Source: Polynucleobacter sp. MWH-Jannik1A5 | GTDB lineage: Bacteria; Pseudomonadota; Gammaproteobacteria; Burkholderiales; Burkholderiaceae | Length of the DNA stretch: 64,000 nucleotides | Reading direction: 5' to 3' | Assembly (NCBI RefSeq): GCF_018881795.1 | Contig: NZ_JACVPQ010000001.1 | Location: forward strand, 186,001 to 250,000 | In this document: positions 1 to 64,000 of the stretch, one piece after another | How the letters are laid out: each line of letters begins with the position of its first letter | Position numbering within the stretch: position 1 is the first letter of the stretch | The notes under the pieces: generated by a model | What the model was told of the DNA's origin: nothing | Seen by the model: the letters and a program-made list of their open reading frames with translations, nothing else | The model's database searches: none | Position numbers and translations under genes: made by a program

Positions 1-210
1 GGCTTGCTGATTGAGGCAGTGGTTGCTGACATGGGAGTAGGATTGGTGCGGCCTAGGATGGTTAGATCCTTGATGGGTACAGGTCAAATTATTAAATTGA
101 TCGATATTGAATCTACCTCTCCACACAACTACTATATTGTCAAAAACCCTAATAAGAACTTCCCAGAAATTCAATCTTTTGTAAATTGGCTAACTCTGCA
201 GCAATGGTGA
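1..210 (+). CDS. LysR-type transcriptional regulator, C-terminal fragment (cut by window edge)
   Basis: The reading frame is open from the first base and stops at 208-210, so the gene begins upstream of the window. The visible 69 residues resemble the end of a LysR effector-binding domain of the GcvA-like type: a hydrophobic strand with GVGLVRP, then an arginine-rich helix, a variable segment, the strand YYIVKN and a closing helix ending in FVNWL. The DNA-binding N-terminus is not in view. It lies directly upstream of and co-oriented with glcDEF, so it could regulate glycolate use, but many LysR genes are divergent from their targets and this link is only inferred. Confidence 0.7.
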   Translation, partial: GLLIEAVVADMGVGLVRPRMVRSLMGTGQIIKLIDIESTSPHNYYIVKNPNKNFPEIQSFVNWLTLQQW

Positions 211-277
211 ATTTTATTCACCATCTTCATGTAAATCTTCCATCACCGATTGGCTCCTTTCTTCGTAAAGTGAGCCC

Positions 278-1789
278 ATGGAAACCTCATCAACCACTCC
301 TGACAACTTAGATGTAGTGACTGCCGCCCTACTAAGCAGGCAGTCACTATTGGTATCGGCCCTGCGCCCCATCCTCCCGGAGCATGCATTGCTGTGGGAG
401 CCTGAGGACACGATTCCCTACGAATGTGACGGCTTAGCAGCCTATCGACGCATGCCCCTGGCAGTTGCTCTACCGGAGACTGAGGATCAAGTTGCCCAAA
501 TTCTGAAGATTTGCTTTGAAATGCAAGTGCCCATCGTCCCACGTGGATCTGGAACAGGCTTATCCGGTGGCGCCATGCCAATTTCCCAAGGTTTAGTGCT
601 CTCACTAGCCAAACTCAAAAAAATCATCAGCATTGACCCATTCACTAGGACTGCGGTGGTTCAACCGGGGGTACGTAATTTGGCCATCTCCGAAGCCGTT
701 GCCCATCTTGGCCTGTATTACGCTCCAGATCCCTCTTCGCAGATTGCCTGCTCCATTGGCGGCAATGTGAATGAAAACTCTGGTGGTGTGCACTGCCTTA
801 AGTATGGGCTCACGCTTCACAACGTATTAAAAGTCCGTGGCATTTTGATGAACGGCGAGATTGTGGAATTTGGCAGTCTTGCTCCAGACTCCCCAGGACT
901 TGATTTATTAGCAATCGTGATGGGTAGCGAAGGCATGCTTGCGGTTGTTACTGAAGTTACGGTGAAGTTAATTGCTAAGCCAAAATTGGCGCGCGTCATC
1001 ATGGCGAGCTTTGACGATATTGAAAAAGGTGCAGATGCAGTTGCTGCCATCATTGCGGCCGGCATTATTCCGGCCGGCTTAGAGATGATGGATAAAGCCA
1101 CTACTCGTGCCGTAGAAGAATTTGTTCATGCAGGATATGACCTTGAAGCCGAGACCATTCTCCTATGCGAGTCAGATGGCACACCTGAAGAGGTTGCTGA
1201 AGAAATTGAGCGCATGACTAAAGTGCTCGAACAAGCAGGTGCTAGTGGTATTCAGATTTCTCAGAATGAAGCCGAGCGCCTGAAGTTTTGGAGCGGTCGT
1301 AAAAATGCATTCCCTGCAGCTGGACGCTTAGCGCCTGACTACTATTGCATGGACGGCACGATCCCACGCAGAAACATTGGCACGCTACTAAGACGCATTC
1401 AGGGCATGGAGAAGAAATATGGTCTTGCTTGCTTGAACGTATTCCATGCGGGCGATGGCAATATGCATCCACTCATTTTATTCAACGGTGCTGACCAAGA
1501 AGAATGGCATCGTGCTGAAGAATTCGGTACTGAAATTTTAGAAGCCTGTGTTGAGCTCGATGGCACGATTACCGGTGAGCATGGTGTTGGTATTGAAAAG
1601 ATCAATTCCATGTGCGTTCAATTTGGCGAAGGTGAACGCGAATCTTTCTGGGGGGTTAAGGCAGCATTTGACCCTGAGCGATTATTAAATCCCGATAAGG
1701 CTATTCCCACATTAAATCGCTGTGCTGAATATGGTCGTATGCGCATTAGTGGCGGTAATCTTCCGCATCCTGAGTTGGAGCGCTTCTAA
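278..1789 (+). CDS. glcD: Glycolate oxidase FAD-linked subunit GlcD
   Basis: 503-residue FAD-linked oxidase, the catalytic flavoprotein of the membrane-associated glycolate dehydrogenase GlcDEF, which oxidises glycolate to glyoxylate and passes electrons to the respiratory chain. The N-terminal half shows the FAD-binding PCMH-type fold, with PRGSGTGLSGGA near residues 90-100 and the glycine/asparagine-rich GGNVNENSGG segment. The C-terminal half has the FAD-oxidase C domain with HAGDGNMHPL and the signature GEHGVGIEK. Length is normal for GlcD. It overlaps glcE by one base (TAATG), which indicates translational coupling. D-lactate dehydrogenases share this fold, but the three-gene order makes glycolate oxidase the best call. 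Confidence 0.93.
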   Translation: METSSTTPDNLDVVTAALLSRQSLLVSALRPILPEHALLWEPEDTIPYECDGLAAYRRMPLAVALPETEDQVAQILKICFEMQVPIVPRGSGTGLSGGAMPISQGLVLSLAKLKKIISIDPFTRTAVVQPGVRNLAISEAVAHLGLYYAPDPSSQIACSIGGNVNENSGGVHCLKYGLTLHNVLKVRGILMNGEIVEFGSLAPDSPGLDLLAIVMGSEGMLAVVTEVTVKLIAKPKLARVIMASFDDIEKGADAVAAIIAAGIIPAGLEMMDKATTRAVEEFVHAGYDLEAETILLCESDGTPEEVAEEIERMTKVLEQAGASGIQISQNEAERLKFWSGRKNAFPAAGRLAPDYYCMDGTIPRRNIGTLLRRIQGMEKKYGLACLNVFHAGDGNMHPLILFNGADQEEWHRAEEFGTEILEACVELDGTITGEHGVGIEKINSMCVQFGEGERESFWGVKAAFDPERLLNPDKAIPTLNRCAEYGRMRISGGNLPHPELERF

Positions 1790-2934
1790 TGTCTACAACC
1801 AACAATATGCACATTGATTTATTCCGCGAACAGATTCTGGCAGCAGCCAAAAATAAATCACATCTATCAATTGAAGGTGGTGGCACGAAGTCTTGGTATG
1901 GCAATGCCAATTCCTATGCCAAGCTAGATACTCGTCCTTACTCTGGCATCTTGGAGTACCAACCTGAAGAGTTGGTGATTACGGCTTGTGCCGGCACACC
2001 TTTAAAAGAAATTGAAGCAGCTCTAGCCGAGAAGAATCAAGTGCTGGCTTTTGAACCACCGCATTTTGGCGATACCGCTACCTTTGGTGGCGCCATAGCC
2101 GCAGGCTTAGCAGGACCTGGCCGAATTAGCGTTGGTAACTTACGTGATTTTGTTCTGGGTGCACGCATATTAGATGGCAAAGGACAGGATCTCTCTTTTG
2201 GTGGCAAGGTCATGAAAAACGTTGCGGGGTACGATGTTTCACGTTTGCTGCCTGGATCCATGGGAACCTTGTCACTATTACTCGAGGCTTCTGTAAAAGT
2301 ACTACCAAAGCCAGCAGCGACAGCCACTTTGCGTTGCCAAATCTCGCAAGAAAAAGCCTTACGAGTTTTAAATGAATGGGCTGGGCAACCACTGCCACTA
2401 TCAGCCAGTTGCTGGATTGGGCAGTCAAGACAAGATGGTGAGCTGACCATTCGTTTGGCCGGTGCGCTTGCAGCAGTTAAAGCTGCTATTCCCCTGATGA
2501 ATGCTGCTATCGATGCTATTGAAATTGATCCAGCAGTTGCGCAGATATTTTGGGCCGACTTACGTGAACAGCGCTTAGCTGTTTTCACAAGCCTAGATAG
2601 CACTGACACACTATATCGCCTAGCTCTGCCAGCCGCATGTGGCCCACTAACCATTGAGAATGCTGTTGGGGATATTGCTTTGGAATGGCATGGTCAGCAG
2701 CGCTGGATTAAAGCACGTGGCGATGATGCCACTTTTGCATCCTTCAAAGCTTTAGCCCATACCCATGGTGGACATGCCACTCGGTTTAAACAAGGAAGTC
2801 ATGTTGATCTAAACAATCAACGCTTTACCCTTCTGAGTGAGCAAGCGCACTCAACTGCTTTAGAGGCAGTACAAGCACGCCTAAGAGCCGCCTTTGATCC
2901 AGCAGGCGTATTTGCTACTTCACGCCTTCCTTAA
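1789..2934 (+). CDS. glcE: Glycolate oxidase FAD-binding subunit GlcE
   Basis: 381-residue second flavoprotein subunit of glycolate oxidase. It has a single FAD-binding PCMH domain: the segment PEELVITACAGTPLKEIEAA is followed by the FGGAIAAGLAGPGR loop and GGKVMKNVAGYDVSRL, all typical of GlcE. The C-terminal FAD-oxidase domain is reduced, as usual for this subunit. The start ATG overlaps the glcD stop by one base and the gene is followed by glcF after 8 bases, so DEF form one transcript. No odd features are seen. Confidence 0.92.
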   Translation: MSTTNNMHIDLFREQILAAAKNKSHLSIEGGGTKSWYGNANSYAKLDTRPYSGILEYQPEELVITACAGTPLKEIEAALAEKNQVLAFEPPHFGDTATFGGAIAAGLAGPGRISVGNLRDFVLGARILDGKGQDLSFGGKVMKNVAGYDVSRLLPGSMGTLSLLLEASVKVLPKPAATATLRCQISQEKALRVLNEWAGQPLPLSASCWIGQSRQDGELTIRLAGALAAVKAAIPLMNAAIDAIEIDPAVAQIFWADLREQRLAVFTSLDSTDTLYRLALPAACGPLTIENAVGDIALEWHGQQRWIKARGDDATFASFKALAHTHGGHATRFKQGSHVDLNNQRFTLLSEQAHSTALEAVQARLRAAFDPAGVFATSRLP

Positions 2935-2942
2935 TTCTTTAT

Positions 2943-4286
2943 ATGCAAACTCAACTCGCCCCCCAATTCGCCAATACCCCTGAAGGTATTGAGGCAGCCA
3001 GAATTCTTGGTAAATGCGTGCATTGTGGCTTCTGCACTGCTACTTGCCCTACCTATCAAATTTTGGGTGATGAGCTCGATGGCCCACGTGGTCGCATCTA
3101 CCTCATCAAGCAAATGGCCGAAGGGCAAGCACCTACTGAAAAAACGCGCATGCATTTAGACCGCTGCCTGACTTGCCGCAATTGCGAAAGCACTTGTCCA
3201 AGCGGCGTGCAATATGGCAACTTAGTAGATATTGGTCGCAAGTGGGCAGAAGAAAACACCCCTGAGCGCCCCCTTGGTCAGCGCCTAACTCGCTGGGCTC
3301 TGAAAGAAGGTTTAACTAGCCCTAAGCTATTTAATTCAGCAATGGCAATTGGTCGCCTAGTTCGCCCACTCATGCCAGCTGGTATCCAACGCAAAATTCC
3401 GGAAGCAAAAAATAAAGCGCTATCAAGCAACACCGACCCCTATGCCAGACCACAAGCAAGTCACACTCGCAAGATGCTCTTGCTCGAGGGTTGTGTACAG
3501 CCAGGCATGTTACCAAACATCAACTCAGCAACGGCGCGTGTTTTAGATGCACTCAAGATTGAATTGATTAGCGCACCGAATGCCACTTGTTGTGGCGCAT
3601 TGCGTTATCACCTAAACGATCAAGCTGGGGGCCTAGATAACGCCAAACAGAATATCGATGCTTGGTGGCCACAAGTCGAGCAAGGTGTAGAAGCCATTGT
3701 GATGACAGCCTCTGGTTGTGGAGTAATGGTCAAAGACTATGGACATCTATTTGCCAATGATCCGCAATACGCAGTCAAGGCAAAGACAATCTCTGAACTC
3801 ACCAAAGATATTTCGGAAATCTTGCCAGCACTTCAAGAAGAGCTCATCACCCTAATCGGAGCAGACCCCAAACCTGGCGTGGTATATCACCCGCCATGCA
3901 CCCTGCAACATGGCCAACAAATTCGGGGCAAGGTTGAAAGTCTTTTGTCTAGCATTGGTATTGGTGTGCGCCTGTGTGCCGATAGCCATCTTTGCTGTGG
4001 CTCAGCAGGAACTTACTCTGTTACTCAACCAGAGTTATCAGAGCAGCTGCGCCACAACAAACTCACCCATCTCAATGCTGCTTGTGAAGAGTCCGGCGCT
4101 CAAGTGATTGTTTCTGGAAACATTGGTTGCATCACCCATCTTCAGCAAGAAGACACTCCAGTGCTGCATTGGATCGAGATCGTTGATCAATTGATATCAA
4201 AAGTATCAACACAAAGGTCAGTTAAAACAATTCACCAACCAGGTGAAAAGTTTGATGAGTTTTTAGGTATTAGCCCTAGAGCCTGA
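2943..4286 (+). CDS. glcF: Glycolate oxidase iron-sulfur subunit GlcF
   Basis: 447-residue iron-sulfur subunit that carries electrons from GlcDE to quinone at the inner membrane. Two [4Fe-4S] motifs are complete: Cys25, 28, 31, 35 in CVHCGFCTATCP, and Cys75, 78, 81, 85 in CLTCRNCESTCP. The C-terminal half contains two cysteine-rich CCG domains, with CCGALRYHL and CCGSAGTY. Length and domain order match GlcF. It follows glcE at an 8-base gap. The permease gene 65 bases downstream has its own strong ribosome binding site and is probably co-transcribed. Confidence 0.93.
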   Translation: MQTQLAPQFANTPEGIEAARILGKCVHCGFCTATCPTYQILGDELDGPRGRIYLIKQMAEGQAPTEKTRMHLDRCLTCRNCESTCPSGVQYGNLVDIGRKWAEENTPERPLGQRLTRWALKEGLTSPKLFNSAMAIGRLVRPLMPAGIQRKIPEAKNKALSSNTDPYARPQASHTRKMLLLEGCVQPGMLPNINSATARVLDALKIELISAPNATCCGALRYHLNDQAGGLDNAKQNIDAWWPQVEQGVEAIVMTASGCGVMVKDYGHLFANDPQYAVKAKTISELTKDISEILPALQEELITLIGADPKPGVVYHPPCTLQHGQQIRGKVESLLSSIGIGVRLCADSHLCCGSAGTYSVTQPELSEQLRHNKLTHLNAACEESGAQVIVSGNIGCITHLQQEDTPVLHWIEIVDQLISKVSTQRSVKTIHQPGEKFDEFLGISPRA

Positions 4287-4351
4287 ATGCAATTCTGAGG
4301 AATAGGATTCACATCTAGTTTTACTTTAAAAAATTATTTAAGGAGATCATC

Positions 4352-6013
4352 ATGGTTTGGCAACAAATTTATGACCCAATTGGGAATATGGTCCTCTCCA
4401 CCCTTCTTGCGGCTATCCCTGTTGTCGTCATGTTGGTTGGATTAGGATTTTTACATTTAAAAGCACATATAGCTGCAGGAGCAGGCTTATTAAGCGCAAT
4501 TATCGTTGCAGTCTTTGTATACGGAATGCCTGGAGAGATGGCAGGTAAAGCCGCTCTCATGGGGGGTCTAACAGGCTTACTCCCAATTGGCTGGATTGTA
4601 TTGAACATCATCTACCTTCACCAACTTACCGAGCAGAATGGTTCATTCAAAATTCTGCAGGACTCAATCGCTGGTATTACTGAAGATCGACGCCTGCAAT
4701 TACTTTTGATTGCCTTCGCTTTTGGCGCCTTCTTTGAGGGTGCTGCAGGTTTTGGTACGCCAGTAGCGGTAACAGCTGCTATTTTGATTGGCCTAGGCTT
4801 CTCACCTCTTGCCGCATCTGGTCTTTCTTTAATTGCCAATACTGCACCGGTAGCCTTTGGTGCGCTCGGTACCCCAATTATTACTTTAGCGAAAGTGCAT
4901 GACTACGATTTAATGGAAATCTCAGCGATGGTTGGGCGTCAACTTCCACTTTTCTCTCTGATCGTTCCCTTCTGGTTGATTTGGGCTTTCGCCGGCAGAA
5001 AAGGTATGATGCAAATTTGGCCGGCTATTCTGGTAACTGGCGCAACATTCGCAATCGCTCAATTCTTGGTATCCAATTACATCGGGCCAGAATTAGTAGA
5101 CGTTATCGCTGCTATTGTTTCAATGGCATCTTTGGTCATGTTCCTAAAAGTTTGGAAACCAAAAGAGATTTGGAGATCTACATCCCTCAAGGGGCATGAA
5201 AGTGATGGAGGCGCATCCATTGCCCCAACTGTCCCAACCGTTCACCCACGTGCAGATGTAATACGAGCTTGGATGCCTTGGTGTATTTTGACTGTGTTCG
5301 TCTTTATTTGGGGCTTGCCAGATGTTAAGAATTACTTAAACAGTATCTTTGCACCTAAATTCCCAATCGAAGGCTTGCATTTGATGGTTGAGAAGATTGC
5401 CCCTGTAGTCTCTAAGCCAACCAAAGAGTCTGCAGTCTATGTATTAAACCTACTATCTGCCACCGGAACTGGGATTCTATTTTCAGCAATCCTAGGCGGC
5501 TTGTTTATGAAGTACAACCCTATTACCCTAGTAACAAGCTATTTCAGAACATTCTGGCTCGTTCGTTACTCATTAATCACTATCGTGTTGATGCTAGGTC
5601 TTGGTACATTGACGCGCTACTCCGGCCTTGATACCACTCTAGGTTTAGCATTTGCTGCTACAGGTATGTTCTATCCATTCTTTGGCACTTTAATGGGATG
5701 GATGGGTGTAGCTCTTACAGGCTCTGATACAGCATCTAACGTTCTATTTGGTGGCATGCAAAAAGTTGCCGCTGAGCAAATTGGCATAAGCCCCAATCTA
5801 ATGGGTGCCGCTAATAGTTCTGGAGGTGTAATGGGCAAAATGATTGATGCACAATCTATTGTTGTCGCCTCAACAGCAACCCGTTGGTTTAATCATGAAG
5901 GCGATATCTTGCGTTATGTCTTCTTCCACTCAGTAGCACTTGCTTGCTTAGTGGGTATTTTTGTGACACTTCAAGCATATGTATATCCATTTACTTTGAT
6001 GGTCATTCAGTAA
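4352..6013 (+). CDS. lctP: L-lactate/glycolate permease (LctP/GlcA family)
   Basis: 553-residue polytopic inner-membrane protein of the lactate permease family, with a dozen or more hydrophobic segments. Family landmarks include EGAAGFGTPVAV, the NTAPVAFGALGTP loop and a C-terminal ANSSGGVMGKMIDAQSIV. These transporters co-import L-lactate, D-lactate or glycolate with protons. Its place right behind glcDEF (same strand, AGGAG eight bases before the ATG) suggests glycolate, as for GlcA in E. coli, though sequence alone cannot separate GlcA from LldP. A strong intrinsic terminator follows the stop. Confidence 0.9.
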   Translation: MVWQQIYDPIGNMVLSTLLAAIPVVVMLVGLGFLHLKAHIAAGAGLLSAIIVAVFVYGMPGEMAGKAALMGGLTGLLPIGWIVLNIIYLHQLTEQNGSFKILQDSIAGITEDRRLQLLLIAFAFGAFFEGAAGFGTPVAVTAAILIGLGFSPLAASGLSLIANTAPVAFGALGTPIITLAKVHDYDLMEISAMVGRQLPLFSLIVPFWLIWAFAGRKGMMQIWPAILVTGATFAIAQFLVSNYIGPELVDVIAAIVSMASLVMFLKVWKPKEIWRSTSLKGHESDGGASIAPTVPTVHPRADVIRAWMPWCILTVFVFIWGLPDVKNYLNSIFAPKFPIEGLHLMVEKIAPVVSKPTKESAVYVLNLLSATGTGILFSAILGGLFMKYNPITLVTSYFRTFWLVRYSLITIVLMLGLGTLTRYSGLDTTLGLAFAATGMFYPFFGTLMGWMGVALTGSDTASNVLFGGMQKVAAEQIGISPNLMGAANSSGGVMGKMIDAQSIVVASTATRWFNHEGDILRYVFFHSVALACLVGIFVTLQAYVYPFTLMVIQ

Positions 6014-6032
6014 CAACTTGTAGCTCCCTTTC

Positions 6033-6059
6033 AAGACCGCCTTGTGCGGTCTTTTTTTT
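6033..6059 (+). terminator. Rho-independent terminator of the glc-lctP transcript
   Basis: An 8-bp stem, AAGACCGC at 6033-6040 pairing with GCGGTCTT at 6046-6053, closes a 5-nt loop and runs into eight T residues. It lies 20 bases after the lctP stop and marks the left edge of the foreign island. Confidence 0.92.
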
Positions 6060-6063
6060 GACT

Positions 6064-6075
6064 TGGCGGAGGAGG
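6064..6075. repeat. Possible decayed attachment-site copy (left end of island)
   Basis: The + strand reads TGGCGGAGGAGG here. The 3' end of the tRNA-Ser gene (read on the + strand from 9820) is TGGCGGAGAGGGAGG. Eight bases match exactly and most of the next few match with a one-base shift. The copy sits exactly between the lctP terminator and the first island gene, as expected for the distal att repeat of an element integrated in the tRNA 3' end. It is short and could be chance. Confidence 0.35.
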
Positions 6076-6131
6076 TTTATAACTGCTTTCTAGGGTCTCT
6101 TATTGGCCGAAAGCGGACTACGGAATCCACT

Positions 6132-7448
6132 CTAAGTTGTAACTTCAGACGCCCTTCTAGCCCTCATCACACCATACCTCGTAGCATCCCAGGCATGGTC
6201 CTCAGCATCGGTATCTACGTCTTCGGGGTTCAATGAATCTGGCGGTAGCTGTGGAATGGTTCTAAGCCAATGCTTACAGGTGTTAAATACTTTCAGCCTT
6301 CCTTCGGCCAATAGGCGAATAATTTCTTGGGCGCCATTTACTCTGCTTCTAGGGGCGTTATATGCCTCTGTCCATTTGACGCCTTTGTCTCTAAAGATCT
6401 GACCAATGGATCGCTCTGCTCCGATCTTTGAAAAGATGGATGGGTCAGCTAGGTTCATCCGATATTCGTATCCGAGGCGTTGATCATGAATTTCAATCTT
6501 TTTGATCTTCTCGGCTACTACCGTTGCATCTTCTCTAGTACCAGTGTTTTCTTTATCACCATATCCATAGAGCTCTCTCCATAAGTAATAGATTCCATCA
6601 TTGGATAAAGCAAACCAGTAGACGGCATATGGCCTGGCGTATCCCCAATCCATTGATCGCCAAACCTTCCAAGTTGGTGGAATAGCAAATGGCTCTACAA
6701 CGTGTTTAGAGGGCTGCCATACCCCTTCCAAGAAACTTCCCACGTGGATATCCCAATCACCCTCTAACCAGGCTCTACGTCTGTTTGGATCACTTAGTGA
6801 CTCTAGACTCATGAGGTAGTTGGGGTCATTTTTGAGAAGGTGGGTGTTCTCATAAATCGTCGAATGAATTCGAACTCTTGGTAGAGAACCATCTTGCTTG
6901 ATGATTCTCCCGGCTGGTATTGCTCCAATCTGAAATCGCTCCTTAACTGATGCATGCCCTACTCCAAATGGATTGCATGTTGCCCTCACCATCCTTGGCA
7001 TTCCAGGGTGTGATGACCTGCAGGTTGAATGCATGGCTTCGTAGAAAGATAGGTTCCGCCAGTTAGTTAACTCTTCAAATCCAAGCCATGGGTACTCATG
7101 GCCGTGATAATTCCAGTAGTCGTCCTCGTTAGCGCCATACCGAAAGTACAGCATCTCTCCTGTAGGCCATTTCCATACATAGTCAGATTCATTGAACTTG
7201 GCACCCGGGAAGATTTGATAGAACCAGCGCTTACTCTTGGCTACTACGTCAGCCAACTGGGGATAAGTCAGGCGAAAAAGTGTTCCGCGCCAATGATCGC
7301 CAAAGCCTCTGCCTACATGCTGGGCATAGCTCATCAGTAAGGTATCAGTCTTACCCCCGCCTCTGGTGCCCTCAAGCAATACCTCATAGACAGGGCAAGT
7401 CAGAAACAAGGTCTGGCTTCCAGGTAATGGTGCCCAGATGGTTTTCAT
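6132..7448 (-). CDS. Phage terminase large subunit (TerL)
   Basis: 438-residue DNA-packaging motor protein: an N-terminal ATPase that drives DNA into the capsid and a C-terminal RNase H-like nuclease that cuts the concatemer. The Walker A motif is EGTRGGGKT (residues 26-34, K33) and the Walker B is WLGFEE (121-126). Nuclease-site acidic residues are visible in SMDWGY (D267), NLADPS (D335) and DAEDHAWDATRYG (D417, D421). All catalytic elements are present and no frameshift is seen, so the gene looks intact although no portal or head gene follows. It ends only about 70 bases from the lctP terminator. It is preceded by the TerS-like gene at a 15-base gap. Confidence 0.93.
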   Translation of the reverse strand: MKTIWAPLPGSQTLFLTCPVYEVLLEGTRGGGKTDTLLMSYAQHVGRGFGDHWRGTLFRLTYPQLADVVAKSKRWFYQIFPGAKFNESDYVWKWPTGEMLYFRYGANEDDYWNYHGHEYPWLGFEELTNWRNLSFYEAMHSTCRSSHPGMPRMVRATCNPFGVGHASVKERFQIGAIPAGRIIKQDGSLPRVRIHSTIYENTHLLKNDPNYLMSLESLSDPNRRRAWLEGDWDIHVGSFLEGVWQPSKHVVEPFAIPPTWKVWRSMDWGYARPYAVYWFALSNDGIYYLWRELYGYGDKENTGTREDATVVAEKIKKIEIHDQRLGYEYRMNLADPSIFSKIGAERSIGQIFRDKGVKWTEAYNAPRSRVNGAQEIIRLLAEGRLKVFNTCKHWLRTIPQLPPDSLNPEDVDTDAEDHAWDATRYGVMRARRASEVTT

Positions 7449-7463
7449 TGGGTTTATAAAGCG

Positions 7464-7868
7464 TTAGTGTTTTGGCTGAGCTGCTCGCTCCCAATCCTCA
7501 ACAGTCATGGCACTTGGTACAACTAACACGCCGCTTTGCAGTGGGGAACCATCTTTGCCCGTGTGCTCAATTGCAGATAGGCGTGGATGCACATAAGGCG
7601 CCGCATACCTTCCAACAGTGGCGGCCATGTTTAGCAGTTTAATTCGAGCTTCACTTGCTGACTCTTTTTCACCGAGATCCTCTTCACGAACATTGCCAGC
7701 ATGCTCATATAGCTGATGCATTACCTTCATCATTACTTCTAATGGAGTAATTCCTTGAGTTGCAACTGCTTCCGCTATCTGACGAGTGCGCTTTGTTAGG
7801 CTGCCAGTCTTTCGCCCCGCCCCAGGTCTAGCTCCACCTTTTGATTTCTTTTGATTGTTTTCAATCAT
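7464..7868 (-). CDS. Terminase small subunit-like protein
   Basis: 134-residue protein just upstream of the large terminase. It opens with a basic segment containing GGARPGAGRKTGS, a motif common at the N-terminus of phage terminase small subunits and related DNA-binding proteins, followed by a predicted helical region. Position before TerL and length suit a TerS, which recognises the packaging (cos/pac) site. The ATG overlaps the stop of the preceding 79-aa gene by four bases. Without a structural match, a general phage DNA-binding role remains possible. Confidence 0.65.
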   Translation of the reverse strand: MIENNQKKSKGGARPGAGRKTGSLTKRTRQIAEAVATQGITPLEVMMKVMHQLYEHAGNVREEDLGEKESASEARIKLLNMAATVGRYAAPYVHPRLSAIEHTGKDGSPLQSGVLVVPSAMTVEDWERAAQPKH

Positions 7869-8104
7869 GGCAACTTGATCATTGTCAGAAGATGGGGCTG
7901 CAATGCAACTGAATCACCGATGGGGTCTTCAAACTCAATGATGATTCTTTGAAATAGATCAAATCGGCTTTGAGCGCCTCGATGCTTAACCACTGTACCT
8001 ATGCGTCCACTGGGAGTCTTCACAATTGAACCTATAGGAAAGTCTTCCATATCGGGTCGATGAATGACGCCCACCATGGCTTGGCTTGATTGCTTAGCCT
8101 GCAT
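7865..8104 (-). CDS. Small phage-associated protein of unknown function
   Basis: 79-residue protein not recognised as a named family. The middle part, GSIVKTPSGRIGTVVKHR, reads as a small beta-barrel (SH3/KOW-like) fold: alternating hydrophobic strands with a turn at SGR, then an amphipathic strand RIIIEFED. It overlaps the DUF1376 gene upstream (11 bases) and the TerS-like gene downstream (4 bases), so it is embedded in one translationally coupled leftward operon. That coupling is the main evidence that it is real. Confidence 0.6.
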   Translation of the reverse strand: MQAKQSSQAMVGVIHRPDMEDFPIGSIVKTPSGRIGTVVKHRGAQSRFDLFQRIIIEFEDPIGDSVALQPHLLTMIKLP

Positions 8105-8975
8105 TAACTGCCTCCTGACGCTTGCGTAGTTCTACGAAGATTCTGGTTTTGAAGGCGTCATAGCTTTCTGAGCCCTGGGCTCGCATGCCCAACTCCCTTC
8201 CTTTGAGGTCTATCCCCTCATTACTTTTCCACCAGATATCTTCACCTGGATCATTGGATTGACTCTTTCTTCGCATGCCTTTGAGAATGGCCATCACAAA
8301 TCCCACATTAATCGGTGTTGAGCTTGAAGCGCGTCTCCTGGTATCTTTGGCCTGCAAGATGGCATCAGCCACTTCCTTTTCAGAAATATCCAACCTAAGC
8401 ATCTCGTTGATGCGTTCATCATCAAGGGGGATATTGATACCCTCCTTTGCAAAAAGTTGAACTATTTGAGCTGGGCTTAGATTGCTCGTTTCCTCATTTT
8501 TCTTTTCTGCCCCATTGTTTTGTTTGTCTGGTGTATGGAGATTGGTGTTTGGTGTTTGGTGTCTGGTGTTTGGTGAGCATTGCGTTGGCAATGCGTTCGC
8601 ATTGCGATCGCATACGGAAATGGTCGTACTGTCAGACAGTATTTGTTCTACTGATGATGACTGCCAACGACCTTCCGCGCTCCGTCTGGCTTTGATTTGG
8701 CGATCCTTGAACCTTGCTATTTCATGGTCGCAGCGCTCTTGCCTCCAACCATCATCCGTTAGAGTAAAAAATTCATTGAGAACTGAGACCACTGCATTTT
8801 TTTCCTCTTTAGACCTAGCATTTATTAATCTCTGGACGATCTTCACATCTGCAGGAAGTGGCTTCTCTGTAGCGTAGTACTTTCTGATCAGGCGACTATA
8901 GGTAGCGTCCTCGATAAAGGTGAGATGTGCTGTTGCTTCTGCATAATCTCCAATGTGATGCTCGTAGTAATTCAT
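8094..8975 (-). CDS. DUF1376 (YdaU-like) phage replication protein
   Basis: 293-residue protein. The first 100 residues are a DUF1376/YdaU domain (MNYYEHHIGDYAEAT, then FIEDATYSRLIRKYY), found at the start of many phage replication-initiator-like proteins. A low-complexity linker (about residues 105-160, rich in S, T, N, P, Q) joins it to a C-terminal helical part with a repeated-helix look and a basic region, GMRRKSQ. The start ATG has GGAGA about 10 bases upstream on the minus strand. It begins the leftward phage operon. The DNA of the linker is packed with direct and inverted repeats (8529-8641), as in lambdoid O genes that contain their own origin. The replication role is inferred from the family. 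Confidence 0.8.
   Translation of the reverse strand: MNYYEHHIGDYAEATAHLTFIEDATYSRLIRKYYATEKPLPADVKIVQRLINARSKEEKNAVVSVLNEFFTLTDDGWRQERCDHEIARFKDRQIKARRSAEGRWQSSSVEQILSDSTTISVCDRNANALPTQCSPNTRHQTPNTNLHTPDKQNNGAEKKNEETSNLSPAQIVQLFAKEGINIPLDDERINEMLRLDISEKEVADAILQAKDTRRRASSSTPINVGFVMAILKGMRRKSQSNDPGEDIWWKSNEGIDLKGRELGMRAQGSESYDAFKTRIFVELRKRQEAVNAG
8529..8577. repeat. Seven tandem 7-bp repeats (iteron-like) inside the DUF1376 gene
   Basis: On the + strand seven units follow each other without gaps: TGGTGTA, TGGAGAT, TGGTGTT, TGGTGTT, TGGTGTC, TGGTGTT, TGGTGAG. Three are identical and the rest differ by one to three bases. The 7-bp period does not follow codons, so three units make a 7-residue protein repeat (TPNT- and HTP-like). 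Such an array can bind an initiator protein or can be a slippage microsatellite. Confidence 0.85.
8577..8641. repeat. Alternating inverted heptamers and a 15-bp palindrome next to the tandem array
   Basis: GCATTGC at 8577-8583, its complement GCAATGC at 8588-8594 and GCATTGC again at 8599-8605 are spaced exactly 11 bp apart, about one helical turn, in alternating orientation. A GATCGCAT follows. At 8627-8641 lies TACTGTC-A-GACAGTA, a perfect palindrome. All fall within the DUF1376 linker coding region, directly beside the 7-bp repeats. Together they look like a protein-binding or origin region. Confidence 0.8.
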
Positions 8976-9093
8976 TTAAAACAGTCTCCGTAGCGTTTTT
9001 TTTCTTGCGTAAATTAATTAATGCAAGAGATGAATCTAACAATCGGAAAGCGTATCGTCAAACCTGTTTTTTCTGAATTTATTTTGAATTTAT

Positions 9094-9216
9094 TTATCTA
9101 CTAATTCGCTGTAATCCTTCTTTAAGAAATTCGATATGCATTATTAATTCTTTTGAAGTGTTTATTGATCTATGTATGTCCACCACTCTCCTGATGCCAT
9201 CAGAAATTACTGACAA
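9094..9216 (-). CDS. Possible 40-aa small protein (TTG start)
   Basis: A short minus-strand frame from TTG at 9216 to TAA at 9094 encodes a helix-rich 40-residue peptide beginning MSVISDGIRRVVDIHRS and ending EGLQRISR. AAAGGG lies 8 bases upstream of the TTG. It would head the leftward operon, 118 bases before the DUF1376 start. The composition (amphipathic, charged) is protein-like despite AT-rich DNA, but there is no homology support and the start is weak, so this is a candidate only. Confidence 0.3.
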   Translation of the reverse strand: MSVISDGIRRVVDIHRSINTSKELIMHIEFLKEGLQRISR

Positions 9217-9308
9217 GGCTGTAGCCCTTTACTGGATTGACTTGTATCACTTATATGAATAAATATTTTTTTGTAGGCCAAAAATAATTTGTGCTCGGAA
9301 GATGGGTA

Positions 9309-9348
9309 TTGACTTTTGATTGACCATCAAAATTTCATTGACTACATT
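9309..9348 (+). promoter_or_regulatory. Candidate promoter/operator for the small ORF-alpA pair
   Basis: TTGAC occurs three times (9309, 9320, 9338). TTGACC at 9320-9325 with TACATT at 9343-9348 gives a 17-bp spacer. Overlapping this -35 is a perfect inverted repeat TTTTGAT-TGACC-ATCAAAA (9314-9332), a plausible operator for a repressor or for AlpA. Position, about 55-95 bases before the first rightward ATG, fits a promoter. Confidence 0.45.
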
Positions 9349-9403
9349 GCTCTTCAGTAGCATACATATTCATACATAACATGACAAGATGGAGAACAAT
9401 TTA

Positions 9404-9532
9404 ATGGTAGCGATTCGACTTTACAGTTTGTACCGTTCATACGGTTACACGAAGATGAGTTCAGCAAAAATGGCTTTGCAGGTTTATCGGAAAAATATGA
9501 AGCGCGCCCGTCAAGGAGGTCGTCATGAGTAA
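9404..9532 (+). CDS. 42-aa basic peptide upstream of AlpA
   Basis: A 42-residue ORF starting ATGGTAGCG with GGAGA eight bases upstream, and ending TAA at 9530-9532, eight bases inside the AlpA gene, so the two are translationally coupled. The peptide (start MVAIRLYSLYRSYGYTKMSS, end RARQGGRHE) is rich in Arg, Lys and Tyr with an SSAKMALQVYRKNMKRA helix, so it is strongly basic and likely binds nucleic acid or a partner protein. No known family is recognised. Good ribosome site, coupling and codon-level sense make it likely real. Confidence 0.6.
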   Translation: MVAIRLYSLYRSYGYTKMSSAKMALQVYRKNMKRARQGGRHE

Positions 9533-9722
9533 TTCAAATTCAGAGGTGACCTTATTGAGAATTCCACAGATTCTGGAAGTAATGCCAATTTCTAAATCCA
9601 AGTTTTGGCTAATGGTTCAAAAAGGTGAGTTTCCGAAACCCATCAAAATTGGGAGATCCTCTTTCTGGACTATTGATCAGGTTCAGGGATTTATCCGAGA
9701 AAGAACACGAGAGTCCAACTAA
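9525..9722 (+). CDS. AlpA family excisionase-like transcriptional regulator
   Basis: 65-residue MerR-like winged-helix protein. The order LLRIPQILEVMPISKSKFWL, then KGEFPKPIKIG, RSSFW, and a C-terminal helix with VQGFIRERTRE is the AlpA/phage-excisionase pattern: helix-turn-helix, then the wing with the FPKPIKIG turn. AlpA proteins control integrase or excision genes of P4-like and other islands. AAGGAGGT gives an ideal ribosome site 5-6 bases before the ATG. It is the last island gene before tRNA-Ser. No integrase is found beside it, which is odd for this regulator. Confidence 0.88.
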   Translation: MSNSNSEVTLLRIPQILEVMPISKSKFWLMVQKGEFPKPIKIGRSSFWTIDQVQGFIRERTRESN

Positions 9723-9744
9723 ACCCAATCCCAAGCAATGTTTT

Positions 9745-9768
9745 GCTGGTGGGTAGGCTGGTGGGTAG
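9745..9768. repeat. Two perfect tandem 12-bp repeats near the tRNA end
   Basis: GCTGGTGGGTAG is present twice back to back (9745-9756 and 9757-9768), between the alpA stop and the tRNA-Ser 3' end. Short direct repeats in this position are typical of integrase arm-type binding sites flanking an att core. That role is inferred; no integrase is present to match. Confidence 0.75.
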
Positions 9769-9777
9769 AGAGTCGCC

Positions 9778-9808
9778 AAAAAGTTAGAGCCCCGTAAATA
9801 GGGGCTCT
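9778..9808 (-). terminator. Rho-independent terminator downstream of tRNA-Ser
   Basis: AGAGCCCC (9786-9793) pairs with GGGGCTCT (9801-9808) across a 7-nt loop. Read on the minus strand it begins about a dozen bases after the tRNA 3' end and runs into AACTTTTT. It probably ends the tRNA transcript and may also shield the island from it. Confidence 0.75.
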
Positions 9809-9819
9809 CAGGTCGATAC

Positions 9820-9909
<90 letters not shown>

Positions 9910-9957
9910 GGTGTGTCTAGGATAAAACTTGAACGTTGATCTTGCCTGCCCTTCAAG

Positions 9958-10365
9958 CTATTGGTCGCAAACGCCTGTCATAAGGAGTGCACCAGAAAAG
10001 AATCCAAAAGGCTTCTTACCGTCTTTTGCAAACCCTTCGATGCTGAGATAGTCCACAAAGGCACCATTCTTACCTGCAGACTTTTGCGTCCAGATGACTT
10101 TGTAAGCATTACCGTTGCTTCCAGATGCGATGACTTTTGGTTTCCCTAAAGAATCCATCACATCTCCAACCACTTCCCCAGTTTTCTTGACCACTGCAAA
10201 TTCTTGGCCAATTCTGGGGCTATCTTTCACGATATCCAGCTCTCCATTGCTTTTAATGTAGGCATCACTCAAAACCTCGCATCGATAGGTTTTTTCAGTC
10301 GCCAAAACAACTGGAGAAATCAATGCCGAGCAAATGAGGGTTAGAAATAATGAGAGCTTATTCAT
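9958..10365 (-). CDS. Secreted protein of unknown function
   Basis: 135-residue protein with a classic Sec signal peptide: MNKLS, a hydrophobic core, then cleavage near VLA/TEK at residues 22-23. The mature part has two cysteines, in YRCEV near its start and GVCDQ at the very end, which could form one disulfide in the periplasm. It is rich in beta-type segments (GQEFAVVKKTGEVVGDV). I do not recognise the family. It follows serS by 11 bases on the same strand, which suggests co-transcription but gives no clue to function. Confidence 0.7.
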   Translation of the reverse strand: MNKLSLFLTLICSALISPVVLATEKTYRCEVLSDAYIKSNGELDIVKDSPRIGQEFAVVKKTGEVVGDVMDSLGKPKVIASGSNGNAYKVIWTQKSAGKNGAFVDYLSIEGFAKDGKKPFGFFSGALLMTGVCDQ

Positions 10366-10376
10366 TTGCTCAAACT

Positions 10377-12424
<2,048 letters not shown>

Positions 12425-12430
12425 GGATTC

Positions 12431-15739
<3,309 letters not shown>

Positions 15740-15761
15740 GTTTTCAGAGTCGCAATAAAAA

Positions 15762-15786
15762 AACGCCTAGCATTGCTAGGCGTTTT
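15762..15786. terminator. Bidirectional terminator between trxB and hppA
   Basis: AACGCCTAG (15762-15770) pairs with CTAGGCGTT (15776-15784), with GCA/TGC able to extend the stem inward. T residues follow on the + strand and a run of seven A on the left serves the minus strand, so it can end both convergent genes. Confidence 0.9.
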
Positions 15787-15807
15787 TGTTTGTTACAGCT
15801 TGATTAC

Positions 15808-17868
15808 TTAACGTGAGACCACTGGCAACAATGGCACGATGAGTAGTGCCACGATATTGATGATCTTAATCAACGGATTAACAGCAGGACCCGCAGTATC
15901 TTTGTATGGGTCACCTACAGTGTCACCGGTTACTGCCGCTTTATGGGCTTCAGAACCTTTGCCACCGAAGTTACCTTCTTCGATGTATTTCTTGGCGTTA
16001 TCCCAAGCACCGCCACCGGTACACATCGAGATTGCCACAAACAAGCCAGTCACGATCGTACCCATGAGCAAGCCACCCAATGCAGCAGGTCCCAGTAAGA
16101 GACCAACTACGATTGGGGCAACCACTGGCAAGAGCGAAGGAATGATCATCTCTTTAATCGCTGCTGAGGTGAGCATATCCACTGCTTTGCCGTACTCTGG
16201 CTTAGCAGTACCTTCCATGATTCCAGGGATGTCTCGGAACTGACGACGCACTTCCTCGACCACTGCACCAGCGCAACGACCAACCGCTTCCATTGCCATC
16301 GCACCAAACAAGTAAGGAATCATGCCGCCGATAAAGAGCCCAATGATCACCATGTGGTTGGATAGGTCAAATGATACTTGCTGACCAATACCCTCTAAGG
16401 CATGGGTGTAGTCAGCAAACAGCACGAGTGATGCTAAACCAGCAGATCCAATCGCATAACCTTTAGTAACCGCTTTAGTGGTGTTACCAACCGCATCCAA
16501 TGGATCGGTAATGTCGCGCACCGATTGTGGCAAACCTGCCATCTCTGCAATGCCACCGGCGTTATCCGTAATTGGACCGTAAGCATCCAGTGCAACCACA
16601 ATACCAGCCATCGACAACATGGCAGTTGCTGCAATTGCAATACCGTACAAACCAGCCAACCAATAAGCTGCAAAAATTGCGGCACACACAAATAGCACTG
16701 GATAAGCAGTTGACTTCATCGAAATGCCTAAACCAGCAATTATGTTAGTGCCGTGACCTTTAGTGGATGCTTCAGCAATGTGTTGCACTGGTTTGAACTG
16801 GGTACCGGTGTAGTACTCGGTAATCCACACCAAACCTGCTGTCAGCAACAAGCCTACTACCGTTGAACCAAATAAGCGCCATTGGCTACCTGGGATACCC
16901 AAGGCATCGTCCGGCATGATGAAGTTGGTTACAAAGTAGAAAGCAATCAGTGATAAACCGCCAGCGATGACCAAGCCTTTATACAAAGCAGGCATGACGT
17001 TTCTCATACCGGGAGTTGCTTTTACAAATGAGCAGCCAATGATGGAGGCGATGATGGAAACGCCACCGAGCACTAATGGATAAATAATCGCAGCTACTGG
17101 TGCGCCAGCAACCATGAGTGAACCCAACACCATGGTTGCAATCAAGGTCACCGCATAAGTTTCAAATAAGTCCGCTGCCATACCTGCGCAGTCACCTACG
17201 TTATCGCCAACGTTGTCAGCAATCACAGCAGGATTACGTGGATCATCCTCTGGAATACCCGCTTCCACTTTTCCTACTAAGTCAGCACCAACGTCAGCAC
17301 CTTTAGTGAAGATGCCACCGCCCAAACGAGCGAAGATCGAAATCAGTGAAGAGCCGAATGCCAAACCAATCAGTGGATGCAATACTGAAGAGAGGTCCTG
17401 TCCTGCACCAATCGATACGAGGAACATAAAGAACAAGCCGACACCCAAGAGGCCAAGACCTACTACCAACATGCCGGTAATAGCGCCGCCCTTAAATGCC
17501 ACATTGAGTGCTTCGTTCATTCCTTTGGTAGCCGCTTCTGCAGTGCGAACGTTTGCTCGTACCGAGACGTTCATGCCGATAAAGCCGCAAGCACCAGAAA
17601 GAACGGCGCCAATCACAAAACCAATGGCAGTCGCAAAATCGAGGAAGAGTGCCATCAAAATGGTCAGGATTACCCCAACTATGGCGATCGTCTTATATTG
17701 GCGCGATAAATAGGCCGCCGCACCCTGCTGAATCGCCTCCGCAATTTCTTGCATCTTAGCGTTGCCCGTACTTTGCTTCAAGATCCAGCCGCGCATCACA
17801 AATCCGTAAATTACAGCTAGGACACCGCACGCCAAGGCAAAATACAAGCCTAAAGTGACATTACTCAT
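15808..17868 (-). CDS. hppA: Membrane-bound proton-pumping pyrophosphatase (K+-independent type)
   Basis: 686-residue integral membrane pyrophosphatase with about 16 helices that couples PPi hydrolysis to ion export. The substrate site GADLVGKVE and the acidic [19 protein letters not shown] are intact. The segment [10 protein letters not shown] carries Lys where K+-dependent enzymes have Ala, plus Thr three residues on; by the known family rule this marks the K+-independent H+ pump. It is divergent from the soluble pyrophosphatase gene ppa, so PPi can be either used for pumping or removed. The ATG lies 183 bases from ppa. Confidence 0.95.
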
Positions 17869-18051
17869 GCTTGAACTCCCTAAAGTTAATCATTTGTTAA
17901 TCTTTATTGATTTGCATAACCTGCACTTAGGTAGACCTGGTTCCCGAAAGCTTTAAACTATGGTCTTTAAGCAGTACCAGTATGTAACAGAATCACCCCT
18001 GCGCTCCCTCTATAGGATCAGGGTATTTACTAATCATTATTCGGAGTATTT

Positions 18052-18588
18052 ATGAGTCTCGACAAAGTCAAGCCAGGTAAAAAGATCCCTGAAAGCTTCA
18101 ACGTCATTATTGAAATCCCAATGAATGCGGATCCAATCAAGTATGAAGTAGACAAAGAGAGTGGCGCAATTTTCGTTGACCGTTTTATGGGTACTGCAAT
18201 GCACTATCCATGTAACTATGGCTACATCAATAAAACCATCGCTGGTGATGGCGACCCTGTTGACGTTCTCGTGATTACTCCGTTTCCATTGATCCCAGGT
18301 GTGGTTGTTAGCTGCCGCGCAATTGGCGTTTTACAAATGGAAGATGAAGGCGGTCAAGACGCTAAGTTGCTGGCTGTTCCAGAAGACAAAATTTTGCCTA
18401 TATACACTCACTGGCAGAAACCAGAAGACATCAACCCATTACGCTTAAACCAGATTCAACACTTCTTCGAGCACTACAAAGATCTCGAGCCAGGTAAGTG
18501 GGTAAAAGTGAAGGGTTGGGGTGGTATTGCAGAAGCTCACCAAGAAATCTTGGAAGGCATCGACCGCTACAACAAAGAGAACAAGTAA
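18052..18588 (+). CDS. ppa: Inorganic pyrophosphatase (soluble, family I)
   Basis: 178-residue cytoplasmic hexameric pyrophosphatase that hydrolyses PPi to phosphate and drives biosynthesis forward. Family I signatures are present: [15 protein letters not shown] near residues 33-47, the metal-binding DGDPVDVLV with its three aspartates, and the C-terminal KVKGWGG. Length is standard. It has a separate start region from hppA, shared only through the 183-base divergent intergenic stretch, where I see no clear operator. Confidence 0.97.
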
Positions 18589-18622
18589 TTTTTTAAATTA
18601 TTGATAGGCTTTGTGAATCGGA

Positions 18623-20242
18623 GTGAGCGCACAGAAAATTGCTTTAGCCCAGATCAACCCATTACTGGGTGATTTGGCTGGCAACGCGCAGCTGATTCAC
18701 AAGGCCGCTCTAGACGCCTATTCCCAAGGCGCCAAACTCGTAGTAACCCCCGAGCTTTCGCTCACCGGCTACCCCCCAGAAGACCTATTACTCCGCCCTG
18801 CTTTTATTGAAGCGGCACAAGAGCAGCTTGAACTCTTAATGAAAGAGCTCGCTCAGCACTCTGGTCTGACCGTTATTGTGGGACACCCCAAAAAGACATC
18901 CGCAGGTTTGCAAAACTATGCATCCGTTTTACAAAACGGCAAAGTCATTGCAGGCTATGCAAAACAAGAATTACCTAACCATGAAGTATTTGATGAGGTG
19001 CGCTACTTCGTGCCCGGCAATCAAGCTTGTGTATTTGAATGCGAAGGTATTCGTTACGGATTGATTCTGTGTGAAGATGCCTGGCATGCTGGTCCAGCTA
19101 AACAGGCGCATGCTGCTGGTGCACAAGTATTACTTGTACCAAATGCATCTCCCTATCATCTGAAAAAAGAAGCACTACGTATTGATGTGTTGCGTGGCCA
19201 TATCGCCCAAACCAAAATGCCGCTGGTCTATGTAAATGCCGTTGGCGGACAAGATGAATTGGTTTTTGATGGTGGCTCATTTGCTTTAAATAGCCAAGGC
19301 AAAGTTGTAATGGCGATGCCCCAGTTTGAAACTGGCTTAGGCATTGTTGCAGCCTCCACATCCGGTGAATTAGAAAAAGGCTTAATTACCCCGCCCCAGT
19401 CTGTTGAGGCGCAGGCCTACCAAGCACTGGTCTTGGGTGTTCGTGACTATGTCACCAAAAATCGCTTCCCTGGCGTGATTATTGGACTATCTGGCGGCGT
19501 AGACTCAGCATTGGTTCTAGCAATTGCTGTAGACGCTTTAGGTGCCGACAAGGTGCGTACAGTCATGATGGCTTCACGCTATACCGCCGACATCTCTTGG
19601 ATCGATGCTCGCGAGATGGCACAGAACCTAGGCGTGCAATACGATGAGATTCCGATTAGTGGACCAGTCGATGCTTTAGAAGCTTCTCTAGCCGAACAAT
19701 TTAAAGGCATGAAAGTAGATGCTACCGAAGAGAACATTCAGGCACGTGTGCGCGGCACCCTGCTCATGGCTCTATCCAATAAAACGGGTCGACTCGTTTT
19801 AACTACCGGTAACAAAAGTGAAATGGCGGTTGGCTACTGCACTCTCTACGGAGATATGGCCGGTGGCTTTGCAGTCATTAAAGATATTGCCAAGACTTTG
19901 GTGTATCGCTTATGTGCCTATCGCAATAGTATTAAGCCAATCATTCCGGAACGTATTTTGACTCGCGCCCCTTCAGCCGAATTGCGCCCCGACCAAAAAG
20001 ATCAAGATAGCCTGCCTTCCTATGAAGTATTGGATGGCATTGTTGAGCGTTACATGGAACAAAACCAATCGATCGCCCAGATTATTGCTGCAGGCTTTGA
20101 TGCGGAGAGCGTAGAAAAGGTTACCCGCCTCATTAAGCTTAATGAATACAAGCGCCGTCAGGCGCCCCCAGGGGTCCGTGTAACGACCCGTGCCTTTGGT
20201 CGGGATTGGCGCTACCCAATCACATCACAATTTAGAGCCTAG
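18623..20242 (+). CDS. nadE: Glutamine-dependent NAD+ synthetase
   Basis: 539-residue two-domain enzyme making NAD+ from nicotinate adenine dinucleotide. The N-terminal nitrilase-like glutaminase has the triad E44 (PELSLTGYP), K114 (YAKQELPN) and C150 (LILCEDAW). The C-terminal synthetase has the pyrophosphatase loop SGGVDS at 290-295 and TTGNKSEMAVGY. The start is GTG at 18623 directly after GGA, so the ribosome site is poor; no ATG gives the conserved N-terminus. It follows ppa by 34 bases and is followed by glnB, so all three may be co-transcribed; NadE itself releases PPi. Confidence 0.95.
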   Translation: MSAQKIALAQINPLLGDLAGNAQLIHKAALDAYSQGAKLVVTPELSLTGYPPEDLLLRPAFIEAAQEQLELLMKELAQHSGLTVIVGHPKKTSAGLQNYASVLQNGKVIAGYAKQELPNHEVFDEVRYFVPGNQACVFECEGIRYGLILCEDAWHAGPAKQAHAAGAQVLLVPNASPYHLKKEALRIDVLRGHIAQTKMPLVYVNAVGGQDELVFDGGSFALNSQGKVVMAMPQFETGLGIVAASTSGELEKGLITPPQSVEAQAYQALVLGVRDYVTKNRFPGVIIGLSGGVDSALVLAIAVDALGADKVRTVMMASRYTADISWIDAREMAQNLGVQYDEIPISGPVDALEASLAEQFKGMKVDATEENIQARVRGTLLMALSNKTGRLVLTTGNKSEMAVGYCTLYGDMAGGFAVIKDIAKTLVYRLCAYRNSIKPIIPERILTRAPSAELRPDQKDQDSLPSYEVLDGIVERYMEQNQSIAQIIAAGFDAESVEKVTRLIKLNEYKRRQAPPGVRVTTRAFGRDWRYPITSQFRA

Positions 20243-20313
20243 ACACCCAGAAAATAGCCATTTTTGGCAAGCTATTGAAGTTCTAGGTATGATTACTGCA
20301 TTAGGGGGAATAA

Positions 20314-20652
<339 letters not shown>

Positions 20653-20678
20653 CGCTCGACTAAATGCATTATCCAAAC

Positions 20679-20704
20679 CAGCGGCTTCATTAGCCGCTGT
20701 TTTT
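20679..20704 (+). terminator. Rho-independent terminator after glnB
   Basis: CAGCGGCT (20679-20686), loop TCATT, AGCCGCTG (20692-20699) and five T residues. It separates glnB from the convergent RodZ-like gene. Confidence 0.9.
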
Positions 20705-20711
20705 ATTTGGA

Positions 20712-21785
20712 TTAACGGAATTGAGAGTCTGTAGTGGTAGATGGAGCTACAGACTGAACAATTTCAGCAGGCTCCAAAATAATGGTCTTGCTACTGGTAT
20801 TTCCAATACGTACCTTCGCACCTTGGAAATACAAATCCACTTGATTTAATCCACCAGTTAAGACCTTGAACGGTGGCTTGCCATACACGCTGGCTCCAAC
20901 ACCAGGCTCAAGTATTTTGTTTTGAGTTTTACCGGTAGCATCCACCACACAAACCGTTTGTGCAGTCTTGGATTGCAAATACACCATATCACCCGCTTTT
21001 TTAGGTGCGTCTGGTTTGTAATTGAGAGCAGAAGCATCGGCAGGTGGGCACTCAGCTGAAACGGTTGCCACTACAGGCTGAGCAGCCGGAGCAGGAACTG
21101 CGGTTGTGGGCTGGGCGGCTGGCGCAGGCTCAGCAGGCGCGCTTGCCGGCGGAGTCTCTGGCGCAACTTCTTGAATGATGACTACTTCTTCTTTGACTGG
21201 CTCAGGGAAGAATAGCGGACGTAAGTTCACCACTGAAAAAATCACTGCGGCAGCAATTGCCAATAACAGAATGATTTTCTTTTTGGGATCAACAGATGCT
21301 TTTGACTTCACACTGTAGTCAATAACACTTGGCGTGATTTTTTTAGCATCGCCCTTTTCAGCTTTAGGCTCCACAACTTTGACTGCTGGTGTAGCTTCTT
21401 TTTCTGCTGTTTTTTCTTCCGGTGTTTCTTTTGCCTGATTTTTTTCTTTTATTTTTTCAGGCTTTGCTTTTTTCTCTGCTGCAGAGGCTTTTGTCTCCTC
21501 CTGCAATTTGTCTTCTACTTCAGTTGGTTTAACAGGTTGCGCTACACCAGAAAAATCAAATGCATCTTCCGGGGTCAGCTTTAACAAACCTGCAACTTTT
21601 TTTGCTGCTGTGAATTTAACTTGGGCGCCGTAGAAGCTGCTACTTTCTCCATTCTCGATCTGCTCAATTTGACGAACAGATAGACAAGCCATTCCAGATA
21701 AATCTTTCGAACTTAAACCAAGACTTTCTCTAGCCTTAGTAAATGCTTCTTTACGAATCTCTGGAAGTTTGTCTGATTTATTCAC
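20712..21785 (-). CDS. RodZ-like membrane protein (HTH, single TM, DUF4115-type domain)
   Basis: 357-residue protein with a bacterial cytoskeletal RodZ layout. Residues about 10-70 are a Cro/CI-like helix-turn-helix (ARESLGLSSKDLSGMACLSV, then IENGESSS). A Lys/Glu/Ala-rich linker (85-165) precedes one membrane helix, IILLLAIAAAVIFSVVNL, then a Pro/Ala-rich periplasmic stretch and a C-terminal beta domain whose LEPGVGASVYGKPPFKV resembles the DUF4115 core. The true rodZ usually sits beside ispG, absent here, so this may be a paralogue. Role in cell shape is inferred from domain order. Confidence 0.65.
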   Translation of the reverse strand: MNKSDKLPEIRKEAFTKARESLGLSSKDLSGMACLSVRQIEQIENGESSSFYGAQVKFTAAKKVAGLLKLTPEDAFDFSGVAQPVKPTEVEDKLQEETKASAAEKKAKPEKIKEKNQAKETPEEKTAEKEATPAVKVVEPKAEKGDAKKITPSVIDYSVKSKASVDPKKKIILLLAIAAAVIFSVVNLRPLFFPEPVKEEVVIIQEVAPETPPASAPAEPAPAAQPTTAVPAPAAQPVVATVSAECPPADASALNYKPDAPKKAGDMVYLQSKTAQTVCVVDATGKTQNKILEPGVGASVYGKPPFKVLTGGLNQVDLYFQGAKVRIGNTSSKTIILEPAEIVQSVAPSTTTDSQFR

Positions 21786-21863
21786 TACGCAGCAGCCATC
21801 TCATATGGAAGTAATAAGAACGATAGTAATACCAAAATGGTGCAAGGGTAATTAGCCACAAAG

Positions 21864-22493
21864 CTAATTATTTAAAGGGTGGTTTTCAAGGTTGGATTCA
21901 AGATACTTCTTCACCAAAACCTGTACAGAATCCGCGTGCATTTTGTCCATCACTCGAGCCTTATGAACCTTAATCGTGGCATCGGTTGTTCCTAGTTTTA
22001 CGGCAATATCCTTGTTTAAAAGGCCTTTAACGAGCCATCCACAGACTTCACGCTCTCTGGGGGTAAGGCTTTCATAATCCTTCTTGGCTTCAACATCCAA
22101 TGAAACGCGCTTGAGCTGGCGACTATCGAAGTCAATTGCATCTGCAACTGCTTTTAAGAGCTCTTCTAAGTTAAATGGCTTAAACAAGAAATCGACCGCA
22201 CCCTTCTTCAGCCCCTGAACAATCTGATGGGGGTGGCTTTGTCCGCTCACAAAGATAATGGGCGTCTTACGGCCGAATATGAGGAGCTTTTCCTGTAGAT
22301 CCAAACCTGTCATATCTGGCATTTGCATATCCAAGAGAATGACTGCTGGAGAGACCGGAACAGACTTCTCTAAGAACAGGGTTGCAGAGGCATAGTCTTC
22401 AACCAGATAGCCCAGCTCCCGCAGCATCCTTGAGAGAGAAATGCGCATCGATTCATCGTCATCAATTAGGTATATGTGGCCGACTTTAGTCAT
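21864..22493 (-). CDS. FixJ/NarL-type two-component response regulator
   Basis: 209-residue regulator. The receiver domain has the acidic pair DDDES, the phospho-acceptor D55 (VILLDMQMP), S83 and K105 (FLFKPF). The C-terminal LuxR/FixJ helix-turn-helix is LTPREREVCGWLVKGLLNKD, with TIKVHKARVMDKM as recognition part. I chose ATG at 22493; a TTG three codons earlier is possible. No histidine kinase gene is adjacent, so it is an orphan here. It lies 78 bases before the RodZ-like gene on the same strand. The signal and targets are not visible. Confidence 0.9.
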   Translation of the reverse strand: MTKVGHIYLIDDDESMRISLSRMLRELGYLVEDYASATLFLEKSVPVSPAVILLDMQMPDMTGLDLQEKLLIFGRKTPIIFVSGQSHPHQIVQGLKKGAVDFLFKPFNLEELLKAVADAIDFDSRQLKRVSLDVEAKKDYESLTPREREVCGWLVKGLLNKDIAVKLGTTDATIKVHKARVMDKMHADSVQVLVKKYLESNLENHPLNN

Positions 22494-22712
22494 TGAATTC
22501 AAAGGAAAAAGTAATAGATGAGCTAATGTACTGCAGTGCTTTTCAGGAAGCTATTAGCTATCTAGCTAATATTTAGACCTAAATCAATGATTTCATTGGT
22601 ATTTTGTATTGCATTGCAACATTTTGGTCCTCCACTACCTCTATGGGAACCTCAAACCCATCTCACGGCACAATAGAGCCTTTCGACACAAACCTTTTCT
22701 GGAGTAATAAGC

Positions 22713-24404
22713 ATGAAACGCCTAAATGAACGCTCGCGCATGGTCACCGAAGGGGTCGCTCGCGCACCTAACCGTTCGATGTATTACGCAATGGGTTACG
22801 AAGAAAAGGATTTCGTAAAGCCAATGGTTGGCGTTGCGAATGGTCACTCCACGATTACTCCTTGTAATAGTGGCTTGCAAAAATTAGCTGATGCTGCGGT
22901 TGAGGCTCTTGAAGCAGCAGGCGCAAAAGCACAAGTATTTGGTACGCCAACAGTTTCTGATGGTATTGGTATGGGCACTGAGGGTATGAAATACTCCCTC
23001 GTCTCACGCGAAGTGATTGCTGACAGTATTGAAGTGTGCGTCAATGGTCTTTGGCAAGACGGTGTAGTTGTAATTGGTGGTTGCGATAAAAATATGCCAG
23101 GCGGCATGATGGCTTTAGCTCGCACGAACGTTCCTGGTATTTATGTTTATGGCGGCACCATTAAGCCAGGCCACTACAAAGGTAAGGAACTGAATATTGT
23201 TTCTGCATTTGAAGCAGTTGGTGAATTTACTTCTGGTCGCTTAAGCGAAGAAGATTTAAAAGGCGTTGAGCAGCACGCTTGTCCAGGCAGCGGATCATGT
23301 GGCGGTATGTATACAGCGAACACCATGAGCTCTTCCTTTGAAGCTTTGGGTATGAGCTTGCCCTACTCCTCCACAATGGCTAACGTGGATGCCGAGAAGG
23401 TAGCAAGCGCAGCTGAGTCAGCGCGTGTCTTGGTTGAAGCGGTTAAAAACAACCTGCGTCCACGCGACATCATCACTAAGAAGTCTATTGAAAACGCTGT
23501 AAGCGTCATTATGGCTGTTGGTGGCTCTACCAATGCAGTATTGCATTTCTTGGCCATTACGAGCGCCGCTGAAATCGATTGGACTATTGACGACTTCGAA
23601 CGTATTCGCAAGCGCGTTCCGGTGATCGTGGATATGAAACCATCCGGCACTTATCTGGCAACTGATTTACATCAGGCCGGTGGTATTCCACAAGTGATGA
23701 AGATTTTGCTCGATGGTGGATTACTCCACGGTGATTGCATGACCATCACTGGCAAGACAATTGCTGAAGTACTGAAAGATGTTCCATCAGTGCCACGCGC
23801 CGATCAGAAAGTGATTCGTACTTTAGACAATCCTTTGTACAAGCAAGGTCACTTGGCTATCCTCAAAGGCAATATCTCTCCAGAGGGTTGCGTCGCAAAG
23901 ATTACTGGCTTGAAAAACCCATCCATTACTGGTCCAGCACGTGTCTTTGACTCTGAAGATGACGCGATGGCAGCCATCATGGCGCAAAAGATTAAAGATG
24001 GTGACATCGTAGTCATTCGCTATGAAGGTCCTAAAGGTGGCCCTGGTATGCGTGAAATGCTTGCCCCTACATCTGCCCTCGTTGGCCAAGGTTTAGGTGA
24101 GTCAGTTGGCCTCATTACCGATGGTCGCTTCTCAGGCGGCACATGGGGCATGGTAGTTGGCCACGTAGCGCCTGAAGCGTATGTCGGCGGCACAATCGCC
24201 CTTATCAATGAAGGTGACTCAGTCACAATCGATGCGCACAAGTTACTGATTCAACTGAATGTGGATGAGGCAGAAATTGCGAAGCGTCGTGCAGCCTGGA
24301 AACAACCTAAGCCACGCTATACACGTGGTCTGCTAGCAAAGTATGCAAGTCTTGCAAGTAGCGCTAGCAAAGGCGCGGTAACGGATTTGGATTTAGAAAT
24401 CTAA
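22713..24404 (+). CDS. ilvD: Dihydroxy-acid dehydratase
   Basis: 563-residue Fe-S dehydratase for the fourth step of valine and isoleucine synthesis (dihydroxy acid to 2-keto acid). The three cluster cysteines are C51 (TPCNSG), C123 ([10 protein letters not shown]) and C195 ([13 protein letters not shown]). The C-terminal half has the [14 protein letters not shown] motif. Length matches the shorter branch of the family. CTGGAG lies before the ATG with an 8-10 base spacing. It is a single-gene transcript ending at the bidirectional terminator at 24421. Confidence 0.97.
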
Positions 24405-24420
24405 ACTGTTTCGCCAAAGA

Positions 24421-24450
24421 AAAAGCCCCTAAGTAAAACTAGGGGCTTTT
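24421..24450. terminator. Bidirectional terminator between ilvD and the copper operon
   Basis: AAAAGCCCCTA (24421-24431) pairs with TAGGGGCTTTT (24440-24450) across an 8-nt loop. T-rich tails exist in both directions, so it serves ilvD and the convergent PCuAC-ended operon. Confidence 0.92.
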
Positions 24451-24488
24451 TTATTACTTCAGCATTACTGCTGAATCAAATCCAAATC

Positions 24489-24977
24489 TTAGTGCTTCAT
24501 TGCTCCGCCATGGCCAGCACCTGGGTTACCCATTGCATTTACAGGCATCTTTACTTCTACTTCGCCAGCTTTAGCAAATTTGAGTTTGACTGGTACAGTT
24601 TCACCAGCAGTCAACGGAGCCTTAATGTTCATGAACATTAAATGCAAGCCGCCTGGCTTTAATTCCACAGCGCCGCCAGCAGGCACAGCGATATCTTTTA
24701 CCTGACGCATCTTCATGACGTTGCCATCCATCGCCATTTCGTGCAATTGCACTTCACCAGCAACTGGTGAGCTTGCAGAAACGAGTTGATCAGCAGCGCC
24801 TTTGTTTTCAATCTTCATAAATCCGCCGGCAGCCTGCTGCCCTGGAACAGTAGCGCGGGTATAAGCGTTCTCAATCTGAACGCTACCGACTTTAGCGTTT
24901 TGAGCGTGAGCTGAAAAACTCAAGCCTAAAGCTATTCCAGCAAAAGCACATAAACTAATTAATCGTTTTGTCTTCAT
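24489..24977 (-). CDS. Periplasmic copper chaperone PCuAC
   Basis: 162-residue secreted copper(I) chaperone. A signal peptide ends at AHA/QNA (about residue 25). The PCuAC fold carries its Cu ligands as H-x-M (LHEMAMDGNVMKMR) and the GLHLMFM motif, which is the H(M)X10MX21HXM pattern of the family. The C-terminus adds a His/Met tail (GAGHGGAMKH) that may bind extra metal. In other bacteria it inserts Cu into the CuA or CuB centre of cytochrome oxidases with Sco/TlpA-like partners; a TlpA-like gene is 37 bases upstream in the same operon. Confidence 0.92.
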   Translation of the reverse strand: MKTKRLISLCAFAGIALGLSFSAHAQNAKVGSVQIENAYTRATVPGQQAAGGFMKIENKGAADQLVSASSPVAGEVQLHEMAMDGNVMKMRQVKDIAVPAGGAVELKPGGLHLMFMNIKAPLTAGETVPVKLKFAKAGEVEVKMPVNAMGNPGAGHGGAMKH

Positions 24978-25014
24978 TTCTATTCTCCTGGTAATTTACA
25001 AATAACAAACTGAA

Positions 25015-25491
25015 TTAGGGTCTTACTATCAAAGCATTTTGTAACTTTTGAAAATCAATTAATCCTGTTTTACGACTAGCCTTGCCACTTTTATCGATGA
25101 CGATAGTTGTAGGGGTCTCACCATGCCATTTAGAGTCAATCTCGTAACGCAAGCGCTCATCAAATGGAGCGGCCACATAATAATTATTGACCTTTTCTAG
25201 CCCAGCTTTGCTCAGCATCTTTTTAATAGCATCAATAGATACATCATCCACCTGAATGAACACCACCTTAGCTGTAGGGTTAGCTTTTAGAAAGTTTCCC
25301 CATTGCGGCATCTCCTTTACGCAAGCTGGACAAGTCACTCCCCAAAAATGAATTGCCAAAGGCGCGCCATTAGCAGTCTTCACCAATGCATTCCAATCTC
25401 CAGCCTGGTATGGCTTAAGTGTGCCAGTATCTGCCAGCACAATATTGGTCATTAATAAACTTAATACCCAGGTGATCCAAAACTTTTTCAT
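25015..25491 (-). CDS. TlpA-like periplasmic thioredoxin
   Basis: 158-residue secreted thioredoxin-fold protein. Signal peptide about residues 1-20 (ends VLA/DTG). The active site is WGVTCPACVKEMPQW, a CPAC pair, and a later cis-Pro region GETPTTIVIDKSG is intact. TlpA proteins reduce disulfides on copper-binding partners during cytochrome oxidase assembly. Its ATG overlaps the stop of the BNR-repeat gene by four bases, showing tight coupling within the copper operon. A general disulfide reductase is the alternative. Confidence 0.85.
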   Translation of the reverse strand: MKKFWITWVLSLLMTNIVLADTGTLKPYQAGDWNALVKTANGAPLAIHFWGVTCPACVKEMPQWGNFLKANPTAKVVFIQVDDVSIDAIKKMLSKAGLEKVNNYYVAAPFDERLRYEIDSKWHGETPTTIVIDKSGKASRKTGLIDFQKLQNALIVRP

Positions 25492-26741
25492 TGATTACGC
25501 CCAATATTCATTAATTGATAACCGTCATCACGCGTTAACCAGGATAGAAAAACTTCATTACCTCGCGCTAACAATAGCGGATGATCGCTATATCCTGCTG
25601 TGCTTGCCAGTATTTTAGGTGAGCCCCAAGTACCGCCATCATCAGTAGACTCCTTCAAGAAAACAGACGACTTCTTGCCATCGAATTCTTTCCATACGAT
25701 CCACACATGTTGGCCCATAGCGAGCAAATATGGTCTTGCAACATTCGCACCTTCAGCACCGATACGACTAGGCTTTGAGTAAGTGGCACCTTGATTACTA
25801 GAGTTGGCATAAAAGACACCAACACGCTTACTGCCCTGGGTATACCAAGCCACATGGAATTTTCCGGATCCCGAAATAGCAATGGAAGGACCATGATGTG
25901 GACAAGCGTCTGTTTTCCAATCATCATCGGCAACTCGCCGAACGGGGCCTGCTCCATTGTCTGAAATGACCTGAGAGGCCTGATCTCTTATACCGCCAGA
26001 GAAGATGGCTCGATAGACGATAGCTGGCTGACTTTGAGTGTCTAAGGCTCCCCCAATTCGGCAGCACTCACAAGTACTCTCGTTTGCAAAACGCTCTGCC
26101 TGAAATGTCTTTCCACCGTCTTGAGAGAGGGAATAGGCTATCGATCCGCCTAGACGCCTCTCACCACCCTGCTTCGCTGCAGCGACAAGGCGTTTATCAA
26201 TCCAAGAGATAAAAATATTGCCATTTGGCTTTATGAGCACCGATGGGAAACGCTGGCTTGAACTGTCACTTACCAAAGATGTAGGCTGCGTAAATGTGTT
26301 ACCACCATCCAGAGATCGGGCAGTATTGATTTGCGCATTCCAATGGGAGTCTTTAAAAAAGCTGTAAGCCAAAAAGACATTGTTTTCTCTATCCGCAACA
26401 ATTTGTGGCCGAGCATCACTACCCGTATCCAATGACTTGCCATGCTCAGCAATACTGACAGGTGTTGAGAATGTTTTACCCAAATCATTGGATTGAGCAA
26501 CGGATACAACTCCATTAGCAGTCCATGCCAATAACAACTTCCCATCCCCAGCAAAAAATGGGGTAGCTGCATTTGCGCACTCCAAACTACTACCCTGGCA
26601 GGTCATATGCTTTTTTGTAGAGCTTGTCATGCCAGAGGAATGATCCATCTGCGCCTGTACATACCCTACGGCACCTAGCCCACTCAAAAAAAGTGTGCAA
26701 AGTAGTGCTAGGCGTCTAAATGGGCAATGTATTTGCATCAT
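25488..26741 (-). CDS. Secreted BNR/sialidase-fold protein of the copper operon
   Basis: 417-residue exported protein (signal peptide ending YVQA/QMD near residue 30). The mature N-terminus has a Met/His cluster (QMDHSSGM, KKHMTCQG). The body shows repeated Asp-box elements such as SLDGGNTF, SQDGGKTF, SNQGATY and STDDGGTW, i.e. a sialidase-like beta-propeller. A CECCR motif in the middle could bind copper or iron. No sialidase Arg triad was traced, so a glycosidase role is unlikely. It lies between the TonB receptor (2-base gap) and TlpA genes, so a part in copper binding in the periplasm is inferred. Confidence 0.75.
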   Translation of the reverse strand: MMQIHCPFRRLALLCTLFLSGLGAVGYVQAQMDHSSGMTSSTKKHMTCQGSSLECANAATPFFAGDGKLLLAWTANGVVSVAQSNDLGKTFSTPVSIAEHGKSLDTGSDARPQIVADRENNVFLAYSFFKDSHWNAQINTARSLDGGNTFTQPTSLVSDSSSQRFPSVLIKPNGNIFISWIDKRLVAAAKQGGERRLGGSIAYSLSQDGGKTFQAERFANESTCECCRIGGALDTQSQPAIVYRAIFSGGIRDQASQVISDNGAGPVRRVADDDWKTDACPHHGPSIAISGSGKFHVAWYTQGSKRVGVFYANSSNQGATYSKPSRIGAEGANVARPYLLAMGQHVWIVWKEFDGKKSSVFLKESTDDGGTWGSPKILASTAGYSDHPLLLARGNEVFLSWLTRDDGYQLMNIGRNQ

Positions 26742-26743
26742 GA

Positions 26744-28951
26744 TTAAAAGATGATACGTCCACCTACAGAAATAGACTGTGGCATACCCTGTGTGTAGGA
26801 TGTACTGCTGCTTCCAGTGCCAAATGTGATGTATTGGCGATTAAATAAGTTCACAGCAGAAGCATAGATAGTTGCGTTTTTTGTCACCTCATAGTTAGCA
26901 CGCAATCCCACTACCGCATAAGAGGCAACCGGTAGAGTATTTGAGGTATTCAACCAAGAACTACCCACATAACGGACTGTAGCAGTCAAACTAGCCTGTG
27001 GCACAGGGTAATAGGTTAAGCCACCGCCAAGAATGTTCTGTGGAACCCCACCAACCTGTTTGCCTGTTGGGTCACTTGTAGCACTGTTTGTTAACTTAGT
27101 GCTAGTAAATGCGTAATTAGCATCTGTTGCCCACTTAGAGTTAATGTCATGATGAAACTGGAATTCAATACCCTGACTCAGCAAATTTTGGTTGTTGGTG
27201 TAATAACTAATATTCGTTGAATTACAAATACCAACGCCCGACCCACCAACTAGCGGATTACCGGTTGTAGCACCACAAAGACTCTTAGCTAAAGCAACGT
27301 CAGATGCGCTTTTTGAGGAGAGACTATAAGTTGCTACAGCATTTTGAATGTAATTATTAAATCCCGTTAATTGCGCAAAGCCACCACTCCAGCGATAGTC
27401 GGTGCCGACCTCGTAACCCGTCATGGTTTCTGGAGTTAGATTGGGATTAGCAAAGCTATAACCGCTAGATGAGCCATAAGAACGCAACGTATTATTCATA
27501 CCAGGCGCGTGAAATGCCTGGTAAGCAGCCGAACGTAAATCCCAGTTTTTATTTAGCTTATATAACAAACCCAAAGTTGGACTTATTTGCGTCTTGCTTT
27601 GATTTGGGACATTTTGGTACACCGGATTGGCGCCATTGGCGCCGGCATTGTAATTAGTGGGGGTTTGGCTATTCCATTGATCAATACGTGCGGCTAAAGT
27701 AGTTTCCAGCGGAAATGCCTCGGCCTTAGATTTCAACTGCCCCATCAAGCCATAGAAAGTCTGCTGACCTTGGCCATAGTTAACGGCTTGAACAGCGCCA
27801 GTAGTACTCAAGTTATTTGTTTGATTGGAGCCGGCAATATTGCGAGCATCAATACCTACTACATATTGATCAATTAAACCTGCCACCTCTTTGGTAAATT
27901 GTGCCGAAGCACCTACGGTACTGTATGGATCCTTGTAGTTTGCATTGATATATGGGTAGTTATAAGGAGCCGTTGCACCCCTTGTGCCTTGAAGGCTGGT
28001 TGTAGATCCGTTTTGCTTATTGAAATTTGTATTCTCATAGAAAAAGTTCACATCCACTTTAGACCTGTCGTCAAGGCGAGTAGTTACTCCTCCAGCAACG
28101 TCTGTTTCTTGCGTTAAATTAGTTGCAAAGGCATAGCCCGAAGATAGGTCAGACATCGTGTGATAACCAAGTCTAAAGAAACCATTGGTATCCTGCGTCG
28201 GCTTAAAGTAGCCCTGCAACCTGACGTTAGAGTTATGAGAGGAAGCATTGCTCTGGCCATTTTTAATATTGTTTGGAGATGCCGGAGCAATGGTTGCAAT
28301 ATTTTGATAGCCATCGGTACCAAAATAGTCGGCTGAGAATCGCAATTGCAAGGCTTCTGATGCCATGAGATCTTTTGAGGCCGCTACATTTCCGGTACCA
28401 AATGTACCAATACTTGCAGAAACTTCTTGCTGACTATTCACCGGGGTTTTCGTCTTAATGTTGATCACACCACCCATGCCATAGTTACCCCACAGGCTAG
28501 ATACGCCACCGCGGATAAACTCAACAGAGTCAATTGAGGACATCGGCACCAAATTCCACTGTACAGTTCCATAGAAGGCATCGTTGGCCGGTAGTCCATC
28601 AATCAATACCAAGGTGCGGGCGTTACCAAGACCACGAACGTTAATACTCTGACCTGTTGGATCCTTTTGGTAGTAAGGCTGATCATTCAAAATCACGCCA
28701 GGAACATTCTTCAGAATCTGATCAATCGTCTGATCCGGCGCAACTTCTAAGGCCTCCTTAGTCAAGACGGTTGTATTCAGAGGAATTTCATCCAACGGCG
28801 TACCGGAGCGAGTCGCCGTTACGGTGACACTCTTTAACTTTTGATCGTAATCAGGTGGTGGTGCAATTTGTGCCTGGGCACCAATGGAAATAAATACCAG
28901 CCCAATCAACATGCCTACGCATGCACTAATTTTTTTCTGCTTGAACAACAT
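26744..28951 (-). CDS. TonB-dependent outer-membrane receptor, probable copper uptake
   Basis: 735-residue TonB receptor. Signal peptide ends AQA/QIA (about residue 28). A TonB-box-like KSVTVTATR is followed by the plug domain, with VLIDGLPANDAFYG and FIRGGVSSLWGNYGMGGVINI, then a 22-strand barrel ending in phenylalanine (GGRIIF). Substrate cannot be read from sequence, but the operon (DUF2946 leader, TlpA, PCuAC) points to copper or a copper chelate, as for BfrG of Bordetella. GGAG lies six bases before the ATG. The 81-base gap to the DUF2946 gene carries two hairpins. Confidence 0.9.
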   Translation of the reverse strand: MLFKQKKISACVGMLIGLVFISIGAQAQIAPPPDYDQKLKSVTVTATRSGTPLDEIPLNTTVLTKEALEVAPDQTIDQILKNVPGVILNDQPYYQKDPTGQSINVRGLGNARTLVLIDGLPANDAFYGTVQWNLVPMSSIDSVEFIRGGVSSLWGNYGMGGVINIKTKTPVNSQQEVSASIGTFGTGNVAASKDLMASEALQLRFSADYFGTDGYQNIATIAPASPNNIKNGQSNASSHNSNVRLQGYFKPTQDTNGFFRLGYHTMSDLSSGYAFATNLTQETDVAGGVTTRLDDRSKVDVNFFYENTNFNKQNGSTTSLQGTRGATAPYNYPYINANYKDPYSTVGASAQFTKEVAGLIDQYVVGIDARNIAGSNQTNNLSTTGAVQAVNYGQGQQTFYGLMGQLKSKAEAFPLETTLAARIDQWNSQTPTNYNAGANGANPVYQNVPNQSKTQISPTLGLLYKLNKNWDLRSAAYQAFHAPGMNNTLRSYGSSSGYSFANPNLTPETMTGYEVGTDYRWSGGFAQLTGFNNYIQNAVATYSLSSKSASDVALAKSLCGATTGNPLVGGSGVGICNSTNISYYTNNQNLLSQGIEFQFHHDINSKWATDANYAFTSTKLTNSATSDPTGKQVGGVPQNILGGGLTYYPVPQASLTATVRYVGSSWLNTSNTLPVASYAVVGLRANYEVTKNATIYASAVNLFNRQYITFGTGSSSTSYTQGMPQSISVGGRIIF

Positions 28952-29003
28952 GTACTACTCCACTTGATAATTCTGCAACGTATTGAATGAATCGTTGCCA
29001 ACT

Positions 29004-29037
29004 GCATAGCTAGGCTATGCCCTAATATTTAATTAGG
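29004..29037 (-). promoter_or_regulatory. Two hairpins at the cruR-like/TonB receptor junction
   Basis: On the minus strand, CCTAAT (from 29037) pairs with ATTAGG (to 29021) and includes the DUF2946 stop codon. It is followed at once by GCATAGC-CTA-GCTATGC (29020-29004), a perfect 7-bp stem. Neither has a T run, so they are not intrinsic terminators. Given that CruR acts by Rho-dependent termination in this gap, these may take part in translational arrest or in shielding the RNA. Confidence 0.55.
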
Positions 29038-29404
29038 CGTTTACTGGTGGAGCTGCTGAGGGAGGTGTTACCCAAACTGCGAGTGGTTTGGGCGATTGAT
29101 AGAAAAGCTGTGGCAGCAAAGCTAAAGTTTGCGGCGCTTGGAATGTGAGATTGGTATTTAAGGCTGGTGTGATGCTATTTTGAGCTACGCAATATGGACA
29201 TGGCTGAGCTTGCTCCGCTACCTCTTGCTCATCACTCTGCACATTGATTTGCAGCTTGCTGCCGTCAACCGAACAAATCTCCATCGCAAAACCTTGACCA
29301 TGTTTCGCAAGCGAGACTGCTTGTGATACTGCTGGCGCAAGCGCACTCATTGCGATTGCAAAAGCAGCAATCCAGTGAATGAGGCGGTTTTTATGGAAAT
29401 TCAT
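29033..29404 (-). CDS. DUF2946 protein, CruR-like copper-sensing upstream regulator
   Basis: 123-residue protein with an N-terminal hydrophobic signal/anchor (residues 8-30), a DUF2946 core with EICSVDG, the copper-sensing CPYC pair (C69, C72), and a proline-rich end, TPPSAAPPVNA. In Bordetella CruR the nascent chain stalls on a C-terminal RAPP motif unless copper binds the CXXC; here AAPP (117-120) stands in the same place, three residues from the stop. It heads the TonB-BNR-TlpA-PCuAC operon, exactly the CruR arrangement. TTCATGAT at 29400-29407 and ATCATGAA at 29436-29443 could pair around the start codon. Confidence 0.85.
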   Translation of the reverse strand: MNFHKNRLIHWIAAFAIAMSALAPAVSQAVSLAKHGQGFAMEICSVDGSKLQINVQSDEQEVAEQAQPCPYCVAQNSITPALNTNLTFQAPQTLALLPQLFYQSPKPLAVWVTPPSAAPPVNA

Positions 29405-29441
29405 GATGGTGGAATATTATCGGAATTTTCACTTTATCATG

Positions 29442-29467
29442 AAAAAAGGGGCTGACGCCCCTTTTTC
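29442..29467 (-). terminator. Terminator of the tct operon
   Basis: AAAAAGGGGC (29443-29452) pairs with GCCCCTTTTT (29457-29466) around TGAC. On the minus strand it follows the tctA stop and ends in T residues. It also separates the tct transcript from the copper operon promoter. Confidence 0.9.
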
Positions 29468-29497
29468 CTTTGAAATCGCTATTTCTAGCGGATTTTC

Positions 29498-30997
29498 TTA
29501 TGCTGCTGCAGACTTTTTCTTGCCTACAAACTTGCCAATCAATGGCCAGAAGAGGAGCAATAAAGCCAAAGATGTGATGCCGCCTACCAATGGGTTAGAG
29601 AAGAAAATATCTAAGCTACCCTGTGAGAACAACATGGATTGACGGAAGGAATCTTCTGCGCGGTCACCCAATACCAAGGCCAAGACCATTGGAGCCATTG
29701 GGTAGTCGAGTTTCTTGAAGACATAACCAAGAACACCGAAGCCCATCATCAACCAAACGTCAAACATGGCGTTGTGAACCGTGTATGCACCCACCGCACA
29801 AATCACAATAATGACTGGTGCAATGATTGAGAATGGAATTCTCAAGATAGAGGCAAACAGTGGCACGCAAGTTAATACAACAAACAAGCCAGCCAAGTTA
29901 CCTAAATACATACTAGCGATCAAGCCCCAAACAAAGTCTGGCTTCTCTACGAAAAGCAAAGGACCAGGTTGTAAGCCCCAGATCAACAAGCCACCGAGCA
30001 AAACCGCTGCTGTTGGTGAACCAGGAATACCGAGAGACAACATTGGGAGGAGCGCTGCAGTACCAGCAGCGTGAGCTGCAGTTTCTGGAGCAACAATACC
30101 TTCCATCTTGCCGGTACCGAACTTGTCACCTTCTTTGGATACACGCTTAGCAACGCCGTAAGCCATGAAAGATGCTGGTGTTGCACCGCCTGGAGTAATA
30201 CCCATCCAGCAACCAATTAAGCAGCTGCGTAATGAAGTAGCCCAGTACTTAGGCAATTGCTTCCAAGTTTCCCAAACCACTTTGCCGCGAATCTTCGCTG
30301 CAGCACCTTGGAATGCCAAGCCTTCTTCCATTGACAAGAGAATCTCACCGATACCGAACAAACCGATCACAGCGATCAAGAAGTCAAAGCCGCGCATCAA
30401 TTCTGGGTTACCGAATGTCAAGCGTAATTGACCTGTCACAGTGTCCATACCAACGGTTGCCAAAGCAAAGCCCAACATCATTGCTGAAATGGTCTTAAAT
30501 GGCGATCCCTTGTTCATACCCACGAAACTACAGAAGGTGAGCAGGTAGACCGAGAAGAATTCTGGCGGACCGAATTGGAGTGCAAACTTCGCAACCAATG
30601 GTGCCAAGAAGGTAATCATCACAATCGCAAAGAATGCACCTACGAATGAAGATGTGAAGGCTGCAGTCAATGCTTCGCCAGCTTTACCATTACGGGCCAT
30701 TGGATAACCGTCAAAGGTTGTCGCAACGGACCATGGTTCACCAGGAATATTAAACAGGACCGATGTAATCGCTCCGCCGAACAACGCACCCCAGTAAATA
30801 CAGGAGAGCATGATGATCGCGGAAGTTGGTGGCATGGTGAATGTCAACGGCAACAGAATCGCAATGCCGTTTGCACCACCTAAACCTGGCAACACACCGA
30901 TGATCACACCGAGCGTTACACCAACCAACATTAACAGCAAGTTAAAGGGTGTCATTGCAACGGCAAAGCCGTTGAATAGAGCGCTAATTTCTTCCAA
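29498..30997 (-). CDS. tctA: Tripartite tricarboxylate transporter, large membrane subunit TctA
   Basis: 499-residue 12-helix permease of a TTT-family solute:cation symporter. The TctA signature region is clear: GVLPGLGGANGIAILLPLTF near the N-terminus and the second GIPGSPTAAVLLGGL loop near residue 325. It is the last gene of tctC-tctB-tctA, followed by a terminator. The substrate (citrate, other di- or tricarboxylates, or an aromatic acid) cannot be read from this subunit. Confidence 0.94.
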   Translation of the reverse strand: MEEISALFNGFAVAMTPFNLLLMLVGVTLGVIIGVLPGLGGANGIAILLPLTFTMPPTSAIIMLSCIYWGALFGGAITSVLFNIPGEPWSVATTFDGYPMARNGKAGEALTAAFTSSFVGAFFAIVMITFLAPLVAKFALQFGPPEFFSVYLLTFCSFVGMNKGSPFKTISAMMLGFALATVGMDTVTGQLRLTFGNPELMRGFDFLIAVIGLFGIGEILLSMEEGLAFQGAAAKIRGKVVWETWKQLPKYWATSLRSCLIGCWMGITPGGATPASFMAYGVAKRVSKEGDKFGTGKMEGIVAPETAAHAAGTAALLPMLSLGIPGSPTAAVLLGGLLIWGLQPGPLLFVEKPDFVWGLIASMYLGNLAGLFVVLTCVPLFASILRIPFSIIAPVIIVICAVGAYTVHNAMFDVWLMMGFGVLGYVFKKLDYPMAPMVLALVLGDRAEDSFRQSMLFSQGSLDIFFSNPLVGGITSLALLLLFWPLIGKFVGKKKSAAA

Positions 30998-31038
30998 CTT
31001 GAACTCCTTATTTAATCTTTTTTAATAGTTATTCTTTT

Positions 31039-31566
31039 TTATTGCACACCCAAGAATTCGAGTGGGTTAAACCAGGAGCCATGTGGCAATGGAACTTGGA
31101 ACCAGTACTCAAACATGAGGTAGAGGGCAGCGCTCACGCCAACAGACACAGCAACAGCCTTCCAAATTGGATACTTGCCTAACCACACCATAAAGATGGC
31201 GATGTAGAGAGCAGCAGAAACATAAATACCAATCAGTTGCACGCCCAATACAAACACAGTCGCTGGCAGAAGAACGGCCATAACTTGCTTTAATGGCTCG
31301 CTATCGACAAATGACTCTGTTTTCTTTTTCTTGTTAACAATCGCAGCTTGGTAAAGAGTGACTGTGCTTGAAAGCAAAATAATCAAGCTAATGTAGAAAG
31401 GGAAATATCCCGCTTCTGGACCATCCGCACCCCAGCTAGCGCCCAATTTCAAGCTACCAACCATTACCGTCAGGCCAATCGCAAGGAATACGAGCGCAGT
31501 GATGATATCCATCGCTCTTACGCTGATCGCTGATTCTTGATTTGAATTATTTGTATGTTCAGACAT
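31039..31566 (-). CDS. tctB: Tripartite tricarboxylate transporter, small membrane subunit TctB
   Basis: 175-residue small membrane protein with four hydrophobic helices: ITALVFLAIGLTVMV, FPFYISLIILLSSTV, LPATVFVLGVQL with YIAIFMVW, and a last one before FEYWFQVPLPHG. The conserved GAGYFP-like turn appears as GPEAGYFPFY. It lies between tctC and tctA with 41- and 85-base gaps, the usual order. Its sequence is weakly conserved in all TTT systems; the call leans on context and topology. Confidence 0.88.
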   Translation of the reverse strand: MSEHTNNSNQESAISVRAMDIITALVFLAIGLTVMVGSLKLGASWGADGPEAGYFPFYISLIILLSSTVTLYQAAIVNKKKKTESFVDSEPLKQVMAVLLPATVFVLGVQLIGIYVSAALYIAIFMVWLGKYPIWKAVAVSVGVSAALYLMFEYWFQVPLPHGSWFNPLEFLGVQ

Positions 31567-31651
31567 TTTTTATATTTTTAATAAAGTTGATTAACGCACT
31601 TACTTAAAAAATGGGACCCCCTACTGGAGGCCCCATCTTGTTCTAACAAAA

Positions 31652-32653
31652 TTACTTAGCTAAGAATCCTGCTTCGGACATCAATTGCTTATGCAAAGCT
31701 TCATTCAATGTGAGCCAGTTTCTGAATTCTTTACCGGTCATGAATGTTTGATTGAATGCACCATCAGCCATGAACTTCTTCCACTCTGGAGTAGCGCGAA
31801 CTTTCTTGAACAAGTCGATATAGAAATCAACTTGATCTTGAGTTACACCAGGAGCCATGAAGATGCCGCGCAACATAACGTAGTCAGTTGGAACGCCAGC
31901 TTCTTTACAAGTTGGTACGTCATACCATGATTGAGTATCAGTAACCTTCTCTTTGTATGGCATACGTGTGTCATCAAATACGCACAATGCACGTAATTTA
32001 TTTGCACGCCATTGGGCAACTGCTTCAATAGGGTTGTTCACAGAAGAATCAATGTGGTTACCAACCAACTGAACTGCAACGTCGCCACCTCCCTTGAATG
32101 GGATGTAAGTGAACTTAGCGCCGGTTGCTTTTTCAATCGCTACAGTAATGATCTGGTCTTCAGACTTGGAACCAGTACCGCCCATTTTGAACTTGCCACC
32201 CGCTGCTTTAGCAGCATCGATATATTCTTTGGCAGTCTTGTATGGCTTGTCAGCGTTATCCCACAAAACAAATTGGTCAAGTGCCAACATCGCTACTGGC
32301 GTGATGTCTTGCCAGTTAAATGGAACACCAGTTGCCAAAGGAGTAGTAAACAAGTTGGAGAGCGTAATCACGATCTTATTTGGATCGCCCTTCGCTTCTT
32401 TCATTGCCAAGAAACCTTCAGCACCAGCACCTGCACCCTTGTTCACAGGAATAACAGCCTGCTTCATCAAGTTGTTTTTAGTAATGATGCCTTGGATCAT
32501 GCGAGCCATTTGGTCAGCGCCACCGCCAGGACCAGCTGGAATAATGAACTCAACAGGCTTGGTTGGCTCCCATGCAGCGAATGCAGGAGATACGCCTGCA
32601 ACACCAAGGGCTAATGCTGTAGAAATCAAAGCACCTTTTAACTTCATCTTCAT
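31652..32653 (-). CDS. tctC: Tripartite tricarboxylate transporter substrate-binding protein TctC (Bug family)
   Basis: 333-residue periplasmic binding protein. Signal peptide MKMKLKGALISTALALGVAG ends at AFA/AWE (near 26). The Bug core shows KPVEFIIPAGPGGGADQMAR and the second pocket loop around FTYIPFKGGGDVAVQLVG with HIDSSVNN. I chose ATG at 32653 because GGAGA lies 9 bases before it and the signal peptide starts there; a longer frame upstream lacks support. It captures a carboxylate for TctAB. Polynucleobacter and relatives carry many such genes, so specificity is open. Confidence 0.92.
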   Translation of the reverse strand: MKMKLKGALISTALALGVAGVSPAFAAWEPTKPVEFIIPAGPGGGADQMARMIQGIITKNNLMKQAVIPVNKGAGAGAEGFLAMKEAKGDPNKIVITLSNLFTTPLATGVPFNWQDITPVAMLALDQFVLWDNADKPYKTAKEYIDAAKAAGGKFKMGGTGSKSEDQIITVAIEKATGAKFTYIPFKGGGDVAVQLVGNHIDSSVNNPIEAVAQWRANKLRALCVFDDTRMPYKEKVTDTQSWYDVPTCKEAGVPTDYVMLRGIFMAPGVTQDQVDFYIDLFKKVRATPEWKKFMADGAFNQTFMTGKEFRNWLTLNEALHKQLMSEAGFLAK

Positions 32654-32952
32654 AAGATATGTCTCCAAAAAATGGTTAACCAATTAAATTTGGCTTATTT
32701 GTTGTGTGAATGATTTTTAAACAAGATGTGCCAGTAAAACTTGACTGCCATCAATAATTTCGCAAACGATTCACATGGGCTTCTGAAATCTAGTAGAAAC
32801 CCTGATAACTCAAGCCAAAGACCGTAGATAGTGTACTTACATCAGAGATAAAAAACTGCATTTAATGCACGAAAAATGCACATTTTTAAAAGGTCTTTAA
32901 TGCAAATGATTGTTAAGGGTTTTCCCTTAACCTGAATGAAGAACAGCGCCGA
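32654..32952. promoter_or_regulatory. tctC upstream region with TGCATT-T-AATGCA palindrome
   Basis: No gene is seen in this 299-base stretch between tctC and the DUF1854 gene, which is on the same strand. It holds a perfect 13-bp palindrome, TGCATT-T-AATGCA (32857-32869), followed by two more AATGCA copies (near 32875-32880 and 32902). These look like operator half-sites, possibly for tct regulation. No clear intrinsic terminator for the cyanophycin-side genes is visible. Confidence 0.5.
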
Positions 32953-33432
32953 TTAACGGAAGCGATCTAGCAGTTTTTTGCTAACTTTATCCAGCTGTGT
33001 GGAGTCTTTGATGAGGAACTGCAAGCCATTGGAGTCGGCAATGAGCAATGTATTGCCAGCAATCCTGCGAATATCCTCTTCACCTTTGAGACGGATTCGC
33101 GTTGGACCGCAATCAGTTTCGATATCCCAAATGCTTGGTGTAGCAAAGGTGGAGACCTTGGTAATTTTTTCAATAACGGGCATGAACTCACGCTCAGCCA
33201 ACTCTTCTTCGATTAATCCGAGCTCCGCTTCAGAAATGGCAGCCATGTTTGGAAACCAACAAAGCTCTTTACCAGATTGATTCATGATGGCGATGCCAGC
33301 ACCAGGCGCGGTTATTGGAAAGGCTCTGACGGGATGGACACCAATATGACGCTCACCTTTGTTATCAATAAAGACTAGGCGACCTAGCGCATCACGCTCT
33401 AATTGATGAGTGGATTGATTGATTTGCGTCAT
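32953..33432 (-). CDS. DUF1854 family protein linked to cyanophycin genes
   Basis: 159-residue cytoplasmic protein, all in one DUF1854 domain: LERDALGRLVFIDNKGERHIGVHPVRAFPI at the start (read as two strands), then ISEAELGLIEEELAEREF and the mixed strand FATPSIWDIETDCGPTRIR. No catalytic motif is evident. Its ATG overlaps the ABC transporter stop by four bases, so the two are translationally coupled. The family is known to occur beside cyanophycin synthetase genes, but its job is unknown; a soluble partner of the transporter is an inference. Confidence 0.8.
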   Translation of the reverse strand: MTQINQSTHQLERDALGRLVFIDNKGERHIGVHPVRAFPITAPGAGIAIMNQSGKELCWFPNMAAISEAELGLIEEELAEREFMPVIEKITKVSTFATPSIWDIETDCGPTRIRLKGEEDIRRIAGNTLLIADSNGLQFLIKDSTQLDKVSKKLLDRFR

Positions 33433-35774
33433 ACGCCACCCCCAATTTTCTTAGCCACTTCTTCTAGCTTTTCTTCTTGCTGCTCAGCCTGTTCTTCTTC
33501 CAAGCTTTCACCAATAGCGCCGCCTTCAACCAACTCTGCTGCATGGCGTAGCTGAGCTTGGTACAAAGTGTAATAAGCGCCCTGCGCTTCCATTAACTGC
33601 TCGTGAGAACCAATTTCAACAATCTCGCCTTTATCTAAAACGACTAAGCGATCTGCCTTTCTCAAGGTGGAGAGGCGATGCGCAATTGCAATCGTAGTGC
33701 GACCTTTGACTAAATTATCTAATGCGCGCTGAATTTCTTTTTCAGTTGTTGTATCAACAGATGAAGTGGCTTCATCCAAAATCAGAATGCTTGGATTAAT
33801 CAGCAATGCGCGCGCAATCGAGATCCGTTGACGTTCGCCACCTGATAAAGACTGGCCGCGCTCACCTACTAGGGAGTCATAACCCAACGGTAGGCGCAGA
33901 ATAAATTCATGGGCATGAGCTGCGCGTGCTGCTTCAATAATTTCTTCACGAGTGGCGTCAGGCTTGCCGTAAGCAATATTCTCAGCGATCGTGCCAAAGA
34001 ATAGAAATGGCTCTTGCAATACCAAACCAATCCGCTTGCGATAGTCAGCAATGGCGATACTGCGAATATCTCGTCCGTCCAATAAAACAGAGCCAGAGCT
34101 CACATCATAAAAGCGGCAAATTAAATTCACCAAAGTACTCTTACCAGAACCACTATGTCCTACTAAACCAATCATTTCACCTGGGGCAATATCCAAATCA
34201 ATGCCTTTGGTGACAGCACGGTTGCCATAGCGGAAACCTACTCCACGCATCGAGATGCGCCCTTTAACCTCACCCAAAGGGGCTGGGTTAATAGGCTCGG
34301 GAACGCTGGAGACGTGATCCAAAATATCAAAAATTCGTTTAGCACCCGCTGCTGCTTTTTGTGTGTGCGAAACAATTCGACTCATCGAATCGAGGCGAAT
34401 ATAAAAACGTCCGATGTATGCCAAGAAAGCAATCAGAACACCGACAGTAACTTTTTGATGTGCTACTTGCCAAATACCAAAACCCCACACTACCAATAAA
34501 CCTGTTTCTGTTAACAGCGTTACTGTGGGCGAGAATAATCCCCAGACGCGATTCACGCGATCATTAATTTGCAGGTTATGTTTATTGGAGTCTACGAAGC
34601 GTTTGAGTTCACGATCTTCCTGTGCAAACGCCTTGACAACACGAATACCCGGAATCGTGTCAGCAAGAATATTAGTCACTTCAGACCATATACGATCAAT
34701 TTTTTCAAAACCAAAACGCAAACGATCGCGCACCACATGAATCATCCAGACGATGAAAGGCAATGGCGCCAAAGTGACCAAGGCCAGCAAAGGATCAATC
34801 GATACCAAGATCGCTGCCGTCATGGTGATCATCAACACATCGGTTGCAAAATCGAGCGCGTATAGGGATAGGAACACACAGATGCGATCGGTCTCGGCGC
34901 CAATACGTGCGATCAAATCACCTGTACGTTTGCCGCCAAAATATTCCAATGAGAGTTTGAGTAAATGCTCAAAAGTAGTATTTCTTAAGTCAGCGCCAAT
35001 ACGCTCACTCACTAAAGCAAGTAAATACGTTTTCCACCAACCCAAGCCCCATGCAACGATCGCAGCGCCAAACAAAGCCAAGAGATACATGCTGGCTAAA
35101 TGAAAATCGATCGGGTTGCCCTTCTCATATGGGATCAACACGTGATCCATTAACGGCATCGTGAGATAAGGCGGGATTAATGTTGCGCCTGTTGACAGTA
35201 GAGTCAACACAAAGCCGAGAAGCAATTGTTTTTTATAGGGACGCGCAAAACGCCAGAGCTTAAATAAAGTCCAAGTGGATGGCGGAGCATCATCTTCCGG
35301 ATCGCACGTTGGGCAACTCTCAGAGTTTGCGGGTTTAGGACTTAAGCAAACTGGGCAAACCTGTTTGTCGTACTCACTCACCTCGCCATTGCTAATTTCT
35401 TCGCCACGATTGAGCTGTCTAAAACTGGATTGCAAGCGAAGGACTTGGGGATTCACAGCTAAGGTGAAATTCCAAGACTTGAGCAACTTATCGGCAGTTT
35501 CTAGCCTTAGATGCCCTACTCCTGCATGATCACCATGGACTAAATGGGCGCCTTCACCCAATTGCCAAGACTCAAATACCTTGCCATCCGTCCAAAACAG
35601 CCCCTGATCGCTCAGCAAAAGTAGGCTTTTTTCAAAGCGCAAATCCGCATCGAGATCGAGCTCAACCCATGCCAGTAGGGCATCGGGACTCTTCACCGGG
35701 GAGTGTTGATTCGCTAAAAAAGCCTCCCAGGGGCTTGGCAGCACGGGGGCAAAAGGTAAGATTTGTGGCTTCAT
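33429..35774 (-). CDS. ABC exporter-type transporter with N-terminal beta domain and zinc ribbon, cyanophycin-linked
   Basis: 781-residue fused exporter. Residues 1-135 form an extra cytoplasmic domain of beta strands (LLLLSDQGLFWTDGKVFESW). Next is a four-cysteine zinc-ribbon-like knuckle (C140, C143, C154, C157). The six-helix ABC exporter membrane domain spans about 180-475. The ATPase has Walker A GHSGSGKST (K545), signature LSGGERQR (643-650) and Walker B ILILDEATSS (D667-E668). A Glu-rich tail ends the protein. It is divergent from cphA' and coupled to DUF1854. Substrate unknown; an amino acid, dipeptide or a structural role in granules are all possible. Confidence 0.85.
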   Translation of the reverse strand: MKPQILPFAPVLPSPWEAFLANQHSPVKSPDALLAWVELDLDADLRFEKSLLLLSDQGLFWTDGKVFESWQLGEGAHLVHGDHAGVGHLRLETADKLLKSWNFTLAVNPQVLRLQSSFRQLNRGEEISNGEVSEYDKQVCPVCLSPKPANSESCPTCDPEDDAPPSTWTLFKLWRFARPYKKQLLLGFVLTLLSTGATLIPPYLTMPLMDHVLIPYEKGNPIDFHLASMYLLALFGAAIVAWGLGWWKTYLLALVSERIGADLRNTTFEHLLKLSLEYFGGKRTGDLIARIGAETDRICVFLSLYALDFATDVLMITMTAAILVSIDPLLALVTLAPLPFIVWMIHVVRDRLRFGFEKIDRIWSEVTNILADTIPGIRVVKAFAQEDRELKRFVDSNKHNLQINDRVNRVWGLFSPTVTLLTETGLLVVWGFGIWQVAHQKVTVGVLIAFLAYIGRFYIRLDSMSRIVSHTQKAAAGAKRIFDILDHVSSVPEPINPAPLGEVKGRISMRGVGFRYGNRAVTKGIDLDIAPGEMIGLVGHSGSGKSTLVNLICRFYDVSSGSVLLDGRDIRSIAIADYRKRIGLVLQEPFLFFGTIAENIAYGKPDATREEIIEAARAAHAHEFILRLPLGYDSLVGERGQSLSGGERQRISIARALLINPSILILDEATSSVDTTTEKEIQRALDNLVKGRTTIAIAHRLSTLRKADRLVVLDKGEIVEIGSHEQLMEAQGAYYTLYQAQLRHAAELVEGGAIGESLEEEQAEQQEEKLEEVAKKIGGGV

Positions 35775-35802
35775 TGACCTTAAAAGTATAGTGGAGCTGA
35801 AT

Positions 35803-35863
35803 TATTTAGATTTATTGCTCCTGTCAACTTTAGGGGGTCAAAAGCCGTTAAATTATCTAAATA
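35803..35863. promoter_or_regulatory. Inverted repeat in the divergent cyanophycin promoter region
   Basis: TATTTAGAT at 35803-35811 and its exact complement ATCTAAATA at 35855-35863 lie between the ABC gene start and cphA'. Centre-to-centre spacing is 52 bp, about five helical turns, which would suit a regulator bound at two sites serving both directions. The sequence is AT-rich and the match could be partly chance. Confidence 0.4.
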
Positions 35864-35979
35864 GGCCTTTTTATGTATTTTTGCTAATTTTGTGGGTTTT
35901 TCAATAACTACTAGAAACAGAGAGACTGTCTGACGCGTCAACGCCAAAACCCCTGGCGACGTCCATCGCAACACTGCAT

Positions 35980-38172
35980 ATGCCCCAATTACTAGATAAA
36001 TCCATCGAGATTCTGAGCGTTAAGCATCTCCGTGGCCCCAATATGTGGACCTACCATCCCGTTATAGAGGTATGGGTCGATATTGGCGATTTAGAGGACT
36101 ACCCCTCTAATCTCATTCCTGGCTTTTATGACCGACTTGTTAAAGCAATGCCAAGCCTGGTTGAACATCGTTGCAGCTATGGTGAAACTGGCGGGTTCTT
36201 AAAGCGCGTTGAAGAAGGCACTTGGCCTGCTCACATCATGGAGCACCTGACGCTTGAGTTACAAAATTTAGCCGGCATTCCTGGCGGTTTTGGCAAAGCA
36301 CGTGATGGAGATCGTCGCGGTGTTTATAAAGTGATGGTGAGTGCAATCAATGAAGAGGTGACCCTCACTGCTCTCAAATATGCACGTGACCTCTATCTGG
36401 CTTTGGCACAAGACAACATCGATTGTGCTGCTCTAGTGCAAACCATCATCGAAAATTTACGCGATCTTGGGGACGATCTTTTACTAGGTCCTAGTACCGC
36501 TTGCATTGTGAATGCAGCAGAAGAGCGTGGCATTCCATCAATTCGTTTATCTGAAGGCAACTTAGTTCAATTGGGCTATGGCGCCAAACAACGTCGTATC
36601 TGGACTGCCGAGACTGATCAGACAAGTGCGATTGCAGAAACCATCTCTCGCGATAAAGATTTAACCAAGAGCTTGCTGCGCAGTGCTGGTGTACCAACCC
36701 CTGAAGGCAGAACCGTTACTAGTCCTGACGACGCCTGGGAAGCTGCTCAAGATATTGGCTTACCGGTGGTGGTGAAACCAATCGACGGCAATCATGGTCG
36801 CGGTGTATTTATTAATCTTTATACCCAACAAGAAATTGAAGCAGCCTACGCGGTTGCGATTGATGAAGGTAGTGAAGTGTTAGTTGAGCGCCATATTGTT
36901 GGTGATGAACATCGCCTACTCGTGGTTGGCAATAAAGTAGTTGCCGCTGCAAAAGGCGAGACAGTTTGGGTTACTGGCGATGGTAAGCATACTGTTTATG
37001 AACTCATTCAAATCCAGATTAACTCTGATCCACGTCGCGGCACTGCTGAAGAGCATCCTTTGAATCCTGTTCGAATTGACTCTGCAGTAGAGCTTGAACT
37101 GGTACGCCAACAACTAACTGGCGACAGCGTTCCCGCTATTGATCAAAAAGTATTGATTCAAAGTAACGGTAATGTTGCATTTGATGTCACAGACTTAATC
37201 CACCCCGATGTTGCTAGCCAAGTAGCTTTAGCCGCTCGTGTCGTTGGTCTAGAAATCGCAGGCGTTGATTTGGTTGCACAAGACATTAGCAAGCCATTGG
37301 CCGACCAAAATGCTGCCATTGTTGAAGTCAATGCTGGCCCTGGCCTGCTGATGCACTTAAAACCTGCTAGCGGCAAACCTCAACCAGTTGGCAAAGAGAT
37401 TGCGGATCATCTCTTTCCTCCTGGCACCGACTTCCGCATCCCAGTAGTAGGTGTTTGTGGCGAGCGCGGCAAAACACCTGTCGCTGAAATGATTGCGCAC
37501 TTCTTGCGCTTAACCAATGTCTACGTTGGCCTATCTTGCAGCAAGGGATTATTTTTTGGCAATCGTGCCATACCGAATTCCAACGCATCCAATTGGGAGA
37601 ATGCCCGTCGCACACTTCTGAATCGGGCAGTAGAAGCGGTGGTTATTGAGAACAATCACTTATCGATGCTGATCGAAGGCTTAGCCTACGATCGCTGCCA
37701 AGTTGGCGTGGTACTCAATGTGGATCCGAAAGCTAACTTCCCGCAGTATGCGATTTACGACGAGGATCAAGTCTTTAGCATCGTTCGCACACAGGTTGAT
37801 GTAGTGCTACCCAATGGTACAGCGGTGCTAAATGCAGATGATGTAATGTGCGTGCAAATGGCAGAGCTTTGTGATGGTGATGTCATCTTCTTTAGTGAAA
37901 ATCCAGACTCTGAGATTATCAAAAATCATTTGCTGAATGGCGGACGTGCAGTAACGATTGGCAAACAACAAATTACCCTGAAATCCGGTAAGTTGGATCA
38001 AAAATCAATCCCTGTACCGCGCCACTCAGAAGCAAACAACTCTACTCCTTGGAAGACTATGAACTTGGGCGCAGCGATTGCGGCTGCCTGGGCTTTAGAT
38101 ATTCCGTTTAATGTTATCGAAGCAGGTGCAGAAACTTTTGTACCTGACGCTACTACTGCTACAGGGGCTTAA
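35980..38172 (+). CDS. Cyanophycin synthetase-like protein CphA' with truncated, divergent Mur domain
   Basis: 730-residue homologue of cyanophycin synthetase. The N domain and ATP-grasp domain (about 215-480, with VVVKPIDGNHGRGV and AAIVEVNAGPGLLMH) look intact. The Mur-ligase-like part has GERGKTPV (494-501) instead of GTNGKTTT and lacks the C-terminal lobe: the protein stops about 130 residues earlier than its neighbour. So the Asp-adding ATP-grasp site may work while the Arg-adding Mur site is doubtful. It ends one base before cphA begins, so both are made from one message. Such cphA'-cphA pairs are known in beta-proteobacteria. Confidence 0.85.
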   Translation: MPQLLDKSIEILSVKHLRGPNMWTYHPVIEVWVDIGDLEDYPSNLIPGFYDRLVKAMPSLVEHRCSYGETGGFLKRVEEGTWPAHIMEHLTLELQNLAGIPGGFGKARDGDRRGVYKVMVSAINEEVTLTALKYARDLYLALAQDNIDCAALVQTIIENLRDLGDDLLLGPSTACIVNAAEERGIPSIRLSEGNLVQLGYGAKQRRIWTAETDQTSAIAETISRDKDLTKSLLRSAGVPTPEGRTVTSPDDAWEAAQDIGLPVVVKPIDGNHGRGVFINLYTQQEIEAAYAVAIDEGSEVLVERHIVGDEHRLLVVGNKVVAAAKGETVWVTGDGKHTVYELIQIQINSDPRRGTAEEHPLNPVRIDSAVELELVRQQLTGDSVPAIDQKVLIQSNGNVAFDVTDLIHPDVASQVALAARVVGLEIAGVDLVAQDISKPLADQNAAIVEVNAGPGLLMHLKPASGKPQPVGKEIADHLFPPGTDFRIPVVGVCGERGKTPVAEMIAHFLRLTNVYVGLSCSKGLFFGNRAIPNSNASNWENARRTLLNRAVEAVVIENNHLSMLIEGLAYDRCQVGVVLNVDPKANFPQYAIYDEDQVFSIVRTQVDVVLPNGTAVLNADDVMCVQMAELCDGDVIFFSENPDSEIIKNHLLNGGRAVTIGKQQITLKSGKLDQKSIPVPRHSEANNSTPWKTMNLGAAIAAAWALDIPFNVIEAGAETFVPDATTATGA

Positions 38173-40743
38173 TTGGAAATCACCCGTATTCGCATGTTGC
38201 GCGGCCCAAATTTATGGAGTCGCCATACTGCTCTAGAAGCCATTGTTTCATGTGATGCATCTGAGCGGTCTATTGATTCCATTCCCCAGTTTGAAACTAA
38301 GATTCGTGAACGCTTTCCACAGCTCGGTAGCATGCGTCGTGGTGGTCACAATGAAGTGCTATCCCTTGCACATGCTCTTGAGCACGCTGCTCTTGGACTT
38401 CAAGCTCAAGCAGGTTGTCCAGTAACCTTTAGCCGCACAGTACAAACGATCGATGTTGGCGTCTATCAAGTGGTAGTTGAGTACATAGAAGAAGTCGTTG
38501 GTCGAATGGCTTTCGACTTTGGCTTTGCTTTAATTCAAGCAACACTGAACGACGCACCCTTTGATCTAGCTGCAGCCCTCTCCGAATTAGAAGCGCTTTA
38601 TGAAGACGTCCGTTTGGGGCCCAGCACTGGATCCATCGTCGATGCTGCTGTACAGCGCAATATCCCCTATCGCCGTATGACCGAAGGCAGCATGGTGCAA
38701 TTTGGTTGGGGCAGCAAACAAAAACGTATTCAAGCTGCAGAAACCAGCGATACCAGTGCAATTGCAGAAGCTATTGCACAAGACAAAGAGCTTACTAAGA
38801 ATTTACTCGCCGCTGCTGGCGTATCAGTACCTATTGGTGAGGTAGTAACAACTGCGGATGATGCTTGGCGTGCCGCTCAAAAAATTGGTGGCGCCATTGT
38901 TTTAAAACCAAAAGATGGCAATCAAGGTAAAGGTGTCGTTGCCAACATTCAGACTGAAGAAGAAGTGCGCGCTGGCTTTATCGTGACCCAAGCCTTTGGT
39001 CGTGAAACCATTGTTGAGCGTTATCTGCCCGGTGCGGACTATCGCTTACTTGTAGTGGGCAATCGTCTATCTGCTGCTGCACGCCGTGAACCTGCGCAGG
39101 TTGTTGGTGATGGCACTCATACAGTGGCCGAATTAGTCGAAATGGAAAACAAAAATCCATTACGTGGCGACGGTCATGCCACAGCGCTTACCAAAATTCG
39201 TTTTGATGACATTGCCCTAGCCCATTTAGCAAGCTCTGGCCTTACCCCACAACATGTTCCCAAAACTGGTGAGCGAGTTTTACTGCGCAACAACGCCAAT
39301 CTGAGTACCGGCGGCACCGCAACGGATGTGACTGACGACGTTCATCCTGATGTTGCTGCAAGCGCTGTTGCAGCTGCTCAAATGATTGGGCTTGATATTG
39401 CTGGCGTAGACATTCTTTGTGAGTCCATCTATAAACCGCTGGAACAGCAAGGTGGTGGCATTGTGGAAGTGAACGCTGCACCTGGTTTGCGTATGCACCT
39501 CAAACCATCCTATGGCAAAGGTCGCCCTGTTGGCGAAGACATCGTCAATATGATGTTCCCTCCAGGTGAAGATGGACGCATTCCCGTAGTTGCAGTTACT
39601 GGCACCAATGGTAAAACCACTACCGTTCGCCTAATCTCTCATTTATTAAATGAAACCGGTTTACGCGTTGGCATGACTGGTACAGATGGTGTTTATATCA
39701 ACCATCGCTTAATCGACACCGGTGATTGCAGTGGTCCGAAGAGCGCCCGTAACGTCCTAATGCATCCCGATGTGGATGCAGCAGTATTGGAGACTGCACG
39801 TGGCGGTATGCTTCGTGAGGGTCTTGGTTTTGATCGCTGTGAAGTTGCGGTTGTCACTAATATTGGCGAAGGTGATCACCTAGGTCTCAATTACATTACC
39901 AGTGTGGAAGATTTAGCCATTCTCAAGCGAGTCATTGTTCAAAACGTTGCCCCTACTGGTGCTGCAGTTCTCAATGCTGCTGATCCAATGGTTGCAAAGA
40001 TGGGTGACAAATGTGCTGGGCGGGTTATTTTCTTTGCTCAAAACCAGCATCATCCGGTCATTGCAGCGCATCGCGCTAAGAATAAAAAAGTCATTTACTT
40101 TGATGGTACTTATATAGTTGCCTCTAAGGGTTCACGCGTGATGTTCCGCTTCCCTGTCAGCGAGATTCCATTGACTCAAAATGGTGTTCTTGGTTTCCAG
40201 GTAGAAAATGTGATGGCCTCTATTGGTGCCGCCTGGGCTCTAGACTTGGATGCGGAAAAGATTGCTCGAGGGCTTCATAGCTTTGAGAGCAATGCCAATT
40301 CTGTGCCAGGACGCTTTAACCAATTCCAACACAATGGCGCTACAGTGATTGCTGACTATGGTCACAATCCTGATGCAATGCGTGCTTTAACCAGCGCTAT
40401 TGAAGCGATGAAGCCGAATAAGAGTCATGTGGTGATTAGCGGTGCAGGCGATCGTCGCGATGAAGATATTCGTGACCTCACTCGCATCCTAGGCAATGCT
40501 TTTGATAACGTCATCCTCTATCAAGATGCCTGCCAGCGTGGGCGTGAAGATGGTGAAGTCTTAAAACTACTTCAAGAAGGTCTAGTTGGCGCTACCAAAG
40601 CGAAACAGATTAAAGAGATTCATGGAGAATTTAAGGCAATCGATACAGCCCTTAATGATCTTTTGGCTGGCGATATCTGCCTCATCCTCATTGATCAAGT
40701 AGAAGAATCACTTGCCTACCTCAAGGAAAAGGTAAAGCCTTAA
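38173..40743 (+). CDS. cphA: Cyanophycin synthetase CphA
   Basis: 856-residue enzyme that builds multi-L-arginyl-poly-L-aspartate. The N domain (1-160) is followed by ATP-grasp (about 195-465: IVLKPKDGNQGKGVV and GIVEVNAAPGLRMH), which adds Asp to the backbone. The Mur-ligase-like domain has P-loop GTNGKTTT (477-484) and a full C-lobe with YGHNPDAMRAL and GAGDRRDEDIRDL, which adds the Arg side chain. The start is TTG directly after the cphA' stop TAA, with AGGGG eight bases upstream; internal ATG choices would lose the conserved ITRIRMLRGPN start. A double hairpin terminator follows. No cyanophycinase gene is in this window. Confidence 0.95.
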   Translation: MEITRIRMLRGPNLWSRHTALEAIVSCDASERSIDSIPQFETKIRERFPQLGSMRRGGHNEVLSLAHALEHAALGLQAQAGCPVTFSRTVQTIDVGVYQVVVEYIEEVVGRMAFDFGFALIQATLNDAPFDLAAALSELEALYEDVRLGPSTGSIVDAAVQRNIPYRRMTEGSMVQFGWGSKQKRIQAAETSDTSAIAEAIAQDKELTKNLLAAAGVSVPIGEVVTTADDAWRAAQKIGGAIVLKPKDGNQGKGVVANIQTEEEVRAGFIVTQAFGRETIVERYLPGADYRLLVVGNRLSAAARREPAQVVGDGTHTVAELVEMENKNPLRGDGHATALTKIRFDDIALAHLASSGLTPQHVPKTGERVLLRNNANLSTGGTATDVTDDVHPDVAASAVAAAQMIGLDIAGVDILCESIYKPLEQQGGGIVEVNAAPGLRMHLKPSYGKGRPVGEDIVNMMFPPGEDGRIPVVAVTGTNGKTTTVRLISHLLNETGLRVGMTGTDGVYINHRLIDTGDCSGPKSARNVLMHPDVDAAVLETARGGMLREGLGFDRCEVAVVTNIGEGDHLGLNYITSVEDLAILKRVIVQNVAPTGAAVLNAADPMVAKMGDKCAGRVIFFAQNQHHPVIAAHRAKNKKVIYFDGTYIVASKGSRVMFRFPVSEIPLTQNGVLGFQVENVMASIGAAWALDLDAEKIARGLHSFESNANSVPGRFNQFQHNGATVIADYGHNPDAMRALTSAIEAMKPNKSHVVISGAGDRRDEDIRDLTRILGNAFDNVILYQDACQRGREDGEVLKLLQEGLVGATKAKQIKEIHGEFKAIDTALNDLLAGDICLILIDQVEESLAYLKEKVKP

Positions 40744-40759
40744 GGACAAATAGATGGCC

Positions 40760-40810
40760 CTCTGAAATTACTTCAGAGCAATAAAAAACCCAATCAACGG
40801 ATTGGGTTTT
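40760..40810. terminator. Double hairpin, bidirectional terminator between cphA and fbp
   Basis: First hairpin CTCTGAA/TTCAGAG (40760-40778), then AAAACCCAATC (40785-40795) pairing with GATTGGGTTTT (40800-40810) with T runs on both strands. It separates two convergent genes. Confidence 0.9.
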
Positions 40811-40832
40811 TTATTTTGGAGAGCTAGCATAC

Positions 40833-41831
40833 TTATGAGTGGTAGTGCTGAATACGATCGATCTCTTCTTTCGAACCCAACATCACAGAAACGCGCTCAT
40901 GTAAATCGGTTGGCTGTAAATCCATAATCAGATCTGTACCATTGGTTGAGGCGCCACCCGCCTGCTCCACTAAGAAACTCATAGGGTTGGCTTCGTACAT
41001 CAAGCGTAACTTGCCAGGCTTATGTGGCTCACGCTGATCCCATGGATACATAAACACACCACCACGGGAGAGAACGCGATGTACATCTGCCACCATAGAG
41101 GCGATCCAACGCATATTGAAATCTTTATCGCGCGCACCACTCACACCAGCAAGACACTCTTCAACATAACGGCGCACTGGATCAGCCCAGTGACGCATGT
41201 TAGACATGTTGATTGCAAACTCTTTGGTGGAATGGGAAATTGTTACTGAATCCTTGATCAATAAAAACTCGCCAGTGACTTTATTGAGCGTAAACATCAC
41301 CACACCGTCACCTAAGGTCAATGCCATCGTGGTTTGAGGGCCGTACACGACATAACCAGCAGCAACTTGATGGCGACCTGACAATAAGAAATCAGAGTTC
41401 TCTAAAGGTGCGTTTGGGTCTTGCTTCTTTAGAACAGAAAAAATGGTCCCAATAGAAACGTTCACATCAATATTGGATGAGCCATCTAGTGGATCGAACA
41501 GCAGCAAGTAATCGCCCGTACCGTTTACTGGTACTGGCAACTCCATCTCTTCAGAAGCCAAACCAGCAAGTGATTTGCAACCCTTCACTCCATCAATCAG
41601 CAAATCATTTGCAATGATGTCGAGTTTTTGTTGGACTTCGCCTTGTACGTTGCCGGTACCTGCAGAGCCGAGCAAACCAATCAATGCGCCCTGAGCCACC
41701 TCATGACTCAGTGTTGAACAGGTATTGACTACCGCCGTAAGCAAATCTTGCAATCCAGCAGGAATAGCCGCGCCCGCAGGTTTTGCAGATGTTAAATACT
41801 GCTTGAAATTAATATGGGTACTCGAGGACAA
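40833..41831 (-). CDS. fbp: Fructose-1,6-bisphosphatase class I
   Basis: 332-residue gluconeogenic phosphatase (fructose-1,6-bisphosphate to fructose-6-phosphate), Mg2+-dependent. The metal site [16 protein letters not shown] is complete, and [19 protein letters not shown] near the C-terminus is the family active-site signature. Length is standard. It lies 66 bases after pepN on the same strand. Gluconeogenesis fits growth on glycolate, lactate and carboxylates as the glc and tct genes suggest. Confidence 0.97.
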
Positions 41832-41897
41832 AGGTATTTCTCCAGTTTTTTGCCAAAGTGGTTTCTTGGGCTCTATTTTGCCTTGTTATTTAGGGAG

Positions 41898-44507
41898 CTA
41901 GTTACCTAGCGCCTTTCCTATCACCTCTCTCACATCTGGAGAGAGTGTCTGGCACGCCGAAACCCGCTCCAGAGCCGCTTTCATGCGATCTTGATAGGGT
42001 TGAGCAAATAAGCGCCAGCGATCCAGGGCTCTAGCAAGACGAGCGGCAACCTGAGGATTGATGGGATCTAAGGCCAATACGCTATCAGCCCAAAACTCAT
42101 AACCACTGCCATCAGCCTGATGAAAGCTTGCCGGGTTATTTGCGCAGAAGGCATGAATCACGCTGCGTACTCGGTTGGGATTATTTAACTTAAACGCAGG
42201 ATGCTCACGCAGCTTCTTCACTTCCTCCAGCGTAGAGTCAAGACCATCAACTGGCGGACGGCTTGATTGCAAGCCAAACCACTTATCAATTACTAAAGCA
42301 TCATTGGCGAATCGGTTGTAGAAATCAATTAAACAATCTTTGGCTGGTTTTGCGCCATGCACCACCAACGCCGCTAAAGCAGCGTAACGATCCGTCATAT
42401 TGTCAGCAATCTGATATTGATTGGCAGCCATTGGTGCCCATACTTCCGGCGCCGCTTCAAGCAACATGCTTAAAGACAAGTTCTTAAGTGCGCGCTTTCC
42501 AGAATCCACTCCGTCTGATTTAAAAGGTCCAGGCGTTTGCATTTGCTGATACAAAGCAGCCCACTCCAGCTGGAGTTGCTTAGCAATTTCTCTGCGGAAG
42601 GCACGGCGTGCACTAAATATCTTCTGCGGATCCACGCTCGTACATTGCTCATACAAATAGGACTCCGCAGGTAGCGTCAGGGCTAGATCTTTAAAGGCTG
42701 GATCCAAGCTAGGATCGAGCAGGATATTGCGATAAGCCTCAATGAGATGGGCATCTGGCAAGCGATTATTCAGAATCATTTGCATTGCTAACTTTTGGCC
42801 AGCCTCCCAGCGATTAAACGCATCGTCATCACTGGAGAATTGCGTCAAGAGATCTGCTTCAGACTGCTCAAAATCTAAGTTGATCGGCGCCGAGAAATTA
42901 CGATTAATCGATAGCACTGGACGCTCTGCAATATTGTCAAAGGTCCACGTCTGACTACCTTGCGTCAGCTCCAGCAATTGTTCTTTTTGATCGTTCGCCT
43001 TGGTAATTAAGCGCATCTTCAATGGAATATGGAAAGGCTTCTTCTCGGGCTGGCCTGGACTAGGCGCACAACTTTGCGTCAGCGTGAGTTGGTACTGTTT
43101 TTTGGCAGCGTCGTATTGCTCTTGCACCTTCACTCGTGGAGTCCCCGCTTGGCTATACCAATTCTTGAACTGAGTCAGGTCTTTATTATTAGCATCAGCC
43201 ATCGCCATCAAGAAATCATCGCAGGTCACTGCTTGCCCGTCATGGCGCTTGAAATACAAATCCATCCCTTTACGGAATCCCTCTCTACCCAAGAGAGTTT
43301 GATACATCCGAACTACCTCAGAGCCCTTCTCATACACGGTAACGGTATAGAAGTTATTAATCTCTTGGTATTCATCAGGACGAATCGGATGCGCCATCGG
43401 ACCCGCATCTTCTGGGAATTGGAGTTGACGTAGCAATCGAACATCTTCAATGCGTTTGACTGCCCTACCAGATTCGCTGCCCATTTGGTCAGCAGAAAAC
43501 TCTTGGTCCCTAAATACCGTTAAACCTTCCTTCAGCGATAACTGAAACCAATCCTGACAAGTGACGCGATTACCAGTCCAGTTGTGGAAGTATTCATGTG
43601 CAACAACGCTTTCAATATTGGCAAAGTCAGCATCAGTAGCAGTTTCTGGTTGCGCAAGGACAAACTTGGTGTTGAATATGTTCAAACCCTTGTTTTCCAT
43701 TGCGCCCATATTGAAATCACTAACAGCCACAATCATGAAGCGCTCTAAATCCAATTCCAAACCAAAGCGCTTCTCATCCCAGTGGATTGAAGCAATCAAA
43801 GAGTCCATGGCATGACGGGTTTTCTTCAGATCATGCGGCTCAACCCAAATCTGCAAGAGCTTCTTAGCACCACTGCTGGTCGTAATAGTCTCTTCAATAC
43901 ACTCCAACTTGCCTGCCACCAAGGCAAACAAGTACGAAGGTTTAGGAAACGGGTCTTCCCAGGTAGCGCTGTGCCAACCATTTGGAAGTTTTTCTGTATT
44001 AATCAAGTTCCCGTTAGATAACAAGACCGGGCACTCTGCTTCTCGAGCGCGTAGCGTTACTTTAAATCGTGCCATGACGTCTGGACGATCTAGGAAATAA
44101 GTAATCTTTCTAAAACCCTCCGCCTCACACTGCGTAAAGAAGTTGCCATTAGAAACGTACAAACCCATCAAGGTGGTATTTTTCTCGGGTACACAAACGC
44201 AAATAATTTCAACAACAAATTTTTCTTGACCTTCATTTGGTAAAGAATGAATGGTGAGTGTTTCTGGGGTTAATTCAAAATGGCGATGGGCTTCACCATT
44301 AATCCGTAGACTGACGAACTCGAGTTCATGCCCAACCAATACCAAGGGAGCCCCTGGTTCAAAGCTTTTGCCTGGCAGAACTTCAATTCGACTTTTAACA
44401 ATCGTTCTAGCTGGGTCTAAGGCAATATCGAGCTCGACCTGATCGAAGTTGTAAACAGGTGGGCGATATTCGAGCCGACGAAAGCTCTGTGGGAGATCAG
44501 TTTTCAT
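41898..44507 (-). CDS. pepN: Aminopeptidase N (M1 family)
   Basis: 869-residue cytoplasmic zinc metallopeptidase that trims N-terminal residues from peptides. The exopeptidase motif is GAMEN at 268-272, the zinc site is HEYFH at 304-308 with the third ligand E327 (LKEGLTVF). Length and the C-terminal helical domain match the E. coli-type enzyme (about 870). No signal peptide. Nothing unusual is seen. Confidence 0.97.
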   Translation of the reverse strand: MKTDLPQSFRRLEYRPPVYNFDQVELDIALDPARTIVKSRIEVLPGKSFEPGAPLVLVGHELEFVSLRINGEAHRHFELTPETLTIHSLPNEGQEKFVVEIICVCVPEKNTTLMGLYVSNGNFFTQCEAEGFRKITYFLDRPDVMARFKVTLRAREAECPVLLSNGNLINTEKLPNGWHSATWEDPFPKPSYLFALVAGKLECIEETITTSSGAKKLLQIWVEPHDLKKTRHAMDSLIASIHWDEKRFGLELDLERFMIVAVSDFNMGAMENKGLNIFNTKFVLAQPETATDADFANIESVVAHEYFHNWTGNRVTCQDWFQLSLKEGLTVFRDQEFSADQMGSESGRAVKRIEDVRLLRQLQFPEDAGPMAHPIRPDEYQEINNFYTVTVYEKGSEVVRMYQTLLGREGFRKGMDLYFKRHDGQAVTCDDFLMAMADANNKDLTQFKNWYSQAGTPRVKVQEQYDAAKKQYQLTLTQSCAPSPGQPEKKPFHIPLKMRLITKANDQKEQLLELTQGSQTWTFDNIAERPVLSINRNFSAPINLDFEQSEADLLTQFSSDDDAFNRWEAGQKLAMQMILNNRLPDAHLIEAYRNILLDPSLDPAFKDLALTLPAESYLYEQCTSVDPQKIFSARRAFRREIAKQLQLEWAALYQQMQTPGPFKSDGVDSGKRALKNLSLSMLLEAAPEVWAPMAANQYQIADNMTDRYAALAALVVHGAKPAKDCLIDFYNRFANDALVIDKWFGLQSSRPPVDGLDSTLEEVKKLREHPAFKLNNPNRVRSVIHAFCANNPASFHQADGSGYEFWADSVLALDPINPQVAARLARALDRWRLFAQPYQDRMKAALERVSACQTLSPDVREVIGKALGN

Positions 44508-44552
44508 CAGCCTATTTTAAGTCTAGGATGACAGACGGGTATGCCGACTAAA

Positions 44553-45128
44553 TCAAGCCCAGATTAAGGTGGCAATCCCAATGGCAATAAAGGTAATGGC
44601 AGCTACCGCATGCACCCACTTGATAGGCATGCGCTTAGTGAATTTTTGGCCAATCCAGACCGCAGGCGCGTTTGCCAACATCATCCCCAATGTGGTGCCA
44701 ATGGTTACCGAGACTACATCCTCATAACGGGCGCCTAAGGCGATCGTCGCAATTTGCGTCTTATCGCCCATCTCAGCTAAAAAGAACAAACCCGTGGTTA
44801 GCAAAAATACTTGTAGGGCTTTGTCGGCGACTTTAGACCCAGATGCATCGTCAATGTGATCTGGTACTAATAACCATAAACCAATACCCAAGAAACTTAA
44901 ACCTAAAATCCAGCGCATGACATCAGGCGATACTAGGGTCGTTAACCAATGACCTAGCAAAGCAGCACACGCATGGTTAGCAATCGTAGCGATAAAGATT
45001 CCGGCGATGATCGCTAATGCTTGCTTTGGATAGCGGGCAGCGAGCATCAAAGAAAGTAATTGAGTTTTATCGCCCATCTCCGCCAAGGCTACTACCCCGG
45101 TAGAGAGCGCTAATGCTGAAAAATCCAT
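44553..45128 (-). CDS. TMEM165/GDT1 family cation exporter (probable Mn2+ efflux)
   Basis: 191-residue inner-membrane protein with six helices in two inverted halves. Each half carries the family signature: E17-MGDKTQ and E119-MGDKTQ, whose acidic and polar residues bind the cation. Bacterial relatives export manganese and yeast/human ones move Mn2+/Ca2+, so Mn2+ efflux is the likely role. A 66-nt nested hairpin lies just before the ATG (45138-45203), and may be a regulatory leader. The upstream ald gene is on the same strand. Confidence 0.88.
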   Translation of the reverse strand: MDFSALALSTGVVALAEMGDKTQLLSLMLAARYPKQALAIIAGIFIATIANHACAALLGHWLTTLVSPDVMRWILGLSFLGIGLWLLVPDHIDDASGSKVADKALQVFLLTTGLFFLAEMGDKTQIATIALGARYEDVVSVTIGTTLGMMLANAPAVWIGQKFTKRMPIKWVHAVAAITFIAIGIATLIWA

Positions 45129-45137
45129 GTATTCGGT

Positions 45138-45203
45138 AGGTCCAGTAAGTTTTGTAATGTTTAGTGCATTAGGGATAGTTTAAATCCCTGACCCACTGGA
45201 CCT
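45138..45203 (-). promoter_or_regulatory. Nested hairpin leader before the GDT1-family gene
   Basis: AGGTCCAGT (minus strand from 45203) pairs with ACTGGACCT (to 45138), a 9-bp outer stem. Inside is AGGGAT/ATCCCT (45189-45171) around a 7-nt loop. The structure ends 9 bases before the ATG. Manganese exporters often have the yybP-ykoY riboswitch, but its conserved core was not found here. It could also be an attenuator after ald, though it has no T run. Confidence 0.5.
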
Positions 45204-45222
45204 GCTTATTCCTACAAATGCG

Positions 45223-46341
45223 CTATGCCACAAATAACTCCTCAGCCAATGCGCAATCCAGCCCTTGGGCTAGCGCGACTGGCTTTGAAGTCAATACACC
45301 CTTGTGAACACTCAGGCCATTACGCAGATGATGATCAATGGAAAGTGCTTTCATCACCCCACGATTAGCCAAAGCCTCCACAAAGGGATAGGTCGCATTG
45401 GTTAGTGCAAAGGTAGATGTTCTGGCGACCGCACCTGGCATGTTGGCTACACAGTAATGAATTACTCCATCCACTACAAATGTAGGATCTGCGTGAGTAG
45501 TGGGTTTGGAGGTTTCAAAACAACCACCTTGATCAATGGCTACATCAACCACCACCGATCCGGGCTTCATTTTTTTGATCATGTCATGCGTTACCAACTT
45601 CGGTGCTGCGCCACCAGGAAGCAATACTGCGCCAATCACGACATCAGCCTCACAAACTTCCTGCTCAATGAGCAAGCTATCTGAGTAAAAGGTTCGCACT
45701 CGATTGCCATAAAACATATCGATTTGACGCAGGCGTTCGATATCACGATCAAAGATACAAACATCGGCACCCATCCCCACTGCTATTTGCAATGCGTTAC
45801 GACCCACTACTCCGCCGCCCAGAATCACAATTTTGGCTGGCGAGACGCCAGGCACCCCCGCCATCAATACACCCAGACCACCATTGGTTTTCTCTAAGTG
45901 CGTTGCAGCCGCTTGAATGGACATTCGACCAGCTACTTCACTCATAGGGGCCAATAAAGGCAGAGCGCCATTCATTGAAGTAACCGTTTCATAGGCTATA
46001 CAAGTTGCACCCGACTGCAACAAAGCCTTCGTTTGTTTAGGGTCTGGCGCCAGATGTAAATACGTGAACAGAATTTGATCTTCGCGCAACATGGCGCACT
46101 CTTGCGCCTGAGGCTCTTTCACTTTCACAATCATCTCCGCCTTATGGAATACTTCTGCCGCGCTATTGATTAAGCTAGCGCCAGCAAGCCGATAAGCCTC
46201 ATCACTCAAGCCAATCTGCTCCCCTGCTCCTCGCTGCACCAGGACAGAATGTCCTTGCTTGCAAAGCCCACTTACGTTACCCGGTGTTAAACCCACCCGA
46301 AACTCATTATTTTTTACCTCTTGAGGTACGCCAATAATCAT
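45223..46341 (-). CDS. ald: Alanine dehydrogenase
   Basis: 372-residue NAD+-dependent enzyme that interconverts L-alanine and pyruvate plus ammonia. The N-terminal domain has the start GVPQEVKNNEFRVGLTP and catalytic K/H region VKVKEPQ. The NAD-binding Rossmann motif is ILGGGVVGRNALQIA, and PGAVARTSTFALTNAT is the C-terminal signature. Length is standard. The permease gene is 12 bases upstream on the same strand, so uptake and deamination of alanine are co-expressed. Confidence 0.96.
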   Translation of the reverse strand: MIIGVPQEVKNNEFRVGLTPGNVSGLCKQGHSVLVQRGAGEQIGLSDEAYRLAGASLINSAAEVFHKAEMIVKVKEPQAQECAMLREDQILFTYLHLAPDPKQTKALLQSGATCIAYETVTSMNGALPLLAPMSEVAGRMSIQAAATHLEKTNGGLGVLMAGVPGVSPAKIVILGGGVVGRNALQIAVGMGADVCIFDRDIERLRQIDMFYGNRVRTFYSDSLLIEQEVCEADVVIGAVLLPGGAAPKLVTHDMIKKMKPGSVVVDVAIDQGGCFETSKPTTHADPTFVVDGVIHYCVANMPGAVARTSTFALTNATYPFVEALANRGVMKALSIDHHLRNGLSVHKGVLTSKPVALAQGLDCALAEELFVA

Positions 46342-46353
46342 TCTGATCTCCTA

Positions 46354-47736
46354 TTATTTAAAGTCACGCTTACTTGCTGTTTTTCGATGTAGCCCCACGA
46401 TATAAAACATCACGAGGTACACCCCCAATAAACACGGGCCCACTATGAGTGCGATCCGCGCATCCTCATGAAAGCCCATAAGCACTACCACTAAGCCAAT
46501 AAATGCCAGAGCAAACCACGAGGAATACGGCCACCAAGGAGCGCGATAGGCGAGCTCAGCTACTTGGGATTTTGATAAGGAGCGACGAAATTGAATTTGC
46601 GTAATCAGAATTGCAATCCAGACCATCAAGCCAATAAAAGTCACCGCAGCCATCATGTATTGAAAGGCTTTATCAGGCACGAAGTAATTCAGCACCACGC
46701 CTGTCATACAAACTGCAACCGTAGACATCACTGCACGATGTGGCACGCCCTGCTTTGAAAGTTTTGAGAAAGGTTTAGGGGCATAACCATTGGACGATAA
46801 GGAGTACAGCAGACGTCCGCCACTAAAGATGCCGGCATTACAGGAAGAAAGTGCGGCAGTAATCACGACGAAATTGATTAAGCCCGCAGCCTCACGCAAG
46901 CCTAATCTCTCAAACATCACTACAAATGGGCTACCTTGATGACCCACTTGATTCCAGGGGAAAATGGCCAAAATCACCAGAATGGCGCCCATATAAAAAA
47001 TCAAGATGCGCCATGCTAAGGAATCAATTGCCATGGGAATTGTTTTTTGTGGATTCTCGGCCTCACCCGCAGATAGGCCAATCATCTCAATACCGACATA
47101 GGCAAACAAAACCATTTGCAAGGACAGCAACATACCGCTAATACCATTTGGAAAGAAGCCGCCGTGTTGCCATAGGTTACTTAAGCCTATAGGCTGCCAA
47201 TCGTTGGTAAAGCCGAACAAGATGACTGAGCCACCAAGAGCAATCATCGCAACAATAGCCACTACCTTGATCAATGCAAACCAAAACTCAAACTCACCAA
47301 ACACTTTTACTGCGATGAGATTGATTAGGCCCATCATCACAATTGAAGAAAGCGCCCAGACCCACTGCGGCGTTTCTGGAAACCATATTCCCATATAGAT
47401 TCCCACTGCAGTGACTTCAGCGATACCGACCACAATCCAGTAGGTCCAATACCCCCAGCCCACCATATATCCAGCTAATGGGCCAACATAGGTATTGGCA
47501 TAAGCCGCAAAAGAACCGGCTACAGGCTCGTGCACTGCCATCTCACCAAGTGTGCGCAGAACAATAAAGGCGACGATACCTGCCAATAAATAACCTAACA
47601 GAATGGATGGTCCAGCAATTTGAATTGCGCTTGCCGATCCAAGAAATAATCCAACGCCTATCGTTGAGCCCAAAGCCATTAAACGAATATGGCGTACTTT
47701 GAGATGGCGCTTTAAACCAGTTTGTTCAGTCTGCAA
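46354..47736 (-). CDS. Amino-acid permease (APC/AAT family), probable alanine or proline uptake
   Basis: 460-residue 12-helix permease. The AAT-family start LKVRHIRLMALGSTIGVGLFLGS (read as two parts) and the conserved FAYVGIEMIGLSAGEAENP loop are present. It resembles the ProY/CycA/AnsP group, which cannot be split by eye; coupling with ald favours alanine. The start is TTG at 47736, preceded by AAGGAGG six bases away; no ATG fits. The 244 bases upstream hold no gene; I see no riboswitch there. Confidence 0.88.
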   Translation of the reverse strand: MQTEQTGLKRHLKVRHIRLMALGSTIGVGLFLGSASAIQIAGPSILLGYLLAGIVAFIVLRTLGEMAVHEPVAGSFAAYANTYVGPLAGYMVGWGYWTYWIVVGIAEVTAVGIYMGIWFPETPQWVWALSSIVMMGLINLIAVKVFGEFEFWFALIKVVAIVAMIALGGSVILFGFTNDWQPIGLSNLWQHGGFFPNGISGMLLSLQMVLFAYVGIEMIGLSAGEAENPQKTIPMAIDSLAWRILIFYMGAILVILAIFPWNQVGHQGSPFVVMFERLGLREAAGLINFVVITAALSSCNAGIFSGGRLLYSLSSNGYAPKPFSKLSKQGVPHRAVMSTVAVCMTGVVLNYFVPDKAFQYMMAAVTFIGLMVWIAILITQIQFRRSLSKSQVAELAYRAPWWPYSSWFALAFIGLVVVLMGFHEDARIALIVGPCLLGVYLVMFYIVGLHRKTASKRDFK

Positions 47737-47980
47737 GAGAGACCTCCTTTCGAATTGTCATTGGCGACTTACCAACGAAGCAAAGTCTAGGGAGGAGTGG
47801 TGCCCAGCACTAGGGGATTAAAATTACTAAAGTGATTAATTGAATAAATCTACGCAGACAGAAATAAAAATGTCTTTCAAATCAATGGGCGGCTTTGCAA
47901 TAAATAATTAGTGACTGCAAAAGAATCAGTAACTTCCTACAGGGAATCCCCTTAAGGATTGATGACACGTTTTGAAAAAA

Positions 47981-48730
47981 TTAGCTTGCCGCGATGAGAT
48001 TGAGGATTTCTGCTGCCGCAGCCAAGCCACAAGCAGCAGTTACCATCACAGTGGAGCCGTAGCCAGAGCAGGCAAGGCCGCCGCTAGAGGCGCCAGCCCG
48101 CGGTTCGTGTGAGTAGATAGCACGAATGCCAATTTTTTTCTTAAGATTTCTGGAGAAACCATGATCCTGTCTAAGACCTTGGCGCACTTTTGCCAAAAGC
48201 GCATCTTGTTCTGTACGCGACAGATCATCACAGCGTACTGAAGTAGGATCTGACTTTCCACCTGCGGCACCACACATGACTAAAGCGCGCTGATTTTTCA
48301 CGGCCCAAACAGATAAAGCAATTTTGGTTTGCACGGAATCAGTGGCATCTAATACCAAGGCATTTTCTGGAATGAGCCGATCTAAATTTTCAGGCTCCAA
48401 AAATTCATCGCAAGAAGTGAGTTTGATTTCAGGATTGATTTGTAGAATACGCTGTGTCATTGCCTCAACTTTTGCCTTACCGTACTGCCCTTCTATAGCG
48501 TGCAACTGTCGGTTGGTATTGCTCTCAGCAATGTGGTCAAAGTCAATTAAAACCAAATGTCCGATACCGGTGCGTGCTAATGCCTCAGTGGCCCAGGAGC
48601 CAACCCCTCCTAAGCCAGCCACTACTACGGTTGCCTTTAGAAAGCGCTCACGCAGCTCTGGCCCGTAGAGTCTGGAGACCCCGCCAAAACGACGATTTTC
48701 TAAGCTGCCTTCTACCTTGTCTTCTGCCAT
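47981..48730 (-). CDS. tcdA: tRNA threonylcarbamoyladenosine dehydratase TcdA
   Basis: 249-residue E1-like (ThiF/CsdL) ATPase that turns t6A37 of tRNAs into cyclic ct6A. The nucleotide-binding start is VVAGLGGVGSWATEALARTG, followed by LIDFDHIAESNTNRQ and the catalytic D in LDATDSVQTK. The Cys-bearing MCGAAGGKSDPT segment and the C-terminal STVMVTAACGLAAAAE match TcdA. Length is slightly under the E. coli protein, as usual for beta-proteobacteria. It is divergent from pdxH by 22 bases. Confidence 0.93.
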   Translation of the reverse strand: MAEDKVEGSLENRRFGGVSRLYGPELRERFLKATVVVAGLGGVGSWATEALARTGIGHLVLIDFDHIAESNTNRQLHAIEGQYGKAKVEAMTQRILQINPEIKLTSCDEFLEPENLDRLIPENALVLDATDSVQTKIALSVWAVKNQRALVMCGAAGGKSDPTSVRCDDLSRTEQDALLAKVRQGLRQDHGFSRNLKKKIGIRAIYSHEPRAGASSGGLACSGYGSTVMVTAACGLAAAAEILNLIAAS

Positions 48731-48752
48731 AGCTTCTCTTTATACTGAATAA

Positions 48753-49388
48753 ATGGACTCCATTGCTCAACTCCGCAAAAACTACACCTTTGGCCAGCTT
48801 TTAGAGACCGAGGTTCCTCGAGACCCTTTAGAGCTTTTTAAGCTCTGGTTTGAGCAAGCAATCAAGGCAGAGTGCCCAGAACCCAATTCCATGACCCTAG
48901 CAACTGCTGATCAAGCTGGAAATCCATCAGCTCGTATTGTCTTACTAAAAGGCGCTGACGAAAATGGCTTTACCTTCTTTACCAATTATGAAAGTCAAAA
49001 AGGTCGGGATTTGGCTATTCGCCCTCAGGCCGCCCTGCTGTTTCATTGGCACGAATTAGAGCGTCAAGTCCGTATTCAGGGCATTGTTGAGAAGGTCAGC
49101 GCCGCAGAGAGTGATGAGTACTTCCACTCGCGCCCTCCCGCCTCCAGAATCGGTGCATGGGCTTCGCCTCAAAGTACTGCAATACCTAACCGTGAATTTT
49201 TAGAAGAAGCAGAAAAACGCTTCAAAGCAGAATTTGGTGATAAACCACCTCGTCCAGAGCATTGGGGTGGATATCGCCTACGTCCAACTGAAATTGAATT
49301 CTGGCAAGGTCGCCCTTCTCGATTGCATGACCGCATGCACTACAAGCTAGATGGAAATCAGTGGCACGTAAATCGCCTAGCTCCTTAG
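48753..49388 (+). CDS. pdxH: Pyridoxamine 5'-phosphate oxidase
   Basis: 211-residue FMN enzyme that makes pyridoxal 5'-phosphate. Family motifs include [23 protein letters not shown] (two parts), [24 protein letters not shown] and a C-terminal [13 protein letters not shown]. Length is standard. PLP is needed by the decarboxylase at 59837 and many other enzymes. It is convergent with msrA with a 9-base gap. Confidence 0.96.
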
Positions 49389-49397
49389 TAATTTGAC

Positions 49398-49970
49398 CTA
49401 GGAATACTGGGGCGAAATCAGCGATTTAAATTTCGCCCTGAATTTAGCAAGCTTAGGAGCAACTACAGCCATGCAATACCCCTGGTTGGGGTGTTGCTGA
49501 AAATAATTCTGGTGATAGTCTTCTGCTGGATAAATGATTGGTGCAGAATCAATCTGGGTCACCACAGGATTAGAGTAGATTTTTGCATCCTCCAACTCCT
49601 TCACTACTTCATGGGCAATCTTAGATTGGGTTTGACTGTGCGTAAAAATCACAGAGCGATATTGCGTTCCATGATCATTGCCCTGATAGTTCAAGGTAGT
49701 GGGATCATGAATCACAAAGAAAATCTCCAGCAAATCTCGGAATGAAACCACTTGTGGATCAAATAGGATGTCAACGATTTCAGCGTGGCCCGTTACGCCG
49801 GTGCAAACTGCCTCATAGCTTGGATTAGGTCTTGCGCCGCCAGCGTAACCAGAAACTACCGATTTCACCCCAGTAATTTGCTGATAAACCGCCTCAAGAC
49901 ACCAAAAACAGCCTCCACCCAAGGTGGCGCGCTCTAGATCTGGGTCTTTTTTATTCATAGTCTGTTCCAT
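49398..49970 (-). CDS. msrA: Peptide-methionine (S)-S-oxide reductase MsrA
   Basis: 190-residue repair enzyme that reduces methionine-S-sulfoxide. The catalytic motif is GCFWC (C21 nucleophile, C24) in TLGGGCFWCLEAVYQ, with GYAGG, the VTGHAEIVDI segment and the C-terminal EDYHQNYF. Cytoplasmic, with no signal peptide. The ATG used has GGAT seven bases before it; a second ATG four codons later is possible. Confidence 0.96.
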   Translation of the reverse strand: MEQTMNKKDPDLERATLGGGCFWCLEAVYQQITGVKSVVSGYAGGARPNPSYEAVCTGVTGHAEIVDILFDPQVVSFRDLLEIFFVIHDPTTLNYQGNDHGTQYRSVIFTHSQTQSKIAHEVVKELEDAKIYSNPVVTQIDSAPIIYPAEDYHQNYFQQHPNQGYCMAVVAPKLAKFRAKFKSLISPQYS

Positions 49971-50019
49971 GGCTTTATCCTAATGCCTTATTTCAATGCT
50001 TGCCAACTATTAATACACC

Positions 50020-51417
50020 ATGAACCGCTTCACCATACAACTCGACGAAATTAAAGCAGCCTACGCCACAGAACCCAATCCGTCACTTGAAGTCCGATTG
50101 GAGCGCATTGGTCGAATTGAAAAGATGATCGAAGCAAATGAAGAAAAAATCTGTAAGGCTCTGGCTGCAGATTTTGGTGTGCGTCACCCCATTGAATCTC
50201 GCCTCGCTGAATTTCAGATGGTTTACCAAGCCTATAAATATACGCGTAAGCATCTAAAGGAATGGATGAAGCCTGTGCAAATGGAAACGCCCTCTTTTAT
50301 GGGATCCTCAGAGGCTTGGATTGAAAGTCAGTCATTGGGCGTAGTTGGCATTATGAGTCCATGGAATTATCCAGTTCAGCTAGCGCTTATTCCAGCGATT
50401 GCCGCTTTTGCTGCCGGTAATCGCGTTTGGCTTAAACCATCCGAACGTAGCTCCCGCACCTCAGGATTTTTAGCAAGCTTAATTCAGGAATACTTTCACC
50501 CAAGTGAATTTTGCGTGAGTACCGGTGGCGTTGATGTGGCCGAACAATTTGCGGCTCTACCTTTTGCTCATCTCTTTTTTACAGGATCAGAATCCGTTGG
50601 CAAAAAAGTGATGCGTGCTGCAGCAGAAAATCTTACTCCCGTTACTTTGGAGTTGGGTGGCAAAACCCCAGCCATCATTGATGCATCAGCAAAACTCAAG
50701 GAAGCGGCCGCAGCGATTGTTTATGGAAAACTACTGAATAGTGGACAAACCTGTATTGCGCCTGACTATGTATTGATCGACCAAGCCAATCGCGATGGGT
50801 TCATCCAAGAGCTACAGACGGCGGCACAAGTGCAATTTAGTAACCCAGAAGAGCTCACTGGACCGATTGATGATGAACAATTGCAATACTGGCAACATTT
50901 GCTGGCTGATGCGCTCGATCGTGGCGCAAAAGCAGTCCCCTTGTTAAACAACCCGTCCGCAGGCGCCAGAAGATTTGAACCGGTCGCACTAGTCGATGTT
51001 CCGCCTGAGGCACGAGTATTGCATGAAGAAATTTTTGGTCCAATTTTGCCAATATTGACAGCTAACAATACTGTTGAAGCCATTCATTACATCAATAGCA
51101 AACCGAGTCCTTTAGCTCTTTACTGGTTTGGTAAAGACAAAAAGAATATGCAGCGCGTTTTAGAAGAGACGCGTTCTGGTGGCGTGACCATCAATGACGT
51201 CCTATTGCATGCAACGATAGAGTCACTTCCATTTGGCGGTGTTGGTGCTAGCGGTATCGGTTCCTATCACGGCAAAGCAGGCTTTGATACCTTTAGCCAT
51301 CAAAAACCTATTCTTGAGGTGCGCGGCCTACTAGGTACGAATCTTCTCAAGGGCACTAAACCCGCTCGCCCTCCTTACGGCAAGAGCGCCGAGAGACTAC
51401 TCAAGCGTCTTAGATAA
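50020..51417 (+). CDS. NAD(P)-dependent aldehyde dehydrogenase (coniferyl-aldehyde type)
   Basis: 465-residue class 3-like aldehyde dehydrogenase. The NAD-binding region has IMSPWNYPVQLALIPAIAAF and FFTGSESVGKKVM. The general base is E211 (ELGGKTPAI) and the nucleophile C245 (NSGQTCIAPDY). A C-terminal extension after NLLKGTKPARPPYG is typical of the coniferyl-aldehyde or fatty aldehyde group. Substrate not certain. No partner gene is adjacent. Confidence 0.92.
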   Translation: MNRFTIQLDEIKAAYATEPNPSLEVRLERIGRIEKMIEANEEKICKALAADFGVRHPIESRLAEFQMVYQAYKYTRKHLKEWMKPVQMETPSFMGSSEAWIESQSLGVVGIMSPWNYPVQLALIPAIAAFAAGNRVWLKPSERSSRTSGFLASLIQEYFHPSEFCVSTGGVDVAEQFAALPFAHLFFTGSESVGKKVMRAAAENLTPVTLELGGKTPAIIDASAKLKEAAAAIVYGKLLNSGQTCIAPDYVLIDQANRDGFIQELQTAAQVQFSNPEELTGPIDDEQLQYWQHLLADALDRGAKAVPLLNNPSAGARRFEPVALVDVPPEARVLHEEIFGPILPILTANNTVEAIHYINSKPSPLALYWFGKDKKNMQRVLEETRSGGVTINDVLLHATIESLPFGGVGASGIGSYHGKAGFDTFSHQKPILEVRGLLGTNLLKGTKPARPPYGKSAERLLKRLR

Positions 51418-51422
51418 AAAAT

Positions 51423-52100
51423 TTAGATGTAAATCAATCGCGCTGCGAATCCAATAAATAGGAAGCCGGCTGTGATCCACAGTACGGCGGCAGAGCGAGG
51501 GTGACTCTCAAAGTACTTTGAGAAAAATTGACCTGCACAAATCAGGCAGCCTAAATAGGTCATGCTCATAAGCTGCAAGACTGTCGCCAGATACAAAATG
51601 GTATGAGCTGGATGTGAAGCATCTGGACGGATAAATTGCGAGAAGAAGGCAATGAAGAAAAAAATTGCCTTTGGATTGGTTAACGACAAAGTTAATGCCG
51701 CTAACATAGGATGCAGTTGCATGAGTCTCACTTGAATTTCATAAGTCTTCGCGCGCTGACCTAGAGACCAACGCTGCACACCACTTCGCAATAAACCATA
51801 CCCCATCCAAGCCAAATACAGCGCACCCGCAATACGCACTAGAGCGAAGACAATCGGGGAAGTCGTCAAGATGGATGCAGCACCTAATGCCACACCAATC
51901 ATCAGTATCGAGTCTCCAACAAATATTCCGAGCGCACCCCAGGTGCCAGCGCGCCAACCCTTTTGCGCAGCTATCGTCAAAACATAAAGTGAATTAGGGC
52001 CTGGTAACAAAATAATGAGCAAAGTCCCAAGCAAGTAGCCTGAGAAATCAACAATGCCGGCATTCGCTGGCGATAAGAGACTGTAAGAGAGCCATTCCAT
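51423..52100 (-). CDS. LysE/RhtB family exporter, LeuE-like
   Basis: 225-residue membrane exporter of amino acids with about six helices. The family start LIILLPGPNSLYVLT and the helix-3 element ALVRIAGALYLAWMGYGLL are clear, as is the LTNPKAIFFFIAFF motif. It is closest in pattern to leucine exporter LeuE. I chose ATG at 52100 because it gives the usual N-terminus; a 26-residue longer version from 52178 would add a hydrophilic leader not usual in the family. Neither has a strong ribosome site. Confidence 0.85.
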   Translation of the reverse strand: MEWLSYSLLSPANAGIVDFSGYLLGTLLIILLPGPNSLYVLTIAAQKGWRAGTWGALGIFVGDSILMIGVALGAASILTTSPIVFALVRIAGALYLAWMGYGLLRSGVQRWSLGQRAKTYEIQVRLMQLHPMLAALTLSLTNPKAIFFFIAFFSQFIRPDASHPAHTILYLATVLQLMSMTYLGCLICAGQFFSKYFESHPRSAAVLWITAGFLFIGFAARLIYI

Positions 52101-52264
52101 CTCGATATCATAATTAATTCGGGAAAACCCTTGTAATCGTGCGCTCAAACTGTCATAATGAGAGGCTTTTTTAAGCAATTTGATTCATCGCCCCCCAGCT
52201 CTATTTCAGCGTACCGTTTAGAAGTCATAAACACAGAAGTCACAAAACGCGCTGCCGCTTGTCT

Positions 52265-52342
52265 GATGGTCGATGCCTTTGACCATCGCACCCTTTAAAA
52301 ACTATGGGTGCAACATACGGAGACATCCCTTAAAGGGGATGT
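52265..52342 (+). promoter_or_regulatory. Two-hairpin leader before the DEAD-box helicase gene
   Basis: GATGGTC (52265-52271) pairs with GACCATC (52281-52287), then ACATCCC (52323-52329) pairs with GGGATGT (52336-52342). The second stem contains the GGGG that is the only Shine-Dalgarno-like sequence before the ATG at 52351, so the ribosome site is sequestered when the hairpin forms. This could be a thermosensor or let the helicase control its own translation. Confidence 0.55.
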
Positions 52343-52350
52343 GTAATAGC

Positions 52351-53847
52351 ATGACTTTTTCTAAAGAAACTAAACACGAGCCGAAAGACTCAAAGAGCAC
52401 TGGAAATGAATTCCAGAATTTCGCCCTAGCGGCATCACTCCTTAAAAACGTTGCTGAATTGGGTTTTACCCAAGCCACTTCTGTGCAAGCTCAGGTTATT
52501 CCTGCAGCCTTAGCCGGTGGTGACTTATTGGTCAGCAGCCAAACTGGTAGCGGCAAAACCGCAGCCTTTTTATTGCCTTTGATTAATCAACTCATCGAAG
52601 ACAACCCGAACAACTCACCTGTACCAGGTCGCGCACAACCTAAAGTGTTAGTGCTCTGCCCTACTCGCGAATTGGCTCAACAGGTTGCCGCTGATGCAGT
52701 CAACTTAGTTCGTGGCATGAAAGGTATCCGCATCGCAACCGTAATGGGCGGCATGCCTTATGGCAAGCAAATCCAAGCGTTGAAAGGTGCATTGTTAGTT
52801 GTTGCAACTCCGGGTCGCTTACTCGACTTGTGCGACAGCAAAGCAATTCGCTTAGATGATGTAAAACAACTCGTTATCGACGAAGCTGATCGCATGCTCG
52901 ACATGGGATTTGCTGATGATCTCGAGGCTATTGATAAACGTTGCGCAGGCCGTAACCAAACTTTGATGTTCTCTGCAACTTTTGCGCCAAAGATTATGTC
53001 TTTAGCAAATGAGTTGACCACAGATGCCAAGCGCATTGAACTTGCTCACGCAGGTGAAAAGCACGCCAACATTGAACAGAAGTTGCATTGGGCCGATAGC
53101 ATGTCACACAAGCATAAATTGCTTGAGCACATTTTGGCTGACGCCGATTTAGATCAAGCAGTTGTGTTTGCATGCACTCAAGTTGAGAGCGAAAAAATTG
53201 CTGACACATTGCGTGCCAATGGCTACGAAGCAACTGCACTTCATGGTGCAATGCCTCAAGCTGTGCGCATGCGTCGTCTCGAGTCTTTGCGCAAAGGTCA
53301 CACCAAGATTTTGGTTGCGACTGACGTAGCGGCTCGCGGTATTGATGTGCCACGTATTAGTCACGTGATTAACTTTGGCCTACCAATGAAACCAGAAGAC
53401 TATACGCATCGCATCGGTCGTACTGGTCGTGCAGGTCGCAATGGCGTAGCTATCACTTTGGTTGAACATCGTGATCGCGCCAAGATCCGTAATATCGAAC
53501 GCTTCACACAGCAAGATATCGTTGCCTCAGTTATCGCTGGTCTTGAGCCACAAGCCAAGCCAAGCTTTGGTGGTGGCGGTGGTCGTCCTGGTGGCGGTCG
53601 CTCAGGCGGTGGTGGCGGTCGTTCCGGTGGCGGCTTTGGTGGTAATCGCTCCGGCGGCGGTGGTGGTCGTTATGGCTCAGGCGCTCGTTCAGAGTCTCGC
53701 TTTGGCGGCGGCGGTTCAGGCGATTCACGTCCAGCCCGCTCTGCTGACTCACGTCCAGCACGCTCTGGTGATTCACGTCCAGCAGGTGGTCCGCGCTTTG
53801 CGAAACCAAAGGCTGGCGGTCAACGTCGCAACTTTAGCGGTAGCTAA
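52351..53847 (+). CDS. rhlE: DEAD-box RNA helicase (RhlE-type) with Gly/Arg-rich tail
   Basis: 498-residue ATP-dependent RNA helicase for RNA unfolding, ribosome maturation or RNA decay. Motifs in order: SQTGSGKTAA (Walker A), PTRELAQQ, TPGRLLD, DEADRMLDMGF, SAT, then the second core with DVAARGIDVP and HRIGRTGRAGR. After about residue 405 comes a disordered tail of GGGG/GGR blocks and three DSRPA repeats, likely to bind RNA and promote condensation. I start at ATG 52351; an upstream ATG at 52273 would translate the hairpin leader and add 26 unconserved residues. ubiC follows after two bases. Confidence 0.92.
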   Translation: MTFSKETKHEPKDSKSTGNEFQNFALAASLLKNVAELGFTQATSVQAQVIPAALAGGDLLVSSQTGSGKTAAFLLPLINQLIEDNPNNSPVPGRAQPKVLVLCPTRELAQQVAADAVNLVRGMKGIRIATVMGGMPYGKQIQALKGALLVVATPGRLLDLCDSKAIRLDDVKQLVIDEADRMLDMGFADDLEAIDKRCAGRNQTLMFSATFAPKIMSLANELTTDAKRIELAHAGEKHANIEQKLHWADSMSHKHKLLEHILADADLDQAVVFACTQVESEKIADTLRANGYEATALHGAMPQAVRMRRLESLRKGHTKILVATDVAARGIDVPRISHVINFGLPMKPEDYTHRIGRTGRAGRNGVAITLVEHRDRAKIRNIERFTQQDIVASVIAGLEPQAKPSFGGGGGRPGGGRSGGGGGRSGGGFGGNRSGGGGGRYGSGARSESRFGGGGSGDSRPARSADSRPARSGDSRPAGGPRFAKPKAGGQRRNFSGS

Positions 53848-53849
53848 AA

Positions 53850-54422
53850 ATGATTCACCGTAATCGCCTCCGTTCTGCATGGAATCGAGTCGGTTCCGGT
53901 GAAATCCATCGGGCGCCACGCGAGTGGCAACCTTGGCTAAGCGATACCGGGTCTCTCACCCAAAAAATTGAGAAAGCAATTGGGCAAAAACTAGAAGTAC
54001 AGGTTTTGCGTGACTGCCCTCAATCACTTAATAGCGACGAAAGTCGCTATTTTCATTTCAAGCTCAGACGCTGCCGAGTGCGTGAAGTGCTTCTCTGTGC
54101 CAATGGGACTCCTTTAGTCATGGCGCATAGCGTCATACCTACTTTAAGCTCTAGCGGCAGCAATCATGCGGTTCTACGCCTAGGCAAAAAGCCTCTAGGT
54201 GCTGTGTTATTCGCCAAAACCCGCAAGCACTCAAAAGCAAAGCCTCCGCGAGATATTGCTCGTTTAGATAAAAGCAGTGAATTGTGGAAAAAGTGCTCTA
54301 AGCATTTTTCTGGTTTGAGTTCGCCCCTATGGGCACGACGCACTCTTTATCGCCTGAAGGGTCACCCGCTATTAGTAAATGAAATTTTCTTGCCTGCTTT
54401 ATTGGATGCTAGGAAGGATTAG
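53850..54422 (+). CDS. ubiC: Chorismate--pyruvate lyase UbiC
   Basis: 190-residue enzyme that makes 4-hydroxybenzoate from chorismate, the first step to ubiquinone. It has the start of the family with PREWQPWLSDTGSLTQKIEK, the EVLLCANGTPLVMAHSVIP strand pair and the C-terminal WARRTLYRLKGHPLLVNEIFLP containing the catalytic Arg/Glu region. It begins two bases after the helicase stop with no ribosome site of its own, so it is probably translated by coupling. This pairing with an RNA helicase seems only positional. Confidence 0.9.
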   Translation: MIHRNRLRSAWNRVGSGEIHRAPREWQPWLSDTGSLTQKIEKAIGQKLEVQVLRDCPQSLNSDESRYFHFKLRRCRVREVLLCANGTPLVMAHSVIPTLSSSGSNHAVLRLGKKPLGAVLFAKTRKHSKAKPPRDIARLDKSSELWKKCSKHFSGLSSPLWARRTLYRLKGHPLLVNEIFLPALLDARKD

Positions 54423-54438
54423 CTCTTCACTGTTACTT

Positions 54439-55263
54439 TTAGATTGTTAGCCAAGCTAAAGTAGATTTAATTAAGGCTTCATCACCAGGCTCACTGGTAA
54501 AAACTTCACCAAATCCAATTAACTCAGCGGCATCAGCAATATTGTGATGTGGGCAAAGCGCGCTAGCCGCATTGAGGTTTTGAGTAAATTGACCGTTCAT
54601 CACCTCACCTAGATAACGGACTGCCTCAGAGGAAGTGAGCAACCAAAGAGATTTACTTAAATCCATTTCTCGCACTAGATGCCATGCAGGGTTACCCAGA
54701 TCTAAAGGCACGCGGCTGTAGGTGGAAATTGCTTCTACAGTAGCGCCAGCTTTTGTTAATGTGTCAGCCAGCCAATCACGACCACCCTCACCTTTAAAGA
54801 TCACTACTTTTTTGTTCTGCCAACTAGATTGCAGAGATTGAAGTTCCTGCCAAAGACCCTCAGAGTCCCAGTTTTCATTATTTTTAGGGATGATGATAGG
54901 CGTCGGTATTGCTTCTAAACCAATGCCATGGTTTTTTAAAGCTAGATTGCTACTGCCCCCCATCACACCTATCGGAATAACTTTTTTAGAGAAGTCTTGC
55001 CAGTCGCGCTCTAGTAATCGCATCACGCTCTCAATGGCATTGGGACTCACAAAGATGGCTAGGTCGGCATCACTCAAGACAGTAGCAATGTGGTCAGCCA
55101 AATGCTCATCAGCCTTCGGAACAATGGTGAGTAATGGTAATGACAATATTTCAGGGAGACTACGTTTTCCTACTCCGCTCGCTTCGATTGCGCGAGTGAG
55201 TACTTCAATCAGCTGACGAGCTTGACCACTAGGTCTTGTGACGATGATAGTTTTAGTGCTCAT
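54439..55263 (-). CDS. hemD: Uroporphyrinogen-III synthase
   Basis: 274-residue enzyme that closes and inverts ring D to give uroporphyrinogen III for haem and related tetrapyrroles. The family is weakly conserved; the two Rossmann-like halves are seen, with VTRPSGQARQLIEVL at the start, ADLAIFVSPNAIESVM and the conserved ISTYSRVPL and LLTSSEAVRYL. It lies 14 bases after hemC on the same strand, which makes the call secure. Confidence 0.92.
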   Translation of the reverse strand: MSTKTIIVTRPSGQARQLIEVLTRAIEASGVGKRSLPEILSLPLLTIVPKADEHLADHIATVLSDADLAIFVSPNAIESVMRLLERDWQDFSKKVIPIGVMGGSSNLALKNHGIGLEAIPTPIIIPKNNENWDSEGLWQELQSLQSSWQNKKVVIFKGEGGRDWLADTLTKAGATVEAISTYSRVPLDLGNPAWHLVREMDLSKSLWLLTSSEAVRYLGEVMNGQFTQNLNAASALCPHHNIADAAELIGFGEVFTSEPGDEALIKSTLAWLTI

Positions 55264-55277
55264 CGCTACGGTTATGT

Positions 55278-56243
55278 TTATTTAAAAATTTTTGGGATTA
55301 AATCTGCTGCGCCTTGTGAGAGCAAGTCTTGTGCGACTGCGAGCCCCAAAGCCTCTGCGTCTTCCACTGACTTCACTTGCGCACTGCCATTTGCCAGGCA
55401 AATCGCTTTACCATCCGTACTCGCCACAAAGGAGCGAATCTGCATTTGATTTTGATCCCAGACTGCGTGCGCAGCTAAGGGCACCTCGCATGATCCACCC
55501 AATTGACGAGACACCATACGCTCAGCAGAAACTGCAAACAAGGTAGGTACGTCGTTTAATGGAGCAAGCCACTGCTTGATGTTGGGGTGCTTACTTAAGG
55601 TTTCAATACCAAGAGCGCCCTGGCCTGCAGCAGGCGTGTAAGGATCGTATGGCAAGAATGCGCGGATGCGCGACTCTAAACCTAAACGCTTAAGACCAGC
55701 AGCAGCCAAAATAATTGCCTGATATTCACCGCGATCTAATTTACCCATACGCGTATCTAAATTACCGCGTAATGGCTGAATCACCAGATGGGGAAACCTT
55801 GCACGCAACACGGACTCTCGACGCAGACTTGACGTGCCAACGATGGCGCCCACAGGAAGATCTTCAAGACTGGCGTAATCATTGGAAACAAAAGCATCTC
55901 TTGCATCTTCTCTAGCCATAACGCAAGCAAGGTCAAAACCCTCAGGCATCACCATGGGGACATCTTTTAATGAATGCACTGCTAAGTCAGCCCGACCATC
56001 CTCAAGGGCAGTTTCCAGCTCTTTTACAAAAAGACCTTTACCACCCACTTTAGAGAGGGCTTTGTCCAAAATCTGGTCACCACGGGTTGTCATGCCCAAA
56101 ATCTGGACATCACACTCAGGATAGAGCTTTTTAAGGCAATCCCGGACATGCTCAGCCTGCCACATGGCCAGGCGACTTTCACGGGAGGCGATAACAAGGC
56201 TCTTTGGAGCGGCTATAGGGGAAGAATTCAGGGTTTGGGACAT
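55278..56243 (-). CDS. hemC: Porphobilinogen deaminase (hydroxymethylbilane synthase)
   Basis: 321-residue enzyme that links four porphobilinogen units. Start motif [16 protein letters not shown], the [13 protein letters not shown] loop, HSLKDVP, and the cofactor-binding cysteine in [15 protein letters not shown] are all present. I chose ATG at 56243, which gives the usual N-terminus; a 25-residue longer frame exists but would overlap the argH promoter. Divergent from argH with 43 bases between. Confidence 0.95.
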
Positions 56244-56286
56244 AACATTTAAAATAATCAAAGACCTACACCAATATACTGTGTTT

Positions 56287-57705
56287 ATGAGCTCATCAAA
56301 TAATTCCTTAGACAACAAAGCCCAAGCTTGGTCGGCCCGTTTTGCCGAACCCGTTGACGAACTTGTTCAGCGTTATACCGCTTCTATTGGCTTTGATCAA
56401 CGCTTTGCCATGGTCGATATAGCTGGATCCCTAGCCCATGCTGAGATGCTGGCTGCCCAAAAAATCATTAGCACCCAGGATTTGGCAGATATTCAAAAGG
56501 GAATGGCCCAAATTAAGAGTGAGATCGAGTCCGGCCAATTTAATTGGCAACTTGCTCTTGAGGATGTTCACCTTAATATCGAAGCACGCTTAACCGCATT
56601 GGTTGGCGATGCTGGTAAGCGTCTGCATACTGGCCGTTCACGCAATGACCAAGTAGCAACTGATCTACGTCTTTGGTTGCGTGGCAGCGTCGATGACATT
56701 GCTGTGACTCTTAAATCTTTACGTGTTGCATTGTTAGATTTGGCAGAGAAACATGCTTCGACCATCATGCCTGGTCACACGCATTTACAAGTAGCCCAGC
56801 CTATTACTTTTGGTCATCACCTTATGGCCTACTTTGAAATGTTTAGCCGCGATGCAAGTCGCTTAGCTGACTTGCGTGCTCGCTTTAATCGTTTGCCATT
56901 GGGCGCTGCCGCTTTGGCTGGAACCACTTATCCAATCGATCGCGAACAAGTTGCTAAGGCTCTTGGATTTGATGGTATTTGCAATAACTCTTTAGATGCC
57001 GTATCCGATCGTGATTTTGCGATTGAGTTTTGCGCCTTTGCTTCGATCTTGATGATGCACGTATCACGTCTATCCGAAGAGCTCATCCTGTGGCTGAGCC
57101 CACGCTTTGGCTTTATTGATTTGCCTGATCGTTTTTGCACTGGCAGCTCAATCATGCCGCAGAAGAAAAATCCTGACGTACCAGAACTAGCTCGCGGCAA
57201 GACTGGTCGCGTTTATGGCGATTTGATTTCTTTATTGACCTTGATGAAGGGTCAGCCCCTCGCCTACAACAAAGATAACCAAGAAGATAAAGAGCCTTTA
57301 TTTGATGCGGTTGATACCGTGCAAGATACTTTGCGTATCTTTGCTGACATGGTTCCGCACATTGAAGTCAAGGCCGAAGTGATGAAGAAAGCTGCTGAAG
57401 AAGGTTTTGCAACAGCAACTGACTTGGCTGACTACTTGGTGAAAAAAGGTTTGGCTTTCCGTGATGCACACGAAGCTGTTGCTCATGCAGTAAAAGCCTG
57501 TGTTGGCAGAAACTGCATGTTGACCGACCTTAGCCTCTCTGAGCTGCGCTTTGCTTGCGGCCTAGATAATCGCCCTGAGTTAATGAGTGATGATGTGTTT
57601 GCTTTGCTCACAGTAGATGGCTCCGTTCAATCACGTCAACATGCTGGTGGCACCGCTCCTGCGCAAGTACTCGCTGCTATTAAACGGGGTCGTGCAGACC
57701 TCTAA
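56287..57705 (+). CDS. argH: Argininosuccinate lyase
   Basis: 472-residue enzyme, last step of arginine synthesis (argininosuccinate to arginine and fumarate). The family signature [11 protein letters not shown] is intact, and so are [13 protein letters not shown] and [12 protein letters not shown] chose ATG 56287; a TATACT at 56275-56280 ends 6 bases before it, so the message may be leaderless. The arginine made here is a substrate for CphA. The TRAP gene dctQ starts five bases after the stop. Confidence 0.96.
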
Positions 57706-57710
57706 AGTGC

Positions 57711-58262
57711 ATGGGGTTTTGGTCCAAACTTTCTGCAGGCATTGATCGTGTAAACCAGCTTCTGGGCAAGGCGGCCAGCATTATGATTTTGCTGTCTTGC
57801 GTAGTATCGGCAACCAATGCTCTGCTGCGCTATGGGCTAGATGTCAGTAATAACTGGCCTCTTGAACTTCAATGGTATTTGTTTGCCGCAGCCGTCATGC
57901 TGGGCGCCTCCTACACCCTTAAACGCAATGAGCATGTCCGAGTAGATTTAATTTACTCTCAGCTCTCTGATCGTGGCCGTTTATGGATTGATCTCTTTGG
58001 CTTGATCTTCTTTTTAATGCCCGCCTGTATTTTGTTTGCCTGGCTCTCATGGACCACGCTTTTTTATCCTTCCTGGTTAGTGATGGAGCATTCATTGAAC
58101 TCCGGTGGATTAGCGCGCTACCCTATTAAGTTTGTAGTGCCATTTGGGTTTTTCATGCTCAGCTTGCAAGGCCTTTCAGAAATCATTAAACGTATTGGTG
58201 CCCTCAAAGGTGAAATGACTTTGCCCGCCGAAGATCTTCGTTACGAAAAGCCCATGCAATGA
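57711..58262 (+). CDS. TRAP transporter small membrane subunit (DctQ)
   Basis: 183-residue four-helix membrane protein. The DctQ pattern is seen in NNWPLELQWYLFAAAVMLGASYTLKRNEHVRVDL (read as the conserved helix 2 and its loop), and in HSLNSGGLARYPIKFVVPFGFFML. It forms the small part of the TRAP permease with DctM, whose ATG overlaps this stop by four bases. It starts five bases after argH, probably in one transcript. No DctP binding protein is adjacent. Confidence 0.9.
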   Translation: MGFWSKLSAGIDRVNQLLGKAASIMILLSCVVSATNALLRYGLDVSNNWPLELQWYLFAAAVMLGASYTLKRNEHVRVDLIYSQLSDRGRLWIDLFGLIFFLMPACILFAWLSWTTLFYPSWLVMEHSLNSGGLARYPIKFVVPFGFFMLSLQGLSEIIKRIGALKGEMTLPAEDLRYEKPMQ

Positions 58263-59788
58263 TTCCATTGGAGTGGATGCCGCCCTTGATGTTTGCTGGA
58301 CTGATCGTCTTTATGTTGATCGGCTTTCCAGTGGCATTTTCCTTAATGGCGGCAGGCTTATTCTTCTCCCTCATTGCTATTGGTGAAGGCTTTTTTGGAA
58401 TGGCGTTTCTGCAGGCCATTCCTCAACGTATCTTTGGCAGCGTGCTCGCCAATGATCTATTGCTAGCCATCCCCTTCTTTACCTTCATGGGCGCCATCCT
58501 AGAGCGCTGCGGCCTTGCAGAAGAAATGCTGGATTCTATGGGACAGCTATTTGGGCGCGTACGTGGCGGCCTAGGCTACTCGGTCATCATCGTTGGATTT
58601 ATTTTGGGGGCAATTACCGGCACAGTAGCGGCTCAGGTGATCGCTATGGCGATGATCTCGTTGCCTGTAATGATGCGCTATGGTTACAACATGCGCTACG
58701 CTACGGGCGTTTTAGCGGCATCTGGAACTATTACCCAGCTAGTACCCCCATCTTTAGTATTGATCGTATTGGCAGATCAACTCAAAACACAAAGCGGCAG
58801 CGCCGATGTGGGCAGTATGTATTTGGGCGCTTGGGGTCCATCACTTCTGCAGATCGCCCTCTTTGCGCTTTACACCTTCTTCTTGAGTCGCATCCGTCCT
58901 GACTATTTGCCACCAGTTCCGGAAAGCGAACTCACCCTGAGAGGCTGGGCCCTTTGGAAAAAGTGTCTGATGGGAATCATTCCATCGGCTGTTCTTATTT
59001 TCTTAGTACTAGGCACCATCATGACCGGCATTGCAACGCCAACTGAGTCTGGGGCCATGGGCGCTATGGGCGCACTACTGTTAGCTTGGATTCGAAGATC
59101 AAAGATTCCAAATCTAAAGGGGCTGATTCAAGAGGCGTATCAAAACACGATGCGCATTACCGCTATGGTAGTTTTCATTCTGATTGGATCCACCTGCTTC
59201 TCAGTAGTATTTCAGGGGGTGGATGGCGGATTTTGGGTTGAAGAATTATTTTCCAATCTTCCCGGTGGATGGGTTGGTTTTTTGGTTGTTGTGAATTTAT
59301 TTGTTTTCTTCTTGGCCTTCTTCTTAGATTTTTTTGAGATCGCATTCATCGTTGTACCAATGCTGGCACCAGTAGCCGTCAAACTATTAGCCCCAGTACT
59401 TTTGGCATCCATGAATGGCAATCCACAAGCCGCGGCTAGTGCTGCGCTAGTGTGGTTTGGAGTCATGCTTTGCGTCAACATGCAAACCTCCTTTATGCAT
59501 CCTCCATTTGGCTTTGCCCTCTTCTACCTAAGAGGTGTAGCCCCTAAAGAAGTCAAGAGTAGCGACATCTACTGGGGTGCCCTACCTTGGGTAGGCTTAC
59601 AACTTGTGATGGTGGCAGTAGTGATCGCTTTCCCAGCCTTGGTGACCACCTTCTTGGACAAGCCTGCTGCAGTCTTAGAGAGCCAAGACTTCAACTTCAC
59701 GAGCGAAGACAATAAACCAGACACGCCATCAGCGAAAGTGGATGAGGACGCTCCTGTGACCTTTCAGCTAGATAAGCCAGTCAAATAA
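58259..59788 (+). CDS. TRAP transporter large membrane subunit (DctM)
   Basis: 509-residue permease with about 12 helices that couples solute uptake to the sodium or proton gradient. Conserved elements are MFAGLIVFMLIGFPVAF, ERCGLAEEMLD, the GAITGTVAAQVIAM loop and PPSLVLIVLADQ. It is longer than common DctM (about 425) through loop insertions and a hydrophilic Asp/Pro-rich tail after residue 470. This long form usually goes with carboxylate-type binding proteins, but none is present beside it. Confidence 0.9.
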   Translation: MIPLEWMPPLMFAGLIVFMLIGFPVAFSLMAAGLFFSLIAIGEGFFGMAFLQAIPQRIFGSVLANDLLLAIPFFTFMGAILERCGLAEEMLDSMGQLFGRVRGGLGYSVIIVGFILGAITGTVAAQVIAMAMISLPVMMRYGYNMRYATGVLAASGTITQLVPPSLVLIVLADQLKTQSGSADVGSMYLGAWGPSLLQIALFALYTFFLSRIRPDYLPPVPESELTLRGWALWKKCLMGIIPSAVLIFLVLGTIMTGIATPTESGAMGAMGALLLAWIRRSKIPNLKGLIQEAYQNTMRITAMVVFILIGSTCFSVVFQGVDGGFWVEELFSNLPGGWVGFLVVVNLFVFFLAFFLDFFEIAFIVVPMLAPVAVKLLAPVLLASMNGNPQAAASAALVWFGVMLCVNMQTSFMHPPFGFALFYLRGVAPKEVKSSDIYWGALPWVGLQLVMVAVVIAFPALVTTFLDKPAAVLESQDFNFTSEDNKPDTPSAKVDEDAPVTFQLDKPVK

Positions 59789-59813
59789 AAAATGCCCCGC
59801 GAATGCGGGGCAT
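59786..59813 (-). terminator. Terminator of the decarboxylase-kir-dcd transcript
   Basis: ATGCCCCGC (59792-59800) pairs with GCGGGGCAT (59805-59813). On the minus strand the T run lies beyond the stem, so it ends the leftward genes; on the + strand it may also end dctM, though without a T run. Confidence 0.8.
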
Positions 59814-59836
59814 CGTATTGCAACTTGAAGTCTGAT

Positions 59837-62104
59837 TTAAAGAGTAATGTCGCGCTCTTGTCTGACGCAATCCACGTAGTACTCACTCTTTCCATCAACG
59901 CTAGTTTTCACTAAACCGTGGATATCCGTTTCAAATCCAGGGAACTGCTCGTTGAAGTCTCTAGCAAAGTAGAGATAGTCAACAATGCGCTTATTAAAAC
60001 GCTCGCCTGGAATGAGCAATGGAATGCCGGGAGGATATGGCGTTACCAACATGGCTGTCACGCGCCCCTCTAATTGGTCTAGCGGAACACGATCGACTTG
60101 TTTGTGCGCCATCTTTGCCCATGCTTCTGAAGGCATCATGGCAGGAACCATGTCAGAGGTGTACATCTCCGTAGTCATGCGCGCTACATCACGACTCTTA
60201 TAGAACTCATGAATTTGTTGGCAGATATCCTTTAAGCCAACACGTTCATAACGTGGGTGCTTTGCTACAAACTCAGGCAATACCTTCCACAAAGGCGCAT
60301 TTTTATCAAAATGGTCTTTGAACTGTTGCAACTCTGTTACGAGAGTATTCCAACGCCCCTTGGTAATGCCGATGGTGAACATGATGAAGAAGGAATACAA
60401 ACCGCACTTCTCTACGATCACACCGTGTTCGGCAAGGTATTTAGTAACGATGCTAGCCGGAATGCCCATAGAGCCAAAGTTACCCTCAATATCTAAGCCA
60501 GGCGTTACTACTGTTGCCTTAATAGGATCGAGCATGTTGAAGTCTTTGGCTAACTTACCAAAGTCATGCCAAGCTGCGGAGGGCTCCAAGACCCAATCTG
60601 AGCGCTCGCCAATCCCCTCTTCAGCCAAATGATCTGGGCCCCAGACCTTAAACCACCAATCGGCTCCAAATTTATCATCCACTTCACGCATTGCACGACG
60701 GAAGTCCATTGCTTCAGCAATAGATTCCTCAACAAGAGTTGTGCCTCCAGGAGATTCCATCATGGCGGCAGAGACGTCGCATGAAGCAATAATCGCGTAC
60801 TGTGGGCTAGTTGACGTGTGCATCAAATAAGCTTCATTGAAACAGTCGCGATCCAGCTTTGTATCTTCTGCATCCTGCACCAACACTTGAGATGCCTGGG
60901 ATAAGCCAGCCAATAACTTATGGGTTGACTGGGTAGCAAACATCAAACTCTTCTTGGTACGCTTGCGGTCTGAGCCAATGGCATGCATATCCTTATAAAA
61001 AGGGTGAAAGGCAGCATGCGGTAACCAAGCTTCGTCAAAATGCAAAGAGTCGACTTTGCCATCGAGCATCTCTTTAATCATCTCAACGTTATAGACGATG
61101 CCGTCATAGGTACTTTGCGTCAACGTCATGACACGAGGTACGACGTTCTTGTCCTTAATGAATGGATTGGCATCAATTTTCTTCTTGATGTTTTTCCACT
61201 CAAACTCTTCTTTAGGAATCGGACCAATGATGCCCAAGTGATTACGGGTAGGCATCAAGAAGATAGGAATCGCGCCCATCATGGTGATGGAATGAATAAC
61301 TGATTTATGGCAATTGCGGTCTACCAGAACAACGTCGCCAGGAGCAACGGTGGAATGCCAAACAATCTTGTTGGAAGTAGATGTGCCGTTAGTGACAAAG
61401 AATAAATGGTCTGCATTAAAGATGCGGGCGGCATTGCGCTCGCTCTGCAATACAGGACCGGTATGGTCTAAGAGTTGGCCTAATTCCTCAACGGCATTAC
61501 AAACGTCTGCGCGCAGCATGTTTTCACCAAAGAATTGATGGAACATGCGGCCTACCGGGCTCTTTAAAAAGGCAACACCGCCTGAGTGACCTGGGCAATG
61601 CCATGAATAGGAGCCTTCAGAAGCGTAGTTCGTTAACGCGCGGAAGAATGGTGGCGCTAGAGAATCTAAATACACTTTTGCTTCACGAATAATGTGACGC
61701 GCAACGAACTCAGGTGTATCTTCATTCATATGAATGAAGCCATGCAACTCACGCAAGATGTCATTCGGCATATGACGTGAAGTACGAGTTTCACCATATA
61801 AGAAGATTGGAATATCTTCATTACGCTTACGAACCTCAGTAATAAATGCACGGAGGTTATTTAAAGCAGGAAGATCATGGTCTTCAGAATCGGAATCAAA
61901 CTCCTCATCATCAATCGAGACAATGAAAGTGGAGGCGCGTGATGCCTGCTGGGCAAAAGAAGTTAGGTCGCCATAGCTGGTTAAGCCAATAACTTCCATA
62001 CCTTCATTCTCAATCGCCTCAGCGAGGTCACGAATTCCTGAACCCGAAATATTCTCCGAGCGGAAGTCCTCATCAATAATGATGATTGGGAAACGAAATT
62101 TCAT
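59837..62104 (-). CDS. Arginine/lysine/ornithine decarboxylase (PLP fold type I)
   Basis: 755-residue inducible-type basic amino-acid decarboxylase. The N-terminal receiver-like wing domain (1-130) is followed by the PLP domain with HFDEAWLPHA (D357) and the lysine K396 in QSTHKLLAGL that binds PLP. Lysine, ornithine and arginine enzymes share this design and cannot be split here. I chose ATG 62104 with GGGGAG five bases upstream; it overlaps the KirBac stop by four bases (ATGA). The product would be a polyamine or agmatine and it consumes protons. Confidence 0.92.
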   Translation of the reverse strand: MKFRFPIIIIDEDFRSENISGSGIRDLAEAIENEGMEVIGLTSYGDLTSFAQQASRASTFIVSIDDEEFDSDSEDHDLPALNNLRAFITEVRKRNEDIPIFLYGETRTSRHMPNDILRELHGFIHMNEDTPEFVARHIIREAKVYLDSLAPPFFRALTNYASEGSYSWHCPGHSGGVAFLKSPVGRMFHQFFGENMLRADVCNAVEELGQLLDHTGPVLQSERNAARIFNADHLFFVTNGTSTSNKIVWHSTVAPGDVVLVDRNCHKSVIHSITMMGAIPIFLMPTRNHLGIIGPIPKEEFEWKNIKKKIDANPFIKDKNVVPRVMTLTQSTYDGIVYNVEMIKEMLDGKVDSLHFDEAWLPHAAFHPFYKDMHAIGSDRKRTKKSLMFATQSTHKLLAGLSQASQVLVQDAEDTKLDRDCFNEAYLMHTSTSPQYAIIASCDVSAAMMESPGGTTLVEESIAEAMDFRRAMREVDDKFGADWWFKVWGPDHLAEEGIGERSDWVLEPSAAWHDFGKLAKDFNMLDPIKATVVTPGLDIEGNFGSMGIPASIVTKYLAEHGVIVEKCGLYSFFIMFTIGITKGRWNTLVTELQQFKDHFDKNAPLWKVLPEFVAKHPRYERVGLKDICQQIHEFYKSRDVARMTTEMYTSDMVPAMMPSEAWAKMAHKQVDRVPLDQLEGRVTAMLVTPYPPGIPLLIPGERFNKRIVDYLYFARDFNEQFPGFETDIHGLVKTSVDGKSEYYVDCVRQERDITL

Positions 62105-63018
62105 AAATACTCCCCTACTAACTTGTCCGATGTATTCGGAACCCACTTATCAAAATTGGTTAGATCAATGACTCGATCGCCGTCTGGTAATGCTGTGACT
62201 ATATCGACGAATGTCGCATTTTGCTGCACATCTTTAGGCAAGTAAACATGTCGAGCATAGACTTGATTGGCTAAGCTCTCGTGATAGCCGGTAAAAGTAA
62301 TGAGAAGATGCCACTGACGTTCAATGGCGGCCTTACCCAAGTAATCCTTTAGGGCGCTTGTTTCATCAATACTGTGCATCGCTGTCCAGGTCAATGAGAA
62401 CACAGGACTCTCTGAACGATGTAACGGTAACTCGACTGAACGACGATAGCGCTCACCTTCAGCTGTCATACTCTCCGCAATCAACCAAAGTCTTAACTGC
62501 GCCTCAACAATATGAGAACTGCGATCATTGGCTACGCGAAACTTAAACGTTTGTACGCCATCATGGCTGCCTATCACTGCCACTTTAGAGAAACGTACTC
62601 CAGCAGTCGGCCTCGTAAAACGCGCAAACGCCAAACCAGTGGTTAATGCGGAATACACAATCCCAAAGAAGGCTTCAAATGTCACTATGGCATTTGCCCA
62701 ATGACCGATTGGTGTCATACGACCATAACCAATGGTGGCCATGGTTTGCACGCTAAAGAAAAAGACATCCAGCAAAGAGCCAGGCTGAGCATGGGTAATC
62801 GCGCCATCACCACAAGCTAAATAGGCAAACGCAAATAAGAGATTGGCTCCAAGATAAACGAAGACAACCAGCAGCATAAAGCTGCCCCAGCTGGTACCTA
62901 ATAGCCAGTGATAAAAATTATTTTCTGGACGCGCAATTTCAGTACGCGAGAGTGTGGCGCGATATTCATCTAAGTTAATCCGCGCAGGACGGCGATTAAA
63001 CGGAAATAATTTACGCAC
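62101..63018 (-). CDS. Inward-rectifier K+ channel (KirBac type)
   Basis: 305-residue channel subunit. Two membrane helices (about 45-70 and 105-130) flank the pore loop with the filter T95-I-G-Y-G99. A cytoplasmic immunoglobulin-like Kir domain occupies 140-290. The start is GTG at 63018, 12 bases after dcd; no good ribosome site is seen. The stop overlaps the decarboxylase ATG, so channel and enzyme are made together. This coupling of a K+ channel with a decarboxylase may hint at pH or charge balance, but that is inference. Confidence 0.92.
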   Translation of the reverse strand: MRKLFPFNRRPARINLDEYRATLSRTEIARPENNFYHWLLGTSWGSFMLLVVFVYLGANLLFAFAYLACGDGAITHAQPGSLLDVFFFSVQTMATIGYGRMTPIGHWANAIVTFEAFFGIVYSALTTGLAFARFTRPTAGVRFSKVAVIGSHDGVQTFKFRVANDRSSHIVEAQLRLWLIAESMTAEGERYRRSVELPLHRSESPVFSLTWTAMHSIDETSALKDYLGKAAIERQWHLLITFTGYHESLANQVYARHVYLPKDVQQNATFVDIVTALPDGDRVIDLTNFDKWVPNTSDKLVGEYL

Positions 63019-63030
63019 TGCCGTAATGGC

Positions 63031-63597
63031 TTAGGTCTTAGGCAGGGTAACGCCCCGCTGACCTTGATACTTACCACCGCGATCTTTATACGATGTGCCA
63101 CATACTTCATCACTCTCAAAAAAGAGTACTTGTGCGCACCCTTCGCCCGCATAAATCTTGGCAGGCAATGGAGTGGTATTTGAAAACTCTAAAGTGACAT
63201 AGCCCTCCCACTCAGGCTCGAATGGTGTGACGTTCACAATAATGCCGCAACGCGCATATGTACTCTTACCAACGCAAACAGTTAATACGCTACGTGGAAT
63301 CTTGAAGTACTCAACCGTTCTTGCTAGCGCAAATGAATTTGGCGGAATGATGCAAACATCGCCCTTGAAATCGACGAAGGATTGTTCATCAAAATTCTTT
63401 GGGTCAACGATGGTGCTATTGATGTTGGTAAAGATTTTGAATTCGTCTGCGCAACGAATGTCATAGCCATAGCTTGAGGTGCCATAACTTACGATTTTGT
63501 TGCCGGCGGCGTCTTGGCGAACTTGCCCAGGTTCAAATGGGCTGATCATGCCTTGCTCGCCCATGCGGCGGATCCAGTGGTCAGATTTAATAGTCAT
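63031..63597 (-). CDS. dcd: dCTP deaminase
   Basis: 188-residue trimeric enzyme that deaminates dCTP to dUTP for thymidylate synthesis. Conserved parts: [48 protein letters not shown] and the C-terminal [14 protein letters not shown] (glycine-rich lid). Length is standard. It begins the leftward run dcd-kir-decarboxylase; dcd next to this decarboxylase is common in Burkholderiales. Confidence 0.96.
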
Positions 63598-63637
63598 GGG
63601 CGAATTGTAAAACCTTCGCCCCTACCTGCCCACGAAT

Positions 63638-64000
63638 TTATTGGGGTTTTTGGCTAAAAACGACCCTCTCCGGGGCGTTATAGATCTCGAAGTGTTTGCC
63701 CGAACAACGGGAGAGAATAGTGAGATTGGTTTTGCGGGCCAGCTCCAAGCCCATCAAAGTTACCCCTGAGCGGGTCAAGAGGAAGGGAATGCCCATCTGA
63801 GCACCCTTGATGACCATCTCTGAGGTCAGGCGTCCAGTGGTAAAGAAAATGAGGTCTCTACCGGGCTTATTGGCTAGCCACATCAACCCAGAAATCGAGT
63901 CAACCGCGTTATGGCGACCAACATCCTCAATGAAATGCAAAAGGCGGACACCCTCACTACCATCGCGCTCAAAAACTGCACAGGCATGGACTGAACCGGA
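63638..64000 (-). CDS. fdhD: Formate dehydrogenase accessory sulfurtransferase FdhD, C-terminal part (cut by window edge)
   Basis: The frame is open to the last base, so the gene begins beyond the window; 120 residues are visible. The conserved start of this part, GSVHACAVFERDG, leads to FIEDVGRHNAVDSI, then GLMWLANKPGRDLIFFTTGRL and TSEMVIKGAQMGIPFLLTRSG, all typical of FdhD, which moves sulfur from IscS to the molybdenum cofactor of formate dehydrogenase. The active cysteines lie in the missing N-terminal half. Confidence 0.95.
   Translation of the reverse strand, partial: SGSVHACAVFERDGSEGVRLLHFIEDVGRHNAVDSISGLMWLANKPGRDLIFFTTGRLTSEMVIKGAQMGIPFLLTRSGVTLMGLELARKTNLTILSRCSGKHFEIYNAPERVVFSQKPQ

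Follow-up and report, generated by a model that had tools for sequence, protein, structure and literature searches.

The linker of a DUF1376 gene in the window (the whole stretch of DNA that we analysed, 64,000 nucleotides, positions 186001-250000 of contig 1 in a 2.0-Mb genome) is, in our judgement, very probably the replication origin of a phage-like element and would be bound by the initiator that the same gene encodes, although we have no binding or replication data. The initial annotation had proposed that this might be an origin to which the gene's own product binds, and comparison alone now supports it through the conservation of the linker DNA, its placement after the DUF1376 domain, and iterons matched to an adjoining protein segment. 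As far as sequences can establish it, the comparison demonstrates selection at the DNA level, the order of two repeat elements (E1, then E2), their strand, the coupling of the protein segment to E1, and, in some records, the position of the gene. The parts of the gene are as follows, in the sense direction after the gene itself.

8094-8975, minus strand: DUF1376 gene that encodes a putative replication initiator (293 aa) and contains its proposed origin
8715-8972, minus strand: DUF1376 domain, predicted winged helix (PF07120 match and AlphaFold model)
8661-8708, minus strand: basic segment of type SAxxRW, KDRQIKARRSAEGRWQ, which closes the long helix (residues 90-105)
8577-8613, minus strand: E1, three iterons with 11-bp spacing; on the minus strand the units are TGCGATCGCA (8603-8612), TGCGAACGCA (8592-8601) and TGCCAACGCA (8581-8590)
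8529-8574, minus strand: E2, seven tandem heptads ACCANNN on the sense strand (six ACCA, one TCCA)
8512-8528, minus strand: short A-rich stretch GACAAACAAAACAATGG behind E2, by direct reading
8250-8492, minus strand: C-terminal helical domain, possibly DnaD-like (weak)

Re-reading and Tandem Repeats Finder bore out the repeat positions and numbers first reported for 8529-8613. The program returned one array at 8525-8575 (period 7, 7.3 copies, 81% matches) and another at 8577-8613 (period 11, 3.4 copies, 84% matches), and the three GCATTGC/GCAATGC units do stand at exact 11-bp steps (GCATTGC at 8577, GCAATGC at 8588, GCATTGC at 8599). The count of seven tandem 7-bp repeats held as well, but the array is imperfect, one unit being TCCA. 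We correct the strand: the repeats are to be read on the minus strand, as ACCA heptads and TGCGnnCGCA dyads. In this sense direction the linker runs from a palindrome through ATGCGATCGCAATGCGAACGCATTGCCAACGCAATGCTC and the seven heptads to the A-rich stretch. None of 3000 synonymous shuffles of the 293-codon gene reached its lag-7 score (29/35), and 2 of 3000 reached its lag-11 score (20/24). The pattern ACCANNNACCANNNACCANNNACCA occurs in its own 2.0-Mb genome at this site only, as two overlapping matches; the reversed-pattern control was uninformative, the reversed string being identical. The 15-bp palindrome described at 8627-8641 has two perfect 7-bp arms with one unpaired base between them, but it is weak and not conserved: in relatives one arm is often broken, or the palindrome is absent, and its score was reached by 11/500 synonymous shuffles. 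We dropped it as a part of the origin.

The window gene matches PF07120 over residues 2-87 (E 7e-30; 103.7 bits vs a curated cut-off of 30.1). Its PHROG matches include 'primosomal protein' families, ranked after two families of unknown function, and a weak match over residues 132-236 to phrog_186, a DnaD-like helicase loader (E 0.0047). At E 0.01, the lambda O family was absent among its Pfam and PHROG matches and RepA_N among its Pfam matches. The model of the whole protein (mean pLDDT 75) predicts a winged-helix-like domain, a C-terminal part made of helices and, between them, a linker of low confidence (residues 109-164). Residues 1-109 modelled alone with AlphaFold reached a mean pLDDT of 84.8, and in both models the long helix extends to residue 105-107. 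Structural matches were weak throughout. The first one listed for the whole-protein model was DnaD (Z 8.0, rmsd 17.1 over 137 residues), and the domain model gave 4pql (Z 5.2, rmsd 3.2, 75 residues), 5kbj (Z 5.0, rmsd 3.8, 78 residues) and 4pt7 (Z 4.8). We take 4pql and 5kbj to be RepA_N proteins; these initiator matches ranked no better than ORC2 and unrelated winged helices. In the available part of PMC7145576, 4pt7 is named as a RepA_N protein. Foldseek against the PDB gave no match at E <=0.001 for either model, lambda O did not appear among the structural matches, which excludes nothing, and the viral models nearest to the domain were DUF1376 proteins, one of them named a replication protein. 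The comparison of predicted folds supports a DNA-binding fold, and no more than that.

Within the family one layout recurs: a DUF1376 winged helix, a basic segment, clade-specific iterons (E1) and then sense-strand ACCARWM heptads (E2). The iterons upstream of the heptads differ by clade and comprise ATGCGnnCGCAT; TGTCACG or CCTGCAACG; AAACCCA/TGGGTTT; CGTTCAAC; CACGA/TCGTG; ATCTGA/TCAGAT; and GGGTAGC/GATAGCCC. Their density is 6-20 per kb in the linkers vs 0-0.4 per kb in the flanks, and the class A motif reaches 18.8 per kb in linkers vs 0.00-0.01 in flanks (49 genes). From 163 heptad genes we dropped 3 short domain matches and left out 5 without a segment type; in the 155 that remained, seven segment types predicted seven E1 classes in 144 cases, against a mean of 28.9 and a maximum of 44 in 2000 permutations. 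The class rules were drawn by eye on this fitted set and then frozen. Held-out set 1 came from 199 new loci found with three other queries, and 63 of 190 genes were retained after removal of any that shared at least 25% of 12-mers with the fitted set or with each other. Under the frozen rules the predicted iterons were present in 52 of its 57 typed genes (permutation maximum 27); the 5 misses were all unclassed, none falling in another class. Held-out set 2, from a last scan of 80 loci, left 7 genes that differed from every earlier one; each has a segment of type LF, and B/C iterons were present in 7/7. Set 1 covers classes D, E, F, G and H, so that the two sets take in these and B/C, while the window's own class A is absent from them. 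Since segment type predicts iteron class, the segment KDRQIKARRSAEGRWQ is our proposed, still putative, iteron reader.

In a rapidly built tree of the DUF1376 domain, which rests on about 86 residues and gives rough counts only, there were at least 49 changes of iteron class and 51 of segment type. On supported branches, class A provided 8 independent pairs, an average of 7.7 of which changed together and none in the opposite sense (median p 0.008), and class D provided 7 pairs, 6 of them changing together (p 0.03). The other classes had 3-5 pairs each, too few to reach 0.05, and for class G a few of 200 pairings included a pair that changed in the opposite sense. The domains of L172 and L174 are 85% identical over 88 residues, yet their segments and E1 differ. 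The coupling may in part reflect inheritance or exchange as one block, because segment and iterons adjoin. A block that carries a matching pair would nevertheless be the expected look of a binding module, by analogy with pPR9 and pSK41; according to the accessible part of PMC5703833, pPR9 represents a natural swap of the binding domain together with the origin.

A partition or operator site, at which binding of E1 would serve autoregulation or segregation of the element, has some appeal here, as the E1 dyads look like operators and the segment-iteron code requires only binding, not replication. We nonetheless consider it unlikely: few E1 motifs occur within the 1.5-kb flanks, the promoter side included (0-0.37 vs 6-20 per kb), and such a site would leave E2 and the O-like gene order unexplained.

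This gene order can be read in named phages and plasmids. In all 11 phage or plasmid records that we opened (phiAC-1, Mcat21, Vibrio 1.183.O, BA3, IFTN2, Rb1, Scipio, CV-1-33, P19250A, pSWBY1 and a P. aeruginosa element; 9 taken from 83 phage records and 2 from 9 plasmid records), iterons followed by ACCA repeats were seen by eye. A CII-type regulator is annotated upstream of the DUF1376 gene in three of the 11 (IFTN2, Rb1 and the P. aeruginosa element), and a helicase or ATP-binding protein lies directly downstream in three (Scipio, the P. aeruginosa element and pSWBY1); the annotation of 6/11 records has neither. The order is CI-CII-DUF1376 in Rb1, DUF1376-replicative helicase in Scipio and, in full, Cro/CI, CII, YdaU family, primase/helicase in the P. 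aeruginosa element. In several phage or plasmid records the DUF1376 gene holds the place of lambda O. The spacing of the repeats varies: those of Bordetella phage IFTN2 (L496:2501-3319) are mostly 6 bp apart, not 7 bp, and those of the P. aeruginosa element are irregularly spaced.

That the linker might instead be a DNA packaging site (pac/cos) is suggested by the terminase genes that come next in the window's element, where a terL homologue (6132-7448) and a putative terS, assigned by place, lie directly downstream; we give this very little credence, as Rb1, Scipio and the P. aeruginosa element have the layout next to genes for CII or a helicase, and the stretches displayed for them contain no terminase.

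The window's element is small. Its cassette (6132-9722) consists of AlpA, set beside a row formed by DUF1376, a 79-aa gene, a 134-aa gene and terL, and lies between a permease-like gene and a tRNA-Ser (9820-9909). The 134-aa gene is terS by place only and belongs to a PHROG of unknown function. The AlpA/DUF1376/terL cassette recurs in most of the Polynucleobacter-type loci compared, with terL mostly 86-98% identical across cassettes and the DUF1376 gene 44-96%. No integrase was recognised in the window's element, and no attachment-site repeats of at least 10 bp were found between 9700-9960 and 5800-7000; the cassette may be a minimal satellite or a remnant. Upstream of the cassette, Pfam identified a GmrSD restriction gene in one relative (L020:413-2209) and type I specificity subunits in two others (L041:426-2120 and L061:458-2215), as if the element carried defence cargo in these three loci.

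The heptads were surveyed in a sample chosen independently of the motif, in which 195 complete genes were reduced to 112 PF07120 representatives. At least three sense-strand ACCA heptads were present in 57/112, and none of the 112 had as many on the antisense strand or in either the upstream or the downstream flank (up to 1.5 kb). In held-out set 1, 58/63 genes had at least three heptads, again with none antisense or in the flanks; in held-out set 2 only 3/7 did. The 55 representatives without three ACCA heptads include, by eye, many from distant clades such as YdaU-like genes, and none were seen by eye in E. coli YdaU itself; some nearer relatives (e.g., L154, L158, L164 and L167) have degenerate heptads only. 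The consensus of 272 units is ACCA followed by A/G (0.89), A/T (0.83) and A/C (0.96), the ACCA part having served to call the units. Period 7 was prominent in 55/112 genes vs 1.8% of shuffles and 0/112 for each flank; three of the 55 are not ACCA arrays (one run of N, plus L192 and L476). Other periods were prominent in fewer genes (14 in 35, 11 in 24, 12 in 16 and 6 in 13 of the 112), the remaining ones from 4 to 15 in 1-3 genes each; the codon multiples 6 and 12 stand out in 13/112 and 16/112 genes, with 7.4% and 6.5% in shuffles.

Scans of DNA blind to protein led to the same genes. The 20-base pattern GCRATGCTCACCAGACACCA fell within DUF1376 ORFs at 55/55 loci. The heptad pattern ACCAAGAACCAAGAACCA matched at least 120 loci, and 103 of the 120 listed lay on the sense strand of a DUF1376 ORF, such ORFs making up 7.8% of the bases in that scan (both strands' reading). 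None of the other 17 was antisense to a DUF1376 ORF. These 17 loci, all outside the ORFs found by profile, include L254 and L273, taken up below; L252, L277 and L300 resemble, by eye, cut or broken members, and the others are unrelated. The looser pattern CACCANNCACCANNCACCA was less specific, with 106 new loci, 30 in DUF1376 ORFs and 76 outside, many of them unrelated low-complexity arrays. DUF1376/YdaU genes occurred in 21/299, 29/199, 16/250 and 15/289 sampled genomes. Repeated 8-mers were also tried as a sign of an origin in the linkers of 54 heptad-free genes (36 per kb vs 8 per kb shuffled), and were rejected as uninformative because the C-terminal part of heptad-free genes was likewise raised (37 vs 11). 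Heptads may not be limited to DUF1376 genes: L254:2436-2586 belongs to a gene that looks like an initiator, has no significant match in Pfam (Lin1244_N, E 0.18) and carries its own TAACGCGTTA dyads followed by ACCA heptads. A further gene family (L273:10005-10155, L405:3923-4073 and L408:294-444; in L273 with a weak DUF1376 match, E 0.034) has GTCACGCGTGAC-like dyads and ACCAAG(C/A) heptads.

Homologues without the repeats, or a copy number varying as in a plain microsatellite, had been named beforehand as results that would refute an origin. Both were met in part, in that some of the homologues are free of heptads and copy number varies, but there were no antisense or flank arrays of three or more units and the array is conserved. 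A plain heptanucleotide microsatellite, like the short tandem repeats of many genomes, would account for a copy number that ranges from 3 to 9 and for the extra copies of the peptide block in one relative (L011). We regard it as very improbable, given that the array is found in its own genome at this site only, that three or more copies occur in the sense strand only, and that 103 of the 120 matches listed in the protein-blind scan fall within DUF1376 ORFs.

The check that the initial annotation had called for, a comparison of the linker DNA among homologues, favours an origin: the DNA is kept while amino acids and reading frames change. In IMG/VR, 126 stretches encode a relative, and we used the best 80 of the 126 (identity 96 to 35%); the array is kept across this range of 35-96% protein identity. 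Codons were compared in 55 distinct full-length sequences (the window gene and 54 relatives), in pairs with at most 90% identity. Where residues were shared, the same codon was used at a frequency of 0.90-0.93 in codons 121-160, compared with 0.35-0.66 per ten-codon window outside this stretch and 0.76 in the first ten codons. Among 17 sequences with less than 85% mutual identity, codons 121-155 were above the rest in 136/136 pairs (mean 0.86 vs 0.48), and all 8 disjoint pairs agreed; amino acid identity was lower there than elsewhere (0.53 vs 0.61). The junction AATGCTMACCA was read in all three frames, in 13, 6 and 2 of its 21 occurrences in unbiased representatives and in 29, 9 and 2 of all occurrences. 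The synonymous constraint in the linker and the reading of AATGCTMACCA in three frames indicate that selection acts on the DNA, and the three-frame reading means that the peptide cannot explain the conservation. The idea that the low-complexity linker peptide PDTxHQTP is what matters, with the DNA repeats a by-product, can draw on the TxHQTPN peptide repeats of many homologues and yet is hardly credible, as synonymous codons are kept while amino acids vary, one DNA sequence is read in three frames and period 7 is lost in synonymous shuffles (1.8% vs 55/112).

If the linker is an origin bound by its own initiator, we infer that initiator dimers would bind E1 through the winged helix and the basic segment, with the 11-bp spacing of class A aligning the protomers on one face of the DNA. 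From there the complex might spread into, or open, E2 together with the short run of A-rich DNA that follows, and the helicase could be brought in either by the C-terminal domain or by a downstream protein. For E2, the most likely role is opening or helicase loading on one strand, which we infer because it is strand-specific, 85% A+C, joined to E1 without a gap and common to origins with different E1. A 7-bp step covers two thirds of a helical turn, and neighbouring heptads therefore face different ways on the duplex; contacts to a single strand, or wrapped ones, would suit this geometry better than a row along one face. No clear AT-rich region for unwinding was found, which speaks against an origin of the classical kind: the first 20 nt after E2 are 43% A and 60% A+T (57 representatives), and beyond about 20 nt past E2 the A+T content is unremarkable.

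Found in phages and prophages, the DUF1376/YdaU family bears the label of unknown function, and its likely job is now replication initiation. If this is true, many DUF1376 members would be replication initiators, the gene sequence would directly reveal their origins, the code would predict which elements cross-replicate or exclude each other, and the family would provide a natural set for studying how initiator specificity changes, along with a testable general 7-nt repeat. Whether these genes represent a large unnoticed class of phage origins, with at least seven exchangeable segment-iteron pairs set on one strand-specific ACCARWM array and extending beyond DUF1376 (L254), we judge to be evenly balanced; in that event the heptad would add a new type to the elements of origins, one that serves to open the strands or to load the helicase.

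DnaA-trio and plasmid iteron origins likewise consist of duplex binding sites followed by an opened element; the DUF1376 repeat differs in being 7 nt long and A+C-rich, and its opening has not been shown. The open-access literature on DUF1376/YdaU, as far as it was available, held no account of a family-wide segment-iteron code or of the heptad, and the oriJ of Rac is named in PMC3945230 without a location in the part available. Origins inside initiator genes are already known from lambda and pSK41, and a mid-gene origin had been suggested before for Scipio: for Acinetobacter phages Brutus and Scipio, the accessible part of PMC10888812 bases this suggestion in Scipio on 9-20 bp repeats, and offers no family, code, heptad or reading-frame argument. 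In our analysis the Scipio gene matched DUF1376 with 84.3 bits and carried class F iterons and ACCA heptads.

An origin within the initiator gene is, in the available parts of the sources, proven for lambda O and for pSK41 Rep. In the Rep of pSK41/pTZ2162, an N-terminal winged helix binds Rep boxes central in the rep gene (PMC5703833), and RepA_N proteins, PLE RepA among them, have a linker that encodes the origin and DnaD-like domains (PMC5703833, PMC7145576). The DUF1376 gene resembles them in its predicted winged helix, the putative origin within the gene and its possibly DnaD-like domain. It differs in its Pfam match, PF07120, and in occurring mostly in phages and prophages of Proteobacteria; no E2 heptads are described for RepA_N in the portions of these two papers that were available. 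Lambda has inverted-repeat iterons, which bind initiator dimers, inside the O gene of its cro-cII-O-P operon (PMC5043065, available part). DUF1376 genes likewise have their iterons within the putative initiator gene, and the gene order is similar in Rb1 and the P. aeruginosa element. O belongs to another Pfam family, however, and unlike lambda, the DUF1376 genes match a short basic segment to one of seven or more iteron classes and carry an array of 7-bp heptads where lambda has a 40-bp A+T-rich region.
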